Positions 1-64,000 of a DNA stretch of 64,000 bases are shown here, one piece after another. The position numbers and the translations under genes are program-made. Under the pieces are notes generated by a model, which was not told the DNA's origin, did no database searches, and worked only from the letters and a program-made list of their open reading frames with translations. Origin of the DNA: Paenibacillus sp. FSL H8-0332 (lineage in GTDB: Bacteria; Bacillota; Bacilli; Paenibacillales; Paenibacillaceae); NCBI RefSeq assembly GCF_037963835.1, contig NZ_CP150145.1:3286001-3350000 (forward strand), written 5' to 3'. Numbering within the stretch: the stretch's first letter is position 1; each line of letters begins with the position of its first letter.

Positions 1-1
1 C

Positions 2-2269
<2,268 letters not shown>

Positions 2270-2313
2270 TATTTCATTGAAGACTATTGCGAGGCAAGGG
2301 GGAACACTGGAAT

Positions 2314-3087
2314 ATGATTATATCGCTTGAACGGGTATCATGGCGGCGTGAGCAGACAATGATTCTGCATGATATGAATTGGCAGGTACATGAGGGACAG
2401 CACTGGTGCATTGTTGGTCTGAACGGATCAGGCAAGACAACCATGCTGAACGTCGTGAACGGCTACATCTGGCCGACCCAGGGACAGGTGGAGGTGCTGG
2501 GCCATCGCTTCGGCGATGTGGACCTGAGGGAGCTGCGCAAGCGGATCGGCTGGGTCAGCACCTCATTGCAGCAGAAGCTGTACGGCCATCAGACGGCGCT
2601 GAACATCATTCTGAGCGGCAAATTCGCCACGATCGGACTGTACGACAAGACAGAAGAAGCGGACCTGAAGCAGGCAGAGGAGCTGCTGGAGTTCCTGGAT
2701 TGCTCGGCCCTGGCCACACGAACTTATGATACCTTATCACAGGGACAACGCCAGAAGATTCTTATCGCACGGGCGCTCATTGCAAATCCTGATCTGCTCA
2801 TCTTGGACGAGCCTTGTACGGGACTGGATATTTTTGCGCGGGAGCAGTTGCTGCAGATGATCGAGAAGATCACCAAGCAGGAAGACGGCCCCACCTTGCT
2901 CTATGTGACCCATCATATCGAGGAGATTACTCCCTGTTTCACCCATACCCTGCTGGTTAAGAATGGGGAAATCTATAAAGCTGACGAGACGACGGAGTGC
3001 CTGAAGTCAGAGGTGCTCAGCGATTTCTTCGATACCCCGGTTGAGGTGCAGGAGCATCATAACCGGAGATGGCTTACGTTGGGTTGA
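2314..3087 (+). CDS. ABC transporter ATP-binding protein, YlmA-like
   Basis: 257-residue cytoplasmic ATPase. Walker A is GLNGSGKTT, the signature LSQGQRQKI, Walker B LLILDEPCTGLD and the H-loop VTHH, all complete. The wording (SWRREQTMILHDMNWQV, VLGHRFGDVDLRELRKRIG) resembles B. subtilis YlmA and ModF-type ATPases, which stand without a permease gene beside them; none is seen here either. I chose ATG 2314 because an AGGGGGA box lies about 10 bp upstream; an in-frame TTG at 2287 would add nine residues. Substrate unknown. It may share a transcript with the gene before it. Confidence 0.85.
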   Translation: MIISLERVSWRREQTMILHDMNWQVHEGQHWCIVGLNGSGKTTMLNVVNGYIWPTQGQVEVLGHRFGDVDLRELRKRIGWVSTSLQQKLYGHQTALNIILSGKFATIGLYDKTEEADLKQAEELLEFLDCSALATRTYDTLSQGQRQKILIARALIANPDLLILDEPCTGLDIFAREQLLQMIEKITKQEDGPTLLYVTHHIEEITPCFTHTLLVKNGEIYKADETTECLKSEVLSDFFDTPVEVQEHHNRRWLTLG

Positions 3088-3218
3088 ACAAGAGGCATTC
3101 CAGGCATCCATGACAAATAATATTTTGTACCCGGGAGACATGCCGTGTCCATTCCATCAAGTCCGCAATATTGTGTAGGGTAGGACCATAAAAACCACAA
3201 TATTAGGAGGAATGGCTT

Positions 3219-4475
3219 ATGGCAGATGAAGGATGCAATCAGAATGCTTCCGGATCTTGCTCACATGCAGAGGGGAACTCCACTACCGCTAGCGGGTTTG
3301 CTTCCCATGCTGAGGGGTACCAGACCACAGCCAGCGCTTCTGCGGCTCATGCTGAAGGCTACCAGACCATTGCAGCATTGGACACGGCCCATGCCGAAGG
3401 GAATGGGGCCCTTGCATCAGGACCGGCCTCACATGCGGAAGGTTACAGGACCTTTGCAATCAACGATGCTGCCCACGCTGAGGGAGGTTTAACTGTTGCT
3501 TCAGGGACTCAATCTCACGCTGAGGGTGCTCAGACGACTGCTTCGGGTGTAGCTTCTCATGCGGAAGGCAATCAGAGTACTGCAAGTGGTGAATACTCCC
3601 ACTCAGAAGGCTTCCTGACAGTAGCTGCTGGCCCTGCTGCCCATGCAGAAGGCTTCTCAACTCAGGCAAATGGGCTTAGTTCTCATGCTGAAGGTTCCTT
3701 CACTGAGGCGAATGGAAACTTTTCCCACGCAGAAGGTTTGTCTACAATTGCAGGTGCTCAGAACTCTCATGCTGAAGGGAACAGCACGGTTGTTCTTCCA
3801 GAACACACTGAAGCTCACATTATGGGTGCTTTTGGTGAAACACTGTATCCTGCTTCTTGGCATTTAGCCAATGGTACTCCATCCACCCCTGACCTGGCTG
3901 CTGTGCTTCAGGGGTCTACCGGAAATTTATACCTTAAAGGCACGGTAATGAATTTTGGGGCAGACTATGCCGAAATGTTTGAGACGGTGGATGGATTGCC
4001 GATCGAACCGGGCTATTTTGTGACCACGGATGGGGAGCGGGTAAGAAAAGCAACGCCAGCAGACAAATATATCTTGGGGGTAGTGAGTGCTACCCCCTCT
4101 GTCCTTGGAGATGCAAGCCCCTTGAACTGGAAAGGCAAATACGAAAGGGATGAATGGGGCAGGGTTAGATATGAAGACCGGGAAGTTGAGGCGGTGAGAG
4201 ACAGCGAGGATAATGTTCTGGCGCCTGCATATTCTGTGAGCGCGGCCGTTCTCAATCCTCAATACAAGCCGTCTCAAGCCTATGTGCCACGGATCGATCG
4301 CCCGGAATGGGTGGCTGTAGGAACCATGGGCAAGCTCCTTGTCCGGGATGATGGAACCTGTCAGGTGAATGGATATTGTCTTCCAGGTGCGAGTGGAGTG
4401 GCGACCGCCTCTACAGAAGGGTACCGTGTTCTTGCCAGAACAGCACCTGATCAAATCCGAATTTATGTGAAATAG
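3219..4475 (+). CDS. YadA-head-type repeat protein with Peptidase_G2 self-cleaving C-terminal chaperone domain
   Basis: 418 residues behind a perfect AGGAGG at 3205-3210. Residues about 15-195 are 13 consecutive 14-residue repeats beginning [SA]H[AS]EG with a T-x-ASG middle, the left-handed beta-roll repeat of YadA-type heads. After a linker comes NFGADYAEMFE (residues 245-255), the motif of the intramolecular chaperone of phage phi29/GA-1 appendages (Peptidase_G2). By analogy cleavage would fall between Ala248 and Asp249 with Glu252 catalytic, releasing the C-terminal ~170 residues after trimerisation. No signal peptide or TM segment is seen. No phage structural genes flank it, so it is a stand-alone gene: perhaps a spore or cell-surface fibre, or a domesticated appendage. 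Fold and processing are inferred; the repeats are seen directly. Confidence 0.82.
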   Translation: MADEGCNQNASGSCSHAEGNSTTASGFASHAEGYQTTASASAAHAEGYQTIAALDTAHAEGNGALASGPASHAEGYRTFAINDAAHAEGGLTVASGTQSHAEGAQTTASGVASHAEGNQSTASGEYSHSEGFLTVAAGPAAHAEGFSTQANGLSSHAEGSFTEANGNFSHAEGLSTIAGAQNSHAEGNSTVVLPEHTEAHIMGAFGETLYPASWHLANGTPSTPDLAAVLQGSTGNLYLKGTVMNFGADYAEMFETVDGLPIEPGYFVTTDGERVRKATPADKYILGVVSATPSVLGDASPLNWKGKYERDEWGRVRYEDREVEAVRDSEDNVLAPAYSVSAAVLNPQYKPSQAYVPRIDRPEWVAVGTMGKLLVRDDGTCQVNGYCLPGASGVATASTEGYRVLARTAPDQIRIYVK

Positions 4476-4510
4476 AGACGATTCAGCAAGCGGGCGCGGT
4501 TCAAAAATAT

Positions 4511-4550
4511 AAGGCAGCAATTCTCCTGTTATGGAGGATTGCTGCCTTTG
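4511..4550. terminator. Bidirectional hairpin terminator between converging genes
   Basis: Near-perfect 15-16 bp stem: AAGGCAGCAAT then TCTCC pairs with GGAGG then ATTGCTGCCTT around a six-base loop. It lies between the plus-strand repeat protein and the minus-strand GH4 gene. T-rich flank rightward (TTTGTTATT) and an A-rich left flank (TCAAAAATAT) let it serve both strands. Confidence 0.85.
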
Positions 4551-4561
4551 TTATTGAAGAT

Positions 4562-5860
4562 TTATTGATACTTCGGCAGCCAGTCACCATGAGCTGCGAT
4601 CAGATCGTCGCACATGCTGACAATGTCGTCCATTGACAGCTCCGCGGCGGTGTGCGGGTCCAGCATGGCGGCGTGGTAGATATGGTCCTTCTTGCGCGTC
4701 ATGGCGGCTTCGATAGTCAGGAGCTGGGTGTTGATGTTGGTCCGGTTGAGCGCTGCGCACTGCGGCGGCAGATCACCTACGAAGGTTGGCGTTACGCCGC
4801 TTCTGTCCACCAGACAAGGCACCTCGACACAGGCTTCTCTCGGCAGATTGGTAATCAGCCCCGTGTTCATCACATTGCCGCCGATTTTGAACGGCACATC
4901 CGTCTCCATGGCTTCCAGGATGTATGAGGCATATTCATGGGAACGCTCATGCTTCAGCTCCTGATTGTTCACCAGTTCCCCGCGCATCTGCTCCCACTGC
5001 TTAATCTGTTCCACGCAGCGGCGCGGATATTCGTCCAGCGGAATCTGGAAGCGTTCGATCAGCTCGGGATAGTTTCTTTTGATGAAGTACGGATGGTATT
5101 CGGCATTATGCTCGGAGGATTCCGTAATATAGTAGCCGAATTTCAGCATCATCTCGTAGCGGACCATGTCGTAGTGAGACTCCAGCTGCTTCTCGGACGC
5201 ACGCCGTTTGATCTCCGGGTACAGGTCCTCGCCGTCTTTGGTGACTTCAAGCAGCCAGGCCATGTGGTTGATGCCGGCGATTTTGGCTTGAACCCCTGTC
5301 TTGTCAATGCCGAGGTGGTCGAATAAGCCAGGAATACACTGCTGCACGCTGTGGCAGAGTCCAATGGTATTCACCCCGCCGTAAGTGTTCATGACGTTCG
5401 TCAGAACAGCCATCGGGTTCGTATAGTTCAGGAACAGCGCATCCGGGCAGACCTCACGGATATCCGCCGCGAAATCCAGCATTACCGGAATGGTCCGCAG
5501 GTTGCGGAAGATGCCGCCAATACCTACAGTGTCAGCGATCGTCTGGCGCAAGCCATATTTCTTGGGGATCTCAAAATCAGTAATCGTACAAGGATCGTAC
5601 CCGCCGACCTGAATGGCGTTCACCACATATTTGGCCCCGCGCAGCGCTTCCTTGCGGTCAGTATAGGTATTGACGGTACAAGTGCTGCCGCTGCTTTTCT
5701 TCAGATTCTGGAGCATGCTGGCAGAGTCATTCAGACGCTGCAGATCGATATCATATAGGGCAAGCTCGAAGCCTTGCAAAGCGGGTGTAGCCATGATATC
5801 TCCGAGTACGTTTTTGGCGAATACTGTACTTCCGGCACCGATAAATGTAACTTTAGACAT
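4562..5860 (-). CDS. melA: GH4 alpha-galactosidase (NAD+/metal-dependent)
   Basis: 433 residues starting MSKVTFIGAGSTVFAKNVLG, a Rossmann-type NAD+-binding N-terminus of glycoside hydrolase family 4. Further family marks are NYTNPMAVLTNV, the metal-ligand Cys in GLCHSVQ and the His of GINHMAW. GH4 enzymes hydrolyse alpha-galactosides by an oxidation-elimination route using NAD+ and a divalent metal, in the cytoplasm. The start at 5860 is supported by AGGAGG at 5871-5876 (minus strand); the frame stays open 46 codons further upstream but without a ribosome site there. Divergent from an AraC-family regulator, its likely activator. Alpha-glucosidase or alpha-glucuronidase members of GH4 are the alternatives. 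Confidence 0.85.
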   Translation of the reverse strand: MSKVTFIGAGSTVFAKNVLGDIMATPALQGFELALYDIDLQRLNDSASMLQNLKKSSGSTCTVNTYTDRKEALRGAKYVVNAIQVGGYDPCTITDFEIPKKYGLRQTIADTVGIGGIFRNLRTIPVMLDFAADIREVCPDALFLNYTNPMAVLTNVMNTYGGVNTIGLCHSVQQCIPGLFDHLGIDKTGVQAKIAGINHMAWLLEVTKDGEDLYPEIKRRASEKQLESHYDMVRYEMMLKFGYYITESSEHNAEYHPYFIKRNYPELIERFQIPLDEYPRRCVEQIKQWEQMRGELVNNQELKHERSHEYASYILEAMETDVPFKIGGNVMNTGLITNLPREACVEVPCLVDRSGVTPTFVGDLPPQCAALNRTNINTQLLTIEAAMTRKKDHIYHAAMLDPHTAAELSMDDIVSMCDDLIAAHGDWLPKYQ

Positions 5861-5922
5861 AAGAGTCTGGCCTCCTGTGGGTTGTGGAATATAAGATTTC
5901 AGAAGCTTTTTTCGCTTGTTTC

Positions 5923-5941
5923 TTCTATAATCACTATAGAA
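5923..5941. promoter_or_regulatory. Inverted repeat in the melA/araC divergent promoter region
   Basis: Perfect 7-bp arms TTCTATA and TATAGAA separated by ATCAC, in the 136-bp spacer between the divergent genes. The left arm overlaps a TATAAT (5926-5931) usable as -10 for the regulator. Candidate operator for the adjacent AraC protein; inference only. Confidence 0.4.
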
Positions 5942-5996
5942 TAGAACCGAAGGACCGCCTATGGAGAAAGACAAGATAGATATGGAGGAATGTTGC

Positions 5997-6893
5997 ATGA
6001 ATCCGGATCATTACGAGTTCACTCTGGCCATTAACCTCATACCGGAGGAGCAGGATTTGTCAGTGCTGTTCAGCGGCGAGGGGAGACCGCTTCCCGGACA
6101 CACCATAGGACCGTCCGTACATGATTTCTACTTAATACATACCGTTCTGGAGGGCGGCGGCCTGTTCGAGTGCGGGACGTTCACGGCGGAGTGCCGGGCG
6201 GGAGATACCTTCGTGATTATCCCCGGCTCATTATTCAGCTATAAGGCCGACCTCGATAATCCCTGGCATTATGCATGGGTTGCCTTGCAGGGCATTGGGG
6301 TACTGGATCTCCTTAGAGCGGTCGGGATTACGAAGGACCAGCCCTTTATCCGTTCCGGCGGCGGTAACGCCGCTGAGCTGCATAGCTTATATGAACATAT
6401 CAGGCTTGCGTTCAAGCAATCCGCTTATCCGCGGCTGGAGAGTCTGGAAGCATCGGGCTGGGCACGGCTGCTGCTGCACCAATTCGGACGCGATAATCTA
6501 AGCGCCTTGCCGCCGAATCCGTCCGGGATGCCGGAGATGATCGACCGGCAGATCGACCAGGCGATCCGCTGGATTACACTGCAATACCATCAGCAGATCA
6601 GCATCGATCACCTCGCATCCTCACTCGGCTATCACCGGGTTCATTTATCCAAGGCATTCAAGCAGCGGACCGGCCTGTCGCCCAAGCAGTTCCTGCTTAG
6701 AATCAGAATGGACAAGGCCAGAGAGCTGCTAGGCAGCACGCTGACGATTGAACAAGTGGCCTCTTCCGTCGGCTTCAATGACGCCTTGTATTTCTCCAAG
6801 CAATTCCGCAAAGCTACAGGCATGCCGCCGAGCGAATTCCGGGCAGTACTCAGGAACGGGAATGAAAAAGATACAGGAGGATCAAACATATGA
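5997..6893 (+). CDS. AraC-family regulator with N-terminal cupin-like sensor domain
   Basis: 299 residues. The N-terminal ~150 residues (GHTIGPSVHDFYLIHTVLEGGGLFECG, then AGDTFVIIPG) form an AraC-type arm/cupin sugar-sensing domain. Residues about 195-295 hold two helix-turn-helix motifs: ISIDHLASSLGYHRVHLSKAF and LTIEQVASSVGFNDALYFSKQF. ATG 5997 is preferred because GGAGG sits 8 bp upstream; an upstream ATG at 5961 lacks one. Divergent to the GH4 gene, so most likely its alpha-galactoside-responsive activator (MelR/RafR logic). Its stop overlaps the next start as ATGA, implying translational coupling. Confidence 0.85.
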   Translation: MNPDHYEFTLAINLIPEEQDLSVLFSGEGRPLPGHTIGPSVHDFYLIHTVLEGGGLFECGTFTAECRAGDTFVIIPGSLFSYKADLDNPWHYAWVALQGIGVLDLLRAVGITKDQPFIRSGGGNAAELHSLYEHIRLAFKQSAYPRLESLEASGWARLLLHQFGRDNLSALPPNPSGMPEMIDRQIDQAIRWITLQYHQQISIDHLASSLGYHRVHLSKAFKQRTGLSPKQFLLRIRMDKARELLGSTLTIEQVASSVGFNDALYFSKQFRKATGMPPSEFRAVLRNGNEKDTGGSNI

Positions 6894-7657
6894 AACCGCA
6901 AGTCCAGCGAATCCGTGATCTGACCATAGTACGAAGAGAGGGAGGGCGCTTGCTGGTCGTCGGCTGCGATTCCAGTGCCAGCATCGGCAACAAGCCGATG
7001 GATGTGGTGCAGACACCCCCGGCTGTTGCAGGCTATTATGCTGCCAGAGTTGCAGTGATGGAGGTCCTGTCTGTGGGAGCGGAGATTTTAACAGTCATCG
7101 ATACCCTGGCGGTAGAGAAGGAGCCTACAGGGAATGAGATTATCCGGGGCATCCACAAGCTGCTTCAGGAAGCCGGACTGACTACCGCCCATGTGAACGG
7201 CAGCACCGAGGATAATTTCGTGACCTGCCAGACCGGTATCGGAATCACTGTGATCGGTGAGGCTGAGGAGGAGCAGCTGAAGCTGGGGTGTTCACAGGGC
7301 GGAGACTGTATCGTGATGCTGGGCGAACCGCTGGTCGGAAGTGCAGTGCTGGTGCAGGAAGCAAGCCAGTGTACCCTCGGGCAGCTTCAGCTTTTGGCAG
7401 CTGCGCCGGAGGTCCATGATATTCACCCGGTTGGCTCTAAGGGAGCCGGGTATGAAGCGGAGCTTCTCGCAGAGTTGAACGGCTGTGGCTTCCAGCCGGT
7501 GCCTGGAATAGCGGATAAGCTACAGGCATCCGGGGGGCCGGCGACAGCGGTGATTTTTGCGGCAAAGGAATGTAGGATTAGTGAGCTTCAGTCTAGAATC
7601 GGCGGCAAGATGGAGATTATCGGTTATTTACAGCCTTGTACGGCTTACGGAAGGTGA
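6890..7657 (+). CDS. PurM/AIR-synthase-fold ATP-binding protein, possibly alpha-ribazole kinase (CblS)-like
   Basis: 255 residues, ATG 6890 overlapping the AraC stop by 4 bp. The N-terminal half has the nucleotide-binding features of the PurM/ThiL/HypE/SelD superfamily: LLVVGCDSSASIG, then AGYYAARVAVMEVLSVGAEILTVIDTLAVE and HVNGSTEDNF. The C-terminal half is a shorter domain ending MEIIGYLQP. The GCDSSASIG start and compact size fit the CblS group, which phosphorylates alpha-ribazole for cobamide assembly, but I cannot confirm this and no other B12 gene is in view. Coupling to a regulator of galactoside use is unexplained. Fold fairly sure, reaction not. Confidence 0.6.
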   Translation: MKPQVQRIRDLTIVRREGGRLLVVGCDSSASIGNKPMDVVQTPPAVAGYYAARVAVMEVLSVGAEILTVIDTLAVEKEPTGNEIIRGIHKLLQEAGLTTAHVNGSTEDNFVTCQTGIGITVIGEAEEEQLKLGCSQGGDCIVMLGEPLVGSAVLVQEASQCTLGQLQLLAAAPEVHDIHPVGSKGAGYEAELLAELNGCGFQPVPGIADKLQASGGPATAVIFAAKECRISELQSRIGGKMEIIGYLQPCTAYGR

Positions 7658-7785
7658 ATACCAGCGCGAACAAGGCGGATTTGATTAAACCAAATCTGGC
7701 CTGCCGCCAACAAATGGATAAACCGGTTCGGCCCCCTAATTGTGGAGACATTCTGCTAAAAACTCGTGTTTTCGCAGTTTCTCGT

Positions 7786-8691
7786 TTACAGCGTTATTTC
7801 TATCGGTTTTAGCTTGCCCGCTTTCCATGCGGCTTGGTATTGCTTGGGGCTCAAACGCTGCAAACTGCCATGAAAACGGCGCTCGTTGTAAAATTCAATA
7901 TAGGCTGCGACTGCTTCATAGGCTTCTTCAAACGTTTCAAAGTACCTTTTTGCATACAAATCTCTCTCCAAAATGCTATGAAATGACTCAATGTAGGCGT
8001 TCATATTCGGCGTTTTTGGAGGAATTCGTTCATGCTCCAGCGGACGCTGTGTTTCCGCACACAACTCGCCAAAGACGTCACTTAAGAATTGCGGGCCGTT
8101 ATCCGAACGGATGACCGGAGAGGGGTCTCCAGGCTGCAAACGCCTGTCTAGAGCCTCTCTTAACGTGGCACAGACTTGCTTGGCTGTACAACTCGCTCCC
8201 ACGTGGTAGCCAACAATGCAGCGGTCAAACACATCAATCATATCAAAGATAAAAAAGAAGCGGTCGTAGCCATGAACATATCCATATTTAATGTCAATCT
8301 GCCAGAGTTGGTTGGGGCCGGTGACCACTCGATTTCGTGCCAGGTGCCGAGGGTATTTTACGTTCTTTACCGGCTTTTTCTGAAGCAGCCCGAGTTTCTT
8401 GCACAGCCGATATGCCTTCTTGTGGTTGAGAATTAAGCCCTGCTGGACCCACAGGGCGTAGGCGAGGTTCCGGTAGCCATAGCCGTTCTCCTCTCCCTCC
8501 ACCAGCTCACTCAGCCATTCCTCGATCTGTAGGTCACTCACCCGCAGACCACCAGTGGTGAGGGAATAGGAGGGGATCGGACGGCCCGACGTCGTTATTG
8601 CAGCAGGGCCGCCTAGAAGCCCCGAGAGACGTTTTTTATGGGCATAGTAGGTGGAGGGTTGAACCTCTATAATCCGTAGCACCAATGTCAC
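7786..8691 (-). CDS. IS3-family transposase OrfB (DDE integrase core)
   Basis: 301 residues counted from GTG 8691, but probably made mainly as an OrfAB fusion by -1 frameshifting. HTH_21-like N-terminus, then the rve core: WQIDIKYGYVHG (first Asp), VIRSDNGPQF (second Asp) and the Glu in NMNAYIESFHSILERD, followed by FYNERRFHGSLQRLSPKQY. All three catalytic acids are present and there is no internal stop, so the element could be active. The fused frame upstream of GTG reads SQPRLQDRLELANETIKRGYT, continuous with the OrfB start. Confidence 0.92.
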   Translation of the reverse strand: MTLVLRIIEVQPSTYYAHKKRLSGLLGGPAAITTSGRPIPSYSLTTGGLRVSDLQIEEWLSELVEGEENGYGYRNLAYALWVQQGLILNHKKAYRLCKKLGLLQKKPVKNVKYPRHLARNRVVTGPNQLWQIDIKYGYVHGYDRFFFIFDMIDVFDRCIVGYHVGASCTAKQVCATLREALDRRLQPGDPSPVIRSDNGPQFLSDVFGELCAETQRPLEHERIPPKTPNMNAYIESFHSILERDLYAKRYFETFEEAYEAVAAYIEFYNERRFHGSLQRLSPKQYQAAWKAGKLKPIEITL

Positions 8692-8705
8692 CGTATACCC
8701 CCGCT

Positions 8706-9053
8706 TTATCGTTTCGTTGGCCAGTTCGAGTCTGTCTTGTAAGCGGGGTTGGCTTTTTTTAGGAGTTCACGCAGCAGTTCGATCTCCAAATCCTTTTCGC
8801 CCAGTAGCTTAATGGCCGTCTCCATCTTCGTCTCCAGGTCTTGGACACGCTCCGCATCTTCAATCCGTTCCTGAACGGACGGGGTAGCCTCTTCTCCAAA
8901 CCGTTCCTTGTAGAACTTCACCCAATTGGAAATCGTGCTGGGTGAGACGGAGTACTTTCGGGCGAGGAAGGAAATCTTGGTTCCATGGATCGCTTCTTGG
9001 GCTACTTTGATCCGCTGTTCGTCGTACAACTTGTTGCTTCTCATCGGCTCCAC
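8706..9053 (-). CDS. IS3-family transposase OrfA (helix-turn-helix)
   Basis: 115 residues. RIKVAQEAIHGTKISFLARKYSVSPSTISNWVKFYKERFG is the HTH_Tnp_1-type DNA-binding domain (quoted part spans residues 15-54), followed by a leucine-rich coiled coil VQDLETKMETAIKLLGEKDL for multimerisation. It binds the IS ends and regulates OrfAB. Reading ends at 8706, 15 bp before the annotated OrfB GTG, with the frameshift site just inside its 3' end. Confidence 0.9.
   Translation of the reverse strand: MEPMRSNKLYDEQRIKVAQEAIHGTKISFLARKYSVSPSTISNWVKFYKERFGEEATPSVQERIEDAERVQDLETKMETAIKLLGEKDLEIELLRELLKKANPAYKTDSNWPTKR
8754..8760 (-). other. Programmed -1 frameshift slip site (A7 then G)
   Basis: On the minus strand OrfA reads CTA AAA AAA GCC. 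Slippage by one base on the run of seven A continues as AGC CAA CCC in a frame that stays open into OrfB. This is the classic A6G-type arrangement of IS3/IS150 elements. Confidence 0.8.
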
Positions 9054-9153
9054 TCCCTCTTCTTAGTGTACCTCTTACATGTCAAGGTCTCCACTTTGAT
9101 TAGGGGGCTTAAGAGAAACGTATCTTAATTTCCCTCTTTCTGCGAAATGTCCT

Positions 9154-9301
9154 GAAACAAGTGGAAAAATAGCAACTGCTGCTTACGGATTGGGCCGTTT
9201 AAGGTAACGAGTGATTATTTAAGTGCCATTTTTCCAATTGTTTCCCCAGCATGGCCCATACGTTCCTCAGGAAGTGGAGAAAATCCAACTAAGTGCTCTC
9301 C
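9154..9301. repeat. Dispersed palindromic intergenic element, copy 1
   Basis: GAAACAAGTGGAAAAAT (from 9154) is complementary to ATTTTTCCAATTGTTTC (to 9244) with one or two mismatches. The following part, with AGTGCCATTTTTCCAA and AGAAAATCCAACT, recurs in the same order at 53190-53257. It looks like a small MITE-like or REP-like element. Bases 9302-9528 next to it hold no gene I can support. Confidence 0.6.
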
Positions 9302-9528
9302 CGCAAGCATACACATCCCAGTCTAATACGCTATCCAAGCGCAATGGGCACTGCCAGTCCCTTGCAGACAGGGAGTGGTATGAGCTGGAGAATGTACAAT
9401 CTTTCTATCAATTTTTCAATCAGCATAAGCATCTGTTTGAATAAGGCTTAATAAGCGCCAGGAAGCGCCACAATTGACATCATTCAAATTCAAAGTTATT
9501 ATAGACACGCATAGTCCTTAATAAGGGC

Positions 9529-9634
9529 GATGCTGATGTACATTGCAGATTGGCGATGTAGATTGGACGATGCAGATTGGTCGATGCAGTTGTGCAATAC
9601 AGATTGGCGACGCAGGTGAGCGATGCAGATGCGG
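9529..9634 (+). repeat. Imperfect tandem array, about eight units of 12-14 bp
   Basis: Units resemble GATGCAGATTGGC; starts are near 9529, 9541, 9555, 9569, 9583, 9596, 9609 and 9622. The unit length drifts between 12 and 14 bp, so reading frame is not kept. It lies about 120 bp upstream of the flavoprotein start. The rest of 9635-9752 shows only that gene's AGGGAGGAA ribosome site. Confidence 0.75.
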
Positions 9635-9752
9635 TGTCTATTTTTTTGTGATATTCACGGACTACAGAAATCTCTAATGTCCGCAAATCGACCTGCCGTC
9701 ACCGCCACACCAGACACCAACCACTCAAACCAACCACAGGGAGGAATTACAA

Positions 9753-10715
9753 ATGAAGAATCTGAAAAATAATGATGCCGCAAATGTAGTTAATACAGAT
9801 GCAGCAAATGCAGACGCAGTAATTATCGGAGGAGGCCCCGCCGGGCTTAATGCTGCGCTGATGCTGGGCCGGGCACGCAAACGGACGATTGTTATAGATG
9901 CCGGGCGTCCGCGTAATGCGGTCACCCGGGAAGCGCATGGCTTCCTGACCCGGGACGGGATTGCTCCGTTTGAACTCCGGCGGATTGCCATAGAACAGCT
10001 TGGCGCTTATCCGTCGGTCTCACACCTTGAAGATACAGTTGTGTCCGTTACCGGAGAGGACGGGGCCTTCCTGCTGGAGACCGCTTCAGGGCTTAAGATC
10101 TCCAGCAGGAAGCTGCTATTCGCCGCAGGCATGAAGGACCGCAGGCTGGATATTCCGGGACTAAGTGAGGTCTACGGGAAGAGCGCTTTTGTCTGCCCGT
10201 ATTGCGATGGCTGGGAATTAAGGGATCAGCCGCTGGCGGTCATTAGCAGAGGGGCTGCGCTCATGCATCTTGCGCCATTGTTATATGGGTGGACAAAGCA
10301 ATTCGCGGTCTGCACGAATGGACCCGATGAGCTCACAGAAGCGGAACGTGAGGAATTACGTGCTCATGATATCCCGTTATTCGATACTCCGATCCGCGAG
10401 ATTTCATCCAGTGAGGGTATGGTTAACCATGTGAAGCTGATGGATGGAACAGAAATTCCGTGTACCGGCATCTTCTTTAGGCCCGAGCTGGCTCCGGGAA
10501 CGGATCTGCCGCATTCCCTGGGCTGCCGGATATCCGAGCAGGGAATCGTTGAAGTCGGCGAGTCCGGCCAGACCAGCGTGCCCGGGATATATGCCGCCGG
10601 GGATGCCGCCACCATGATGCATCAATCCATAGCTGCCGCCGCATCGGGCGCGCTGGCTGCTGCTGCGGTGAATGGTGAATTGAACAGGGAAGCCTGGAAG
10701 GCGGGGCTTGCATAA
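9753..10715 (+). CDS. Thioredoxin-reductase-like NAD(P)/FAD-dependent oxidoreductase
   Basis: 320 residues. The FAD dinucleotide fold is AVIIGGGPAGLNAALMLGRA (residues 22-42), the redox pair is CPYC (Cys148, Cys151), and the FAD-closing motif is GIYAAGDAA near the C-terminus. This is the low-molecular-weight TrxR architecture. The first 20 residues are an Asn/Ala-rich extension (MKNLKNNDAANVVNTDAANA) not typical of the family. The NADPH-site GxGxxA is poorly kept (ISRGAALMHLA), so it may be a ferredoxin/flavin-dependent or otherwise divergent member instead of a housekeeping TrxB. AGGGAGGAA lies upstream. Probably a single-gene unit. Confidence 0.85.
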   Translation: MKNLKNNDAANVVNTDAANADAVIIGGGPAGLNAALMLGRARKRTIVIDAGRPRNAVTREAHGFLTRDGIAPFELRRIAIEQLGAYPSVSHLEDTVVSVTGEDGAFLLETASGLKISSRKLLFAAGMKDRRLDIPGLSEVYGKSAFVCPYCDGWELRDQPLAVISRGAALMHLAPLLYGWTKQFAVCTNGPDELTEAEREELRAHDIPLFDTPIREISSSEGMVNHVKLMDGTEIPCTGIFFRPELAPGTDLPHSLGCRISEQGIVEVGESGQTSVPGIYAAGDAATMMHQSIAAAASGALAAAAVNGELNREAWKAGLA

Positions 10716-10789
10716 TTATTCCCTCAATAGCAAAGGATAACATGACTATGAATATGATATTCAAAGGGTAGAGCAGGGAGGGAGTACAG

Positions 10790-12214
10790 ATGAATACTGC
10801 AACGGAAGCAGCACCGGAGATCAATCTCACCCGTCTGCTGGCAGAGAACGAACAGGTATTGCACGGGATTTTTGCAGGCTGTGAGGATATTGTGTTCCAT
10901 TCGTTCCAGACTGTTCATCGTACTTCTGCGCTCTGTGTGTACTGTACAGGATTATGTGATACGGAACGGCTGGAGCAGCAATTGCTGGCCCCGCTGGAGC
11001 AGACCGGCCTTGCAGTTGAACCGGCAGTGGAGTGGTCTGCTGAGGTTCCGGTCGCCTCGATTCACCAGATTAACACCGCCAAACAAGCCGTTACAGCGAT
11101 TCTGGACGGCGAAGCTGTTCTTTTGCTGGACGGCCAGGCTTCGGGTAAAGGTTATCCGCTATACAAGGTGCCCACCCGGACCCCCGAAGAACCGGCGGCT
11201 GAATCCACTGTGCGCGGTGCCCGTGACGGGTTCACGGAAGCTCTGGCTATGAATCAGTCTCTATTGCGTATGCGGCTTAAGACGCCTGCATTGAAGCTGC
11301 ACACTAAGACTATTGGAGAATACAGCCATACGAAGGTCACCCTCGCTTATGTGGAAGGGATGATTCAGCCGGGACTGGTCACTGAAGTCAACAAACGGCT
11401 AAGCCGCCTGAATATCAAAGATGTGCTGGAGAGCCAGTATATTGAGCAGGGCATCATTGACCAGCCCTTTTCGCCGTTTCCGCAGATGATTGCCACGGAG
11501 CGCCCGGATGTGGTGGTCTCCAATCTGCTGGAGGGCCGGTTTGCGCTACTGATTGACGGGACTCCCTTCAGTCTTATTGCCCCGGTCAATATGTTCTCCA
11601 TGCTGCAATCCCCGGAGGACTACTACGAGAACATTTACATGAGTATTTTTGTCCGCTGGCTCAGGTATATCTTCTATGCTCTGTCACTCCTGCTCCCCTC
11701 CGCTTACGTAGCCATCACCACCTTCCATCAGGAGATGATCCCCACAGTGCTGCTGTTGAGTATCGCGCGGGCGAGAGAGGAGATTCCTTTTCCGGCCCTG
11801 GTGGAAGCCTTCATTATGGAGATTGCCTTCGAGGCGTTGCGGGAGGCCGGAGTCCGGCTGCCGAAGCAGATAGGTTCCGCCGTCAGTATCGTGGGCGCGC
11901 TAATCATAGGCCAAGCTGCTACCACTGCGGGAATTGTCTCTGCGCCAATGATTATTATCGTGGCGATTACGGGCATTGCTTCCTTCATGGTTCCGCGTTA
12001 TTCAGCCAGTATCGCGACCCGTCTGCTGCGCTTCCCCATGATGATTCTGGCAGGCACGCTGGGCCTGATCGGCGTTATGCTCGGCATCATCCTGGTGGTC
12101 ATTCATCTTAGCAGTCTACGTTCGTTCGGCAGGCCCTATCTGTCACCGGCAGCTCCAACGTTCAGCAAGGGCTTGAAGGATGTATTGTGGATCTCCCAGC
12201 CGCGGAGCAAATGA
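10790..12214 (+). CDS. Spore germination receptor A subunit (GerA family)
   Basis: 474 residues. Soluble N-terminal domain, then the family core TKVTLAYVEGMIQPGLVTEVNKRL and PFSPFPQMIATERPDVVVSNLLEGRFALLIDG, then about five membrane helices from residue 290 to 450. GerA-type A subunits sit in the inner spore membrane and with B and C subunits sense nutrients. It is shorter at the C-terminus than GerAA itself but has the complete core. GGAGGGAG ribosome site at 10777-10784. First of four genes in a compact operon; I saw no convincing sigma-G promoter in the 74 bp upstream. Confidence 0.93.
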   Translation: MNTATEAAPEINLTRLLAENEQVLHGIFAGCEDIVFHSFQTVHRTSALCVYCTGLCDTERLEQQLLAPLEQTGLAVEPAVEWSAEVPVASIHQINTAKQAVTAILDGEAVLLLDGQASGKGYPLYKVPTRTPEEPAAESTVRGARDGFTEALAMNQSLLRMRLKTPALKLHTKTIGEYSHTKVTLAYVEGMIQPGLVTEVNKRLSRLNIKDVLESQYIEQGIIDQPFSPFPQMIATERPDVVVSNLLEGRFALLIDGTPFSLIAPVNMFSMLQSPEDYYENIYMSIFVRWLRYIFYALSLLLPSAYVAITTFHQEMIPTVLLLSIARAREEIPFPALVEAFIMEIAFEALREAGVRLPKQIGSAVSIVGALIIGQAATTAGIVSAPMIIIVAITGIASFMVPRYSASIATRLLRFPMMILAGTLGLIGVMLGIILVVIHLSSLRSFGRPYLSPAAPTFSKGLKDVLWISQPRSK

Positions 12215-12248
12215 CGGCAGCCGGACTTCACCAGAGAAGGGGATACTT

Positions 12249-13352
12249 ATGTTGACTGACAAAGGGAAAATATCGGTTACCCAGCTGGCCTATCTGGTGT
12301 TTCCCTCCATTCTTGCGACGGCTATCCTGTCTGTCCCCGGGATCACCATGCATTATGCAGGGCATGATATGTGGTTATCGCCCATCCTGGGCTCGCTGAT
12401 TGGAGTAACGGTCATGGGGATCTCACTTGGACTGAACCGCCTCTATCCCGGCAAGACCCTTATGCAGTCCAGTCTGCTGATCGCCGGATGGCTGCCGGGC
12501 AAGGTGATTGGACTGGGTTTTCTGCTCTTTTTGCCCCATTTGAACGGCCTGATTATTCTGGAATACGGTGAGTTCATTGTGAATAATGCGCTTCCCAAGA
12601 CGCCGCTGCTTGTCATAATGGGGACGATGGTCGCAGTCTGCGCGATTAATGTGAGGCTGGGCATTGAGGTGGTCAGCCGGACTGCGCAGGTGTTCGTTAC
12701 GCTGCTGGTGGTGATGCTCTGCCTGATCTTTGTGCTCCTGATCCGGGAGCTCCAACCCGCCCAGGTGCTTCCGTTCATGGAGAACGGGTTCGTTCCCATC
12801 GTCAAAGGCGCGGTGGCTCCGGCGGCATGGTTCAGTGAATATACTGTGCTGGCCTTCCTGCTGCCCTACGTTAACAGCAAGAAACATCTGGGCCGGACGA
12901 TGCTCGCCTCGCTGGTCGCAACAACCCTGGCCATGACCGCGACCAATCTGTTCTGCCTGCTGCTGATGGGTGATTTGACGGACAGCTTTGCTTTTCCGGT
13001 GATGATTGCTGCACGTTACATTACGATTGCCGATTTCCTGCAGCATATTGAGGCGCTCATTATTGCGATCTGGATCTTCGGGATCTTTGTCAAAATCTCT
13101 GTCTTTCTCTACATCTTCGCCACCTCGGCCGCTGAATGGTTCGGGCTGGACGATTATAGACCGCTGGTGGTTCCGCTCGCCTTCGTAAGCATGGTGTTCT
13201 CTTACTGGGTAGTAACCGGCGCTGCGGGAGTGTCTGCGCTTATCAGCGCTTCGGCTAACCTATACACAATGATGTTTCTGGTGGGGCTTCCCGCCGCAAT
13301 CTATGGACTGGCCCTGCTGAAGAAGGGGCTGAAGCTGCTGAGAAGTGGATGA
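12249..13352 (+). CDS. Spore germination receptor B subunit (GerB family, APC-type permease fold)
   Basis: 367 residues with ten predicted membrane helices, beginning KISVTQLAYLVFPSILATAILSVPG, the family hallmark. Later come AWFSEYTVLAFLLPYVN and RYITIADFLQHIEALIIAIWIFGIFVKIS. B subunits resemble amino-acid permeases and form the germinant-binding part of the receptor. ATG 12249 is chosen because AGAAGGGG lies just upstream; the frame is open further upstream into the A gene. Co-transcribed with the A gene (34-bp gap) and the C gene. Confidence 0.93.
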   Translation: MLTDKGKISVTQLAYLVFPSILATAILSVPGITMHYAGHDMWLSPILGSLIGVTVMGISLGLNRLYPGKTLMQSSLLIAGWLPGKVIGLGFLLFLPHLNGLIILEYGEFIVNNALPKTPLLVIMGTMVAVCAINVRLGIEVVSRTAQVFVTLLVVMLCLIFVLLIRELQPAQVLPFMENGFVPIVKGAVAPAAWFSEYTVLAFLLPYVNSKKHLGRTMLASLVATTLAMTATNLFCLLLMGDLTDSFAFPVMIAARYITIADFLQHIEALIIAIWIFGIFVKISVFLYIFATSAAEWFGLDDYRPLVVPLAFVSMVFSYWVVTGAAGVSALISASANLYTMMFLVGLPAAIYGLALLKKGLKLLRSG

Positions 13353-13370
13353 CAATAAGGAGGGAGGGCT

Positions 13371-14549
13371 ATGCGGAGCTTCAAGGCCATTACAGCGCTA
13401 TTGCTGAGCAGTCTACTGCTGGCCGGATGCTGGGACCGGACGGAGATTAATGACCTGGCGATCGTGCTGGCCACCGGCGTGGATTATAAGGACGGCCAGG
13501 CGCAGTTGACGGCACAGATCTTCATTCCGCGTAAAGGAGGCGGCGGCTCGGAGAGCGGCGGGGCAGGCGAAGGCGCGAGCGGGGTCACCATGATCCGGAC
13601 TGCTGAAGGAGAGAACATTGCGGAAGCCTTGAACCGGCTGCAGCGGAAGGTCGCCCGCCATATGTTCTGGGGCCAATGTGAGGTGATTGTAATCAGTGAA
13701 GAAGCGGGGAAGCAGGGGCTGCGTGAATATGTTGATTTCTTCCTCCGTTATCCGCAGTTCCGTGAACACGCGTATATCTTCTCCAGCCAGGATTCCGCCA
13801 AGGATATTCTTGCCCTGCTGGACCCGCTGGAGCGGAGCTCCTCTGAATCCCTCCGCGAAATGGCGAATATGAACCTGGGCACGCGTGTGACCCTGCTGGA
13901 ATTGTCCCAATCCATTCAGGGAGCCAGCGGTTCGGCCATCTTAACCCGTATCCTGATTGCTCCCCCGGAACAGAATGATGGCCCGAATGCGACGACTCCC
14001 TCTCTCAAAGGGTTAAGCCTGTATAAGCACGGACGTTATTCCCTCACTGTAAAAGAACCGGTAAGCCTCGGAGTACTGCTGATGATTAATGAGCTTAATA
14101 ATATTATCATGCCGGTTGCTCTGGAGGGAGAGAAGGGCTCCTTCTCGATTCTGTCTAAACAAATCACCACCATGCTGACCCCGAGCATCGTCAACGGCGA
14201 ATGGATGATGAAGGTCCGTATTCAGGCCAAGGGAGAGGTCGTTCTGAATACAACCGATGCCAACCTGACTGATCCGTCAAAGGTGATGGCGCTGAAGAAG
14301 GCGTGGGAGAAGCGGCTCAAGGAGGCTGCCGGGCAGGCACTCCGCATGTCTCAACAGGAGCAGAAGACCGACTTTTACAGATTCGCCGATTCCTTCCGCA
14401 AGCATTACCCGCAGCAGTGGAAGGCGAAGAAGGACCAGTGGGAGGCTATGTACCCCGAGCTGCGGGTGGAGGTCTCCGTCAAGGCAAGTATTACCGGGAA
14501 CGGAAGATCAACCGGACCTCAAGGCATACCGGAGCAATCGGCCGACTGA
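13371..14549 (+). CDS. Spore germination receptor C subunit, Ger(x)C lipoprotein
   Basis: 392 residues. Lipoprotein signal with lipobox LAGC (Cys20), followed by WDRTEINDLAIVLATGVDY, the Ger(x)C start motif. Glycine-rich linker GGGGSESGGAGEGASG at about residues 56-71 and family core RHMFWGQCEVIVISEEAG. Anchored to the outer face of the inner spore membrane. AAGGAGGGAGG directly precedes the ATG. Germinant specificity cannot be read from sequence. Confidence 0.93.
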   Translation: MRSFKAITALLLSSLLLAGCWDRTEINDLAIVLATGVDYKDGQAQLTAQIFIPRKGGGGSESGGAGEGASGVTMIRTAEGENIAEALNRLQRKVARHMFWGQCEVIVISEEAGKQGLREYVDFFLRYPQFREHAYIFSSQDSAKDILALLDPLERSSSESLREMANMNLGTRVTLLELSQSIQGASGSAILTRILIAPPEQNDGPNATTPSLKGLSLYKHGRYSLTVKEPVSLGVLLMINELNNIIMPVALEGEKGSFSILSKQITTMLTPSIVNGEWMMKVRIQAKGEVVLNTTDANLTDPSKVMALKKAWEKRLKEAAGQALRMSQQEQKTDFYRFADSFRKHYPQQWKAKKDQWEAMYPELRVEVSVKASITGNGRSTGPQGIPEQSAD

Positions 14550-14596
14550 CGGAGGGGACGCCTGAATTCCAGCAACCATACAAGGATGTGGGAAGC

Positions 14597-14815
14597 ATGA
14601 AAATGGCAATGATCCTAAGTATTCTGCTGCTGTCATGCGGGATCATTATTTTTGAATTCCGGGGCAGTAAGGACAAGAAAGCCAGAAAGGTTATCGCAGG
14701 CATTACGTTTGCGGCGGCGGGAGTTACCATTCTTCTTTTCTTTCAGCCGGGATTGCCGGGTCCTACCGAGCTGGTGAAGCTGTTGTTCGGCAGAATCGAT
14801 CTGATTATGAAATGA
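14597..14815 (+). CDS. Small two-TM protein, ger operon D-subunit type
   Basis: 72 residues with two hydrophobic helices (MAMILSILLLSCGIIIFEF and IAGITFAAAGVTILLFF) separated by a basic turn RGSKDKKARK. It is the last gene of the ger operon, 47 bp after the C subunit. Small two-helix D proteins beside ger operons are known to modulate receptor function in Bacillus; size, topology and position fit. The frame is open upstream into gerC, and I chose the first ATG after that gene. The ribosome site is weak. Confidence 0.7.
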   Translation: MKMAMILSILLLSCGIIIFEFRGSKDKKARKVIAGITFAAAGVTILLFFQPGLPGPTELVKLLFGRIDLIMK

Positions 14816-14817
14816 AG

Positions 14818-14852
14818 CTTAAGGCAGCTCCTTCACGGGGCTGTCTTTTAAG
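14818..14852 (+). terminator. Terminator of the ger operon
   Basis: AAGGCAGCTCC and GGGGCTGTCTT pair with a few G-U wobbles around TTCAC, followed by TTTAAGTT. Directly after the fourth ger gene. Confidence 0.75.
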
Positions 14853-14903
14853 TTATTACCAAATTCATTTAAGCGATTACATTTTCTTATCTCCCGGCGC
14901 AGC

Positions 14904-14909
14904 TATAAT
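14904..14909 (+). promoter_or_regulatory. Candidate -10 box of the lpl-type operon
   Basis: TATAAT 45 bp upstream of the first permease start. No good -35 at 16-18 bp is visible (ATTTTC-like), which would fit an activator-dependent promoter controlled by the downstream YesN-type regulator. Confidence 0.4.
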
Positions 14910-14953
14910 GAAGAACAAGAGAGCTCCTTAATACAGCCGGAGGGATGGGAGAA

Positions 14954-15904
14954 ATGAAAGCGGTTTTAAACAATCAGCAAGATCAGATCGGACTAACTCG
15001 AAGACACACCTTTTGGCTCAGGATCAGGAGAGATGCCCTACTCTATACCCTTTTGCTGCTGCCTCTGCTGTACATTGCCATTTTTAAATATGCCCCGATT
15101 TACGGCTTGATTATGGCCTTTCAGGATTACAATATTTTTCAGGGGACGAGTGGAAGCGAATGGGTGGGACTGGATGTGTTCCGGTTTATTTTTCAGCAGG
15201 ACAGCTTCTACCGTGCCCTCAAAAATACGCTGGTCCTGAATGTGCTGGATTTAGTGGCAGGCTTCCCGGCCCCGATTATCCTGGCGATTCTGCTTAACGA
15301 GGTCCGCATAGCCCGGTTCAAGAAAATAACGCAAACGATTCTCTATCTGCCACACTTCATGTCCTGGGTGATTATCGGCGGGATTGTCTATCTAATGTTC
15401 TCTAACAGCGGGATGGTGAATCTTTTCCTGGATAGCCTGGGCCTGTCGAAAATCGAATTCCTGTCACAGAAGACCCCTTGGCTGGTCACCTATATTACTG
15501 TGGGGGTATGGCAGAACATCGGGTGGGGGACGATTATTTATCTCGCGGCGATTACCGGCATCAACAAGGAGCTGTATGAAGCGTCCGATATGGACGGCTG
15601 CAGCAGACTCCGCAAAATGTGGCATATTACACTGCCGGGCATTAAATCTACGATTAATATCCTGCTGATTCTTCAGATTGGCCGAATGGTATCGATCGGG
15701 TTCGACCGCCCGTTTGTGATGGGGAATTCACTGGTCAGCGAATATTCCGATGTCATCAGTACCTTCGTGTACAGAGTGGGCATCAGCTCGGGAGACTTCT
15801 CCCAGGCAACGGCCGTCGGGCTGTTCCAGTCTGTGGTAGGTCTGACCCTGCTGATCGGTGCCAACTATATTGCAAAGAAATTGGGTGAGGATGGGATATG
15901 GTGA
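14954..15904 (+). CDS. CUT1 sugar ABC transporter permease, LplB type
   Basis: 316 residues with six membrane helices. The start region YTLLLLPLLYIAIFKYAPIYGLIMAFQDYNIF is diagnostic of the LplB/YtcP group, and the EAA loop is EASDMDGCSRLRKMWHITLPG. It forms the channel with the next gene for an oligosaccharide or polysaccharide fragment. ATG 14954 is better than 14945 because the CGGAGGG box would be only about one base from the earlier codon. No ATPase gene is in the cluster, as usual for this group, which shares an MsmK-like ATPase encoded elsewhere. Confidence 0.93.
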   Translation: MKAVLNNQQDQIGLTRRHTFWLRIRRDALLYTLLLLPLLYIAIFKYAPIYGLIMAFQDYNIFQGTSGSEWVGLDVFRFIFQQDSFYRALKNTLVLNVLDLVAGFPAPIILAILLNEVRIARFKKITQTILYLPHFMSWVIIGGIVYLMFSNSGMVNLFLDSLGLSKIEFLSQKTPWLVTYITVGVWQNIGWGTIIYLAAITGINKELYEASDMDGCSRLRKMWHITLPGIKSTINILLILQIGRMVSIGFDRPFVMGNSLVSEYSDVISTFVYRVGISSGDFSQATAVGLFQSVVGLTLLIGANYIAKKLGEDGIW

Positions 15905-16803
15905 GAGCGGCAAGCACGATACGAATGGGGCGGAATGGCCGGAAAAAAAGTGTGGCAGATATTGCGATTATTGTCTTTATTGTGGCTTTGTCGTTCACCT
16001 GCATTGTCCCGTTCTTATACATGATAGCGTTATCATTAAGTTCCAACGAAGCGATTATCTCGCAAAAGGTAAGCTTATGGCCGGTAGACTTCACTTTAGA
16101 GACGTATAAGACGATTCTGAGCGATGCCGATATGCTGTATACGCTTGGATACAGTATTGTGCTTACGATTTTTTACACGGCGGTGTGTATGTTCCTGACC
16201 ATCTGTGCGGCGTATCCGTTAACGAAAAAGCGGCTATGGGGGAGAAACTTCCTGCTGTCCGCGCTGGTCTTCACGATGTATTTCAGCGGTGGTCTGATTC
16301 CTTCCTATATCCTGATCAAGAACCTGGGGATGATGGATACGATATGGAGTCTGGTGCTGCCGGGCGCAATGAGTGTATTCAATCTGATTATCCTGAAAAC
16401 CTTCTTCAGCTCTCTTCCCGAGAGTCTGGAGGAATCGGCGTCCATTGACGGGTGCTCGGATCTGGGAATTCTTCTCCGGATTGTGCTGCCCCTCTCGCTG
16501 CCTTCGATTGCCACCTTAAGCCTCTTCTATGCCGTAGACCGGTGGAACGGATTCCAGGATGCCTTATTCTATATTACCAAAAAAGAGCTCTATCCCATGC
16601 AGCTCAAGCTGTACCAGATCATCTCAGCCAACCAGCAGCTGGACAGCCAGCAGGGCGGCGAGGGCAGTATCGGCTCGTTCATTGTGCCGGAGTCGCTGAA
16701 GGCCGCAAGCGTCATGTTCACCACCATTCCGATTCTGCTGATCTACCCCAAGCTGCAGAAGTATTTCGTAGACGGTGTAATGACGGGCGCGATCAAGGGC
16801 TGA
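15898..16803 (+). CDS. CUT1 sugar ABC transporter permease, LplC type
   Basis: 301 residues with six membrane helices. EAA loop EESASIDGCSDLGILLRIVLPLS; ends PKLQKYFVDGVMTGAIKG, the usual LplC/YtcP C-terminus. The start codon overlaps the previous gene's stop by 7 bp, so the two permeases are translationally coupled and should be made in equal amounts. Confidence 0.93.
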   Translation: MVRAASTIRMGRNGRKKSVADIAIIVFIVALSFTCIVPFLYMIALSLSSNEAIISQKVSLWPVDFTLETYKTILSDADMLYTLGYSIVLTIFYTAVCMFLTICAAYPLTKKRLWGRNFLLSALVFTMYFSGGLIPSYILIKNLGMMDTIWSLVLPGAMSVFNLIILKTFFSSLPESLEESASIDGCSDLGILLRIVLPLSLPSIATLSLFYAVDRWNGFQDALFYITKKELYPMQLKLYQIISANQQLDSQQGGEGSIGSFIVPESLKAASVMFTTIPILLIYPKLQKYFVDGVMTGAIKG

Positions 16804-16918
16804 GGCGGGTATACTCCGCGGAAGGGGGGATGCCGGGCTGGCGGAAGTTGAAGCTGCCTGGGCAAGGAAGCTATAATCTGGATTACTATCATGCTAAGAG
16901 ATGAAAGGGTGGTATACC

Positions 16919-18523
16919 GTGAAGACAGGCATCAAGAAAATATCGGCCGTTCTGTGCAGCACCGTGCTGCTGGCCGGCGTTGCTGCAGGCTGCGGCGAAA
17001 GTGGCAAAGAGAGCAAAGAGACAGCCGCGCCGGAGTCGTCTAATGCCGCAAAGTCCCCTTCTGATCCTCCTGCAAAGCTTACGGTGGAGGTGTTCGACAG
17101 AGGGGTGCAGGGCCAGCCGGATCTGAATAATAATTTCTGGACGAAATATGTGAATGAGCATTTCGGCAAGCCGAATAACGCTGTTGTTGAATATGTACCG
17201 GTTCCCCGGTCCCAGGAGGTTGATAAGCTGAACGTATTAATGGCTGCGGGCCAGGCTCCGGACATCTCGTTCACCTATGACGGGACGCTGGTCACCCGTT
17301 TTGCCAAAAGTGATGGTCTCTACACGCTCGACGAGCTGCTGGAGAGCCATGGCCAACAACTGAAAACTTATCTCGGGGACAATGTTCTCGATTACGGCAA
17401 ATATAACGACAAGCAGGTATCGATTCCGGGCAAGCGCACCCTGCTGGCCTGGAACGGGATGTTCATCCGTAAGGATTGGCTCGACAAGCTGGGAATGCCG
17501 CTTCCGACCAATAGAGATGAGTTATACGAGACGCTGGTGGCCTTCCGCGACAAGAACCCGGGCAATGTGAACGGCGTCATTCCCTGGGCAACGGCGGCAG
17601 CCGGCATGAACTACACCTTCGGCAACCTGGTTCAATCCTTCTGGGGCCAGATGTCCGAGGAAGAATTCGTCACCACGCCGAACTGGCTGAAGCCGGGCAA
17701 CAAAGATGCCTACAAATGGCTGAACAAGCTGTATAATGAGAAGCTGATCAGCCCCGATTTTGCCCTGGACAAAACCACCAAGCAAGCGGATGCCGATGTC
17801 ACCAACGGCAAGGTCGGCTTCTATGCCGCCAACTGGGATTATCCAATGACCCAGAAAATCCGTGTTCCACTGAAGCAAAACTCGCCGGATGCCCACTATG
17901 TTCCGGTGGATACCTTCAAAAACACCGAAGGCAAATACCTCAAAGAGGTATATAATGAGAACGGAATATTCTCCTTCATTCCCAAAAGCAGCAAAAATGC
18001 GGAGCTGGCGGTCAAATATCTGAACTGGATGGCGGACCCGGAGGTGATGTTCTTCCTGCAGTTTGGTGAAGAAGGCGTTCACCATACGCTGAAAGACGGC
18101 ATCCCGCAAGGGATTGCACAGACCGGCGAGAAAATGCAAATGAGTAATTTGAACATGGATTATACGATGATTGTTAACGGCGCTGAGCTGGGCGACACCG
18201 AAAAGAACGTCAAAACCTATGCCGCAGCCCTGGCCTCCGGGGATAAGCAGTATGAGGAACTCGCTATGGAATCATACAAAATCAACACTACAGACGGCTA
18301 TTCATCCTTCTATTACGGGGTGCCGAACGAATCAAACATCAAGTACGGCAAGACGCTGGGCGATATGAACAAGCAGATGGTTGACCGGCTGGTGGTGGCC
18401 AAGGAGGCAGAATTCGACGCCTTATACGATAAGCTGGTGAAGGAATATATGGACGCTGGCGGTAAAGCGGTTCAGGATGAGAATGTGAAGCTCTACAGAG
18501 AAATTAAAGCGAAAACCAAATAA
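16919..18523 (+). CDS. Extracellular sugar-binding lipoprotein, LplA type
   Basis: 534 residues. GTG 16919 with AAAGGGTGG six bases upstream; ATG 16901 in the same frame would add six residues before the signal. Signal peptide KKISAVLCSTVLLAGVAAGC with lipobox Cys, then a Ser/Ala/Pro linker. The SBP_bac_1 fold shows FWTKYVNEHFGKPNNAVVEY, then PDISFTYDGTLVTRF and RKDWLDKLGMPLPTNRDELY, all typical of the long LplA/YtcQ lipoproteins. Captures the ligand for the two preceding permeases. A TATAAT at 16871 in the 115-bp gap could give it extra transcription. Confidence 0.93.
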   Translation: MKTGIKKISAVLCSTVLLAGVAAGCGESGKESKETAAPESSNAAKSPSDPPAKLTVEVFDRGVQGQPDLNNNFWTKYVNEHFGKPNNAVVEYVPVPRSQEVDKLNVLMAAGQAPDISFTYDGTLVTRFAKSDGLYTLDELLESHGQQLKTYLGDNVLDYGKYNDKQVSIPGKRTLLAWNGMFIRKDWLDKLGMPLPTNRDELYETLVAFRDKNPGNVNGVIPWATAAAGMNYTFGNLVQSFWGQMSEEEFVTTPNWLKPGNKDAYKWLNKLYNEKLISPDFALDKTTKQADADVTNGKVGFYAANWDYPMTQKIRVPLKQNSPDAHYVPVDTFKNTEGKYLKEVYNENGIFSFIPKSSKNAELAVKYLNWMADPEVMFFLQFGEEGVHHTLKDGIPQGIAQTGEKMQMSNLNMDYTMIVNGAELGDTEKNVKTYAAALASGDKQYEELAMESYKINTTDGYSSFYYGVPNESNIKYGKTLGDMNKQMVDRLVVAKEAEFDALYDKLVKEYMDAGGKAVQDENVKLYREIKAKTK

Positions 18524-18534
18524 GTCTTGAAATA

Positions 18535-18575
18535 CGGATAAACCACGAGGATGATTAGAAGTGGTTTATCCGCCT
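18535..18575 (+). terminator. Attenuating terminator between binding protein and two-component genes
   Basis: Perfect 12-bp stem: CGGATAAACCAC with GTGGTTTATCCG, 14-base loop, followed by CCTTTCGTTT. It lies 11 bp after the lipoprotein stop, so most transport transcripts should end here, leaving less readthrough into the regulator genes. Confidence 0.85.
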
Positions 18576-18625
18576 TTCGTTTGCCGGGTAAGCCCAGATG
18601 AATTCACAGGTTCAGGAGGGTATCC

Positions 18626-20092
18626 ATGTACAAGGTCATTATTGTAGATGATGAGTCGTGGGCGATTAGAGGGATCAGCAATGCCTTTGACTGGGAGCAG
18701 TATGGCTTTGAAATCTCGGGACAGTTCACAAGTGCAACCCAGGCGTGGGAAGCCATCGCCTTGCAGGAGCCGGATCTGGTGGTCACAGATATCCGGATGC
18801 CGGAGATTTCCGGGCTCGATCTGATGAAGCGAGCCAAAGCGCAGGGCATAGACACGGAATTCGTCATTATAAGCGGGTATGCGGAATTTGAATACGCCCA
18901 GGAAGCGCTGCGCTACGGGGCCTTGGATTACTTCCTGAAGCCGCTGGATGTGGATATGACCGATACGTTCCTGGCGAAGCTCGCCCTGCACTTCTCCCGG
19001 CGAAGTGCGGCGCGCAATCATCTTCTATTGGATGCGCTTACCTCGACAGATGAAGATGAGATCAGGCGCTGCCTTCCTGCCGGCATGAGTGCAGGCTGCT
19101 GCCAGGTGCTTGCTGTCCATTATGAGGCAGACCGGCCGAAGCTCAGCGAATTGCTGAAGCTGGACGGGCAGCCGGTTCATGTGCTGGAGGTAGAGAACGG
19201 AGCAAGCACCCTGCTGGCAGTTCTGATCACAGAGCAGGAGAGTGAGCTGGAAGGAATCACCGATGAATGGCCTGCGGCCGCAGGCAGTCCAGGGCTTCCT
19301 GTGGTGGGGATCAGCAGCATCGGCAGCGGGCTTAAGCAGATCAGCAAGCTGATCAAGGAAGCCGAGCTGGCGGCCTCCCGGGTATTCGTGGATGAAGCTT
19401 CCGGCGCGGTTCACTATAATCCCAAGCTGCCTCTGGTGAAGCCCTGTATAGATGAGCTGCACTCTATAGTTCATGGCAATCAATACGACAGCATCGAGAC
19501 ATACATCTTGGGCTTGCAGGAATACTTCAGGCTTCATGAGCTGGGAATGATTGAGGTGGTCTACTTATGGAATCAGGCCGTCGGACTTCTGACGAGCGCT
19601 TATTCGGAAGAACTCAGAGACATGGAGCTGGAGTTCCTGAATTATGCCGAGCTGAAGGAGCGGTTCGAGGATCTGGAGTCGCTGTGCAGCTTCCTGCATG
19701 ACGTTCTTACCGTGCTCCGGCAAGGGAATAGCCGTGCTTTGCAGGAAGGGGATATTCTCTCCTGCTTCAACCGGATGGTCGCCTATATCGACCGGAATTA
19801 TGAGCAGAAGCTGTATCTGAAGGAGCTGTCGGTCCAATTTTTCATCAATCAGGTGTATTGCTGTCAACTGTTCAAGAAGAATCTGGGCAAAACCTTCTCT
19901 GAATACGTGGCCGAGCTGAGGATCAGGAAAGCCCGCGGGCTTTTACAGCAGACAGACCTGTCCATTGAGAGCATTGCTATCCAGTCCGGGTATGTAGATT
20001 ATTATTATTTCAATAAGGTGTTCAAGAAGCACTGCGGGATGACGCCCGCCAAATTCAGAAAAAGGGAAATTGAACGGAGCAGCAGGCCATGA
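18626..20092 (+). CDS. Response regulator with AraC DNA-binding domain, YesN type
   Basis: 488 residues. REC domain 1-120 with DD (residues 8-9), phospho-acceptor Asp55 (VVTDIRMPE) and the K of FLKPLD. A variable middle domain follows, and residues about 385-485 form a two-HTH AraC domain (FFINQVYCCQLFKKNLGKTF, SIESIAIQSGYVDYYYFNKVF). Paired with the kinase that overlaps its stop. Likely activates the preceding ABC operon when the kinase senses extracellular sugar. Confidence 0.93.
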   Translation: MYKVIIVDDESWAIRGISNAFDWEQYGFEISGQFTSATQAWEAIALQEPDLVVTDIRMPEISGLDLMKRAKAQGIDTEFVIISGYAEFEYAQEALRYGALDYFLKPLDVDMTDTFLAKLALHFSRRSAARNHLLLDALTSTDEDEIRRCLPAGMSAGCCQVLAVHYEADRPKLSELLKLDGQPVHVLEVENGASTLLAVLITEQESELEGITDEWPAAAGSPGLPVVGISSIGSGLKQISKLIKEAELAASRVFVDEASGAVHYNPKLPLVKPCIDELHSIVHGNQYDSIETYILGLQEYFRLHELGMIEVVYLWNQAVGLLTSAYSEELRDMELEFLNYAELKERFEDLESLCSFLHDVLTVLRQGNSRALQEGDILSCFNRMVAYIDRNYEQKLYLKELSVQFFINQVYCCQLFKKNLGKTFSEYVAELRIRKARGLLQQTDLSIESIAIQSGYVDYYYFNKVFKKHCGMTPAKFRKREIERSSRP

Positions 20093-21900
20093 AGACCCGC
20101 AAGGTGAAATTGAAGCATCAGCTATGGTTGTTCATCGTGTGCTCCATCCTGATCTTCATGGTCATGGAGTTCTACTTCTTCTACAGCTTCTCGAATCTGA
20201 CACAGAAGCGGGCGGTCACCTACAGCAACAAGATGATTGAGCAGACCCGCCGCAAAATTGATTCGGTGTTCAATGATATCCGGATCAGCACCGGCTTTGC
20301 GGTCAACAGCAAGCTGATTCAGGAATTCACCATAGCCGATGACGATTACAAAAGGGCGTTCGACAGCGCTCCCTATGCACTGGATCTGATGGAATATATG
20401 CGGTCCTTCAATTCGTATGTGAACGGCATCATGATTAATGATCTCCAGGGAAGACGCCTCTCCAGCGAGGATTCTGCAAGCGGTGATATTTTTTATATTA
20501 ATCTGTATGAGTCCTTTATCCGCCCGTACAAGAACGATCCTGCGCTTCGGCAGAAGGGGAAGTTCACCGCCATTCTGAAGGATGACCGGACAGGAACGGA
20601 ACAGTTCTTCTATATTGCTCCCATTGTGGAGTCTATCGGGGGCGTCCATTTCTCACAGATTACGGGTTACTGCATGGTGATGGTCAATATGGACAAAATG
20701 CAGGGGCTGGTGGCGAATACGGAATTAACGCGGAACTCCACCTTGTCCATTCTGAATAACCGGGACGAGGTGGTTGCATCCACCAATTCCTATGCGCGGG
20801 GCAATGTGATCAAAGATGTGCTGTCTATGGACAAGAACCATTTGCTTAACGGGGTAAAAGCAACGATTGGCGGCAAGGAGGTTCTCGTCCAGGTTAAGGG
20901 GCTGGAGCAGGCTGACGGGTGGCGTGTGGTCAGTATGATCCCGGTGCAGGAACTGACTGCCGATATGATTCCCATGCGGAAGGTCAGCATTATGGTGGGC
21001 CTTGGTATTATTGTGAGTATGATTATTACAGGCAGCTTCTTCATGAGCAATCTGATGCGCCCCCTGATGGGATTGGTCATGGATATGAAGAAGGTAGCAG
21101 GGCGGGACAGAGGCTTCCGGATTAAAGTCCGGTTCACCAACGAGGTGGGCCTGCTGGCCCAGGATATTAACCGGATGATGGACGAGATGGACGAAATGAC
21201 CCTGGAGATGTTCAATACCCAGGCCAGACTATACGAATCCGAGCTGAGCCAGAAGCAGGCGGAGTTCTCTGCCCTGCAGAGCCAGATTAATCCCCACTTC
21301 CTGTATAATACGCTGAATTGTATCAGCAGCATCGGACTGGAATACGGAAGCCGGGAGATTGCGCAAATTACGTACTGCATGTCCAAGATCTTCCGCTATA
21401 GCATCAAGAAGGATGATCTTGTGCAGATCCGGGAAGAGGTGGACTGCATACAAGCTTACATGAAAATTATCCTGATCCGCTACGAGAATAAGTTCTCTCT
21501 GGCGCTTGATGTGGAGGAGGGCTTGCTGGAGCTGCAGACGCCCAAGATGATCCTCCAGCCCATCGTGGAGAATTCGGTCTATCACGGACTGGAGCGGATG
21601 GATCAGGGCGGAAGGCTTCAGATTACCGGGAGCCTGGATGCGCGCGGGGATGTATGCTTCTGTATAACGGATACCGGCAGAGGAATGGAGCCGGAGGAGC
21701 TGGCCGCCCTTCAGGCCAAGCTTGGCCTCAAGCATACGGAGCTGGCCCTGGCCGGACAATCGGCGCAGGGCATCGGGCTGCTGAATATTCATAACCGGCT
21801 CCGCCATCTGTTCGGAGAGGGCTACGGACTTACCGTTGACAGCCGGCTGGGCTATGGAACAACCGTGAACGTGAAGATTCCGAAGCTTCCGGGCAGCTAA
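20089..21900 (+). CDS. Sensor histidine kinase, YesM type
   Basis: 603 residues. TM1 at 13-33 (FIVCSILIFMVMEFYFFYSF), a large extracellular dCache-like domain, TM2 near 305-325, and HAMP. The His_kinase domain has FSALQSQINPHFLYNTLNCI with the phosphorylated His403, then HATPase_c with ILQPIVENSVYHGLE (N box), ITDTGRGM (G1) and GIGLLNIHNRL (G2). Starts with an ATGA overlap to the response regulator. Senses the substrate or load state of the LplA-type transporter in this operon; ligand unknown. Confidence 0.93.
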   Translation: MKTRKVKLKHQLWLFIVCSILIFMVMEFYFFYSFSNLTQKRAVTYSNKMIEQTRRKIDSVFNDIRISTGFAVNSKLIQEFTIADDDYKRAFDSAPYALDLMEYMRSFNSYVNGIMINDLQGRRLSSEDSASGDIFYINLYESFIRPYKNDPALRQKGKFTAILKDDRTGTEQFFYIAPIVESIGGVHFSQITGYCMVMVNMDKMQGLVANTELTRNSTLSILNNRDEVVASTNSYARGNVIKDVLSMDKNHLLNGVKATIGGKEVLVQVKGLEQADGWRVVSMIPVQELTADMIPMRKVSIMVGLGIIVSMIITGSFFMSNLMRPLMGLVMDMKKVAGRDRGFRIKVRFTNEVGLLAQDINRMMDEMDEMTLEMFNTQARLYESELSQKQAEFSALQSQINPHFLYNTLNCISSIGLEYGSREIAQITYCMSKIFRYSIKKDDLVQIREEVDCIQAYMKIILIRYENKFSLALDVEEGLLELQTPKMILQPIVENSVYHGLERMDQGGRLQITGSLDARGDVCFCITDTGRGMEPEELAALQAKLGLKHTELALAGQSAQGIGLLNIHNRLRHLFGEGYGLTVDSRLGYGTTVNVKIPKLPGS

Positions 21901-21918
21901 AATAGCAAGTGAGTGTGG

Positions 21919-21956
21919 AACAGGGTACCTCCGTTTAGCGGGAGGTGCCCTGTTTG
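21919..21956 (+). terminator. Terminator after the YesM/YesN pair
   Basis: CAGGGTACCTCC pairs with GGAGGTGCCCTG (one G-U) around GTTTAGC, then TTTGG. Directly after the kinase stop. Confidence 0.8.
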
Positions 21957-22007
21957 GCTGCAGGGGGAAGGGCAGGCTTCAGGAAGATTCAGGCGGGAAG
22001 GGAAGAA

Positions 22008-22075
22008 TGATGATTAAGGTTGGAGGGGGAGAGTGATAATTTAGGTTGGAAGGGAAGCGTGATGATTTAGGTGGA
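22008..22075 (+). repeat. 26-bp direct repeat, three copies
   Basis: TGATGATTAAGGTTGG (22008), TGATAATTTAGGTTGG (22034) and TGATGATTTAGGTGG (22060), each followed by purine-rich GGAAGGG-like sequence, at a constant 26-bp period. Lies in the spacer ahead of the 51-bp array. Confidence 0.75.
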
Positions 22076-22111
22076 AGTTACCTCGCAAGGTTGAGCTTAC
22101 AGCTATTGAGT

Positions 22112-22315
22112 AATGAGGAGCATTAGTGCACCTGAATTCGGCGGAAGAAGGCTAAGTGAGCGAATGAGGTGCATTAGTGCACTTGAATTCGGCGGTTATG
22201 AGAAATTCGGGCGAATGAGGGGTATTTGTGCACCTGATTTTGCCGAAAGCAGGCAATATCCAGAAATGAGGTGCACAAGTGCACCTGAATCCGTGAGCAA
22301 CAGTTGCTCTTTTTC
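22112..22315 (+). repeat. 51-bp tandem array A, four copies
   Basis: Units begin AATGAGG at 22112, 22163, 22214 and 22265, an exact 51-bp period. Each contains a TGCA-N-GTGCAC core; in the last unit it is a perfect inverted repeat AGGTGCAC/GTGCACCT with a 2-base centre. GAATTCGGCGG follows in the first two units. 51 bp is 17 codons, and one frame reads MRxIxAPEFGG repeatedly (ATG at 22113), but there is no ribosome site, so I do not call it a gene. The remaining spacer to 22446 has only the ribosome site of the next gene. Confidence 0.9.
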
Positions 22316-22446
22316 CACTTGTTCCCCTGCAATCTTCAGAAGAGTTACAAAAACATTTTAAGATAGTCCATTTTTTAAATGCGTCCCGGAGGGTATTATG
22401 AGTACGCTAGACGGAATCATCATTCCTGCGAGAAGGAGATGAAAAA

Positions 22447-25400
22447 ATGAAAGCGGTTAATTATGCCCGGAAAGAACAGAAGTGGTACAGAACAAGCGTC
22501 AAAGCTCTGCTGCTCAGCCTAGCGGTCCTGCTCATGCTGCCTCAGTGGGGAGGGGGAGCTGCGGCGGAAGAGTCGGGGACGTCACTACCAGAGCCGGTAG
22601 TGGCTGCACAAGGAGGAACGAATGTGACGGATTTCTACAATGTCATCATGCAGACCGGGGCCGATCCCTGGGTATACAAGCACACGGACGGCTATTATTA
22701 CAACACCTTTGTTAATGCCAGTGGAGTGATGGTCCGCAGGTCGAAGACGATTACCGGTATTGAAGCAGGCGAGCGGAGTCTGGCTTGGTCGCCAGTTAAG
22801 GGAACTATGTACAGCTCCAACGTGTGGGCACCGGAGATGCATTATCTCAAAGATACGGACGGCCAGTACAAATGGTATATCTACGTTGCAGCCGATAACG
22901 GAACCAACGCTAACCACCGTATGTATGTGATGGAGAATGCCAGTGCCGATCCGATGAGCGGAAGCTGGACCTTCAAAGGCAAGATTACCGATGCCACGGA
23001 CCGCTGGGCGATTGACGGCACTGTACTGACGATCGGCGACCAGCACTATTTCATCTGGTCCGGCTGGGAAGAGACGGACGGAAGCTTTCAGAATCTGTAC
23101 ATCGCCAGAATGAGCAATCCATGGACGATCAGCTCACAGCGCGTGCTCCTGTCCACACCGGAGTATGACTGGGAGACCTCTCCCGGACGGATTAATGAAG
23201 GACCGCAGATTACCATTAAAGGAAACAAGATCAATCTGGTATATTCCGCTAACGGAAGCTGGACAGACAGCTATAGTCTCGGCTTGATCACGGCCAGCAC
23301 CAGCGCCGATCTGATGAATCCGGACTCCTGGACCAAGCGTAATCAGCCGCTCTTCTCCAGCGCGAACGGTGTCTATGGCCCGGGCCATCACAGTATCGTG
23401 ACCTCACCGGACGGGACCGCGGACTGGATCATCTACCATTCCGCCCGCTGGCCTGGCTCAGGCTGGACACGCAATGTCCGAGCACAGAAGTTCACCTGGA
23501 ACGCAGACAACACGCCGAACCTGGGAGAACCCGTTAATCCGAACAGTCCGATAGCAATCCCATCAGGCGAGCCAGCCCGGATTCGTTATCAAGCTGAAGA
23601 AGCTCTGCTTGTAAAAGATCCGGCTGGCACTTCATCCCCAGCGGTCCGGCGCGAAAGCTCCGCCTCCGGCGGGTTGAAGATCACCAATCTGGCTAACGCT
23701 TACGACTACGCCCAGTTCAACGTCAACGTGCCGGAGGCGGGCTTCTATGTGCTGTCCGTACGCAACAGCAACGGCTCAGCGAATACGGGGGAAGCCTCCC
23801 ATATCCTGTCGGTCAACGGCGGGCCTGGAGCGTCGATGAATATTGTCTATTCCGGCGCAAACCGCTGGGGAGCCTCCACGGCGAAGATCTTTCTTCCGCA
23901 AGGCAGCAATGTCCTACGCTTCACCAAGGGGAGTAATCTGGCCGACATCGACAGCCTGGATCTATCCCGGCTGAATACATCGGAGCTGCTATTCGGGATT
24001 CCCGGATATACGCTTGGTCTTAACGAGACCCGCAGTCTGCCCCTCTATACAGTAACAGGCACTACCTATTCTGCTGTCACGGCAGGCGTGATCCTGACCT
24101 CGTCCGATACGAACGTAGCCGTGATTCAAGCAGGGAATCAGGTGAAGGCCGCCGGGACAGGAAGTGCAACGATTACCGCTTCCTATAACGGAAAAACTGC
24201 TACCGCTGCGATTAACGTCAAGGCTGATCCGACAACGGTACAGTCTTTAGCGCTCACCGGACCGGAGCCTGTGCTGATCAGCGGCCAGACCCCCTCACCG
24301 CTGCGGGCAACAGCACATTACAACAATTATGAAGTTCAGAATGTAACCGCGAGTGCGCAGTATACCAGCAGCAATCCAGGAGTGGCAGCCATCGACCCGG
24401 CTACCCATACGGTAAATGCCGTTCAACCGGGCATAGCGCAAATTACAGCCGTATCCGGCGGCAAGCAAGCTACCTTCCGCATAACAGTCATTGCCGCTTC
24501 CGATGCCTTTCAGGTCACTTCAACAGTGAAGACACCTTCAGGCGTGGTTCCCGTGCTTCCGGGCGTTGTAAATGCCGTCTACCACAACCAGACGGTTCAG
24601 GCCCAGGTGACCGGCAGCGAGCTGGCAGGACTGGACTTCAGCACCATTGGCACGGTGCAGATTCCTGTGACGCTCAAGATCAACAACCAGGAGTTTTCCT
24701 CCACCATTTCTGTAGAGGTTGTACCTGGTTATGGTCTGGATGAGATCGTAAGTCAGCTTCGCAGCAAGCTGGCTAATAACTCCTATCCGCTTGGAAACGG
24801 GGCAGGCAATTATAGTGCTGCCAAGTATGACGACTTCGTTGCCGCAGTGGATCAAGCGGAGACGCTGGCGGGCAATGCGGAATTGACGCTGGCGCAGTTC
24901 AATGCAGAGCTGAATGCACTCGCTGAAGCGGAAGCCGCCCTGCTGGCTTCGCTGATTACCACACAGAACGGTATAACTTATAAGGCCTACCGGGACTTCT
25001 CCGGCGATACGGCAGGCAAATATCCTTATGGCATTACAGCGCAGGATTTGACGAACGGCGCTGCCGCTGTGGTTCATGAGGAAGCCGGCAACAAATTCCT
25101 GCGGCTGACCACAACCGCAGTAGCGGGCAAAGCCAACCTGTTCCTGCCATATGCGGGCGATGTAAACGCTGAGGGGAATCAGCGCATTGTCATCGAGTAC
25201 CGTGTCCGGTTAAACAGTAGCTTCCAGTATGCCAACGGCGCTATGGTAAGAAATGATAGCGGGACCGGCAACTATTCTATGGTGACGGCGTTTGATTCCG
25301 GTAAAATCCTGGTCCAAAATGGCGGTTCCAACAAGGTCAAGGTGAGAGATTTCGCGCTGGGTACGTGGTATGCCATCAAAATGGTCGCGAACTGGGATGC

Positions 25401-25569
25401 CAAGACGTACAGCGTCTATATCAACAATGAATCTGTTCCGGCCGCTACAGATTTCGCCTTCCGCCATACCGGCGGCAGTACATTGACCGGACAGCTGTTC
25501 GGCGTAGACGGTTATGCGAACGCGTCCATCGATTTTGACGATTTCAAGGTTAGGGTTACCGGAGATTAA
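22447..25569 (+). CDS. Secreted multidomain GH43 arabinan-degrading enzyme
   Basis: 1040 residues with a signal peptide (LLLSLAVLLMLPQWGGGAAA). GH43 five-bladed propeller at residues about 58-375 with Asp73 (GADPWV), Asp190 (WAIDGTV) and Glu251 (NEGPQI) as the base, pKa modulator and acid. Then a CBM6/35-like module (ARIRYQAEEALLVKD, ~380-510), a Big_2 domain (~520-595), a second Big-like domain (~598-685), a Big_4-like region (~690-765), a FIVAR-like helical segment (~770-845) and a C-terminal LamG/concanavalin-like domain (~850-1040). Probably cleaves alpha-1,5-arabinan or arabinoxylan outside the cell. GAGAAGGAGA ribosome site. Next gene follows after 20 bp. Confidence 0.88.
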   Translation: MKAVNYARKEQKWYRTSVKALLLSLAVLLMLPQWGGGAAAEESGTSLPEPVVAAQGGTNVTDFYNVIMQTGADPWVYKHTDGYYYNTFVNASGVMVRRSKTITGIEAGERSLAWSPVKGTMYSSNVWAPEMHYLKDTDGQYKWYIYVAADNGTNANHRMYVMENASADPMSGSWTFKGKITDATDRWAIDGTVLTIGDQHYFIWSGWEETDGSFQNLYIARMSNPWTISSQRVLLSTPEYDWETSPGRINEGPQITIKGNKINLVYSANGSWTDSYSLGLITASTSADLMNPDSWTKRNQPLFSSANGVYGPGHHSIVTSPDGTADWIIYHSARWPGSGWTRNVRAQKFTWNADNTPNLGEPVNPNSPIAIPSGEPARIRYQAEEALLVKDPAGTSSPAVRRESSASGGLKITNLANAYDYAQFNVNVPEAGFYVLSVRNSNGSANTGEASHILSVNGGPGASMNIVYSGANRWGASTAKIFLPQGSNVLRFTKGSNLADIDSLDLSRLNTSELLFGIPGYTLGLNETRSLPLYTVTGTTYSAVTAGVILTSSDTNVAVIQAGNQVKAAGTGSATITASYNGKTATAAINVKADPTTVQSLALTGPEPVLISGQTPSPLRATAHYNNYEVQNVTASAQYTSSNPGVAAIDPATHTVNAVQPGIAQITAVSGGKQATFRITVIAASDAFQVTSTVKTPSGVVPVLPGVVNAVYHNQTVQAQVTGSELAGLDFSTIGTVQIPVTLKINNQEFSSTISVEVVPGYGLDEIVSQLRSKLANNSYPLGNGAGNYSAAKYDDFVAAVDQAETLAGNAELTLAQFNAELNALAEAEAALLASLITTQNGITYKAYRDFSGDTAGKYPYGITAQDLTNGAAAVVHEEAGNKFLRLTTTAVAGKANLFLPYAGDVNAEGNQRIVIEYRVRLNSSFQYANGAMVRNDSGTGNYSMVTAFDSGKILVQNGGSNKVKVRDFALGTWYAIKMVANWDAKTYSVYINNESVPAATDFAFRHTGGSTLTGQLFGVDGYANASIDFDDFKVRVTGD

Positions 25570-25589
25570 CCAGCGGAGGGATAGACAAC

Positions 25590-27302
25590 ATGTCAAGTCA
25601 GGTCTACGAAAAATTCACGCCGTTACACAATGCCAAGCTCGTTCTGGGGTATCTGACCTCTATGGTGGATGAGCAGGAAGACAATCTGCCCTATTGGCTG
25701 GTACTGCCTCATAAGAAACCAGCCGAGGCTGCCCATTGCCGGGTGGACGATGCGGAGCTGGTCGGCTCCTGGTATGAGGCCATAGACGCGGTACGCAAAA
25801 TGCTGAAGACGGAGGAAGGCGCTGCGGTGCAGCAATCCTTTTACCGCCATCTGATGAAGTCCTGGGGGGAGCACGGCCTGCGCTTTCATGAGCCTTATCC
25901 GTGGACGCATACGAATCATAGCTCTTTTCATGAAATGGGCTATATTCTTCCCGCGCTGAACCGGATGCTGGAGAATGATCCCGGGGAAGGGGAGGCGGAG
26001 AGCAGAGCGGCCGGGCTGGTGAGGGGAATGCGCTCCCTGGTGATTGAGCGGAAGGTAAGAACGTTCTGGTCGGGGGATTATGAGGAGCAGGAGCCCCTCT
26101 ACGAATTCCCCAATGATGTGTACCTGTTGGACGGCGGCTTCGATCTGTCCAGGCATACCGGGCGGGGGGAGCAGGCAATCCGCAATGCCATTATCCTGCA
26201 TTCTCTGGTGCGCAGATATGAAATTGCCGGAGATGAGGCCGCGCTGGATCTCGCAACGGGCATCGCCAACCATCTGCTCGGACCTTCACGCTATTTCAAT
26301 TACAAGATGGAGTTCTTCGGCCATGTCCATTCCGCAGGCTGGGTAGCTTCCGGTCTGGTACGTCTGGGCCGGGTAACAGGCAAGAAGCGGTATATTACCT
26401 CAGGCAAAGGAATCTATGATTATATCCGCAGCCTGTCCTCCTCCTTCGGTTGGGTGCCTGAGTATGCCCAGTGGCATCCGCCACATGAGGAGCATTGCGA
26501 GACCTGCTGCATCAAGGACATGATTGAATGTGCGAATGAGCTGATTCTGGCCGGGTATGAGGAATATTGGGAGGATATGACCCTGTTTGCGCGGAACCAG
26601 CTGGTGGAGAATCAGCTTAAGGTAACTTCCTACGTGGTCACAGACAATACCCGGCCTGACGAAGCAGGCATAACCTACAGGGAGATTGACCAAAGAATGA
26701 TCGGGGGCTTCACCGGAGGCTCACTCGTGAATTCCATGTCGTTATCCAAGTTTCGTTCCATTGCGGGCTGCTGCGTCGGCATGGCTCCGGTGGCCCTGGA
26801 GATCATATGGAACCGGGCGGTGGAATTCCAGAATGGAATGGTAATCGTCAATATGCCGGTGGATAAGGAGACGGAGGAGGCAGCCGTCACCATGAGCTAT
26901 CCCGACCAGGGCCATATGTCCATTACAGTCAAGCAGCCGTGCGATGTTGCGGTACGGGTCTATGACTGGATGGGGCAGAACCTCAGCATGAAGATTTACG
27001 GAGCCGTTTGCACACCTGAGAGGGAAGGGAATCTGCTTGTTATCCGTAGTATTGGAGCAGGGGAAACTGTAGAGCTGGAGCATCCGCTGGAGACGGTGGC
27101 TGTGAAGGAGACAGTGCGGGGCGAGGAATACAAGGTATCCTGGAGAGGCTGTGATGTCGTGGATATCGCTCCCCGGGGAGAGCATTTGAGACTGTATCAG
27201 CGGGATCTGCGTATCCCGAAAGTGTATCCCACGCCGGAAGATGTTCACTTCACCGGAGCGGCGAATTACGGGCCTACCCAGCAGGCGCAGGGGAGTAAAT
27301 AA
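25590..27302 (+). CDS. GH127-related (beta-L-arabinofuranosidase-like) enzyme, cytoplasmic
   Basis: 570 residues, no signal peptide. An (alpha/alpha)6-barrel-like body with short conserved blocks (FGHVHSAGWVASGLVRL) and a C-terminal beta region. Two cysteine clusters, Cys303-x-x-Cys306-Cys307 (HCETCCIKDMIE) and Cys394-Cys395 (AGCCVGMAP), are placed as in GH127 enzymes, where Zn-bound Cys is the nucleophile. The flanking text is not canonical DUF1680, so it may be a neighbouring family. Coupled to the secreted GH43 gene with its own GGAGGG site, which fits intracellular removal of arabinose from imported fragments. Substrate inferred from context. Confidence 0.68.
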   Translation: MSSQVYEKFTPLHNAKLVLGYLTSMVDEQEDNLPYWLVLPHKKPAEAAHCRVDDAELVGSWYEAIDAVRKMLKTEEGAAVQQSFYRHLMKSWGEHGLRFHEPYPWTHTNHSSFHEMGYILPALNRMLENDPGEGEAESRAAGLVRGMRSLVIERKVRTFWSGDYEEQEPLYEFPNDVYLLDGGFDLSRHTGRGEQAIRNAIILHSLVRRYEIAGDEAALDLATGIANHLLGPSRYFNYKMEFFGHVHSAGWVASGLVRLGRVTGKKRYITSGKGIYDYIRSLSSSFGWVPEYAQWHPPHEEHCETCCIKDMIECANELILAGYEEYWEDMTLFARNQLVENQLKVTSYVVTDNTRPDEAGITYREIDQRMIGGFTGGSLVNSMSLSKFRSIAGCCVGMAPVALEIIWNRAVEFQNGMVIVNMPVDKETEEAAVTMSYPDQGHMSITVKQPCDVAVRVYDWMGQNLSMKIYGAVCTPEREGNLLVIRSIGAGETVELEHPLETVAVKETVRGEEYKVSWRGCDVVDIAPRGEHLRLYQRDLRIPKVYPTPEDVHFTGAANYGPTQQAQGSK

Positions 27303-27328
27303 TATCAACACTGAAATAATCCGCAATT

Positions 27329-27374
27329 GAAAAACCGCCCCCGCAGATATTGCTTGCGGGGTGCGGTTTTTTGG
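27329..27374. terminator. Strong terminator after the arabinan genes
   Basis: AAAAACCGC-CCCCGCA pairs with TGCGGGG-TGCGGTTTTT, followed by a T run. The A run on the left arm makes it usable from the minus strand too, for the hydrolase gene converging on it. Confidence 0.88.
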
Positions 27375-27378
27375 CGTT

Positions 27379-27440
27379 TTAGAACAGAATATGGACTTCA
27401 GCGCCGGGTAGATATTTCTCTGTTGCCGGTGAAAATTGAG
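27379..27440 (-). pseudogene. 3'-end remnant of a second birA-like gene
   Basis: On the minus strand the last ~19 codons read QFSPATEKYLPGAEVHILF then stop. This aligns with the true BirA C-terminus 2 kb away (PNGDEEYLSSGEVRILL stop); L, I, V, E, L, Y and E positions match and the DNA is about 60% identical. It stands directly next to a terminator, as in the real gene. No more of the gene is present: the hydrolase gene starts immediately to the right. Confidence 0.55.
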
Positions 27441-27450
27441 TCTGTACGGC

Positions 27451-28605
27451 TCACTTATTATTGGTCTTCCTGACCAAATCCACCCCATCGTAAACCAGAC
27501 TGTCCACACTTGCCGCCTTCTGCCGGAGGTAATGATCCAAAAAGGTCTTCGTATAATCTGTAACCAGATTTCGCATCTCCATCGCATCCCGTTCGCCTCT
27601 GAGATCCTCATTAACACCGGTAAACACGATGTCACAGTAATCTAAATGCGCAACCCGGTCAACAGAGAAATAATAGGTTTCCCTGCTATTGTTAGCGCCA
27701 ATGATCGCATTCATATTGTAGTTGGGTTCACGAAACAGCAGCAGGAAGGGCGTCTTAAGATCGCTATCGAGGAGACCGAATGCACCGCTATCCAAGCCAA
27801 TTCCGCAGGTGAACCGGTCGTCGTCCCGGCAGACCATCGCCGTCGTAAGCCCTCCATAAGAATGTCCGACGATGCCCATGCCGGTGTCAACAAGCAGTCT
27901 GTCTTTAAAGATAGAATCCAGCTCTCCAGCATCCAGCTTGTACAGAACATCGGCTACAAAACGTACATCTTCTGCCTGTAACTCACTAAGCTCTGTTAAC
28001 TTGGCAAGTACCGGGAGTGCAAGCACGTTACGGCATATCTGAACGGCAGTTTCATCGTCAGGCCGCAGCTCCATCGTACCAGCCAGTGCCAGCATCTCCG
28101 GATCTTCAGACATCGCTATGATGGCATCGGAGAAATCCTTGGATACATTAAACAGACGGCCGTCTTTACGCTTGTACATCGTGCTATTCGGATGGCCGAT
28201 GCTGACCACAACGTATCCCAAGCTGGCCAAGTCCGTACAGAGCACTGTTCCCCATTCAGGGGAGCCGCCCCCGCCGCAGACATAGAATAACACCGGATAG
28301 CGCTGCTCCTTCGCGGAGAGAGCAAGGTCGTCGTAACACCGGGTCTTGAACTCTATGGAGAAAAAATCGCTTGTAACATACCCGGTGACGAGCGGCTGAT
28401 CCTTTAACATCCCGTAGACTTCAGGAAACATGTATGCTGATGTAGCTTTACCTTCGCTGCTGTCGGACGGATAGAACACGAACGCCGTCAGTTCTCTTGT
28501 GGAATGATCCGCTGCCGTGTACTCCAGATCCATCTGAGTCCGGCCAACAGTATAGCTGCCAACAGGTGCCGGAAAAACCTCATAAGTGTTCATAGGCTTG
28601 TTCAT
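27451..28605 (-). CDS. Alpha/beta-hydrolase, PAF-acetylhydrolase/dienelactone-hydrolase-like
   Basis: 384 residues, no signal peptide. Family marks: PVLFYVCGGGGSPEWG (oxyanion-hole region), nucleophile elbow GIVGHSYGGLTTA and the following GIGLDSGAFG. Late His in HLDYCDIVF is a candidate triad member. Substrate unknown; short acyl esters are plausible. Lies 6 bp after a TetR gene on the same strand, so the two form an operon in which the TetR protein likely represses both. Confidence 0.8.
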   Translation of the reverse strand: MNKPMNTYEVFPAPVGSYTVGRTQMDLEYTAADHSTRELTAFVFYPSDSSEGKATSAYMFPEVYGMLKDQPLVTGYVTSDFFSIEFKTRCYDDLALSAKEQRYPVLFYVCGGGGSPEWGTVLCTDLASLGYVVVSIGHPNSTMYKRKDGRLFNVSKDFSDAIIAMSEDPEMLALAGTMELRPDDETAVQICRNVLALPVLAKLTELSELQAEDVRFVADVLYKLDAGELDSIFKDRLLVDTGMGIVGHSYGGLTTAMVCRDDDRFTCGIGLDSGAFGLLDSDLKTPFLLLFREPNYNMNAIIGANNSRETYYFSVDRVAHLDYCDIVFTGVNEDLRGERDAMEMRNLVTDYTKTFLDHYLRQKAASVDSLVYDGVDLVRKTNNK

Positions 28606-28611
28606 ACACGT

Positions 28612-29271
28612 CTACTCCTTTGCTTTTTTAATATCGCTAACCAGCTCGGAATATTTATGATCTTCAAGCAGACCATGACCCATAAAGTCAGCAAAGTATT
28701 TGCTAAGCTTATGCTGCATCTGAGAATCCTTAATCCCGAATTCCCTATAAAACATAACTAAATTAAACTGCATAGATTCAAACATAAATGAAATCAGGTC
28801 GTCGTCAATATCCGGCCGGAGATATCCGTCCACCCTCAGCCGCCGTATAATGTCCTTGATCAAGGGGAAGGACTCGCCCTTTAGCACATTCAGATATACT
28901 TTCAGCAGTATGTCCTCGGGAATGTGTAAAAAAGTCTCAGTAAGCTTGATCTCCAGCTCATTCAGCGGCTCGGTCACAGTGCCATTCACGTTACCAAATA
29001 AGCCGGTAAGGAAAGACCGGAACAGGGAATCTTCAGTACTGTTATTAAAATACGCAGCTCTTTTCCGGGTCACATTACGGATTAAGTGACAATACAGGTC
29101 ATCTTTGTCTTCAAAATAACGGTAGAAGGTTCCGGGGTGCATGGACAAGCTATCCAGAACCATCTTCATCGATATATCCTCGTAAAGATGATCCACAAAA
29201 AGCTGCATAGCCCTATTCGATATTTCCCCGCGCCTTGCTTCATCCAATCGAAAGAACGTATTTTTTGGCAT
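28612..29271 (-). CDS. TetR-family transcriptional regulator
   Basis: 219 residues. N-terminal HTH: ISMKMVLDSLSMHPGTFYRYFEDKDDLYCHLIRN at residues ~34-67 has the typical GTFYRYFxxKDxL pattern. The C-terminal ligand domain is all-helical with no recognised subtype. TTCCTCC complement (AGGAGGAA) precedes the ATG. Operon partner of the hydrolase. The inverted repeat just upstream is a likely autoregulatory operator. Confidence 0.9.
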   Translation of the reverse strand: MPKNTFFRLDEARRGEISNRAMQLFVDHLYEDISMKMVLDSLSMHPGTFYRYFEDKDDLYCHLIRNVTRKRAAYFNNSTEDSLFRSFLTGLFGNVNGTVTEPLNELEIKLTETFLHIPEDILLKVYLNVLKGESFPLIKDIIRRLRVDGYLRPDIDDDLISFMFESMQFNLVMFYREFGIKDSQMQHKLSKYFADFMGHGLLEDHKYSELVSDIKKAKE

Positions 29272-29292
29272 CGCTTCCTCCTTTAATACGTG

Positions 29293-29310
29293 GTGTGAAC
29301 TAATTCACAC
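29293..29310. promoter_or_regulatory. Candidate TetR operator
   Basis: Perfect inverted repeat GTGTGAA-CTAA-TTCACAC, about 22 bp upstream of the tetR start, followed by ATCGATAATCGATTCACATG, which carries a further half site. Confidence 0.6.
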
Positions 29311-29361
29311 TATATCGATAATCGATTCACATGTCAAATGTCGGAGCCGGAATAGCGGCAC

Positions 29362-29404
29362 AAAAAAACCACAACCCGCAAGTAACTCTTGCGAATTGTG
29401 GTTT
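29362..29404 (-). terminator. Terminator of birA
   Basis: Minus strand: CAAACCACAA-TTCGCAAG-AGTTA-CTTGCGGG-TTGTGGTTTTTTT. Long stem with interior mismatch and a seven-T tail, directly after the birA stop. Confidence 0.88.
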
Positions 29405-29410
29405 GAGGCG

Positions 29411-30388
29411 TTAGAGCAGAATACGAACCTCGCCGCTCGACAGATATTCTTCATCGCCATTCGGATACCGGACCTTCAGGCGGCAGTCATTGTCGATATC
29501 AACGGCGGTTGCCGCTTGCTCTTGATGCTCCTTAACAACCATGACCGTCTCGCCCAGGGACATCATGCGCTGCCGGTATTCGGGCAGGAACAGCCGTTCC
29601 TTGAGCTGCTCATAGTAGCCCATGAAGCGGTTCAGCACTTCGGCTGTAAGCCGGTTCCGCAAATCCCCTTGCGGATTGCCTGCCTCATAGATAGAGGTTG
29701 CAACCTCTGACAGCTCTGCGGGAAAGCCGCCGGAGGGCAATGTCACATTGATCCCGATCCCGAGCACGGCATAATCCAGCCACTCGCTCTCCAGGGATAG
29801 GGAAGCCTCGGTGAGGATTCCGCACACCTTTTTACCGTTCATGAAGACATCATTGACCCATTTGATCTGCGTGCTGAGGCCGGACACACTCTCGATAGCC
29901 AGAGCGACCGCAACGGCAGCAGAGGTAGTCAGAAGCGTAGCATCCGCCGCCGACAGCCGGGGACGCAGCAGAATGCTCATATAGATGCCCGTCCCCGCAG
30001 GGGAAAAGAAAGGCCGGCCTTTCCGGCCCCGCCCGGCGGTCTGCTCCTCCGAAAGGATGACTTTGCCTTCCGCTTCTCCGCCGGAAGCCAGCGCCTTCAC
30101 CAGCTCATTCGTGGAAGCCACGCTCTTGAAAACTTCAAGCCGCAGCTTGTGCCCCCTGGCATCCAGGTATTTAGCGACCGCTGCGGCGGACAGTATGTCC
30201 GTCTGAGGGGACAGGGAGTATCCCTTATTGGTGACGGCTTGAATGGAATAGCCGTCACTCTGCAGCGCTTTGATGGCCTTCCACACTGCGCTGCGCGTCA
30301 CGGATAACCGCCCGGCGATGTCCTCGCCGGAGAAGTATTCACCCTTATTGCTGTCCAGTAAGGCCAGGATATGTTCTTTGACTGTCAT
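29411..30388 (-). CDS. birA: Bifunctional biotin-protein ligase and biotin operon repressor
   Basis: 325 residues from ATG 30388 (TGGAGGG eight bases upstream; an ATG six codons earlier lacks a site). N-terminal winged HTH: SGEDIAGRLSVTRSAVWKAIKAL. Catalytic domain with the biotinyl-AMP loop EEQTAGRGRKGRPF and KWVNDVFMNGKKVCGILTE, then the short SH3-like C-terminal domain. Transfers biotin to carboxylase carrier proteins and represses biotin genes. It faces away from the biotin locus next door, with a BirA box in the shared spacer. Confidence 0.95.
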   Translation of the reverse strand: MTVKEHILALLDSNKGEYFSGEDIAGRLSVTRSAVWKAIKALQSDGYSIQAVTNKGYSLSPQTDILSAAAVAKYLDARGHKLRLEVFKSVASTNELVKALASGGEAEGKVILSEEQTAGRGRKGRPFFSPAGTGIYMSILLRPRLSAADATLLTTSAAVAVALAIESVSGLSTQIKWVNDVFMNGKKVCGILTEASLSLESEWLDYAVLGIGINVTLPSGGFPAELSEVATSIYEAGNPQGDLRNRLTAEVLNRFMGYYEQLKERLFLPEYRQRMMSLGETVMVVKEHQEQAATAVDIDNDCRLKVRYPNGDEEYLSSGEVRILL

Positions 30389-30487
30389 GCCTATAACCCT
30401 CCACAAGTATAACGTTCCGAGCTCATCTCTTTAAGTATATTAACATGCCAAGGAGAATTAGAAAAATCAGGTATACTCACATCTTCA

Positions 30488-30541
30488 TTGTGAACCTATT
30501 AATAATCAAAAGTTTACAACAAAACCATCCTCCACTATAAT
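30488..30541 (+). promoter_or_regulatory. BirA operator overlapping a sigma-A promoter
   Basis: TTGTGAACC (30488-30496) and AGTTTACAA (30511-30519) form the bipartite BirA box with a 14-bp spacer. TTTACA (30513-30518) as -35 and TATAAT (30536-30541) as -10 are 17 bp apart, so the right half-site covers the -35. The promoter reads into the bioY remnant and the acyl-CoA ligase. Confidence 0.85.
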
Positions 30542-30614
30542 TCAGCTTGTTGGCTGGACTCCCTGACCGGAAGGCCGTCCAATTCCTGTATCTTATCTTG
30601 TGGAGGTTATTGAA

Positions 30615-30734
30615 TTGAGAATCAAAGAGTTGGTCTATGCGGCCTTATTCGCCGCGCTTATCGCGGTGATGCCAGGCGGACGCGGCGGGCTGGCTATACT
30701 GGTTGGACCGACAGGGGGCGTGAGATTCCGATGA
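30615..30734 (+). pseudogene. bioY: Miniaturised bioY remnant (biotin ECF S-component)
   Basis: A 39-residue frame from TTG 30615: RIKELVYAALFAALIAVM is the first helix of BioY, joined in frame to PGGRGGLAILVGPTGG, a motif normally about 60 residues further on, then VRFR and stop. The bulk of BioY (five helices) is gone, so it cannot be a full transporter. Both junctions kept the frame, and the stop overlaps the ligase start as ATGA. The TGGAGGTTATTGAA ribosome site and BirA-controlled promoter remain. Either a decaying gene or a retained leader peptide coupling translation. Confidence 0.8.
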
Positions 30735-32221
30735 ATCTGGCAGAACACATTCTGGAACGTGCCGCACTCGTCCCTCACCGCATTGCAATTTCAGATGAAC
30801 ATGTAGAACGTACCTATGAGCAGCTCATGAAGCGGGTTCAGCAGGTGGCCAGCGGTCTGCGGCAGGGTGGACACACGAATCAGACTGTTGCGCTTCTGTC
30901 CGGTAACCGCATCGAATTCGCCGAATTTGTCCTGGGTGCTATCTACGCAGGCTGCATTCCCGTGCTGCTGGACCCGAAATGGTCTCCAGCAGCGCTGGAG
31001 CAGGTCATCCGGCAATGCGCTCCGGGGTTGATTGTCAGTGAAGCATGCTTCGCAGCTGATCAGACTGGTCGTTACAGTGGAATTCCCCAGCTATATTTCG
31101 GCAGGGAACAGGTCTCCGGCAGCTATGAGGCTTGGGCGGCAGGCTTCGGGCCGGAGGCTGAAGCCGCAGATAGCCCGGAACTGCTGTTCATCGGGTATAC
31201 CTCTGGCACTACAGGTATCCCGAAGGGGTATATGCGGACCCATGAGTCTTGGTTCAGCAGCTTGGAGGCTACAGAGAAGGCGTTCAGCCTGAACCGGATG
31301 CAGCATGTGCTTGCGCCCGGGCCTTTCGTGCATTCGCTGTCGCTGTTCGCTCTGCTGCAATCCCTGTACAGCGGGGCCACGTTCCATCTCCTTCCGGAAT
31401 TTGATGCAGAGCGCGTACTCACCCTGTGCTGCCACGTACCGGATATGATTCTGTTCGTTGTGCCCGCTATGACCGAGGCGTTATTGCGCCAAGCAGAGTC
31501 AAGCAACGCCGAGGTGTCCATCCAGGCCTTGATTAGCTCCGGCGGCAAATGGCCTGTGTCTTCTATACCTAAATGCCGCGAGAGGTTCAACGGGGTTAGG
31601 CTCTATGAATATTACGGCTCATCTGAAGCCAGCTACATCAGCTATCTGGAGCTTACCGGAGCGGAGCCGAAGGACTCCTTGGGTCAGCCGTTCAGCGGTG
31701 TAGAGCTATTGATCTGCGATGAACAGTTCCGCGAGGTTCCTCAAGGCACGGTGGGGGAGCTATACATCCGCAGCGATATGATCTTCTCCGGGTATCATCT
31801 CCTGCCGGAAGAGACGGCGCAGGTATTCCGGGACGGCTGGCTGCGCACAGGGGATTACGTATATCAGGACCGGCAGATGCATCTGCGCCTGGCCGGACGC
31901 GCGGGCAGCATGATCAAGAGCGGGGGACTCAAGGTGTTCCCGGAAGAAGTGGAAGCCGTGCTGCTTCGCCATCCGGATATCCGGGAGGCGATGGTGTTCG
32001 GCATACCGGATGAACGCTGGGGGGAGCAGGTAACGTTACTGATACAGTGGCAGGGTCAGGAACGGCTTACGCTCGATGAGATTCGGAAGTATTGCCGCCC
32101 CTATCTGGCCAGCTATAAGCTGCCTAAGCAGCTGATTAGCGTGGAGGAATTCAGCTACACCGGTTCCGGCAAAATCGCCCGCCAGCTCATGAAGAACCGC
32201 GCGGTAGTGGGGTTGACATGA
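30731..32221 (+). CDS. Acyl-CoA/AMP-forming ligase of the biotin locus (YhfT-like)
   Basis: 496 residues, ANL superfamily. P-loop YTSGTTGIPKG (residues 156-166), YEYYGSSEAS, the hinge region LRTGDYVYQD and the C-terminal catalytic region ending TGSGKIARQLM with its Lys. Activates a carboxylate with ATP, then CoA. In Bacillus the yhfT ligase lies beside a bioY gene, and this gene sits between bioY and ecf remnants under a BirA box, so a fatty- or dicarboxylic-acid step tied to biotin supply is inferred. The only intact gene of the locus; coupled on both sides by ATGA overlaps. Confidence 0.85.
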   Translation: MNLAEHILERAALVPHRIAISDEHVERTYEQLMKRVQQVASGLRQGGHTNQTVALLSGNRIEFAEFVLGAIYAGCIPVLLDPKWSPAALEQVIRQCAPGLIVSEACFAADQTGRYSGIPQLYFGREQVSGSYEAWAAGFGPEAEAADSPELLFIGYTSGTTGIPKGYMRTHESWFSSLEATEKAFSLNRMQHVLAPGPFVHSLSLFALLQSLYSGATFHLLPEFDAERVLTLCCHVPDMILFVVPAMTEALLRQAESSNAEVSIQALISSGGKWPVSSIPKCRERFNGVRLYEYYGSSEASYISYLELTGAEPKDSLGQPFSGVELLICDEQFREVPQGTVGELYIRSDMIFSGYHLLPEETAQVFRDGWLRTGDYVYQDRQMHLRLAGRAGSMIKSGGLKVFPEEVEAVLLRHPDIREAMVFGIPDERWGEQVTLLIQWQGQERLTLDEIRKYCRPYLASYKLPKQLISVEEFSYTGSGKIARQLMKNRAVVGLT

Positions 32222-32561
32222 AGAAGGCCGCGCAGGAAGAAGTTTCGCACAGGCTCGTTTTTGACCGGGTAGACTTTGCTTACCGGAGAGGGCAGCCGGT
32301 ATATATTGCGGGAACAGTTCTGGCGGGAGGACAGCTCCGACGAAACCGCTCGATCTGGACCGCATTCTTGTGGCGCAACAGGCCAGAGGGTATGATATCA
32401 AGGATACCAAAGGCCTTAACCGGGTACAGGCTTACATCCAATTAGTGATTCCGCTGCTCGTCACCACCCTTGCGCGGGTGCTGACATATGCACGGATGGA
32501 TTATGCAGCCGGCGGGATTATGCTTGCGTATGTTCTGCTGGGAATTCTGCTAGAGAGATGA
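32218..32561 (+). pseudogene. Remnants of ecfA (ATPase) and ecfT (transmembrane) genes
   Basis: From ATG 32218 the frame reads HRLVFDRVDFAYRRGQPV, the start of an ECF ATPase, but no Walker A, signature or Walker B follows; the frame ends at 32445. In another frame, 32343-32561, KPLDLDRILVAQQARGYDIKD matches the EcfT AxxARG region, then IPLLVTTLARVLTYA jumps to RMDYAAGGIMLAYVLLGILLER, with the second ARG-type segment missing. Thus at least two internal deletions joined the N-terminus of ecfA to the 3' part of ecfT. Not expected to be functional. Confidence 0.75.
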
Positions 32562-32572
32562 GGAGATAGAGC

Positions 32573-33772
32573 TTGAACAGAACAGCCATACTGGAGCGGC
32601 TTCAGTCAGAGCTGCACGAAGGCAACCACATTATCGGCGTCTCGACAGGGACGGGAATTACGGCCAAGGTTGCCGCTGACAGCGGAGCAGACTTCATTCT
32701 TATGCTGAACTCCGGCAAGTTCCGGCAGATGGGGAGAAGCTCTCTGGCGGGGTTCCTGCCCTTCTGCAACAGCAATGAGATGGTGATGGATTTTGCCTCG
32801 AAGGAGATTGTGCCGCTGGTGAGAGACACTCCGGTGCTGTTCGGACTGAATGCGAATGATCCAACGAGAGAGATGTCCCTTTATATAGAAGAGATCAAGA
32901 ACAGAGGCTTCGCGGGAGTGAATAATTATCCGACAGTCGGCTTGATCGACGGGGCGTTCAGAGAGGCATTGGAGGAAGACGGCATCAGCTATGACAGGGA
33001 GGTGGAGGCTATACGTCTGGCTCATCAGCAGGAGCTGTTCACGGTGGCCTTCGTCTTCGACGAAGCCCAAGCGGTCCAGATGGCTGAAGCGGGGGCAGAT
33101 GTGATCTGTGTGCATCTCGGCCTAACCGTAGGCGGATTGCTGGGGGCACGGAAGGTGGTCTCTCTGGAAGCTGCCAAGGCGAAGGCACTGCGCATTCTCA
33201 CTGCCTGCGGTGAGGTTAAGCCTGAAGTCATTAAGATGATCTACGGCGGCCCGGTCAAGACTCCGGTTGATGTCCAGTATATGTACAGCAATAATACGCA
33301 GATTATGGGCTACATTGGCGGCTCTGCCTTTGAACGGATCCCCTCCGAGCAGTCGATTACGGCCATTACCCGCGATTTCAAGCGCCTGGGCAAGCTGGAT
33401 GAAGATGATCTCATGGTCAAAATGCTCAGCGGCATCACCCGGCATTACGATTACGTAGAATTCGTCAAAGAGTATGTCGCCCAGAATTACAGCGAGGAAG
33501 TAGTGTTCGCGGATCTGGCCAAGGTGGCGCATGTGTCGCGCAGTTATCTGAGCAGCTTGTTTAAAAAGGAAGTGGGCTGCAGCTTCCAGAACTATCTGGT
33601 CGGCTTCCGTATGCAAAAGGCTGCCATACTGCTCCAGGCCCCGCACCTGCAATTATCCGAGGTGTCCGCAATGGCCGGCTACCCTGACTATGCCCAGTTC
33701 AGCAGAATGTTCAAAAAGCTCATGGGCTGTTCGCCCAAGCAGTACAAATCTAACCTAAACACAAAAACATAG
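32573..33772 (+). CDS. AraC regulator fused to a TIM-barrel PEP-hydrolase-family sensor domain
   Basis: 399 residues from TTG 32573 with GAGGAG eight bases upstream. Residues 1-275 are a complete TIM barrel of the PF09370 type (IIGVSTGTGITAKVAADSGADFILMLNSGKF, then [19 protein letters not shown] and GADVICVHLGLTVGG), clearly paralogous to the product of 35090-35920. Residues ~290-395 are an AraC two-HTH domain (FADLAKVAHVSRSYLSSLFKK; LSEVSAMAGYPDYAQFSRMFKK). The enzyme-like domain probably binds the same small ligand the downstream enzyme handles. I infer it controls the following two genes. No ordinary AraC sensor domain is present. Confidence 0.85.
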   Translation: MNRTAILERLQSELHEGNHIIGVSTGTGITAKVAADSGADFILMLNSGKFRQMGRSSLAGFLPFCNSNEMVMDFASKEIVPLVRDTPVLFGLNANDPTREMSLYIEEIKNRGFAGVNNYPTVGLIDGAFREALEEDGISYDREVEAIRLAHQQELFTVAFVFDEAQAVQMAEAGADVICVHLGLTVGGLLGARKVVSLEAAKAKALRILTACGEVKPEVIKMIYGGPVKTPVDVQYMYSNNTQIMGYIGGSAFERIPSEQSITAITRDFKRLGKLDEDDLMVKMLSGITRHYDYVEFVKEYVAQNYSEEVVFADLAKVAHVSRSYLSSLFKKEVGCSFQNYLVGFRMQKAAILLQAPHLQLSEVSAMAGYPDYAQFSRMFKKLMGCSPKQYKSNLNTKT

Positions 33773-33776
33773 GACA

Positions 33777-33814
33777 TAAAAGCGTTTTCATCCATAAACA
33801 TCCCCGGTATGATG
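33777..33814 (+). promoter_or_regulatory. cre-like site and -10 box before the Tm-1-like gene
   Basis: TAAAAGCGTTTTCA (33777-33790) is one base off the CcpA cre consensus on the opposite strand (TGAAAACGCTTTTA). TATGAT at 33809-33814 can be the -10. Suggests a promoter separate from the regulator gene and possible carbon-catabolite control. Confidence 0.45.
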
Positions 33815-33846
33815 AATCTATGATTCGTATACGAGGAGGCAGGAGA

Positions 33847-35064
33847 ATGAAGACAATCGCCATAGCTGGAACGTTTGATACGAAGGGTGAGGAGTACCTG
33901 TACATCAAGAAGCTTGCAGAGGAGCTGGGCCTCAGAGCCCTGATGATCCATACCGGTGTATTCGAGCCAGCCTTTCAACCCGATGTGTCTAACCGGGAGG
34001 TCGCATCCGCCGCAGGGATGGAGCTGGACGAGCTTGCCGCGAAGAAGGACCGGGCGTTAGCTACAGAAGTGTTGTCCAAAGGTCTGGAGCAGCTCGTTCC
34101 CCGGTTATACCAGGAGGGGAAATTTGACGGCATCATATCCTTCGGGGGCACCGGCGGAACTTCACTGGTTGCCCCTGCCATGAGAGCCTTGCCGATCGGC
34201 GTACCGAAGGTGCTGGTATCCACGGTTGCCTCCGGAAATACCGCCCCTTATGTCGGGACCAGCGATATTATGATGATTCCGTCTGTGGTGGATGTCTCAG
34301 GCCTCAATTCGATCTCGACGAGAATATTCAGCAATGCGATGTTTGCCATCGCGGGCATGCTCCTGTTCGAAGCAGACTATGAACCGGAGAAAAAGCCGCT
34401 GGTCGCAGCCACCATGTTCGGAGTGACCACACCGTGTGTGACCGAAGCGCGCAAATACCTGGAGGAGCGCGGCTACGAGGTGCTGGTATTCCATGCTACC
34501 GGAATCGGCGGACAATCGATGGAGGCGCTGATCGAAGCGGGCTTCATTGAAGGGGTGCTGGACTTAACCACCACCGAATGGGCAGATGAACTGGTCGGCG
34601 GCGTCTTGAACGCAGGACCGCACCGCCTGGAGGCCGCAGGCCGCAACCGTATTCCGCAGGTCGTCTCGGTAGGCGCCCTGGATATGTGCAACTTCGGCCC
34701 GGCGGATACCGTACCGGAGAAGTTCAAGGATCGCAAATTCTATCATCATAACCCGACCGTTACGCTGATGCGGACGACCGTGGAGGAGAATGAACAGCTC
34801 GGCAGGAAGCTGGCCGAGAAGCTCAATATGGCAACGGAGAGTACGGTGCTTATGCTGCCGCTTGGCGGTATTTCGGCGATTGATGTGGAGGGTCAGCCCT
34901 TCTACGGCCCTGAAGAGGACCGGATGTTGTTCGATACCCTGCGCCGGCAGGTGGACTGCTCAAGAGTTGAACTGATCGAAATGGACCTGGCGATTAATGA
35001 TCCGGCCTTTGCCGAGGCCGCAGCCCGGAAGCTGATTGATCTCATGCAGGCCGCGAAGGCCTGA
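33847..35064 (+). CDS. Tm-1-like ATP-binding protein (UPF0261)
   Basis: 405 residues starting [26 protein letters not shown], the UPF0261 hallmark; then [25 protein letters not shown] and the two-domain fold reaching [24 protein letters not shown]. Homologous to the N-terminal ATP-binding domain of tomato Tm-1, which blocks tobamovirus replication. Bacterial role unknown. GAGGAGG site before ATG 33847. Followed after 25 bp by the TIM-barrel gene that corresponds to the C-terminal half of Tm-1, so the pair is a split Tm-1. Confidence 0.9.
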
Positions 35065-35089
35065 AACCCACAATAAGGAGGAGCTACTA

Positions 35090-35920
35090 ATGAATAAGCA
35101 GACCAGAGCTGAGATTATGGATAGATTCAAGCAAGAGGTGAAGGCGGGTAATATTCTTCTCGGTGTCGGGGCAGGCACGGGGATTACCGCTAAGAGCAGT
35201 GAAGCAGGCGGAGCGGATATGCTGATTGTGTACAATTCCGGCCGTTACAGAATGGCGGGACGCGGTTCACTGGCAGGCTTGCTGTCGTATGGCGACGCCA
35301 ATCAGATTGTGGTGGAGATGGGTTCGGAGGTGCTACCTGTCGTCAAGGATACGCCCGTTCTGGCAGGGGTATGCGGCACCGACCCGTTCCGGGTGATGGA
35401 GGTATTCCTGAAGCAGCTGAAGGAGCAGGGCTTCAGCGGTGTGCAGAATTTCCCTACCGTGGGTCTGATCGATGGCGTATTCCGCCAGAATCTGGAGGAG
35501 ACCGGGATGGGCTACGGCCTCGAGGTCGAAATGATCCGCATCGCCCATGAGCTGGATATGCTGACGACCCCGTATGTGTTCGACCCTGAACAGGCACGGG
35601 CCATGGCAGAGGCGGGTGCAGATATTCTGGTCGCCCACATGGGCCTCACCACCAAGGGCACCATTGGCGCAGTTACCGCGCTAACACTGGACGATTGTGT
35701 GGAGCGTATTGAAGCGATTATCGAAGCCGGACGGGCGGTCAACCCGGAGATTATGATTATCTGCCACGGCGGCCCGATTGCCGAGCCGGAGGATGCGGCT
35801 TATGTCATTCAGCGGACGAAGGGCATCCATGGATTCTTCGGCGCATCAAGCATCGAGCGCTTCGCGGCGGAGCAGGGAATTACCCGCCAGACCGAGTCGT
35901 TCAAAGCAATTGGGCGATAA
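35090..35920 (+). CDS. PEP-hydrolase-family TIM-barrel protein (Tm-1 C-terminal domain homologue)
   Basis: 276 residues, PF09370-type: [52 protein letters not shown], and [30 protein letters not shown] site upstream. It is the free enzyme version of the domain fused to AraC at 32573-33772; motifs correspond block by block. Works presumably with the Tm-1-like protein encoded just before it; the true reaction of this family is not well established. Confidence 0.88.
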
Positions 35921-36017
35921 GTAAGCTGACTTTAAACTAATTTTAAACAGGACACCACGCTCGATTTAACCTTCACCTGATAAGCTGATGTACATATACA
36001 AAGGGAGGGTTAACATC

Positions 36018-37409
36018 ATGAATCCATTGCTTCGCAAAGCAGTCTTGTCAGCAGTCTTGTGCAGCTTCACTCTAATGACCGTTAGGGGAGCTGTATACGC
36101 GGAAGGGGCGCCTGCAGCTGACGTTAAGAGTGCGATGTCCGCAGAGGCCGGCTGGAAGGAGAACGTCCGGGCCACGGCGAACACCATTACAACCATTAAG
36201 CCGGAGAAGGACGACACTTATTCGGATTTGGCGTTTCTTCAGCCGATTCTGGCAGATAAACGGATCGTGAGCTTGGGCGAGGCCTCGCATGGGGCGGCCG
36301 AATATAATTCGGTGAAGGTCCGGCTGATTAAGTACCTGCATGAGAAGCTCGGGTATAACGTTATTGCCTTTGAGTCCAATCTGGCGGATGCTGCCGCAGC
36401 GTACACACAGGTTCAGGAGCTGAAGCCGCAGGAATTGATGGAGAACTCCATCTACGGCGTATGGCAGGTGGAAGAGAATCTGCCGCTGTTCGAGTACATA
36501 GCGGAGCAGAGCCGTACGGATCATCCGCTGATGCTGACCGGGTTTGACTCCCAGGCCGCCACAGACTCTTTTATTACATTTGTTGAACAATGGTTTGCCG
36601 GGGTGGACTCTTCTAAAGCCAAAGCGTTTACCCGGACGGAAGAATGGTATTTGAAGCTTAATATGATTGATGATATCGGAGAGTTTACAGCCCAGAAGGA
36701 TGCAATCAAGAACAAATATATGATTTTCCAGGCATTCGTGAAAGATCATAAAGCTTCATTAAGCAAAGTCTATCCCAAACAGCCTAAGCTGGTGCCGACT
36801 CTTGAGCGTGTGCTTCAGAACAGGATCGATATGCTGGATTATTACCATCCTCATATTGTACAGCTGCTGGCCGGGGCAGACCCGGAGAAGCACGTTAAGC
36901 AGGGGAGCTATGAGAGAGACCGCGTGATGGCAGGGAATGTGGCTTGGCTCGCAAACACAGCCTATCCGGGGGAAAAGATTATTCTGTGGGGACACAACTA
37001 CCATATCCGCAAACACAATTCTACGATGATTACCGAGCATAATGGATTCGGTTATGATCAGACACCCTATCCTACGATGGGGGAGCTGCTGCCTTGGTCC
37101 CTGAAGCAAGATAACTATGTGATCGGATTATATGCTTATGAAGGAAGTGCGCACAAGAACAACGGTAAAGTGGAGCAGATTATGCCGCATGACAAAGGAA
37201 GTCTTGAAGAGATTATGGGTGCAGGTATGGGCGCTGCGCAGTTTATCAACTTAAGAGACACCACGTTAGGCGCATCCACAGAATGGATGTACACCCCGCG
37301 TACCGCCAAGGCATGGGGAGTCCTCGATGAGACAATGATTCCGCGCGATCAGTATGACGGAATATTGCTCATTCAGCAGCTTCATCCGTCCACCCCAATA
37401 AAAGATTAA
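36018..37409 (+). CDS. Secreted erythromycin-esterase family protein
   Basis: 463 residues with a signal peptide (AVLSAVLCSFTLMTVRGAVYA). Family motifs: IVSLGEASHGAAEYNSVKVRL (catalytic His), GYNVIAFESN and IILWGHNYHIRKHN. Ere enzymes open macrolide lactones, but most members are uncharacterised and no resistance claim is justified. A secreted form is unusual compared with cytoplasmic EreA/B. GGGAGGG site before ATG 36018. Single gene followed by a hairpin terminator. Confidence 0.85.
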   Translation: MNPLLRKAVLSAVLCSFTLMTVRGAVYAEGAPAADVKSAMSAEAGWKENVRATANTITTIKPEKDDTYSDLAFLQPILADKRIVSLGEASHGAAEYNSVKVRLIKYLHEKLGYNVIAFESNLADAAAAYTQVQELKPQELMENSIYGVWQVEENLPLFEYIAEQSRTDHPLMLTGFDSQAATDSFITFVEQWFAGVDSSKAKAFTRTEEWYLKLNMIDDIGEFTAQKDAIKNKYMIFQAFVKDHKASLSKVYPKQPKLVPTLERVLQNRIDMLDYYHPHIVQLLAGADPEKHVKQGSYERDRVMAGNVAWLANTAYPGEKIILWGHNYHIRKHNSTMITEHNGFGYDQTPYPTMGELLPWSLKQDNYVIGLYAYEGSAHKNNGKVEQIMPHDKGSLEEIMGAGMGAAQFINLRDTTLGASTEWMYTPRTAKAWGVLDETMIPRDQYDGILLIQQLHPSTPIKD

Positions 37410-37448
37410 TTCTCGCAGCATGTAACGGCTTCTATATTAGCTGGAAAT

Positions 37449-37480
37449 GGGCACTCTTTAAGTTAAGAGTGTCTTTTTCG
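37449..37480 (+). terminator. Terminator after the erythromycin-esterase-like gene
   Basis: GGCACTCTT-TAAGTT-AAGAGTGTC stem with TTTTT following. Confidence 0.8.
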
Positions 37481-37511
37481 AATGTTCATAGAAGAGAGGA
37501 TATGATATAAA

Positions 37512-37529
37512 TCACAGAATGGTCACAGA
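37512..37529 (+). promoter_or_regulatory. Direct repeat TCACAGA x2 upstream of the nos genes
   Basis: TCACAGA at 37512 and 37523, 11 bp apart (one helical turn), within the 222-bp spacer before nosD. Resembles a tandem regulator-binding site; regulator not identified. ATAGCC/GGCTAT forms a small hairpin just after it. Confidence 0.35.
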
Positions 37530-37631
37530 CTCTAGCCGGTATAGCCAGTTCGGGCTATAGGCACTTCAATTCCTTTTATTTACACTTAATGCGGGTTTGC
37601 ACAAGAAACCATCCTACAGTGGGGGTGAACA

Positions 37632-38999
37632 ATGTTTGTACTGAAAAGGTATGAATGCTCCATCAGCATCAGGGTTCTCGTCTTCATGATTCTAGGCATG
37701 TTAATCTGCTCCTTCAATCATGACACCGTTGTAAGCGCAGACATGAGCGCCGGAGTCCTTCCGCTCCAGCCCATCATCGATTCAGCTAGTGACGGAGAGT
37801 TCATCACCCTGGCTCCGGGAACCTATTCGGGTCCGGTCCGGCTGGATAAGCGATTGACGATTAACGGCAACGGTAAAGCGATCCTGCTGCATACGGCTAA
37901 GGACGAACAGGCGGCGGTGCTGATCCTTGCAGACGGTGTAAAGCTTGAGAATCTGAAGATTCAGCAGAATAACGACGGGGAAGCGGCGGCTGTACGTGTT
38001 GAAGCGGACAGGGTCACCCTGAAGGGGCTAGTGATTCATTCGGCAGGGTACGGAATACTGCTGCGTGAAGCCGATGGCGGGGTGATCTCGGACAATAAGC
38101 TAAGCTGGTTCATCCCCAAAGGAGAAACACCGGGAACGAGAGGCAACGGGATCGATCTTTATAACTCTCACGGCGCTGTAATCCGGGGCAACGGCATCGC
38201 TTATCTGCGGGATGGCATCTATCTGGAGAACAGCCGCAATACGGTGGTGGATCAGAACAAGCTCTCTTATCTGCGGTACGGGGTCCATTGCATGTACATT
38301 AACGGCTCCAAGGTCACTAACAACACCGGGGAATACAACATTACCGGAGCAATGGTAATGGGCGTAACCGATGTGGTGGTGTCGGGGAACTCCTTCCGCA
38401 AGCAGAACCGGAATGTGCACTCACAGGGGATTCTGCTCTACGATGTACGAAATTCCGCGATTATGAACAACCGGGTGGAAGGCAACCGGGTGGGGATTTA
38501 CATGCAGCAGTCCTCGGATAACAAGCTGCAGCAGAATCTGGTGCTCCGCAACTATATCGGCGTGCAGTTCGAGAATGCAGAAGGCAACCGCTTTGAGCGT
38601 AACGGGTTTGTTGCGAACGTCATTGAGGCCCAGGCCACAGCCAGCAGGGACAATGAGATGAACGGGAATTACTGGGACGCCTTTGGCGGACTGGATCTCA
38701 CGGGGGATGGGGTCAGCGACCTGAAGTATGCGATCAACCCTTTCTATCAGCAATTGGTGGCGGGGAATGCAGCGTATCAGCTTTTTTTCCAGTCACCGGG
38801 GATGACGTTCCTGAGCGATATGTACACCGGCGGTTCGGCAGGGTGGTCCACCGATTCAGCGCCGCTCATGCAGCTTGAGGCAGGTACGGTTAGCCCGGAT
38901 CAGGCGGCAGGGGGACAGGGCACGGTCATGGTAGCAGGCTGGCTGCTGCTGTTCCTATCCGTAATTACAATCATATACTTGGGGGTATTGCGATTATGA
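37632..38999 (+). CDS. nosD: NosD-like periplasmic/exocytoplasmic beta-helix protein
   Basis: 455 residues: N-terminal signal (VLVFMILGMLICSFNHDTVVSA), a right-handed parallel beta-helix of NosD/CASH repeats (e.g. GNGIDLYNSHGAVIRGNGI, GIYMQQSSDNKLQQNLVL), and a C-terminal TM helix (VAGWLLLFLSVITIIYLGVL). NosD works with the NosFY ABC transporter to mature the copper centre of nitrous oxide reductase. Starts ATG 37632 after GTGGGGGTG. First gene of a five-gene overlapped operon. Confidence 0.88.
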   Translation: MFVLKRYECSISIRVLVFMILGMLICSFNHDTVVSADMSAGVLPLQPIIDSASDGEFITLAPGTYSGPVRLDKRLTINGNGKAILLHTAKDEQAAVLILADGVKLENLKIQQNNDGEAAAVRVEADRVTLKGLVIHSAGYGILLREADGGVISDNKLSWFIPKGETPGTRGNGIDLYNSHGAVIRGNGIAYLRDGIYLENSRNTVVDQNKLSYLRYGVHCMYINGSKVTNNTGEYNITGAMVMGVTDVVVSGNSFRKQNRNVHSQGILLYDVRNSAIMNNRVEGNRVGIYMQQSSDNKLQQNLVLRNYIGVQFENAEGNRFERNGFVANVIEAQATASRDNEMNGNYWDAFGGLDLTGDGVSDLKYAINPFYQQLVAGNAAYQLFFQSPGMTFLSDMYTGGSAGWSTDSAPLMQLEAGTVSPDQAAGGQGTVMVAGWLLLFLSVITIIYLGVLRL

Positions 39000-39544
39000 A
39001 ACGATGGAGTCTGGTCTTGATGGTAGCAATGAGTCTGGTGATCCTCGCGGCCTGCGGGCAGAAGAAATACGAGCCGGTAGCGATTAATGAAGATGTCGAT
39101 ATCTGTGTGGTCTGCAATATGCAGGTGAAGGATGATGCTTTCGCCACTCAGCTAACGACCAAGGACGGCAAGAATTACAAGTTCGACGATATCGGCTGCA
39201 TGAATGAGTGGAAGACCAGCAATGGCACGGAGCAGATCGGTATGGATTATGTCCGCGACTATAACGACAAGAGCTGGATTGAATTCAGCAAGGCGAGCTA
39301 TGTGTATGACGCTTCTCTGCGTACACCGATGGCTTATGGAGTGATCAGCTTCAAGGACAAGGCGGCAGCAGAAGCATTCGTGAAGGAGCAGGCGCTAGGC
39401 ACTGTGCTGACCGCCGGAGAGCTGGCCTCCCATGAATGGAAGCAGAACAAGGATATGATGAACATGGACATGCAGAGCGGGGAAGGTCATATGGAGGAGC
39501 ATAGCTCAGAGGAAGGCAAGCATTCCGAAGAGACGAATATGTGA
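38996..39544 (+). CDS. nosL: NosL-like copper-binding lipoprotein
   Basis: 182 residues. Lipoprotein signal with Cys20 (LVILAAC), then the NosL signature DICVVCNMQV (Cys37, Cys40, Met42) for Cu(I) binding, and DDIGCMNEWK. Unusual acidic His/Met-rich tail of ~30 residues (NKDMMNMDMQSGEGHMEEHS), probably extra copper ligands. ATGA overlap with nosD. Acts outside the membrane as copper chaperone for the NosDFY-dependent target. Confidence 0.92.
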   Translation: MKRWSLVLMVAMSLVILAACGQKKYEPVAINEDVDICVVCNMQVKDDAFATQLTTKDGKNYKFDDIGCMNEWKTSNGTEQIGMDYVRDYNDKSWIEFSKASYVYDASLRTPMAYGVISFKDKAAAEAFVKEQALGTVLTAGELASHEWKQNKDMMNMDMQSGEGHMEEHSSEEGKHSEETNM

Positions 39545-40368
39545 GTATGGCTGACATCCTGCATATCGCCCGCAGAGAGCTTAAGATGGGCTTCCGCAAC
39601 CCGTGGGCCTATTCCTTCCTGGCCTTGTTCTGTACCTTCAGTCTCGGGCTGCTGCTGATCCATGCGAATAACGTGGTCGAAGGCTATACGGCTGTTACGG
39701 GCTCCATGCTGAGCCTGATTCTGTATCTTTTGCCGCTGATGACGTTATTTCTGGGCTCCTTCTCACTGACCTCCGAACGGGAAGACGGAAGCTGGCAGCT
39801 CTTATCCACCTATCCCATTGGAACCTTATCCTTCGTTCTGGGAAAATACACCGGGCTAGCCGCTGTCCTGCTGACGATTGTAGCGTTTGGTTACGGGCTG
39901 ATGGGGCTGGTCAGCGGCCTGCTCGGGATGGCTTTTGCGGCGGATACTTACTTCCTGTTCCTGGCCTTCTCGGCAGGTCTGGTCTTACTGTTCCTGACCC
40001 TTGCCCTCTTCATCGGCTCGTTATCCCGCAACCGCTGGCAGGCCTTGACGATCTCCGTAGCGGTCTGGTTCTTCGCCGTAATCGGCTGGCCGACATTCCT
40101 GATCGCAGGCCTCGGCCTGCTCCCGTATCTCTGGATCAAGCCAGCGCTGATTGTGCTGACGATGCTTAATCCGGCTGAGCTGGTGCGCCTGTTCGTGGTG
40201 GTGAAGCTGGGCGGAGGGTCGGTTCTGGGGCCGGAATATTATCAGTGGGTGGAATGGATTAGCCGCCCGGGCGGCAGCCTGCTGTTCCTCGGGGTCTGCG
40301 CTGCCTGGGTGCTGCTGTCCATCTTAGCGGTATATTGGATCTGGGAGAGGGGGCGTTCCCGTGGATAA
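39541..40368 (+). CDS. nosY: NosY-like ABC permease
   Basis: 275 residues with six membrane helices, ABC-2 type: starts ADILHIARRELKMGFRNPWAYSFLALFC and has LTSEREDGSWQLLSTYPIG, the NosY-family loop. GTG 39541 overlaps the nosL stop; ATG 39547 is an equally possible start. Pairs with the NosF ATPase encoded next. Confidence 0.88.
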   Translation: MSMADILHIARRELKMGFRNPWAYSFLALFCTFSLGLLLIHANNVVEGYTAVTGSMLSLILYLLPLMTLFLGSFSLTSEREDGSWQLLSTYPIGTLSFVLGKYTGLAAVLLTIVAFGYGLMGLVSGLLGMAFAADTYFLFLAFSAGLVLLFLTLALFIGSLSRNRWQALTISVAVWFFAVIGWPTFLIAGLGLLPYLWIKPALIVLTMLNPAELVRLFVVVKLGGGSVLGPEYYQWVEWISRPGGSLLFLGVCAAWVLLSILAVYWIWERGRSRG

Positions 40369-41080
40369 TCCGCTAATTCAGGTGAAAGAGATTACCAAGG
40401 TCATAGGGCGGCAAACACTGGTCGAAGAGATCAGCTTCCAGGTTCCCGGCGGCAGCATACTTGCCCTGTGCGGCGGGAATGGAGCTGGCAAAAGCACGGT
40501 GCTGCGGATGGTAGCTGGCATTCTACAGCCGACTTCAGGCGAAATTACGGTGAACGGGCTGAAGTGGAAGCAATCCCGCAAGCGCTTTTCCATGCAGATC
40601 GGCTATATGCCGGATGATTATCAGTTCAGCCACGGGCTGTCTGCGGAAGAGCTGCTGAATTTCTGGGCGGCGCTGCGCCGGATTCCCAGACGCAAACAGC
40701 GGGTAGAGGAGGTGCTGGCTCTAGTCGGACTTGCGGATAAGCGCAACAGCCTGGTGACCACCTTCTCCAAGGGGATGCGCCAGCGTGTACTGTTCGCGCA
40801 AGCGCTGCTGGCGAAGCCGCCGCTCCTGATTATGGATGAGCCGACTAACGGGCTGGACCCGTTCTGGATGAACGAATTCGTGAAGCTGCTGCAGGGCATC
40901 CGGGAAGAGGGGCATACCGTTCTCTTTTCCACTCATCAGCTGGAGATTGCCGATCGGGTGGCCGATCAGATTGTCTTCTTGAATCAGGGCAAGCATGTGG
41001 GGTCAGGCACTACGGCAGAGATCCGTGCAGAGTTCGGTTCGCTGTACGCCGCCTTTCACCATAGTCTGGGGCTGGGATGA
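40361..41080 (+). CDS. nosF: NosF-like ABC ATPase
   Basis: 239 residues. Walker A GGNGAGKST, signature FSKGMRQRV (variant LSGGQ typical of NosF/ABC-2 ATPases), Walker B LLIMDEPTNGLDP, H-loop STHQ. GTG start overlaps the nosY stop by 8 bp with GAGAGGGGG upstream. Powers NosY; couples to NosD/NosL for copper-site assembly. Confidence 0.9.
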   Translation: MDNPLIQVKEITKVIGRQTLVEEISFQVPGGSILALCGGNGAGKSTVLRMVAGILQPTSGEITVNGLKWKQSRKRFSMQIGYMPDDYQFSHGLSAEELLNFWAALRRIPRRKQRVEEVLALVGLADKRNSLVTTFSKGMRQRVLFAQALLAKPPLLIMDEPTNGLDPFWMNEFVKLLQGIREEGHTVLFSTHQLEIADRVADQIVFLNQGKHVGSGTTAEIRAEFGSLYAAFHHSLGLG

Positions 41081-41601
41081 AGCTGCGCCGGATCGTTACT
41101 CTGCTGATTATTGCTGCTGCCTGTGCTGCCGGAATCTGGGTGTATCTTCAGCAGTCCAGCCAACCTCCGGCCGGGAGAATGACCACAGGTGCTTCGGCTC
41201 CGGCGTTCGAGGCGGTAACCTTGCAGGGTGAGAAGGTGAGTCTCAGTGAATACAAGGGCCGGGTCGTGCTCCTTAACTTCTGGGCGACCTGGTGCAAGCC
41301 CTGTATGCGGGAAATGCCGCTGTTGAATGAACTAAGCCAATCCGCAGAGCTTCCAGTCGAGACCTTGTTCGTGAACGCAGGAGAATCCAAGGGGACGGTA
41401 TCGGAGTATATGGCGGAGCAGCAGTTCACTTTTCCCGTAATTATCGATGTTACCGGAAGAATATCGGCCTCGTATAGCGTCAATGCACTGCCGTCAACTT
41501 ATATCATCAATAAGGCGGGCGAGATAAGCAAAGTCGTGGTCGGAGAGATCGGTGATCTCGATACGCTCAAGCAATGGCTGGTTGAGGCCGGAGCAGAATA
41601 A
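41077..41601 (+). CDS. TlpA/ResA-type membrane-anchored thioredoxin
   Basis: 174 residues: uncleaved signal anchor (IVTLLIIAAACAAGIWVYL), AhpC/TSA-type thioredoxin fold and WCKPC active site (Cys73, Cys76). Starts with an ATGA overlap to nosF. Probably keeps copper-ligand cysteines of NosL or the target enzyme reduced on the outer face of the membrane, as TlpA/ScoI systems do for cytochrome oxidase. Confidence 0.9.
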   Translation: MKLRRIVTLLIIAAACAAGIWVYLQQSSQPPAGRMTTGASAPAFEAVTLQGEKVSLSEYKGRVVLLNFWATWCKPCMREMPLLNELSQSAELPVETLFVNAGESKGTVSEYMAEQQFTFPVIIDVTGRISASYSVNALPSTYIINKAGEISKVVVGEIGDLDTLKQWLVEAGAE

Positions 41602-41628
41602 AGAAGGGGATATTCTATTCTAAATACA

Positions 41629-41676
41629 GCCTCCGCCTGCCGGGAAGATGCTTCTGGTGCAGGCGGAGGTTTTTAA
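41629..41676 (+). terminator. Terminator of the nos-type operon
   Basis: Perfect 11-bp stem CCTCCGCCTGC / GCAGGCGGAGG followed by TTTTTAAAA. Confidence 0.92.
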
Positions 41677-41750
41677 AACCATAAAAAGAAAAATTATTTC
41701 TTTTTTTATTTTATTTTAGAAAAATTACTTTATTTTAATCCAAATTCTGC

Positions 41751-41756
41751 TATACT
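41751..41756 (+). promoter_or_regulatory. Candidate -10 of the amino-sugar operon
   Basis: TATACT at 41751 after an extremely A/T-rich 70-bp stretch (41690-41745), which could act as an UP-like element. No clear -35. About 80 bp before the binding-protein GTG. Confidence 0.4.
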
Positions 41757-41837
41757 CTATGCCAAGAGGGAGCATTAGTCAGGAATCCTGACGCGGGAAG
41801 GGCGCTCGCTTACACTTAATCTGAGGGGGAATGTGGT

Positions 41838-43160
41838 GTGGGAACTAACAGAAAGGGCTTCACAGTATCGCTGCTGCTGACCATGTCTATGCTGCTTGCG
41901 GCTTGCGGAGGAAATGGCAATACGAAGGGGACACCGGATGCCGGAAGCACCGGAGCACCCGGCACGGGCGCTGAAGCTACGGCTGCGGCGGAGCCGGTGA
42001 AGCTTGAATTCTGGACGATTGCACTTCAGCCTACGTTCAATGATTACTTCAATAATCTGATTACCCAGTATGAGGGCAGCCACCCCGGGGTGACGGTAGA
42101 GTGGAAGGACTATCCCTATGATGCAATCTCGCAGCGGCTGTTGACTAGTACAGCGAGCGGCAAGAGTCCCGATGTCGTGAATCTGAACACCGAGTTCGCC
42201 AGCCAGTTAGGCAGTAAGGGAGCGCTGCTGAATCTGAACGAGTACCTGACGGATGAGCAGGCGAAGAGTTATTTCGAGGGGATTTATAATTCTACGGTAT
42301 TCGATGGCAAGGCTTACGCGCTTCCCTGGTACACAGGCACTGAGGTGCTGTTCATGAACAAAAAGCTGGTGGAGAAGGCCGGTCTCGACCCGGCGAACCC
42401 GCCGCAGACCCGCGAGGAGCTGGTGGAGTGGGCGCGTCAGGTTCATGAGAAGACCGGAGCAGCCGGGTATGCCCAGCAGCTGGTCTCCAAGCTGTTCCCG
42501 ATCGACGGAATCCAGATCCTGAATGAAGACAAGACGGCTGCGGCCTTCAATACGCCGGAAGCCGAGGCAATGATTACCCAGATACGCGACCTGATGAAGG
42601 AAGGGGTAGTGCTGAAGGAGGACGCGGATTTCAGCAAGCAGATTCAGTATTTCTCCGGTGAGCAGGTAGCTTTCCAGTTGTCCGGCCCAACGTTCATTAA
42701 CTTCATCAAGACCTCTGCGCCGGATGTCTACAAGAACACCATTGCGGTCCCGCTGCCGACAGGCAAGGCGAACCTGCGTCTCTCTAATTCGATGAATCTG
42801 GTCGTGCCGCAGAAGTCGAAGAACCCGCAGCAGGCGGTGGAATTCGCTGCCTTCCTTACGAATGCCGAGAACCAGACAGCCTTCTCCAAGGTGGCCAACA
42901 CACTGCCGTCAAGCAAGGCTTCGATTCAGGACCCGTTCTTCACCGACTCTGACGGCTCACTCGAAGCCGAAGCCAAGGTAGCCTCCTCGCAAAGTCTCGA
43001 TAAGGCTACCGATTATATGGTCGGCGTCCCAAGCGCCGCAGATATCAACTCTGCGCTGGCGCGGGGGCTGCAGGAGATTCTGATGAACGGCGCAGATATC
43101 AAGGAGACACTGAACAAGGTAGAGAAGGAAGTCAATAATATTATCAGTCAGGGTTCCTAA
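41838..43160 (+). CDS. Sugar ABC transporter binding lipoprotein (CUT1)
   Basis: 440 residues from GTG 41838 with GAGGGGGA seven bases upstream. Lipobox LLAAC (Cys at about residue 24), Gly/Thr/Ala linker, then SBP_bac_1 fold: VEWKDYPYDAISQRLLTSTASGKSPDVVNLNTEF and ALPWYTGTEVLFMNKKL. Size and text match UgpB/MalE-type proteins. Context (GH84, NanE, ROK kinase) points to GlcNAc- or ManNAc-containing oligosaccharides as ligand. Confidence 0.92.
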   Translation: MGTNRKGFTVSLLLTMSMLLAACGGNGNTKGTPDAGSTGAPGTGAEATAAAEPVKLEFWTIALQPTFNDYFNNLITQYEGSHPGVTVEWKDYPYDAISQRLLTSTASGKSPDVVNLNTEFASQLGSKGALLNLNEYLTDEQAKSYFEGIYNSTVFDGKAYALPWYTGTEVLFMNKKLVEKAGLDPANPPQTREELVEWARQVHEKTGAAGYAQQLVSKLFPIDGIQILNEDKTAAAFNTPEAEAMITQIRDLMKEGVVLKEDADFSKQIQYFSGEQVAFQLSGPTFINFIKTSAPDVYKNTIAVPLPTGKANLRLSNSMNLVVPQKSKNPQQAVEFAAFLTNAENQTAFSKVANTLPSSKASIQDPFFTDSDGSLEAEAKVASSQSLDKATDYMVGVPSAADINSALARGLQEILMNGADIKETLNKVEKEVNNIISQGS

Positions 43161-43198
43161 GCTGCAGAAGCATAGCTGATAAGGGGGAGGTGTAGCGG

Positions 43199-44080
43199 GT
43201 GTACAAGGGGTTTCGGTCTGAATCTTTTACCGCATGGGCGTTTATGGCGCCTGGGCTGCTGTTTTTGGCGGTATTTACCTTTTGGCCGATTATTTACGGC
43301 ATACCGCTCTCGTTGACAGATTATTCTGTCATTACCGAGACGAAGTATGTAGGTCTGGACAACTTCACCCGGGCCTTCCAGGATCATAATTTCCTGATTT
43401 CACTGTGGAATTCACTGGTCTATGTGCTGATTGTGCCGGTGATCCAGATCATTTCAATCTTAATGGCTATTCTGGTCAACAGCCGGATTCCTGGAGTCAA
43501 AATGTTCCGGGCCGCCTACTATATACCGGTCGTGACCTCGATGGTTGCGGTGGCGCTGATCTGGAGCTGGCTGCTCGGCAATAACGGAGTTGTCAATTAC
43601 CTGCTGCTGAAGGCAGGGATTATCAGCGAACAGGTCTCCTGGCTGTCCACGAGCAGCACGGCGCTGTATGTTCTAATGTTCATTACGATGTGGAAAGGCC
43701 TCGGCTATTACATGATGCTCTATCTGGCCGGGCTTCAGGGCATTCCGGCAGATCTTTACGAGGCTGCAAGGGTGGACGGGGCAGGGCCGCTGCGGCTGAT
43801 TGTACATGTGACGCTGCCGCTGCTGCGCCCGCATATTCTGTTCTGCACGCTGATCTCGGTGATGGGCGCGATCCGGGTGTTCGATGAGGTCTATATTCTG
43901 ACCAAGGGCGGACCGGGGACGTCTACATTAACTTCAAGCGTCTATATTTTTCAAAAAGGGCTGGAGCAGTTCAACTTCGGCTATGCCTCGGCGCTCGGGC
44001 TGATCGTCAGTCTGATGGTGGGAGCGCTTAGTGTACTCGTATTCAGATTGAACCGGAAAGGCGGGGTGAATTCCTATTGA
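43199..44080 (+). CDS. CUT1 ABC permease, MalF/UgpA type
   Basis: 293 residues, six membrane helices. AWAFMAPGLLFLAVFTFWPIIYGIPLSLTDY start and EAA loop EAARVDGAGPLRLIVHVTLPLLRP. GTG with GGGGGAGG eight bases upstream. Pairs with the next permease and the preceding lipoprotein. Confidence 0.93.
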   Translation: MYKGFRSESFTAWAFMAPGLLFLAVFTFWPIIYGIPLSLTDYSVITETKYVGLDNFTRAFQDHNFLISLWNSLVYVLIVPVIQIISILMAILVNSRIPGVKMFRAAYYIPVVTSMVAVALIWSWLLGNNGVVNYLLLKAGIISEQVSWLSTSSTALYVLMFITMWKGLGYYMMLYLAGLQGIPADLYEAARVDGAGPLRLIVHVTLPLLRPHILFCTLISVMGAIRVFDEVYILTKGGPGTSTLTSSVYIFQKGLEQFNFGYASALGLIVSLMVGALSVLVFRLNRKGGVNSY

Positions 44081-44898
44081 TGCCGCGTAGCTTGCGTGTT
44101 CTAATCACTTATCTACTGCTGATCCTGCTTGCCCTGTTCATGATGGGGCCGTTCCTGTGGCTGCTCAGCGTCTCGCTGATGCCGGGGCGCAACGTGTTTG
44201 CGAACCCGCCGGCCATTCTGCCCACCTTCATTGCGTTCGATAACTATGTGCAGGTGTGGAACTTCATGAATTTTCCGCGTTACATTCTGAATACGGTCAT
44301 CATCACGCTGCTGGGAGTCGTGTTCAACATTATTCTATCCTGTCTGACGGCTTATCCGCTGGCGGCCTTCCGGTTCAAGGGCCGGAGCCTGGTCTTCACG
44401 CTGCTGATCTCGACCATGATTATTCCGTCGGCCACCGCTATGATTGTGCATTATCTGACGATTCAGGCTTTTCAGCTGGGCAATACGTTCTTCGGTGTTG
44501 TTCTTCCGGCAGCGGTGTCCGTGTTCAATATCTTCCTGATGCGGCAGACGTTCCTGGGTATTCCGGCAGATATCCGGGATTCGGGTAAAATGGACGGAGC
44601 CTCCGAGCTGCGCATCTTCATTCAACTGGTCATGCCGCTCGTCAAGCCGGGGATTGCGGTGATTGGATTGCTGGAGGTCATGGCATTCTGGAACAACTTC
44701 CTGTGGCCGATTGTCGTCCTGGATGACCCGGAGAAGTATCCGCTCGCCGCAGCCCTGACGTATCTGAACGGGCAATTCTCCTATAACTTCGGCTGGATTG
44801 CCGCTGGAACCATGATCTCGGTGCTGCCGATCATCCTCGTGTTCCTGTTCACGCAGAAGTATTATATGGAAGGGATTGCCGGCGCGATAAAAGGCTAA
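44080..44898 (+). CDS. CUT1 ABC permease, MalG/UgpE type
   Basis: 272 residues, six membrane helices. EAA-like loop RDSGKMDGASELRIFIQLVMPLVKPG and the MalG-type end KYYMEGIAGAIKG. ATG overlaps the previous stop as TGATG; a TTG three bases earlier is possible. No ATPase gene follows, so a shared MsmK-like ATPase is implied. Confidence 0.93.
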   Translation: MPRSLRVLITYLLLILLALFMMGPFLWLLSVSLMPGRNVFANPPAILPTFIAFDNYVQVWNFMNFPRYILNTVIITLLGVVFNIILSCLTAYPLAAFRFKGRSLVFTLLISTMIIPSATAMIVHYLTIQAFQLGNTFFGVVLPAAVSVFNIFLMRQTFLGIPADIRDSGKMDGASELRIFIQLVMPLVKPGIAVIGLLEVMAFWNNFLWPIVVLDDPEKYPLAAALTYLNGQFSYNFGWIAAGTMISVLPIILVFLFTQKYYMEGIAGAIKG

Positions 44899-44916
44899 CT
44901 AAGGAGGCATAACTCA

Positions 44917-46653
44917 ATGGGGATTTCGTTACGGGACTGCCAATATCTGTTCCGCGACTATTATACGCAAGGGAAAGAGCTGGTGGTAGAGGGTTCGCAG
45001 CTTCGCTGTGAGCTGGCTTCACGTTATGCGATGAATCAGGATGTAAACGGGCTGCTTGCTGAAGGCGGAGACATCGTAATTCTGGAACCGGCCGGACCGG
45101 GCGTAGCCACCTCCGATAAGGGGAATGCGCAGCTGATGCTGGAGTATGACGCCGGGCTTGCTGCGGACGGATACCGGCTGGTAATTGGAGAGGATGCTAA
45201 GCTTGTTGTCGCTGCGTCTAACCGGCGGGGGCTGAAGTACGGGCTGGATGCGCTGAAGCAACTGCTTACTGTGGAGGAGGATTGCTGCCGCCTGCCGGTG
45301 GTTACGGTGGAGGATGAGCCTTCTTTTCCGGTACGGGGCATTATTGAAGGGTTCTATGGCGTGCCATGGAGCTTCGCGGACCGGATGGATTCGGTCAGAT
45401 ATATGAGCGGGCACCGGATGAACGCCTTCATGTACGCGCCGAAGGATGATCCGTATCACCGGAAGCTGTGGCGTGAGCCGTACCCGGACCATGTGTTCAC
45501 CAGGATTCATGACCTTAAGCAGGAATGCGACAAGCATCTGGTGGATTTCTACTATTGTATCAGCCCGGGCAATGATCTGGAATTCCGCAGCAAGGAGGAT
45601 TTCGCTAGGCTGGAAGAGAAGCTGGCCGCGATGATCGCGATTGGAGTACGGCATTTCGCACTGCTGATGGATGACATAGATTATGTGCTCCAAGGCGACA
45701 ACAAGCAGTTCCTGGAGCGCTCCGGGACCGCCCATGCCTATGTGACGAACCGGGTCTATGATTACTTAGCCGGATGTCTGCCGCACTTCACCCTGGCTAT
45801 GTGTCCATCGGAATACTGGTCGTATTGGAATACAGAGTACAAGAAGGATATCCGCGAGCAGCTTCATCCCGCTGTCAAAGTGTTTTGGACCGGCTATTTC
45901 GTCTTCGCTCCGGAGATCGGCCGGGGGCATGCGGAGGATAACTATGGCTATTACGGGCATGAGCTGTGGCTGTGGGACAATATTCCGGTGAATGACTGCG
46001 ATAAGGACCGGCTGTTCCTTGATCCGGTGCGCGGGCGCAGCTCCCGGCTCGGCAGGTACGGGCATACAGCGGTCGTTGCCAATCCGATGAATCAGTGGGA
46101 ATGCTCCAAGATCACGCTTAACACGATGGCCCACTATATGTGGAACAGCGAGCGTTACATGCCGGAGCTGTCCTGGGAGCTGTCCGTGCGTGAATTCGCC
46201 GGGGAGCTTGCGGAGGACATGATGTTTTTCTGCCGTCAGAATCTGAACAGCCGCCTGTATTCCGGCGGCTACCCGGAGCTGGACGATGCGCTGGCGGAGC
46301 GCGATCTGGAGCGGCTGGACGCTTATTTCAGCCGGCTGGAGCAGGCTGCCGTGCGGCTTGGCGGCTTAGAGAATGCCAAGTTCATCGAAGAGGCTGGGCC
46401 ATGGCTGCGCCGTGCCATCGGGGATGCTGTGCTGTGGCGGGCTGTTCGCAGACAGCTGGAGAATACGCCTGGGCCGCTGGCTGGGAAAGATGTGCTTAAG
46501 TGCCTGGAGCGCTGCCGCAGTTATGGTGTGCGGCTCGGAAGTGATCCGGCTGTGCGTGCGGCTGAGGCGCTGGGGATCGAGCTGCCGGAGATGGAGAAGG
46601 AGATCAAGGCAGAGATGAAGGCGGAGACAAAGGAGGAGGACCAGCATGTCTAA
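44917..46653 (+). CDS. GH84 beta-N-acetylhexosaminidase, cytoplasmic
   Basis: 578 residues. N-terminal GH20b/84-like alpha/beta domain (1-130), catalytic TIM barrel beginning VRGIIEGFYGVPWSFADRMD, with the paired catalytic aspartates Asp252-Asp253 (LLMDDID) used in substrate-assisted catalysis, and a helical C-terminal domain. Known GH84 relatives (NagJ, OGA) remove GlcNAc from glycans or proteins. No signal peptide, so it acts on oligosaccharides brought in by the transporter before it. AAGGAGG site. Overlaps the next gene by 8 bp. Confidence 0.92.
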   Translation: MGISLRDCQYLFRDYYTQGKELVVEGSQLRCELASRYAMNQDVNGLLAEGGDIVILEPAGPGVATSDKGNAQLMLEYDAGLAADGYRLVIGEDAKLVVAASNRRGLKYGLDALKQLLTVEEDCCRLPVVTVEDEPSFPVRGIIEGFYGVPWSFADRMDSVRYMSGHRMNAFMYAPKDDPYHRKLWREPYPDHVFTRIHDLKQECDKHLVDFYYCISPGNDLEFRSKEDFARLEEKLAAMIAIGVRHFALLMDDIDYVLQGDNKQFLERSGTAHAYVTNRVYDYLAGCLPHFTLAMCPSEYWSYWNTEYKKDIREQLHPAVKVFWTGYFVFAPEIGRGHAEDNYGYYGHELWLWDNIPVNDCDKDRLFLDPVRGRSSRLGRYGHTAVVANPMNQWECSKITLNTMAHYMWNSERYMPELSWELSVREFAGELAEDMMFFCRQNLNSRLYSGGYPELDDALAERDLERLDAYFSRLEQAAVRLGGLENAKFIEEAGPWLRRAIGDAVLWRAVRRQLENTPGPLAGKDVLKCLERCRSYGVRLGSDPAVRAAEALGIELPEMEKEIKAEMKAETKEEDQHV

Positions 46654-48175
46654 GCACCATAAGCTGATTCTGGTTCCGCTCGATGAGCGGCCCTGCAATT
46701 ATGAATTCCCTTATCTGCTGGCTCAGGGAACAGATTATAGGGTAGAGCGTCCGCCCGCCGGGATTATGGGACTGAAGAAACGTCCGGGTGATGTTGAGCG
46801 GCTGTGGTCCTGGTTCGAGGCTGCCTGCGAAGGGGCAGATGGGGCGGTGGTCTCGCTGGATACGCTGCTCTACGGCGGCATTATTCCCTCGCGGCTGCAC
46901 CAGCTGGAGCTTGAAGTTCTGGCTGCGCGCCTGGAGCGGCTGCGGGAGATCCGGCGGCGTTATCCGCAGCTTAAGCTGTATGCGTTCCAGCTGATTATGC
47001 GCTGTCCGCAGTATTCACTATCTGACGAGGAGCCGGATTATTATGCGGACTGGGGCCGGGAGATTTTCCGCAAGGGCTTCATCGGCCACCGGCTGGAGCT
47101 GGGCATTGCCACGGATGAGGAGATCCGTGAGCTGGCCGATATCGATCTCCGGCTCCCGGCAGAGGTGCTGCAGGATTATCTTGGCCGCAGAGCAATTAAT
47201 ATTGAAGCGAACAAGCAGACGCTGGAACTGGTCTGTGACGGGGTGATTGACTTCATGATTGTTCCGCAGGATGATTCAGCACCGTATGGACATACCGCCA
47301 AGGATCAGGAGAAGGTGCGGGCGCGGATCACGGCGCTTGATCTGGAGCTTAAGGTCTATATGTACCCGGGAGCAGATGAAGTGGGCTGCACATTGCTTGC
47401 CCGGATGATGAACAAATCCGAAGGACGTATCCCTTTGATATACCCGCGTTTGTCCGCTGTGCAGGGGGCGTTTGTGACGCCGCTGTTCGAGGACCGCTTT
47501 TTCTACGAGACGCTGAAGTATCAGATCCTGGCCGCCGGGGGTCTGATCGCATCCAGTGCTGCCGAAGCGGACCTTGTCCTGCTGATCAGCACACCGGGGG
47601 AGACGATGGAGGAGGCGGTGTCGCAGAAGCATGCTTTTCACAGTTATGACGTATACCGGAACCTGATGGAGCTGGTGGAGTACGGGGACTACTTGCTTCG
47701 TGACCGCAAGATACCTGTGGCTGTAGCAGATGTCGGCTATGCCAATGGTGGAGACCAGAAGCTGGTTAAGCTGCTGCGGCAGAAGAACCTCCTGTTCGAT
47801 CTGGCCGGATATGCCGCCTGGAATACCAGCTCCAATTCGCTTGGGACCGTAATCTCGCAGGCAATGATCTATCTGATCTACGGACGTACACAAGAGCATC
47901 TGGATTTCCTGGCGCTCCGCTATGCCGAGGATGTATGCTATTGTTCAGTAGTGCGAGGAGAGCTTAGTGAGGGCCCGGTGCAGGAGATGGGCTATGGCAA
48001 ATACGAGCTGGACGGACCGCGCGGGCGCGTGGCTGCCCGTGTACAGGAACGGCTGAGTGAGGAGCTGACTGTACGGATTGACAGCCCTGCGGGGAGCGTT
48101 AAGATCACCGACTGCTATATGCCTTGGAACCGGATGTTCGAGGTGGGCTTAACTGTAGAGTATGTGCCCTCGTGA
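46646..48175 (+). CDS. DUF4127 family protein
   Basis: 509 residues, no signal peptide or TM segment. Opens KLILVPLDERPCNYEFPYLLA, the DUF4127 hallmark, with VVSLDTLLYGGIIPSRLH, MIVPQDDSAPYGHTAKDQ, and ADVGYANGGDQKLVKLL. Many conserved Asp, Arg and His suggest an enzyme, but the function is unknown. AAGGAGGAGG before ATG; overlaps the GH84 stop, so both are co-translated. The family being tied to GH84, NanE and a ROK kinase suggests a step on amino-sugar oligosaccharides (inference). Confidence 0.88.
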   Translation: MSKHHKLILVPLDERPCNYEFPYLLAQGTDYRVERPPAGIMGLKKRPGDVERLWSWFEAACEGADGAVVSLDTLLYGGIIPSRLHQLELEVLAARLERLREIRRRYPQLKLYAFQLIMRCPQYSLSDEEPDYYADWGREIFRKGFIGHRLELGIATDEEIRELADIDLRLPAEVLQDYLGRRAINIEANKQTLELVCDGVIDFMIVPQDDSAPYGHTAKDQEKVRARITALDLELKVYMYPGADEVGCTLLARMMNKSEGRIPLIYPRLSAVQGAFVTPLFEDRFFYETLKYQILAAGGLIASSAAEADLVLLISTPGETMEEAVSQKHAFHSYDVYRNLMELVEYGDYLLRDRKIPVAVADVGYANGGDQKLVKLLRQKNLLFDLAGYAAWNTSSNSLGTVISQAMIYLIYGRTQEHLDFLALRYAEDVCYCSVVRGELSEGPVQEMGYGKYELDGPRGRVAARVQERLSEELTVRIDSPAGSVKITDCYMPWNRMFEVGLTVEYVPS

Positions 48176-48295
48176 GGGTAGACAGATTATATAAATTTGA
48201 ATTGAACAATACAGATAGCGAAGAGTGACAGAGGGGAATTTTGGAGCTGTAGGAGCGGTAGCAAGTTCGATTTATATATAATATAAGGAGAGAGG

Positions 48296-49012
48296 GTGGG
48301 GACCCTGAACAAAAATATACTGGAAAGCCTGCATCTGGGGCTGATTGTCTCCTGCCAGGCGCTGCCGGATGAGCCGCTGCATGGGCCAGAGATTATGGCC
48401 CGGATGGCCGTGGCGGCAGCGGAAGGCGGAGCCATCGCCATCCGGGCCAACGGGGCGGCAGATGTGCGGGCGATCAAGCAGTCAGTTGCGCTCCCGGTGA
48501 TCGGCATCGTGAAGCGCAATTACCCGGATTCGGACGTCTATATTACCCCTACGCTTAGAGAGATTGAGGAGCTGCTGGGCGCGGGGGCGGATATTATAGC
48601 TTTTGACGGAACCCGGCAGACCCGGCCGGAGAATTGTTCGCTGGAGCAGATCATAGACCTGCTGAAGGCAAGCCCGGCTGCTTCCATGGCGGATATCTCC
48701 ACACTGGAGGAAGCGTTATACGCCGAGTCGCTTGGGGTCAGCTGTGTCTCGACCACCTTGTCGGGATATACACCGTATTCCCGCCAGCAGGAAGGGCCGA
48801 ATCTGGAGTTGCTGGAGCAGGCTGCACAGCGGCTGAAGATTCCGGTCATTGCCGAAGGCCGGATCAGCCAGCCTGCCCAGGTGGAGGCAGCGCTCGACCT
48901 GGGGGCCTATGCGGTAGTAGTAGGCTCCGCAATTACCCGGCCGCAGCTGATCACCCGGCCGTTCGCAGCAGCGGCGAGAAAAGTGAGGATGAACCGTAAT
49001 GGAAATGAATGA
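48296..49012 (+). CDS. nanE: N-acetylmannosamine-6-phosphate 2-epimerase
   Basis: 238 residues, TIM barrel. GLIVSCQALPDEPLHGPEIMARMAVAAAEGGAIAIRANG is the NanE start block, then PVIGIVKRNY, DIIAFDGTRQTRP (catalytic Asp/Arg region) and VIAEGRI. Converts ManNAc-6-P to GlcNAc-6-P. GTG 48296 with AAGGAG six bases upstream. The 120-bp gap before it contains a TATAAT at 48277 but too close to the start to be an obvious promoter. Confidence 0.93.
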   Translation: MGTLNKNILESLHLGLIVSCQALPDEPLHGPEIMARMAVAAAEGGAIAIRANGAADVRAIKQSVALPVIGIVKRNYPDSDVYITPTLREIEELLGAGADIIAFDGTRQTRPENCSLEQIIDLLKASPAASMADISTLEEALYAESLGVSCVSTTLSGYTPYSRQQEGPNLELLEQAAQRLKIPVIAEGRISQPAQVEAALDLGAYAVVVGSAITRPQLITRPFAAAARKVRMNRNGNE

Positions 49013-49832
49013 CCGGATCAACACGTATTACCCGTCCATGACTAAGTCGGAGCAAAAGGTAGCCCGGTGTGTGCTTGAGCATCCGGACAATCTGATCTAT
49101 TTGTCTGTGACCGAGCTGGCCGATTTTGCCGGAACGGGCGAGACCACGGTGATGCGCTTCTGCCGCAAAATCGGCTTCAAGGGCTATCAGGATTTCAAGC
49201 TGATGCTGGCTCAGGGCCTGCCGAAGCGGCAGACTCTGGCGGACGGCGAGCAGGGGGCAGGCGGAGGGGATTACGCCGACCATCTGTATGCCTTAATGGT
49301 TGGTGTATTGCAATCCAGCCTGGGTATGCTGGACCGGGAGCAGCTGCAGCAGGCGGTAGACGCTCTGGATCAGGCCCGGTATGTCCAGTTCTTCGGCGTA
49401 GGTTCTTCCGGGATCACGGCACTGGACGCTAAGAACCGCTTCCTGCGGATCGGACGGCGGGTCGAAGCCAATTCCGACAGCCATATTCAGTCGATGATGG
49501 CGGTGACGATGGGACCGGGTGATGTCGCTTTTGGCATCAGTGTATCTGGCAGCACGCTGGATACGAATGACATGCTGATGAAGGCCAAGCATAACGGGGC
49601 TAAGGTGATTGCTATGACTAACTATGCCAAGTCCCCCATCGCTTCCATTGCCGACATTGTGCTGCTGACGGCCGGGAAGGAATCGCCGCTGGAAGGAGGC
49701 TCCGTAGGAGCCAAGGTCTCGCAGCTGTTCATTATCGACCTGCTCTGCCAGGGGCTGGAGCAGCTCCATGCCGAAGAGACCAAGCGGATGAAGGAGCTCA
49801 CCGCCCGGGCGGTCATTGACCGGATTTATTAG
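48999..49832 (+). CDS. MurR/RpiR-family regulator
   Basis: 277 residues. HTH_6 domain: SVTELADFAGTGETTVMRFCRKIGFKGYQDFKLML. SIS domain (~110-240) binding phospho-amino sugars: FFGVGSSGITALDAKNRFLRIG and GISVSGSTLDTNDMLMKAKHNGAKVIAMTN. Overlaps nanE by 14 bp. Likely senses GlcNAc-6-P or ManNAc-6-P and controls this locus. Confidence 0.93.
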   Translation: MEMNDRINTYYPSMTKSEQKVARCVLEHPDNLIYLSVTELADFAGTGETTVMRFCRKIGFKGYQDFKLMLAQGLPKRQTLADGEQGAGGGDYADHLYALMVGVLQSSLGMLDREQLQQAVDALDQARYVQFFGVGSSGITALDAKNRFLRIGRRVEANSDSHIQSMMAVTMGPGDVAFGISVSGSTLDTNDMLMKAKHNGAKVIAMTNYAKSPIASIADIVLLTAGKESPLEGGSVGAKVSQLFIIDLLCQGLEQLHAEETKRMKELTARAVIDRIY

Positions 49833-49841
49833 GGTGCGGGG

Positions 49842-49895
49842 GAAATGAGGCGGTAGGGAGAAATGAAACGACTGGGAGAAATGAAGAGATAGTGA
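49842..49895 (+). repeat. 18-bp direct repeat, three copies
   Basis: GAAATGAGGCGGTAGGGA (49842), GAAATGAAACGACTGGGA (49860) and GAAATGAAGAGATAGTGA (49878), exact 18-bp period, starting 10 bp after the regulator stop. Purine-rich. Bases 49896-49987 that follow hold no gene I can support. Confidence 0.75.
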
Positions 49896-49987
49896 ATTAT
49901 ACATTACATTCCGGTTAAGGGAACAGCGTTGGTGATATAGGGGGCGTTGAGTTCGTCTGTCGAGGTAGGGGGATGAGAAAGAGGCGT

Positions 49988-50262
49988 GTAGGCGGAAAAC
50001 CGAACACATTGGGGTCGGGGACGGCGCGTTGGTCGAATGTAATCGGAAAACCGATTACAATGCGCTTGCGAGAGGACAGATGGCTGGATGTAATCGAAAA
50101 ACCGATTACAATGCGCTCGCGAGAGGACAGATGGCCAGATGTAATCGGAAAACCGATTACAATGCGCTCGCGAGAGGGCAGATGGCCAGATGTAATCGGA
50201 AAACCGATTACAATGCGCTGGTTAGAGGGCGGACGGCCAAATGTGGGCGGAAAACCGATTAC
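49988..50262 (+). repeat. 51-bp tandem array B with perfect palindromes, six copies
   Basis: A hairpin motif GTAATCGG-AAAA-CCGATTAC begins at 50039, 50090 (one base changed), 50141 and 50192, with degenerate outer copies at 49988 and 50243: exact 51-bp period. Middle units also carry the palindrome CTCGCGAG within ATGCGCTCGCGAGAG. 51 bp is 17 codons and all six copies are open in two forward frames (VIGKPITMRSREDRWPD in one, CNRKTDYNALARGQMAR in another), so openness alone is no proof of coding; no ribosome site is seen. 50263-50418 holds only the next gene's ribosome site. Confidence 0.95.
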
Positions 50263-50418
50263 AAGTGTATTGTTACTCAGGGATCATGCTCTATGCCGCC
50301 AGAAAGCAGGCGAATGGAGATATATGAGCTGAAACTTAAGCCCTAAAACGGTACCTTTCCTACAAGGATGGCAGCGCCGTTTCCGTGTGGTACAGACGCA
50401 GTAGTGGAGGTGGTGCGA

Positions 50419-51336
50419 ATGCGGCAAGTCATAGGTGTGGATATCGGAGGGACAGGCATCAAAGGGCTTGTGACCGATGAAGCGGGGACGATACTGGCAG
50501 AAGCCGGGCGAGACACGGAGGCCCGGCTGGGCCGGAAGGTTATTCTCGGCCAGCTCCACAGCCTGGTGGAGGAACTGCTGGCTGGCCATCCTGCGGTGGA
50601 AGCGCTGGGGATCGGCTCGGCGGGCAGGGTGAATGCGGATACGGGCGAGGTGGTCTACGCCACCGATAATCTGCCCGGCTGGCAGGGGATGCAGCTTACG
50701 AAGTGGGCAGAGACTGCCTTCGGGCTGCCTGCGGCGGCCGATAACGATGCCAACGCGGCGCTGCTGGGCGAGGCCTGGCTGGGCGCGGGACGCGGCAGGG
50801 CGAGCCTGGTCATGCTGACCCTGGGCACCGGGGTCGGCGGGGCTAATCTGGCGGAAGGCCGGCTGCTGCGCGGAGCCGCCTGGAGCGGTGGCGACTGGGG
50901 GCACAGCGTGCTGGTGCCGGGAGGTCGCCCTTGTAATTGCGGCAAGCGCGGCTGCGCGGAGCAATATGTGTCCGGCCAGGCGCTGCTGCGGCTGGCACTG
51001 GAGGAGACCGGCCGGGCGTATACGCACGGGCGGGAGATTATGGCGGCGGCGGAGCAGGGCGACGCGTCAGCGCTGACGGTGCTGGAGCGCTTCACAGCGG
51101 ATCTTGCGCTGGTGACAACTAACATCGGGGCGGCGGTAGACCCCGAGCTGATCATTATCGGCGGCGGGGTCATTCAGAGCCGCGCGGTCTGGTGGCCGCT
51201 GCTGGCCGGGCAGGCGGGCGGCAGTTTGGCCGCCCGGGTTGTACCGGCAGAGCTGGGCAACCGGGCAGGTTGCTTCGGCGCAGCCCGGCTGGCTCTGGAA
51301 CGGCTGCGCCGGGACGAAGGCGAAGGACAGATCTAA
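50419..51336 (+). CDS. ROK-family sugar kinase (ManNAc/GlcNAc kinase candidate)
   Basis: 305 residues. ATP-binding GVDIGGTGIKG, sugar-binding DNDANAALLGEAW, and the Zn motif CNCGKRGCAEQYVSG. GGAGG eight bases before ATG 50419; an in-frame ATG 51 bp upstream has no better site. With NanE, GH84 and RpiR, it most likely phosphorylates ManNAc or GlcNAc at C6 so NanE can act; glucokinase is the alternative. Confidence 0.85.
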   Translation: MRQVIGVDIGGTGIKGLVTDEAGTILAEAGRDTEARLGRKVILGQLHSLVEELLAGHPAVEALGIGSAGRVNADTGEVVYATDNLPGWQGMQLTKWAETAFGLPAAADNDANAALLGEAWLGAGRGRASLVMLTLGTGVGGANLAEGRLLRGAAWSGGDWGHSVLVPGGRPCNCGKRGCAEQYVSGQALLRLALEETGRAYTHGREIMAAAEQGDASALTVLERFTADLALVTTNIGAAVDPELIIIGGGVIQSRAVWWPLLAGQAGGSLAARVVPAELGNRAGCFGAARLALERLRRDEGEGQI

Positions 51337-51363
51337 CTGCTGCGGCAGGGAGGAGACAGAGAG

Positions 51364-52950
51364 ATGGTTAGCGAACAGGAGAAGCGTTCGGATGTTGTAA
51401 TTATTGGCGGCGGCCTTGGAGGAACGGCGGCAGCACTGGCCGCAGCCAAGGCAGGACTGCGGGTGCTTGTGACAGAGGAGACGGACTGGCTGGGCGGGCA
51501 ATTGACCTCCCAGGCCGTGCCGCCGGATGAGCACCGCTGGATTGAGCAATCGGGCAGTACCGCATCTTACCGGGAGTTCCGCAGTAGAGTCAGGGAGTAT
51601 TACAGGCGGAATTATCCGCTTACGGAAGCTGCCAGGAGCAATCCTATACTGAATCCCGGCAACGGTTGGGTCAGCCGGCTGGCACATGAGCCAAAGGTAG
51701 CACTGGCTGTTCTGCAGGAGATGCTGGCCCCATATGTGAACACCGGGCGGATCGAGGTGCTCTATCATACGGTGCCGGTCGCTGCCGATACTGAAGGAGA
51801 TTACGTTACTGGAGTGACCGTCCGGCAGGGAACGGGCGGTAAGCTTTTCAGGCTGCGGGGAGTCTACTATCTGGATGCCACGGAATGCGGCGATCTGCTC
51901 CCGCTTGCCGGAGTAGAGCATATCAGCGGTGCCGAGGCCCGCAACGAGACAGGGGAGCCCCATGCGCTGGAGACAGCAGACCCGCTCGACATGCAGTCGA
52001 TTACCCATGTGGCGGCAGTGGACTATGTTCCGGATGGAGACTATACAATCCCGCGTCCAAGAGATTATGATTACTGGCGCGAATATGTCCCATCATTCTC
52101 GCAGTATCCGATCTTAAGCTGGTTTGCTTCAGATGCTGACGATACGACCAAGCTGAAGCAGTTCACGATGTTCCCGAATGAGCAGGGGATTGTCTCCCTG
52201 TGGGATTACCGGCGGATCGTGGACCCGGCCATCTGGACGGAGCCGCTGAATGACGGCGAAGTTACACTGCTGAACTGGGCACTGAACGATTACTACGCCG
52301 GGCCAATCATCGGAGTATCGCCGGAGGAACGGGAGCGGCATCTAGAGGGAGCACGGCAGCTCACCCTCTCGCTCGTGTATTGGCTCCAGACCGAAGCGCC
52401 CCGCCTGGACGGCGGGAAGGGCTACCCGGGTGTACGGCTGCGCGGAGATGTGCTCGGCACGGAGGACGGACTTGCCAAAGCCCCTTATATCCGTGAATCC
52501 CGGCGTATTCGCGGTCTATACACAATAGCCGAGCAGGATGTGAGCAAGGAGCTGCGCGGGGCGGCGGGACCGCGCCGTTATGAGGACAGCGTGGGGGTAG
52601 GCAGCTATCACCTGGATCTTCACCCTACAACGGTGAGCCAGCGAACCTTCTACATCCCGAACCATCCTTATGAGATCCCGCTCGGCGCCTTGATCCCGGT
52701 GCGGGTCAAGAACCTGCTCCCGGCTTGCAAGAACATATCCATGACCCAGATTGCGAACGGCTGCTACCGCCTGCATCCCACAGAATGGAATATCGGCGAA
52801 GCGGCGGGCACCCTTGCGGCCTATGCCATCAGGCAGCAGGTCGAACCATCGGCAGTCAGGGAATCAGCGGAACATCTAAAGGCCTATCAGCAGCAATTGA
52901 TTGCGCTCGGTGTTCAGCTGCACTGGACTCTGGAGGAGCTGGAGGCCTAA
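51364..52950 (+). CDS. FAD-dependent oxidoreductase (FAD_oxidored family)
   Basis: 528 residues. N-terminal FAD fold DVVIIGGGLGGTAAALAAAKAG (residues 10-31), then EETDWLGGQLTSQAVPPDEHRWIEQ, typical of PF12831 proteins; ALIPVRVKNLLPACKNIS and NGCYRLHPTEWNIGEAAG close the FAD site. Cytoplasmic. These are often found in polysaccharide loci, but the reaction is not known; oxidation or de-decoration of a sugar is an inference. Follows the kinase after 27 bp with GGGAGGAG. Confidence 0.85.
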   Translation: MVSEQEKRSDVVIIGGGLGGTAAALAAAKAGLRVLVTEETDWLGGQLTSQAVPPDEHRWIEQSGSTASYREFRSRVREYYRRNYPLTEAARSNPILNPGNGWVSRLAHEPKVALAVLQEMLAPYVNTGRIEVLYHTVPVAADTEGDYVTGVTVRQGTGGKLFRLRGVYYLDATECGDLLPLAGVEHISGAEARNETGEPHALETADPLDMQSITHVAAVDYVPDGDYTIPRPRDYDYWREYVPSFSQYPILSWFASDADDTTKLKQFTMFPNEQGIVSLWDYRRIVDPAIWTEPLNDGEVTLLNWALNDYYAGPIIGVSPEERERHLEGARQLTLSLVYWLQTEAPRLDGGKGYPGVRLRGDVLGTEDGLAKAPYIRESRRIRGLYTIAEQDVSKELRGAAGPRRYEDSVGVGSYHLDLHPTTVSQRTFYIPNHPYEIPLGALIPVRVKNLLPACKNISMTQIANGCYRLHPTEWNIGEAAGTLAAYAIRQQVEPSAVRESAEHLKAYQQQLIALGVQLHWTLEELEA

Positions 52951-53006
52951 GCGCACCTTCTCCGGCCATCCAGTATAGCTCAACAGTCTATAATCTCATA
53001 TACAAG

Positions 53007-53038
53007 GTAAGGTACCTCGTCAGCGGGGTGCCTTATTT
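53007..53038 (+). terminator. Terminator after the amino-sugar locus
   Basis: TAAGGTACCTC-GTCAGC-GGGGTGCCTTA with G-U pairs, then TTTGC. Its arms resemble the terminator at 21919. Confidence 0.75.
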
Positions 53039-53118
53039 GCTATTGTCTTCTTGTTGAAGGGTTCTGGCGGTAAGCAAGTGTATAAACGTATCTTGTTTTA
53101 TTGATCTAATAGGAAAAG

Positions 53119-53265
53119 GAGGAAGCAGGTGGATATAATACATCTAATTTGATTAGTTTCGCTGATTAAGAGGAAATGTACAAAATTAAATGTCATTTTT
53201 CCAACTGCTATCGTACTATGGATTTTTCGTCCATCAGCAAGTGTAGAAAATCCAACTGCTTCCTC
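53119..53265. repeat. Dispersed palindromic intergenic element, copy 2
   Basis: Terminal inverted repeats GAGGAAGCAGGTGGAT and ATCCAACTGCTTCCTC match at 15 of 16 bases, 147 bp apart. The inner half shares ordered blocks with 9221-9297 (TCATTTTTCCAA, ATGG, TCAGxAAGTGxAGAAAATCC). No coding capacity. 53266-53369 holds only the next gene's AAGGAG site. Confidence 0.7.
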
Positions 53266-53369
53266 TTGGCCTAAGAATAGTTGGATACAGTTATCCCTTA
53301 TCCTATAAAGGAAAATAGTAGACAAATGTCGAATCAAGTCACTATGACATTTCAAGGAGTGAATTTATT

Positions 53370-54926
53370 TTGTGTAAGATGATCAAACTTGTATCCACCA
53401 CTGTACTCGCTTTTCTGCTATGCTTCGTTTCTATTCCATCCGTATTCGCAGAAGCCGCTCTCATCTCAGACAAGAACCTGGAACAGGCGATTCGCGTCGA
53501 GCTGAAGAAGCCGGCCGCTCCCCTTACCAAAGAAGATCTGCAGACCCTAACATCCCTCTATCCTAGTGATCCTGAGCAGAAAATTAACAGTCTTAGCGGA
53601 CTTGAGCACGCTGTTAATTTAAAAAGCTTAATGCTCCCAGGGCTGGGCATCACCAACATTGAGCCCCTTCAAAATCTACACAAAATCACCTTCCTGGCTC
53701 TGAACGACAATCAGATCACTGGGCTGGAGCCGCTGCAAACACTATCCCAACTGAAACAGCTTAATCTCGATGCAAATAACATAGAGAAGCTTGATGCACT
53801 AGCAGGATTGACCCATCTAACAGACCTGTTAATTGGCAATAATCAGGTTAAGGATCTGACGCCCATTCAATCATTGGTTAAGCTGAACTGGTTAATCATA
53901 AACGATAATCAGATCCAGTCTCTGGAACCGCTAAGAAATCACCCGGAGCTGGAGCATGTCTACTTTGAGAATAATCTGGTCGAGGATATTAGTGTCTTAA
54001 CCACTCTTCCGAAGCTTAAGGAGGTTTCCATCAGCAATAATCCTCTGAATGCAGGTGCACAGAAAATTCTAACCGAGCTCGCTGCCAAAGGCGTCGAAGT
54101 GCTTGATGAAGAGAGCAAAGAAGCGGCCACACCTTCAAATCCTGACGAAATCATGGTGCATTTGAATGGCGAGCGTATTACATTCCAAGCTCCACCCATC
54201 CGGCAAAATGGATCGGTCATGGTTCCGTTCCGTGCTATTTTTGAAGCATTGGGACTGAAGGTTGAATGGGATTCCAAAACGCAAACGATTAAAGGAAGCA
54301 AACCGGGTACGCTGATCAAGCTTAAGCTGGGTTCAACTACTGCTGAGATTAATGGCAATCAGAAAAAACTGACCGTGGCCCCTTCTAACATCAAGGGAAG
54401 CACCTACGTTCCATTGCGTTTCATCGGCGAAGCCGTGGATGCGAAGGTGAACTGGCTCGCGGAGATTCAAACCGCCACAATATCTACGAAGCAGCCTTTT
54501 ACAACCAAGGATAAAAAAATCCAAGTCACAGGCTACAGTGATTGGAGTGACGTAACTTCTTCTGTAGAGAATGCAGTAGATCACCAGTTGTTCTTAATCT
54601 CACCCGAGAAGAGTATGCTGGTAATTAGCCATTATAGTAAGAGTGAGTTAGATATGAACTTTGAACAATATATTAGCTTTGTCAAAAAAGATATAACGGA
54701 CAAGAATGCATCGAAAATCACGGAACAGTCCGTAAAGGCAGGAAAAATCAATGCGAAGCAGTTGACCTATACTTTGGGAGATGCAGATGAAAAGCTTATT
54801 TTTCAAATGATTCTATTCGAGAAAAACAATGAAATCTATACCCTGCTGTCAGCTTCGCCAGTGAAGATTAGCAAGCAAGCCAAAGCTGAATTCAATGAAA
54901 TATTGAAAAGCATACAAGTGAACTAA
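53370..54926 (+). CDS. Secreted LRR protein with copper-amine-oxidase-N and PsbP-like C-terminal domains
   Basis: 518 residues. Signal peptide (STTVLAFLLCFVSIPSVFAEA). Internalin-type ~22-residue leucine-rich repeats at ~70-250 (e.g. LTDLLIGNNQVKDLTPIQSL). A Cu_amine_oxidN1 domain at ~265-375 (MVPFRAIFEALGLKVEWD, then YVPLRFIGEAVDAKVNW), which in these bacteria is a wall-associated module, not an oxidase. Then a ~130-residue DUF1795/PsbP-like domain. Start TTG 53370 is preferred: AAGGAG is 11 bases away, against 20 for ATG 53379. A surface protein of unknown role. Confidence 0.85.
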   Translation: MCKMIKLVSTTVLAFLLCFVSIPSVFAEAALISDKNLEQAIRVELKKPAAPLTKEDLQTLTSLYPSDPEQKINSLSGLEHAVNLKSLMLPGLGITNIEPLQNLHKITFLALNDNQITGLEPLQTLSQLKQLNLDANNIEKLDALAGLTHLTDLLIGNNQVKDLTPIQSLVKLNWLIINDNQIQSLEPLRNHPELEHVYFENNLVEDISVLTTLPKLKEVSISNNPLNAGAQKILTELAAKGVEVLDEESKEAATPSNPDEIMVHLNGERITFQAPPIRQNGSVMVPFRAIFEALGLKVEWDSKTQTIKGSKPGTLIKLKLGSTTAEINGNQKKLTVAPSNIKGSTYVPLRFIGEAVDAKVNWLAEIQTATISTKQPFTTKDKKIQVTGYSDWSDVTSSVENAVDHQLFLISPEKSMLVISHYSKSELDMNFEQYISFVKKDITDKNASKITEQSVKAGKINAKQLTYTLGDADEKLIFQMILFEKNNEIYTLLSASPVKISKQAKAEFNEILKSIQVN

Positions 54927-54959
54927 CTTGACGGGAAACCGGTAAACGTTAGTCAAATA

Positions 54960-55007
54960 ACAGCGGCAGTCTGAGACTTTTGTCAAGTCTTATTCTGCCG
55001 CCGTTTT
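54960..55007 (+). terminator. Terminator after the LRR protein gene
   Basis: AGCGGCAG pairs with CTGCCGCC, enclosing a second hairpin AGACTT/AAGTCT, followed by GTTTTATATT. Confidence 0.8.
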
Positions 55008-55115
55008 ATATTAAATTTTAAATATAAATTTATATATAAAAGTTCAGGCCTGTTATATACTCAATCTAGCTTTCCCAAGCAGCGCACACCATGAGATGAG
55101 GAGAACTGAGAGAAC

Positions 55116-56648
55116 ATGCCTATTCTGAACAGATTCAAAGGAATCACCCCCGCAGGTGCGCCGCCCCAAACAGACCTTCAGCTGACCGACCTATTACGAA
55201 ACTATGTAGAGCGGGCTGAACGCAAGGAAGAAGAGCAATCCGATACATATTCTGCCGCAGTCCCTGATGAACTGCAAGCATTGTTAACGCGACTAACGTC
55301 CGTGATACATAAGCGTGAGGACTATTACAAGGTTCGGTTGGAGATGATCACTGAAGCGATTGAGATCTCCCTGTGGGAAATGGATGTGTACGAGGGAGAT
55401 CCGGTGAATCCGCTCAATGAGTTCAGGTGGACGGATGAGCTGCGCCGGATGATCGGCTATACGGATGAGAATGATTTCCCCAATGTACTGGAGAGCTGGT
55501 CCAATTGCCTTCATCCCGAGGATAAAGAGGGCGTGCTGCAGCTGTTCGCAGATCATATGCTGGACCGGACGGGCACGATCAAATACGACATTGAATACCG
55601 GCTCAAGACGAAAGCGGGCGAGTACAAATGGTTCCAGGCGACGGGCACAACCGTACGTGCAGCTGACGGATCACCTATTATGGTAGCCGGGGCCTTGCTG
55701 GATATTCATGATAAAAAAATCAAGCAGGACCAGCTGGGCGCACTAGTTGTCCGCTATGATCTGGTGAACCGTGCCCTGGTGGAAGCACCTTGGGATATGG
55801 TGGTTATCGCAGGCGATCCGGTCAACCCGGATAATGAGTTCTGGTGGTCGGAGCAATTCCGCCGAACGATTGGTTTTGAAGGCGAGCATGATTTCCCGAA
55901 CCTGTTAAGCAGCTGGAGCAACCAGCTACACCCGGACGATCTTCAGCCCACGCTGGATGCCTTCGCCAATCATTTGAATGATTACACGGGGCAAACGGAC
56001 TATAAAGTGAACTACCGGTTGCGCTCCAAAAATGGCGAGTATCGCTGGTACTATGCAGGCGGTGAAACGATCCGGGACGAGCAGGGCATCCCTCTGCGGG
56101 TAGCAGGAACGATTCGTGATATTACACAGGAAGTCAATAAAGAGGATACAATCAGACGGGTAAACCTGCAGATGGAAGGCTTGCTGACTGCGATTAACGA
56201 GATTGTTCACGGGATTGTATCGGTAACAGAGCAGGCCCAGGATATCGCCGAAGTCCAGGAGCAATCCTACAAAGCGGCAGTCGATGTGAAAGAAAAAACG
56301 AATGAAACCAAAGAAATCACCAAATTCATTAGCGAGGTCTCGAATCAGACCAGTCTGCTCGGGCTGAATGCTTCCATTGAAGCTGCTCATGCGGGGGAGT
56401 ATGGCCGGGGCTTCTCTATTGTGGCAAGTGAGGTGCGCAAGCTTGCAGACCACAGTAAGATGGCCTCGAACAATATTGAGAAAACCACGCAGGAGATGAA
56501 TGACCGTATCGACCATATTATCAGCACCATTAACGGCATGTCTAGTTTGACCGAAGCACAGGCTGCACTGACGCAAGAGGTTAATGCTTCTGTAGAGGAA
56601 GTAAGCAGGATGTCGGAGGAGCTGTTAAATATTCTGCGTACTTTATAA
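55116..56648 (+). CDS. Soluble chemotaxis-type receptor with two duplicated PAS domains
   Basis: 510 residues, no TM segment. Two PAS_3 domains at ~85-205 and ~210-340 are a tandem duplication: SLWEMDVYEGDPVNPLNEFRW against PWDMVVIAGDPVNPDNEFWW, and HPEDKEGV against HPDDLQPT. The MCP signalling domain follows, with hairpin tip SNQTSLLGLNASIEAAHAGEYGRGFSIVASEVRKLADHS. It is shorter than full MCPs and lacks obvious methylation helices. Probably a cytoplasmic energy- or redox-sensing transducer. ATG preceded by GATGAGGAG. Confidence 0.9.
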   Translation: MPILNRFKGITPAGAPPQTDLQLTDLLRNYVERAERKEEEQSDTYSAAVPDELQALLTRLTSVIHKREDYYKVRLEMITEAIEISLWEMDVYEGDPVNPLNEFRWTDELRRMIGYTDENDFPNVLESWSNCLHPEDKEGVLQLFADHMLDRTGTIKYDIEYRLKTKAGEYKWFQATGTTVRAADGSPIMVAGALLDIHDKKIKQDQLGALVVRYDLVNRALVEAPWDMVVIAGDPVNPDNEFWWSEQFRRTIGFEGEHDFPNLLSSWSNQLHPDDLQPTLDAFANHLNDYTGQTDYKVNYRLRSKNGEYRWYYAGGETIRDEQGIPLRVAGTIRDITQEVNKEDTIRRVNLQMEGLLTAINEIVHGIVSVTEQAQDIAEVQEQSYKAAVDVKEKTNETKEITKFISEVSNQTSLLGLNASIEAAHAGEYGRGFSIVASEVRKLADHSKMASNNIEKTTQEMNDRIDHIISTINGMSSLTEAQAALTQEVNASVEEVSRMSEELLNILRTL

Positions 56649-56682
56649 TAGCTAACTGGAATGGAACACTATTGCTGAGATC

Positions 56683-56721
56683 AAAAAGCGGAACGGAGCT
56701 TCAAGCGTTTCGCTTTTTTGT
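56683..56721 (+). terminator. Terminator after the PAS receptor gene
   Basis: AAAAAGCGGAAC pairs with GTTTCGCTTTTT with one mismatch; T-run follows. Confidence 0.85.
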
Positions 56722-56845
56722 GTTGCAAATTTCTGAACGTGCTAATCGAAAGCCTATAATCTGTACGGTTGTTGAAAAAAACCAAAGGAATACAATAACA
56801 ATATAAGATTACAGTTTAGTCTGAAGTGGAACCGGAGGGACTTCC

Positions 56846-58630
56846 TTGGAATTGCTTAAAAGCTATGTTGAGATGTTGAAGTTAACCTATAAATCTATAC
56901 CACTTTGGTCGTCCTATACAATCTTCAATAATATATTTGGTGTAGTCTGTAACTTTTTGAGTTCGGTTATTCTAATCCAGGTCGTATTGAACGGTATAGG
57001 CACGAATAAATCTTTTATGGAGATTATAATCCCTGTTGTCTTCATTCAAGTCGTTGTCACGCTTGGGGGAATAAGTACATCCTTGTATTACAGCAAAATA
57101 GATCCCGTTGCCCGGCAGATTCTTCACAAAAAAATTGTTGCACAGTTAATACATACGATAATGCACACAGATACTAAAAACTTGGACAACGCAGCTTATC
57201 TCAACGATTTCTCCTTTGCCATCAACCAGGTTGAGAAGAGAACGACGGGAAGCATATTGTTAATCTCCAATTTGTTATCCAATGTAGTGGGAATCATCGC
57301 AACCGTTTCAGTCATTGGAGTTATGCATGTTGAACTGGTAGCTATAGTAATTATAACGGTCTGTGCTGCCTTTATAATCAATACTACATTAATAAAGACA
57401 CAATACCGGTTCGACCAGGACATCCTCTCGCCCAATAGAAAGAAGAAATACGTTGAAAGAACCTTTTATATGAAAAGGTATGCGTTAGAGCTAAGGTTGT
57501 ATCCCATACAGAAGATCTTGTTGAATTTGTACGATAATGCTGTAAAGGAAATCTTACACTCCACGAAAAAGTATGGCTGGAAAACAGGCGCTTTGCAATT
57601 TTTGAGAGCTTTTAATCAGGAAGTCGTCTTATATTGGGGAACCATGGTAGTTCTTCTACTCTCATTAATTCACAGTGAAAGCTGGAGCCCAGCTGCTAAT
57701 ATAATTCCTATAACAATTGCAGTCTATAGTTTTTCAGGCTATTTATTCGGCTTAACCGAAGTCATTACCTCACTCAAAGAATATCAGCTGTATTCAGATA
57801 AGTTATTTCTCTTTTTGCAACCGGATAAGTCTTTGGAGTGTCGAAAAGGATTACCTGTTCCATTAAACAACGGTAATACTATCGCTTTTGAAAATGTAAG
57901 CTTCGGATATGTAGCAAGTGATAAACAAGTGTTAGAGAATGTAAACCTTCGTTTTGATCCAGGGGAAAAGATAGCATTGGTCGGTGTCAACGGTTCAGGG
58001 AAAAGCACCATCATTAAGTTATTGCTCGGTCTGTATGACCATTACTCGGGTGAGATCACCATCAACGGGGAATCCATTTTGAAGCATGATATACAGCAGT
58101 ATCGTAAGCAGTTCTCAGTAGTGCAGCAGGATTTCCAATATTATGCATGTACGGTAGCGGAAAATATACTAATGGACAAAGCGGATACATCTGCAAATGC
58201 TGTTTCCGAGCGAATCGTGCAAGCCATTCATGAGGTTGATTTGAACCTGGATCGTACGCCCGAAGAATTATTGAATACCTACATAACCTCTGAATTTAGT
58301 ACCGATGGACTCAGCTTATCCAAAGGGCAATATCAAAAAATGGCTATAGCCCGTATCTTTGTGAGTAAAAGGAATTTCATTATCCTTGATGAGCCGACCA
58401 GTTCGTTAGATCCTGTAGCCGAATATCAGTTGTTCAATCACATTTTAGAACATTTCCATGATAAGACGATTATCATTATTTCCCATCGGTTAACAGCCGC
58501 CAAATCAGCGGATAAGATCTATTTGATTGATGGAGGCACGGTCATGGAGAGCGGTTCACATGAACAGCTCATGAGTCAGGAAGGGAAATATTCAGAACTC
58601 TATAGACTTCAAGCAGAAAAGTACCTGTAA
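56846..58630 (+). CDS. ABC exporter half-transporter 1 (TM domain fused to ATPase)
   Basis: 594 residues: six membrane helices (1-320), then ATPase with Walker A GVNGSGKST, a signature LSKGQYQKM in place of LSGGQ, Walker B FIILDEPTSSLD and H-loop ISHR. TTG start with CCGGAGGG six bases upstream. A TATAAT at 56755 may be its -10. DNA is clearly AT-richer than flanking genes, with many TTA/ATA codons. Forms a probable heterodimer with the next gene; the family exports peptides or drugs. No precursor peptide or modification gene is seen. Confidence 0.88.
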   Translation: MELLKSYVEMLKLTYKSIPLWSSYTIFNNIFGVVCNFLSSVILIQVVLNGIGTNKSFMEIIIPVVFIQVVVTLGGISTSLYYSKIDPVARQILHKKIVAQLIHTIMHTDTKNLDNAAYLNDFSFAINQVEKRTTGSILLISNLLSNVVGIIATVSVIGVMHVELVAIVIITVCAAFIINTTLIKTQYRFDQDILSPNRKKKYVERTFYMKRYALELRLYPIQKILLNLYDNAVKEILHSTKKYGWKTGALQFLRAFNQEVVLYWGTMVVLLLSLIHSESWSPAANIIPITIAVYSFSGYLFGLTEVITSLKEYQLYSDKLFLFLQPDKSLECRKGLPVPLNNGNTIAFENVSFGYVASDKQVLENVNLRFDPGEKIALVGVNGSGKSTIIKLLLGLYDHYSGEITINGESILKHDIQQYRKQFSVVQQDFQYYACTVAENILMDKADTSANAVSERIVQAIHEVDLNLDRTPEELLNTYITSEFSTDGLSLSKGQYQKMAIARIFVSKRNFIILDEPTSSLDPVAEYQLFNHILEHFHDKTIIIISHRLTAAKSADKIYLIDGGTVMESGSHEQLMSQEGKYSELYRLQAEKYL

Positions 58631-58653
58631 CACAGGGCTGGAGGTGAAATAGA

Positions 58654-60429
58654 ATGAGCAAGAAATTTTCTCTTAGCAATAGCATATTTTACCTGAAATC
58701 AATTTTCGTATATGACTGGATCAGAATACCGGGCCTAATTCTTACCGCATTATTTGTCGCTTTCGACACTTGGTTCATTAAGGTGTATGCCATCAAAGTA
58801 ATCTTAGATGCTTTAATGAATAATTTTGACTTCAGACGAATTATGATTATGGTTGCAATTGTTATTGGCTGCAAAATCATTAAACTTGCTTACGATTCTG
58901 CCTGGGAATATTACATAAAACGTTCTGACCCTATCATCATTTCCGGTTTTCAGCATGTTGCTTTCAAGAAGGCTAATGAGGTAGACATCAATTGCTATGA
59001 CGATACGGATTACTACAACCAATATATCTACTCTGTAGAAGAAAGCTCCACAAGGCCGATTCTTTTCTTAAATAGTATATTTCAACTGAGCCAAACGATT
59101 TTCTCCATAACATTTTCCGGAATTTTTATTTTGACTAGTGATCCTCTAATCTTGCTGTTTGTTGCTATTCCTATTCTTGGAGATTCGTTTGTCAGAACAA
59201 GGATGATCAAGGCCCGAATAGAGCGAACCCATGCTATCATCCCGGAAAAAAGAAAAATGGATTATGTGCTCCGGACCAGTTATCTTCGTGAGAATGCCCT
59301 AGATATTCGTATCACCAATATTCATGTAGTGCTTAAAGACCTGTTTCTAGATGGTGTTGAAAATACGATTGAACTCTATAAAAAATTCAGTAACCGGTTT
59401 ACGAAATTGTACTTAGTTAGTGATGCCTTTACTCATATTAATAACACTTTGATCTTGCTATACCTCATCTATAAAATTGTAGTTACACAGACACTAAGCG
59501 CAGGAGATTTTATCGCCATTAAAGAAGCTGTTGCGCTTATGAGCAGCAATCTCGGCAAGATTATGGAGAGAATCCAAGCATTTCAGGAGCATAACATATA
59601 CATAGAAAGATTTCGTACCTTTTGCAACTATAGAAACAAGGTTACAGATGGGAATTCAGGGATTCCGCAGGCCAATGTATCACCTTATCTTCTTCAATTA
59701 ACTAATGTGTCGTTTAGCTATAATAATCAGTCCGATGTTCTGAACAATATAAACATTTCCATTAAGGCTGGGCAAAAAATAGCGATTGTAGGTAAGAATG
59801 GTGCAGGGAAAAGTACGTTAATCAAGCTTATGATGCGCTTATACGACGCCACCAAAGGTTCAATAGAATTTAAAGGGGTCGATATTAGAACATTCAATAA
59901 ACAAGAATACCTGTCTCAGTTCGATACCGTGTTTCAAGATCACAATAGCTATGCTTGTTCACTGATTGAGAATATTCTGTTTGAGTCTAACCCTACAGCA
60001 GAAGAGATGGACAAAATGATGAATATATTGGACAACATAGATTTCTCTATATTTCTAGAGGATAAGAGCAAGATAGAACTCGAGTTGACAAAAGAATTCT
60101 CAGAGGAGGGGATTATTCTATCTGGCGGTCAAAATCAAAAGGTGGCGTTGGCTCGTGCACTGTACAGAGATCATTCCGTATTGATACTCGATGAACCCTC
60201 AAGCGCATTAGATTCCATATCAGAACATAAGTGGATGCGATTAATGGAAAAGGTGGAAATGAACCATACGGTCATTCTAATCTCGCACCGGCTGTCCTCC
60301 GTAAGAGATTCAGATTGTATCTATTATATGGAAGATGGCCGAATTCTTGAATCTGGCCCTCACGATAAACTGATGGATCTTCAGGGACATTACTTCCAGA
60401 TGTTTAAGGTACAGGCGGATGCTTATTGA
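58654..60429 (+). CDS. ABC exporter half-transporter 2 (TM domain fused to ATPase)
   Basis: 591 residues: six membrane helices, then ATPase with GKNGAGKST, canonical LSGGQNQKV, VLILDEPSSALDS and ISHR. 23 bp after the first half-transporter, GGAGGTGA site. The first partner has the altered signature and this one the canonical one, the usual asymmetry of heterodimeric exporters. AT-rich like its partner; the two were probably acquired together. Confidence 0.9.
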   Translation: MSKKFSLSNSIFYLKSIFVYDWIRIPGLILTALFVAFDTWFIKVYAIKVILDALMNNFDFRRIMIMVAIVIGCKIIKLAYDSAWEYYIKRSDPIIISGFQHVAFKKANEVDINCYDDTDYYNQYIYSVEESSTRPILFLNSIFQLSQTIFSITFSGIFILTSDPLILLFVAIPILGDSFVRTRMIKARIERTHAIIPEKRKMDYVLRTSYLRENALDIRITNIHVVLKDLFLDGVENTIELYKKFSNRFTKLYLVSDAFTHINNTLILLYLIYKIVVTQTLSAGDFIAIKEAVALMSSNLGKIMERIQAFQEHNIYIERFRTFCNYRNKVTDGNSGIPQANVSPYLLQLTNVSFSYNNQSDVLNNINISIKAGQKIAIVGKNGAGKSTLIKLMMRLYDATKGSIEFKGVDIRTFNKQEYLSQFDTVFQDHNSYACSLIENILFESNPTAEEMDKMMNILDNIDFSIFLEDKSKIELELTKEFSEEGIILSGGQNQKVALARALYRDHSVLILDEPSSALDSISEHKWMRLMEKVEMNHTVILISHRLSSVRDSDCIYYMEDGRILESGPHDKLMDLQGHYFQMFKVQADAY

Positions 60430-60502
60430 CAAAGCGTTAGAATCCGGCTATATTGAATTTCGGTAAATTATATTTCGCACAATCAATAGGAGGAGAATAC
60501 AG

Positions 60503-61000
60503 ATGTCCGAATCCAATCATGCTTTTGGTCAAGCACTGGTGAAATCTTTGGTAGGGGAGCGCGGACATATTCCGATCGCCCGGGCTTTGCCGGATCTGAC
60601 ACTGGAGCTTGCAGGTTATACAATAGAAGGAATTCCTTACTCCATCTATCAGTTGGTGAAGCATATGGGCTACTGGCAGGACTTCATGCTGACCCACCTG
60701 GAGGGCGGCCAGCCTCAGCGGCCTACAAGCGTACAGGAGAGCTGGCCTGCGGAGAAGGCCCCGGCAGAGGAACGCCAGCTTCAGGAGGCCATCGCGCATC
60801 TGCTGCAAGGTGTCGATAAGGCGGTTGCTATCGCTCAGAGCGCCAAGCTCGATGAGCCATTGGCCCATTTTCCCGGGGAGACCAAAGGCGGGCTTCTGCG
60901 CAATATCGCCTCCCATAACTCCTACCATCTGGGAGAGATTGTTCTGCTCCGCCGTCTGCAAGGTGCGTGGCCTCCGCCAGGGGGCGGTTATCCTGCTTAA
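60503..61000 (+). CDS. DinB-family metal-binding protein
   Basis: 165 residues, four-helix DinB/YfiT-like fold. Metal-ligand His54 (LVKHMGYWQDF), His138 and His142 (SHNSYHLGEIVLLRRLQG). Members include thiol-dependent transferases; the substrate here is unknown. GGAGGAGAA site. GC content returns to that of the other genes. Confidence 0.88.
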   Translation: MSESNHAFGQALVKSLVGERGHIPIARALPDLTLELAGYTIEGIPYSIYQLVKHMGYWQDFMLTHLEGGQPQRPTSVQESWPAEKAPAEERQLQEAIAHLLQGVDKAVAIAQSAKLDEPLAHFPGETKGGLLRNIASHNSYHLGEIVLLRRLQGAWPPPGGGYPA

Positions 61001-61013
61001 AGAGAATAATCCT

Positions 61014-61048
61014 GGAAAAGTCTGCAATGTTAGGTTGCAGGCTTTTTG
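61014..61048 (+). terminator. Terminator after dinB-like gene
   Basis: AAAAGTCTGCAA pairs with TTGCAGGCTTTT (one G-U) around TGTTAGG; T-run follows. Confidence 0.88.
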
Positions 61049-61160
61049 CTATGGAAGCAATAACATTCATTGACAGTTCGTGAAAAAGTAGATGATAATT
61101 TAGTAGATTCATCCTATAAATAATGGAAATTAGATCTATCAAATCTTCAAGGAGGCGGGC

Positions 61161-61838
61161 ATGGAAGCAACCTATGATCTGTTTACGATTAAAACGCATT
61201 GCATGAATTTCCTGAACTACGCATATCTCGGTATTGACAAGACTTCCCGCAAAGCTTTTGTAGTTGATCCATCCTGGGATGTATCGCAGATGATCCGTAT
61301 TCTGGATTCGCATGAGGCCACAGTCACGGCTGTTCTGCTGACCCACTCTCATTTTGATCATACCAATATGGTGAAGAAGCTTGAACTGCTCTACCGTCCT
61401 ACTGTCTACATCTCCAAAACCGAGGCAGATTACTATAAATACCGCTGCAACCGGCTCCGAACCGTCGAGGACATGGACCTCATTCGTATCGGTGATTCAC
61501 GGATTACCTGTCTTGTGACGCCCGGCCATACGCAGGGAAGTGTCTGTTACTGGGGGCAAGACCATCTGTTCTCCGGGGATACGGTATTTATTGAAGGCTG
61601 CGGCTTATGTGACAGTAGCGGAGGCTCGGCAGAGGATATGTTCCACAGCATCCACCGGCTCATCCGGCTGATTCCTCCCAGCACCCGGGTATACCCGGGA
61701 CATTCCTTCGGCGATCTGCCAGGCAAAGAGATGAGCTATCTCTACAAAAATAATCTGTATTTCCAGATTGATGATATCAATCATTTTGTGAAATTCAGGA
61801 ACCGTAAGAATAATGCCAGACTGCTTGATTTCAAATAA
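61161..61838 (+). CDS. Metallo-beta-lactamase-fold hydrolase, PksB/BaeB-like
   Basis: 225 residues. Metal motif THSHFDH (His62, His64, Asp66, His67), GHTQGSVCYW, FSGDTVFIEGCGLCDSSGGSAEDMFHS and PGHSFG. The block from GCGLC to MFHS is the style of PksB/BaeB hydrolases that accompany trans-AT polyketide synthases in bacilli, where they act as thioesterase-like editing enzymes. AAGGAGGCGG site. Twenty-seven bp before an acyltransferase-like gene; no PKS module is in the window. Confidence 0.8.
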   Translation: MEATYDLFTIKTHCMNFLNYAYLGIDKTSRKAFVVDPSWDVSQMIRILDSHEATVTAVLLTHSHFDHTNMVKKLELLYRPTVYISKTEADYYKYRCNRLRTVEDMDLIRIGDSRITCLVTPGHTQGSVCYWGQDHLFSGDTVFIEGCGLCDSSGGSAEDMFHSIHRLIRLIPPSTRVYPGHSFGDLPGKEMSYLYKNNLYFQIDDINHFVKFRNRKNNARLLDFK

Positions 61839-61865
61839 GCCGCTCTACAATCAGGGGGTACGGAA

Positions 61866-62831
61866 ATGCACAGCGAAATCGTATTTATGTTCTCCGGGCA
61901 AGGCTCGCAATATAATAAAATGGGGCTTGAATTGTTCGGGAAGCAGCCGGTATTCCGGCAATCGATGGAACGCCTGGACCGGATTGTTCATCAGCTGACC
62001 GGCAAGAGCGTGATCGAAGAGCTGTATCAGAACTCACGAGGTAAGGGCGCCAGCTTCGAAAATATTGTCTATTCCCATCCTGCAATCTTCATGGTGCAAT
62101 ACGCGCTGGCGGAGACTCTGGAAGCTGTGGGAATAACTCCACGTTACACGCTGGGAGTCAGTCTCGGGGAGTATGTTGCACTGGCGGTGGCTAAGGTGCT
62201 GACGCCTGAACAGGTGCTGGAGCTGATTGTGACGCAAGTACGGCTGCTAGAGGATACCTGCGACAACGGCGCGATGATTGCCGTTCTGGATCATGTTCAG
62301 CTCTATCACGCGAACGCCGAGCTGAACACCCGCTCCGAGCTGATCGCTGTGAATTTCGACAAGCACTTCACCATCGCCTGCAGAAGCGCGCATACCGGTG
62401 AAATCCAGCAGTTCCTCAGAGAACAGGGTGTGGCCAGTCTGAAGCTGCCTGTGAACTACGCCTTTCATTCCGCATTCATCGATGAACTGGAGAAGCCTTA
62501 CCGTACATATATGCAAAAGATCGATTACAAGACGCCTGCTCCGGGAGTGACACTGGTATCGGCCATGACCGGGGGGAATGTGCAGACGGTGGATGAATCC
62601 TTCCTGTGGGATGTGGTGAGGAAGCCGATGAATTTCCGCACAGCCCTGGAGAGTATGACTGCCGGCGGGCCGCGGCGGCTGCTCGATCTGAGCCCGTCGG
62701 GTACCCTGGAGAACTTCAGCAAGTATATTCTCGGCAAGCCGCTGGCCCATAAGGTCCGCTCAGTGATTACGCCCATGGCCAGCGAGCTGAAGAAGCTGAA
62801 TGAGATTGTGAATGATACCTTAGAAGTCTGA
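61866..62831 (+). CDS. Malonyl-transacylase-fold protein, acyl-hydrolase-like variant
   Basis: 321 residues: FSGQGSQYNKMG, YSHPAIFMVQYAL, nucleophile elbow GVSLGEYVAL (Ser99) and catalytic His201 (NYAFHSAF). The residue before Ser is Val, where FabD-type transacylases have His (GHSLG). That substitution recalls the discrete PedC/PksD-type acyl hydrolases that proofread stalled trans-AT PKS lines. I cannot place the malonate-binding Arg with certainty. With the PksB-like gene it forms a two-gene PKS-accessory operon. Confidence 0.78.
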   Translation: MHSEIVFMFSGQGSQYNKMGLELFGKQPVFRQSMERLDRIVHQLTGKSVIEELYQNSRGKGASFENIVYSHPAIFMVQYALAETLEAVGITPRYTLGVSLGEYVALAVAKVLTPEQVLELIVTQVRLLEDTCDNGAMIAVLDHVQLYHANAELNTRSELIAVNFDKHFTIACRSAHTGEIQQFLREQGVASLKLPVNYAFHSAFIDELEKPYRTYMQKIDYKTPAPGVTLVSAMTGGNVQTVDESFLWDVVRKPMNFRTALESMTAGGPRRLLDLSPSGTLENFSKYILGKPLAHKVRSVITPMASELKKLNEIVNDTLEV

Positions 62832-62847
62832 TTACCCGCAATTTCCG

Positions 62848-62890
62848 CAAGCAGCGGTTTCTCTAAGTTATAGAGCGCCGCTGCTTTTCT
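62848..62890 (+). terminator. Terminator after the acyltransferase-like gene
   Basis: AAGCAGCGG pairs with CCGCTGCTT, with an inner CTCT...AGAG stem; TTTTCTG follows. Confidence 0.85.
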
Positions 62891-62906
62891 GTTGTTGTAA
62901 TTTGTG

Positions 62907-62933
62907 TATAATACATGTACAACCATACATGTA
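62907..62933 (+). promoter_or_regulatory. -10 box with twin TACATGTA palindromes
   Basis: TATAAT at 62907-62912, immediately followed by TACATGTA at 62912-62919 and again at 62926-62933, 14 bp apart. A dimeric repressor bound here would cover the transcription start of the kinase gene. Confidence 0.5.
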
Positions 62934-62945
62934 ACGGAGGGAATG

Positions 62946-64000
62946 ATGAAGCGGTTCATGCCATATCCATCCCTCTTGAAGAGGTTACGGGCGCATCTGC
63001 CCTTTCTGTTCAGCGGAAGTATGCCGCTGCGGCGGAAGATTCTGCTAAGCAACCTCCTGATAGTCTTGCTGGCACTGGTGATTTTCATGGTCAGCATTCA
63101 GCGCATTGTCTTCAATCAGACCCTGGAACGGACCACAGCAAGCTCACAGCAGGAAGTGCGACTGGTCAAGCAGTCCATGGAGACGGTGTTCCAGTCGGTC
63201 CAGAATTTCACCAAGTTCGTGCTGATTAACCAGGACACGCAGAAGCTGCTCAGCAGCGATACCGGTGCCGGCAATGATGCTGCTGCACTGAAGTCGATCT
63301 ACAATACACTGGCTGCAATGCTGGTGACTGAGCCGAATATTGATTCCGTTATTATTGAGTCCTTGAGCGGCGACCTCTATTACACCTCCAACCTGACCGG
63401 CGTGACCCGGGAGAGTCTGGGGATCTATCCCAGAGCGGAGATCGACGCAGCCAGAGGCGGGGCGGTCTGGGCGGATTCGCTTACGCCTGACTTTCTGTCC
63501 GGGATGGAGCACAAGAATATGATCAGTGTGGGCAGGGTCATTAAGAGCCTGGAGAGCGGGACCCCGCTTGGCTATATCTATGTCAACATTGACGAGCGGA
63601 CGCTTGCCCGCCTCTATCATAATGAACAGAACCCGGAGAGCGCTACGCTGGTCATTAACCGGGACGGAAGAATCATCTCTGCGAATGAAGCCTCAAGGGT
63701 GAACCAGCCGGTCCCGGAGAAATCCCTTACGGGCTGGGTCAAGTCAGTCTCACAAGGGACCCGGACCCAGGAGGTCGCCGGAGACCGTTATTTAGTATCC
63801 CTACAGAGTCTCGCCCCCTATGACTGGAAGGTAGTCCAACTGGTGACGATATCGGAGCTAACCTACGGGTACTGGAAAATCGCCTTGCTGCTGGCCGGGT
63901 TCGGCCTGATCAGCATCCTGTCGGCCGTGCTTCTGTCTGTTCTGTTCGCCCGCCGGCTGACCCGGCCGCTCAGCCAGCTTAGCGAGGTGATTGTCGAGGT
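62946..64000 (+). CDS. YesM-type sensor histidine kinase, 3' end outside window
   Basis: The frame is open from ATG 62946 (ATG 62943 also possible; GGAGGG directly upstream) to the window end, 351 residues visible. TM1 ~33-52 (ILLSNLLIVLLALVIFMVS), an extracellular dCache domain with TEPNIDSVIIESLSGDLYY and GYIYVNIDERTLARLY, TM2 ~310-332 (IALLLAGFGLISILSAVLL), and the start of HAMP (RRLTRPLSQLSEV). The kinase domain lies beyond the window. Expect a YesN-type partner and sugar transporter downstream. Confidence 0.85.
   Translation, partial: MKRFMPYPSLLKRLRAHLPFLFSGSMPLRRKILLSNLLIVLLALVIFMVSIQRIVFNQTLERTTASSQQEVRLVKQSMETVFQSVQNFTKFVLINQDTQKLLSSDTGAGNDAAALKSIYNTLAAMLVTEPNIDSVIIESLSGDLYYTSNLTGVTRESLGIYPRAEIDAARGGAVWADSLTPDFLSGMEHKNMISVGRVIKSLESGTPLGYIYVNIDERTLARLYHNEQNPESATLVINRDGRIISANEASRVNQPVPEKSLTGWVKSVSQGTRTQEVAGDRYLVSLQSLAPYDWKVVQLVTISELTYGYWKIALLLAGFGLISILSAVLLSVLFARRLTRPLSQLSEVIVE

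Follow-up and report, generated by a model that had tools for sequence, protein, structure and literature searches.

An AraC-type regulator with an enzyme-type PF09370 TIM barrel as its predicted sensor, encoded next to the UPF0261-PF09370 operon that it very probably controls

The 64,000-nucleotide stretch of DNA analyzed here (the window) contains a gene for an AraC-type transcription factor whose N-terminal half resembles an enzyme, and a free version of that enzyme is encoded two genes further on. This raises the questions of whether the fused gene is real, where its barrel came from, what it controls, and what it senses. We put the probability at roughly 80% that it encodes a one-component activator in which a sensor-type PF09370 barrel switches on the adjacent UPF0261-PF09370 operon. 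The features on which the argument depends are as follows.

32560–32565, + strand: Shine-Dalgarno sequence GAGGAG of the regulator gene, from the sequence
32573–33772, + strand: regulator gene, PF09370 TIM-barrel sensor plus AraC-type DNA-binding domain, 399 aa, single open frame with a TTG start
32588–33385, + strand: PF09370 sensor domain, aa 6–271 (Pfam; predicted model matches PDB 2p10, Z 27.7)
33242–33244, + strand: codon for Tyr224 of the regulator, at the position of an invariant His in free enzymes (alignment)
33515–33748, + strand: HTH_18 AraC-type DNA-binding domain, aa 315–392 (Pfam; model residues 289–399 match 6swi, Z 16.4)
33748–33789, + strand: predicted operator, a 21-bp direct repeat with ACCTAAACACA at 33753 and ACATAAAAGCG at 33774, found with a held-out matrix and overlapping the end of the regulator gene
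33785–33790, + strand: predicted −35 element TTTTCA, which falls within the second half-site and is separated from the −10 by 17 bp
33808–33813, + strand: predicted −10 element TATGAT, 60 bp from the operator start
33847–35064, + strand: UPF0261 (Tm-1-like) gene, PF06792 + PF23189 (Pfam), ATG start after AGGAGG at 33834–33839
35090–35920, + strand: free PF09370 enzyme-type protein, 276 aa, ATG start (Pfam, 432.5 bits; model matches 2p10, Z 33.4)
35765–35767, + strand: codon for His226 of the free protein (H225 in the alignment, H224 in A2/A4 numbering), at the end of a predicted strand (alignment, model)

Pfam matched PF09370 in the regulator at 365.6 bits (cut-off 33.8) over model positions 2–266 of 267, that is, as a full-length domain, and the C terminus matched both HTH_18 (75.3 bits, cut-off 33.6) and HTH_AraC (58.8 bits, cut-off 26.6), giving the two helix-turn-helix motifs of the AraC/XylS family. 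The classical cupin-type sensor of that family, which is not required of every AraC member, was absent from the Pfam matches of the regulator, its place being taken by PF09370; the AAA+ domain of sigma54 enhancer-binding proteins (PF00158) was absent as well, and is present in sister architectures. The predicted model of the regulator had a pLDDT of 70.7, with several loops below 50. Its sensor superimposed on 2p10 with an rmsd of 4.0 over 257 residues and its C-terminal domain on 6swi with an rmsd of 2.4 over 111, the free-protein model matched 2p10 with an rmsd of 2.4 over 249, and the DNA-binding domain also matched structure 2k9s, which we take to be the DNA-binding domain of AraC. The sensor barrel and the free protein had 44% identity across 273 aa (a single comparison, E 1e-85) and shared GTGITAK and N-x-PTVGLIDG. 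The view taken in the first-pass annotation, that an AraC factor uses a paralogue of the nearby enzyme as its sensor and matches it block by block in its N-terminal part, was thus borne out, with PF09370 and HTH_18 lying in one 399-aa frame.

That such a frame might be a frameshift, an assembly join or a pseudogene would be in keeping with the fact that some relatives have the fusion gene split in two frames. However, the genome's assembly is a single contig with two PF09370 copies only (one fused, one free), 41 genomes of the genus carry the fusion in one open frame, and all three Pfam families, among them PF09370 and HTH_18, the pair proposed for a domain-architecture search, were matched in 48/48 aligned fusion relatives. 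Neither an absence from relatives nor a break near residue 280 was found, these being the weak points that had been foreseen for the fusion, and we give an artefact next to no credence; the fusion is confirmed as one intact gene that is common to relatives.

Within the genus, PF09370 was matched in 47 of 100 genomes, this one included, and above the cut-off in 46. A second copy was present in 43 of the 47, as one stop-free frame of 398–462 aa in 41 and split in 2; three of the remaining genomes had the free form only and one had a weak match only. All 33 of the 41 one-frame copies that were fetched had the helix-turn-helix in the same frame. Matches were found in 82/296 genomes of the order (81 over the cut-off), 38/398 of a phylum sample, and 53/300 of the class of genome G372 (40 over the cut-off). 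The AraC fusion occurred in Paenibacillus, Clostridium, Tepidibacter and Fusibacter species and in unclassified Firmicutes; among the 28 loci of that survey it lay in one frame in 24 and was split or truncated in 3 (L181, L193, L195), and L196 had the free form only. Split or truncated regulator genes were seen in six loci altogether, namely L107 and L181 (probably one genome), L113, L114, L193 and L195.

The gene that separates the regulator from the free PF09370 gene is a two-domain UPF0261 gene starting with the ATG at 33847, and its protein matches the label PRK02399. This order was common: among 107 fused-regulator loci, a set of regions taken around fusion-length copies that includes duplicates (the same genome twice) and five split genes, UPF0261 and free PF09370 were close by in 104 (93 AraC-type, 11 sigma54-type), leaving 3 AraC-type loci without UPF0261. 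The loci are related, so these counts do not represent independent events. The cassette of fusion, UPF0261 and free PF09370 recurs in Paenibacillaceae and Clostridia, so it is no local oddity. In L101–L106 we observed a second AraC-fusion arrangement, in which the free gene lies on the opposite strand between the regulator and UPF0261, and L111 showed a third gene order. A RuBisCO-like protein (recognized by eye) lay beside PF09370 in six loci (L155, L158, L159, L163, L166, L168), five of which had two free PF09370 copies around UPF0261. On the other side of the regulator, positions 32223–32561 of the window hold only the end pieces of an operon that is intact in the near-identical locus of P. 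silagei (L173), where genes for two ABC ATPases and for a T-like membrane protein (3567–5989) lie between an AMP-binding gene and the regulator; the intact genes and the remnant presumably represent an ECF-type transporter operon. Further away, window positions 25590–27302 encode a 570-aa protein without a Pfam match at 1e-5.

We next consider what distinguishes the sensor from the enzyme. In the alignment, the His of the C-H-G-G-P motif was present in 54/54 main-group and 13/13 second-group free rows, and the same position was Tyr in 47/47 AraC and 11/11 sigma54 sensor rows; these counts leave aside six free rows with divergent or degenerate sequences (L156, L161, L162, L166, L167, L247) and a Bradyrhizobium sigma54 fusion with the motif LLGGGP, which has neither His nor Tyr. 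Across unique free proteins, the His occurred in 181/184, the three exceptions being degenerate copies from one genus (g84, see below). A motif scan left two sigma54 rows and one AraC row outside the pattern, in which the Tyr was recognized by eye, and gave one Tyr, two Phe and two without a match among five sensor fragments. The window regulator, with Tyr224, thus lacks the beta-7 His (HGGP) that is invariant in the enzyme group, and PDB 2p10 carries the enzyme-type SHGGP. In the model of the free protein this His ends strand 220–224, on the side of the barrel where TIM-barrel enzymes usually have their catalytic site.

Many other positions were at least 93% common to the free and sensor groups, including, in sensor numbering, G28, D40, R51, N68, D96, N118, D126, E143, H181, T185, S251 and R255. 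Since many polar residues are kept and the invariant His has become Tyr, the sensor probably binds a substrate, product or close analogue without catalysis. At further positions that are invariant or almost so in the enzymes, the AraC sensors also carry different residues (Leu45 and Phe160 each for a Tyr, Asn66 for Asp, Cys179 for Val and Gly250 for Ala), and because two Tyr and one Asp are among those replaced, the bound ligand need not be that of the enzyme. Bifunctional enzyme-regulators such as PutA and NadR exist, and the retention of polar invariants such as D96, N118, E143, H181 and S251 would suit a fused protein that is a working enzyme and also regulates its own pathway. Against this, the beta-7 His is Tyr in nearly all sensors, and a free enzyme lies beside the regulator in 104/107 loci, with a degenerate copy in the other 3, so that enzyme activity of the regulator would be mostly redundant; we consider a bifunctional protein improbable.

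The same sensor is found with a different output. In other Bacillota, PF09370 was fused to Sigma54_activat, an AAA lid and a Fis helix-turn-helix (L149, L152, L238), and a divergent sigma54-type fusion was found on a Bradyrhizobium plasmid (L255), whose AAA+ domain (in the gene at 5932–7707 of that locus) appeared by eye to be without the GAFTGA motif. In a quick tree of 132 barrels, a branch with support 94 set all sensors apart, and a single truncated Fusibacter sensor that carried the label free fell with them; in a careful tree of 56 barrels, hand-picked from the 132, the split between sensor and free forms had support values of 99 (UFB) and 98 (SH-aLRT). A tree with the sensor and its neighboring free enzyme as sisters was rejected, with a log-likelihood 300 lower and a p-AU of 2.6e-6. 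The trees thus place sensor and free barrels in two old lineages, and this split together with the rejected sisterhood argues against a recent capture of the adjacent enzyme. Adjacency and 44% identity are what a recent local duplication of the neighboring enzyme, then joined to an AraC domain, would predict; the topology test refutes that origin under the model used, and the fusion is common to Clostridium, Tepidibacter and Fusibacter, so we attach virtually no weight to it. The earlier proposal of enzyme capture as a ligand sensor therefore stands as to the enzyme-type TIM barrel in the sensor position and falls as to the adjacent enzyme as its source: the protein is probably a one-component regulator with an enzyme-derived sensor, and the evolutionary story needs correction.

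The AraC domain may have been acquired on one occasion or on two: the AraC sensors grouped together in 47% of the trees from 200 bootstraps. In the quick tree, L106 and L111 sat among the sigma54 sensors with a support of 89, and L101, which shares the arrangement of L106, had no match to the operator matrix described below; this fits, and does not prove, a separate AraC acquisition. One enzyme-derived sensor lineage serves two unrelated transcription outputs, AraC and sigma54.

The target of the regulator had been sought upstream of 33847, and a predicted direct-repeat operator with promoter-like elements was indeed found there, at 33748–33789. Across 45 non-redundant gaps between AraC-type regulators and UPF0261, a direct-repeat motif reached a log-likelihood of 414, vs. 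76–96 in three shuffled sets, the search being seeded from four sequences and the shuffled control from two. A 42-bp operator matrix trained on 18 loci, all from outside Paenibacillaceae, scored at least 15 bits in 18/18 training gaps and 18/27 held-out gaps (non-redundant); the other 9/27 fell below 15 bits, with L101 (which has a different gene arrangement) and L244 strongly negative. In the 64-kb window, on both strands, the predicted operator scored 40.0 bits and the next best site 2.7, so the matrix revealed no second operator for autoregulation there. A −10-like hexamer (at least 4 of 6 letters of TATAAT) stood at an offset of exactly 60 bp, counted from the start of the operator, in 35/36 sites; other offsets from 42 to 75 had it in 0–8 sites each, except for 20 sites at offset 71. 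Allowing up to 3 mismatches, a full-site consensus composed after the window site was known had a single occurrence in the 7.54-Mb genome, and a reversed-pattern control had none. Because the operator partly overlaps the 3′ end of the regulator gene, protein conservation contributes to its conservation in close relatives; elsewhere, the predicted operator lies up to 75 bp past the regulator stop.

If the fused regulator controls the UPF0261 operon, sigma54-type regulators would be expected to have a sigma54 promoter at that place. A sigma54-promoter-like site (at least 8 of 12 letters) was present in the regulator-UPF0261 gap in 9/9 non-redundant sigma54-type loci, eight of them with at least 9 letters, and in 0/46 non-redundant AraC-type gaps; the scan covered 15 sigma54 rows (some loci twice) and 92 AraC-type rows, with gaps above 400 bases cut to their last 260. 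Mononucleotide-shuffled gaps gave 8 letters in 1.9–3.7% and 9 letters in 0.4–0.6%. When 160 bases of the UPF0261 frame were included in a looser scan, two AraC-type rows reached 8 (L154, L234), and the control stretch 5′ of the regulator gave at least 9 in six AraC-type rows (L096, L098, L110, L170, L172, L250) and in one sigma54 row (L241). In the gaps of L238, L239 and L241, palindromes such as TATGGGAAA...TTTCCCATA lie 5′ of the sigma54-promoter-like sites and look, by eye, like activator sites.

From these comparisons of sequence, the regulator very probably controls the adjacent operon. In the mechanism that we propose, the PF09370 barrel would bind a substrate, product or close analogue without turning it over, and binding would be passed on to the AraC-type domain by the helical linker. 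As a dimer, the regulator would occupy the 21-bp direct repeat, whose second half overlaps the −35 element of TTTTCA-17-TATGAT, and the bound regulator would then turn on the UPF0261-PF09370 operon (33847–35920). The overlap of the second half-site with the −35 could also let the protein block RNA polymerase, in which case the regulator would repress the operon and its ligand would release the repression. However, sigma54 promoters need an activator, so the sigma54 versions of the sensor must activate, and their loci have promoter-like sites at the corresponding position; moreover, AraC-family sites that overlap a weak −35 are typically activating. We therefore think repression unlikely and favor the activator.

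A lead to the ligand came from genus g84, in which UPF0261 was found in 0/7 genomes (six at 99–100% and one at 88% completeness). In the three unique g84 copies of the free barrel that were examined (L156, L246, L247), the barrel was degenerate and HGGP was lost in all three. In 7/7 g84 loci the AraC regulator and an operator precede hexuronate genes, with gene families scanned in three loci and L261, L262, L264 and L265 assigned by shared sequence starts. In L263, the genes 3′ of the regulator include those for tagaturonate reductase, glucuronate isomerase and KDPG aldolase (554, 580 and 270 bits against cut-offs of 359, 387 and 241, respectively), and also encode altronate/galactarate dehydratase domains, a GH28 protein and a symporter of the GPH type that scored under its cut-off; L260 and L266 encode KDPG aldolase, a PfkB kinase (in L260 with KDG kinase as its best match, below cut-off), and KduI or mannonate dehydratase. 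Over both strands of the seven loci (247,378 positions), a matrix whose training loci comprised five relatives outside g84 but in its family, and none from g84, gave its seven best scores, 24.2 to 7.5, to the seven regulator-hexuronate gaps, the next score being 5.2.

Of 88 conserved sensor positions, 80 were unchanged in all three g84 sensors compared. This context suggests that the sensor ligand could be a hexuronate or a 2-keto-3-deoxy acid. The two hexuronate branches meet at 2-keto-3-deoxygluconate, and it is the presence of both branches and this meeting point that lead us to that guess, although in g84 a change of target may have been accompanied by a change of ligand. More generally, and as a tentative reading that we hold to be somewhat doubtful, PF09370 sensors could be a portable pseudoenzyme module, with AraC or sigma54 outputs, for a 2-keto-3-deoxy sugar acid or another hexuronate catabolite, and the UPF0261/PF09370 pair could be sugar-acid enzymes. 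In the surroundings of free-only cassettes, mostly of Paenibacillales, sugar-type ABC transporters, an oxidoreductase of the Gfo/Idh/MocA family, a xylose-isomerase-like barrel and a cupin each recurred in 10–12 of 20 loci (with Pfam scans for L282 and L277), a context that fits a carbohydrate role. Counting against the narrow sugar-acid reading, the pair in Thermomicrobium lies beside branched-chain-amino-acid-type transporters and fumarylacetoacetate hydrolase, and no neighboring hexuronate genes were recognized by eye in five loci of the family to which g84 belongs whose cassette is complete (L267, L269, L270, L272 and L273). Among 410 neighbors from 68 loci, no pathway gene common to the flanks of the regulator cassettes was found, the ABC proteins that grouped there being a large, unspecific family.

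The expectation that the fusion could help with the ligand question of the Tm-1/UPF0261 family holds in so far as the g84 loci supply a concrete starting list of testable candidates for an orphan enzyme pair. Given that the regulator probably reads the pathway's own ligand, that a single operator is predicted for it and that its target operon is compact, a direct ligand screen is possible. A sugar-acid breakdown product is our first testable guess at what this old enzyme family recognizes and, if it is true, the antiviral protein Tm-1 of plants would descend from enzymes of sugar-acid metabolism.

In the literature searched, which was mostly open-access, we found no paper on a PF09370-AraC fusion and no reaction assigned to UPF0261/PF09370. 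Former names of PF09370 (“TIM-barrel signal transduction”, “TIM-br_sig_trns”) indicate that a signaling role was already suspected. Its sigma54 association is already known from an annotation in print, in an entry of PMC2422844 for Photorhabdus plu1011 (TIM-br_sig_trns, putative sigma54-dependent activator); the adjoining plu1012 is labelled “PrK012399-domain” there, which resembles the PRK02399 of UPF0261, though not letter for letter. Passages of PMC5028733 name the domain TBST, report its co-evolution with UPF0261, and describe plant Tm-1L as a UPF0261-TBST fusion, the plant form of a pair that is widespread in bacteria and also occurs in archaea and fungi; the terms AraC, sigma and helix-turn-helix are absent from that paper. 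A passage of PMC8963296 pairs COG5441 with COG5564 in fungi.

Among known systems, the closest are the PF09370-sigma54 AAA+/Fis activators, which belong to the same sensor lineage and adjoin UPF0261 and free PF09370 in the fetched loci (plu1011 being likened by annotation only), and from which the regulator described here differs in its AraC-type output and in its predicted 21-bp direct-repeat operator and sigma70-type promoter. AraC itself has a cupin sensor and an I1-I2 direct-repeat operator in a 21-bp register that overlaps the −35; the predicted operator here is likewise a direct repeat in that register overlapping the −35, and the C-terminal double helix-turn-helix is alike, whereas the sensor is a TIM barrel. 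Mll9387 (PDB 2p10, “putative phosphonopyruvate hydrolase”) has the same PF09370 fold, with Z-scores of 33.4 for the free protein and 27.7 for the sensor, but carries the enzyme-type SHGGP and is without a DNA-binding domain; plant Tm-1L also shares the fold and, being fused to UPF0261, is unlike the regulator here. MocR/GabR proteins, in which published descriptions give a GntR winged helix-turn-helix with an aminotransferase-like domain, likewise use an enzyme-derived sensor in a one-component regulator, though with an unrelated fold, cofactor (GabR binds PLP) and DNA-binding domain; a MocR-like way of working, with ligand binding in place of catalysis, is what the sequence of this regulator leads us to infer.
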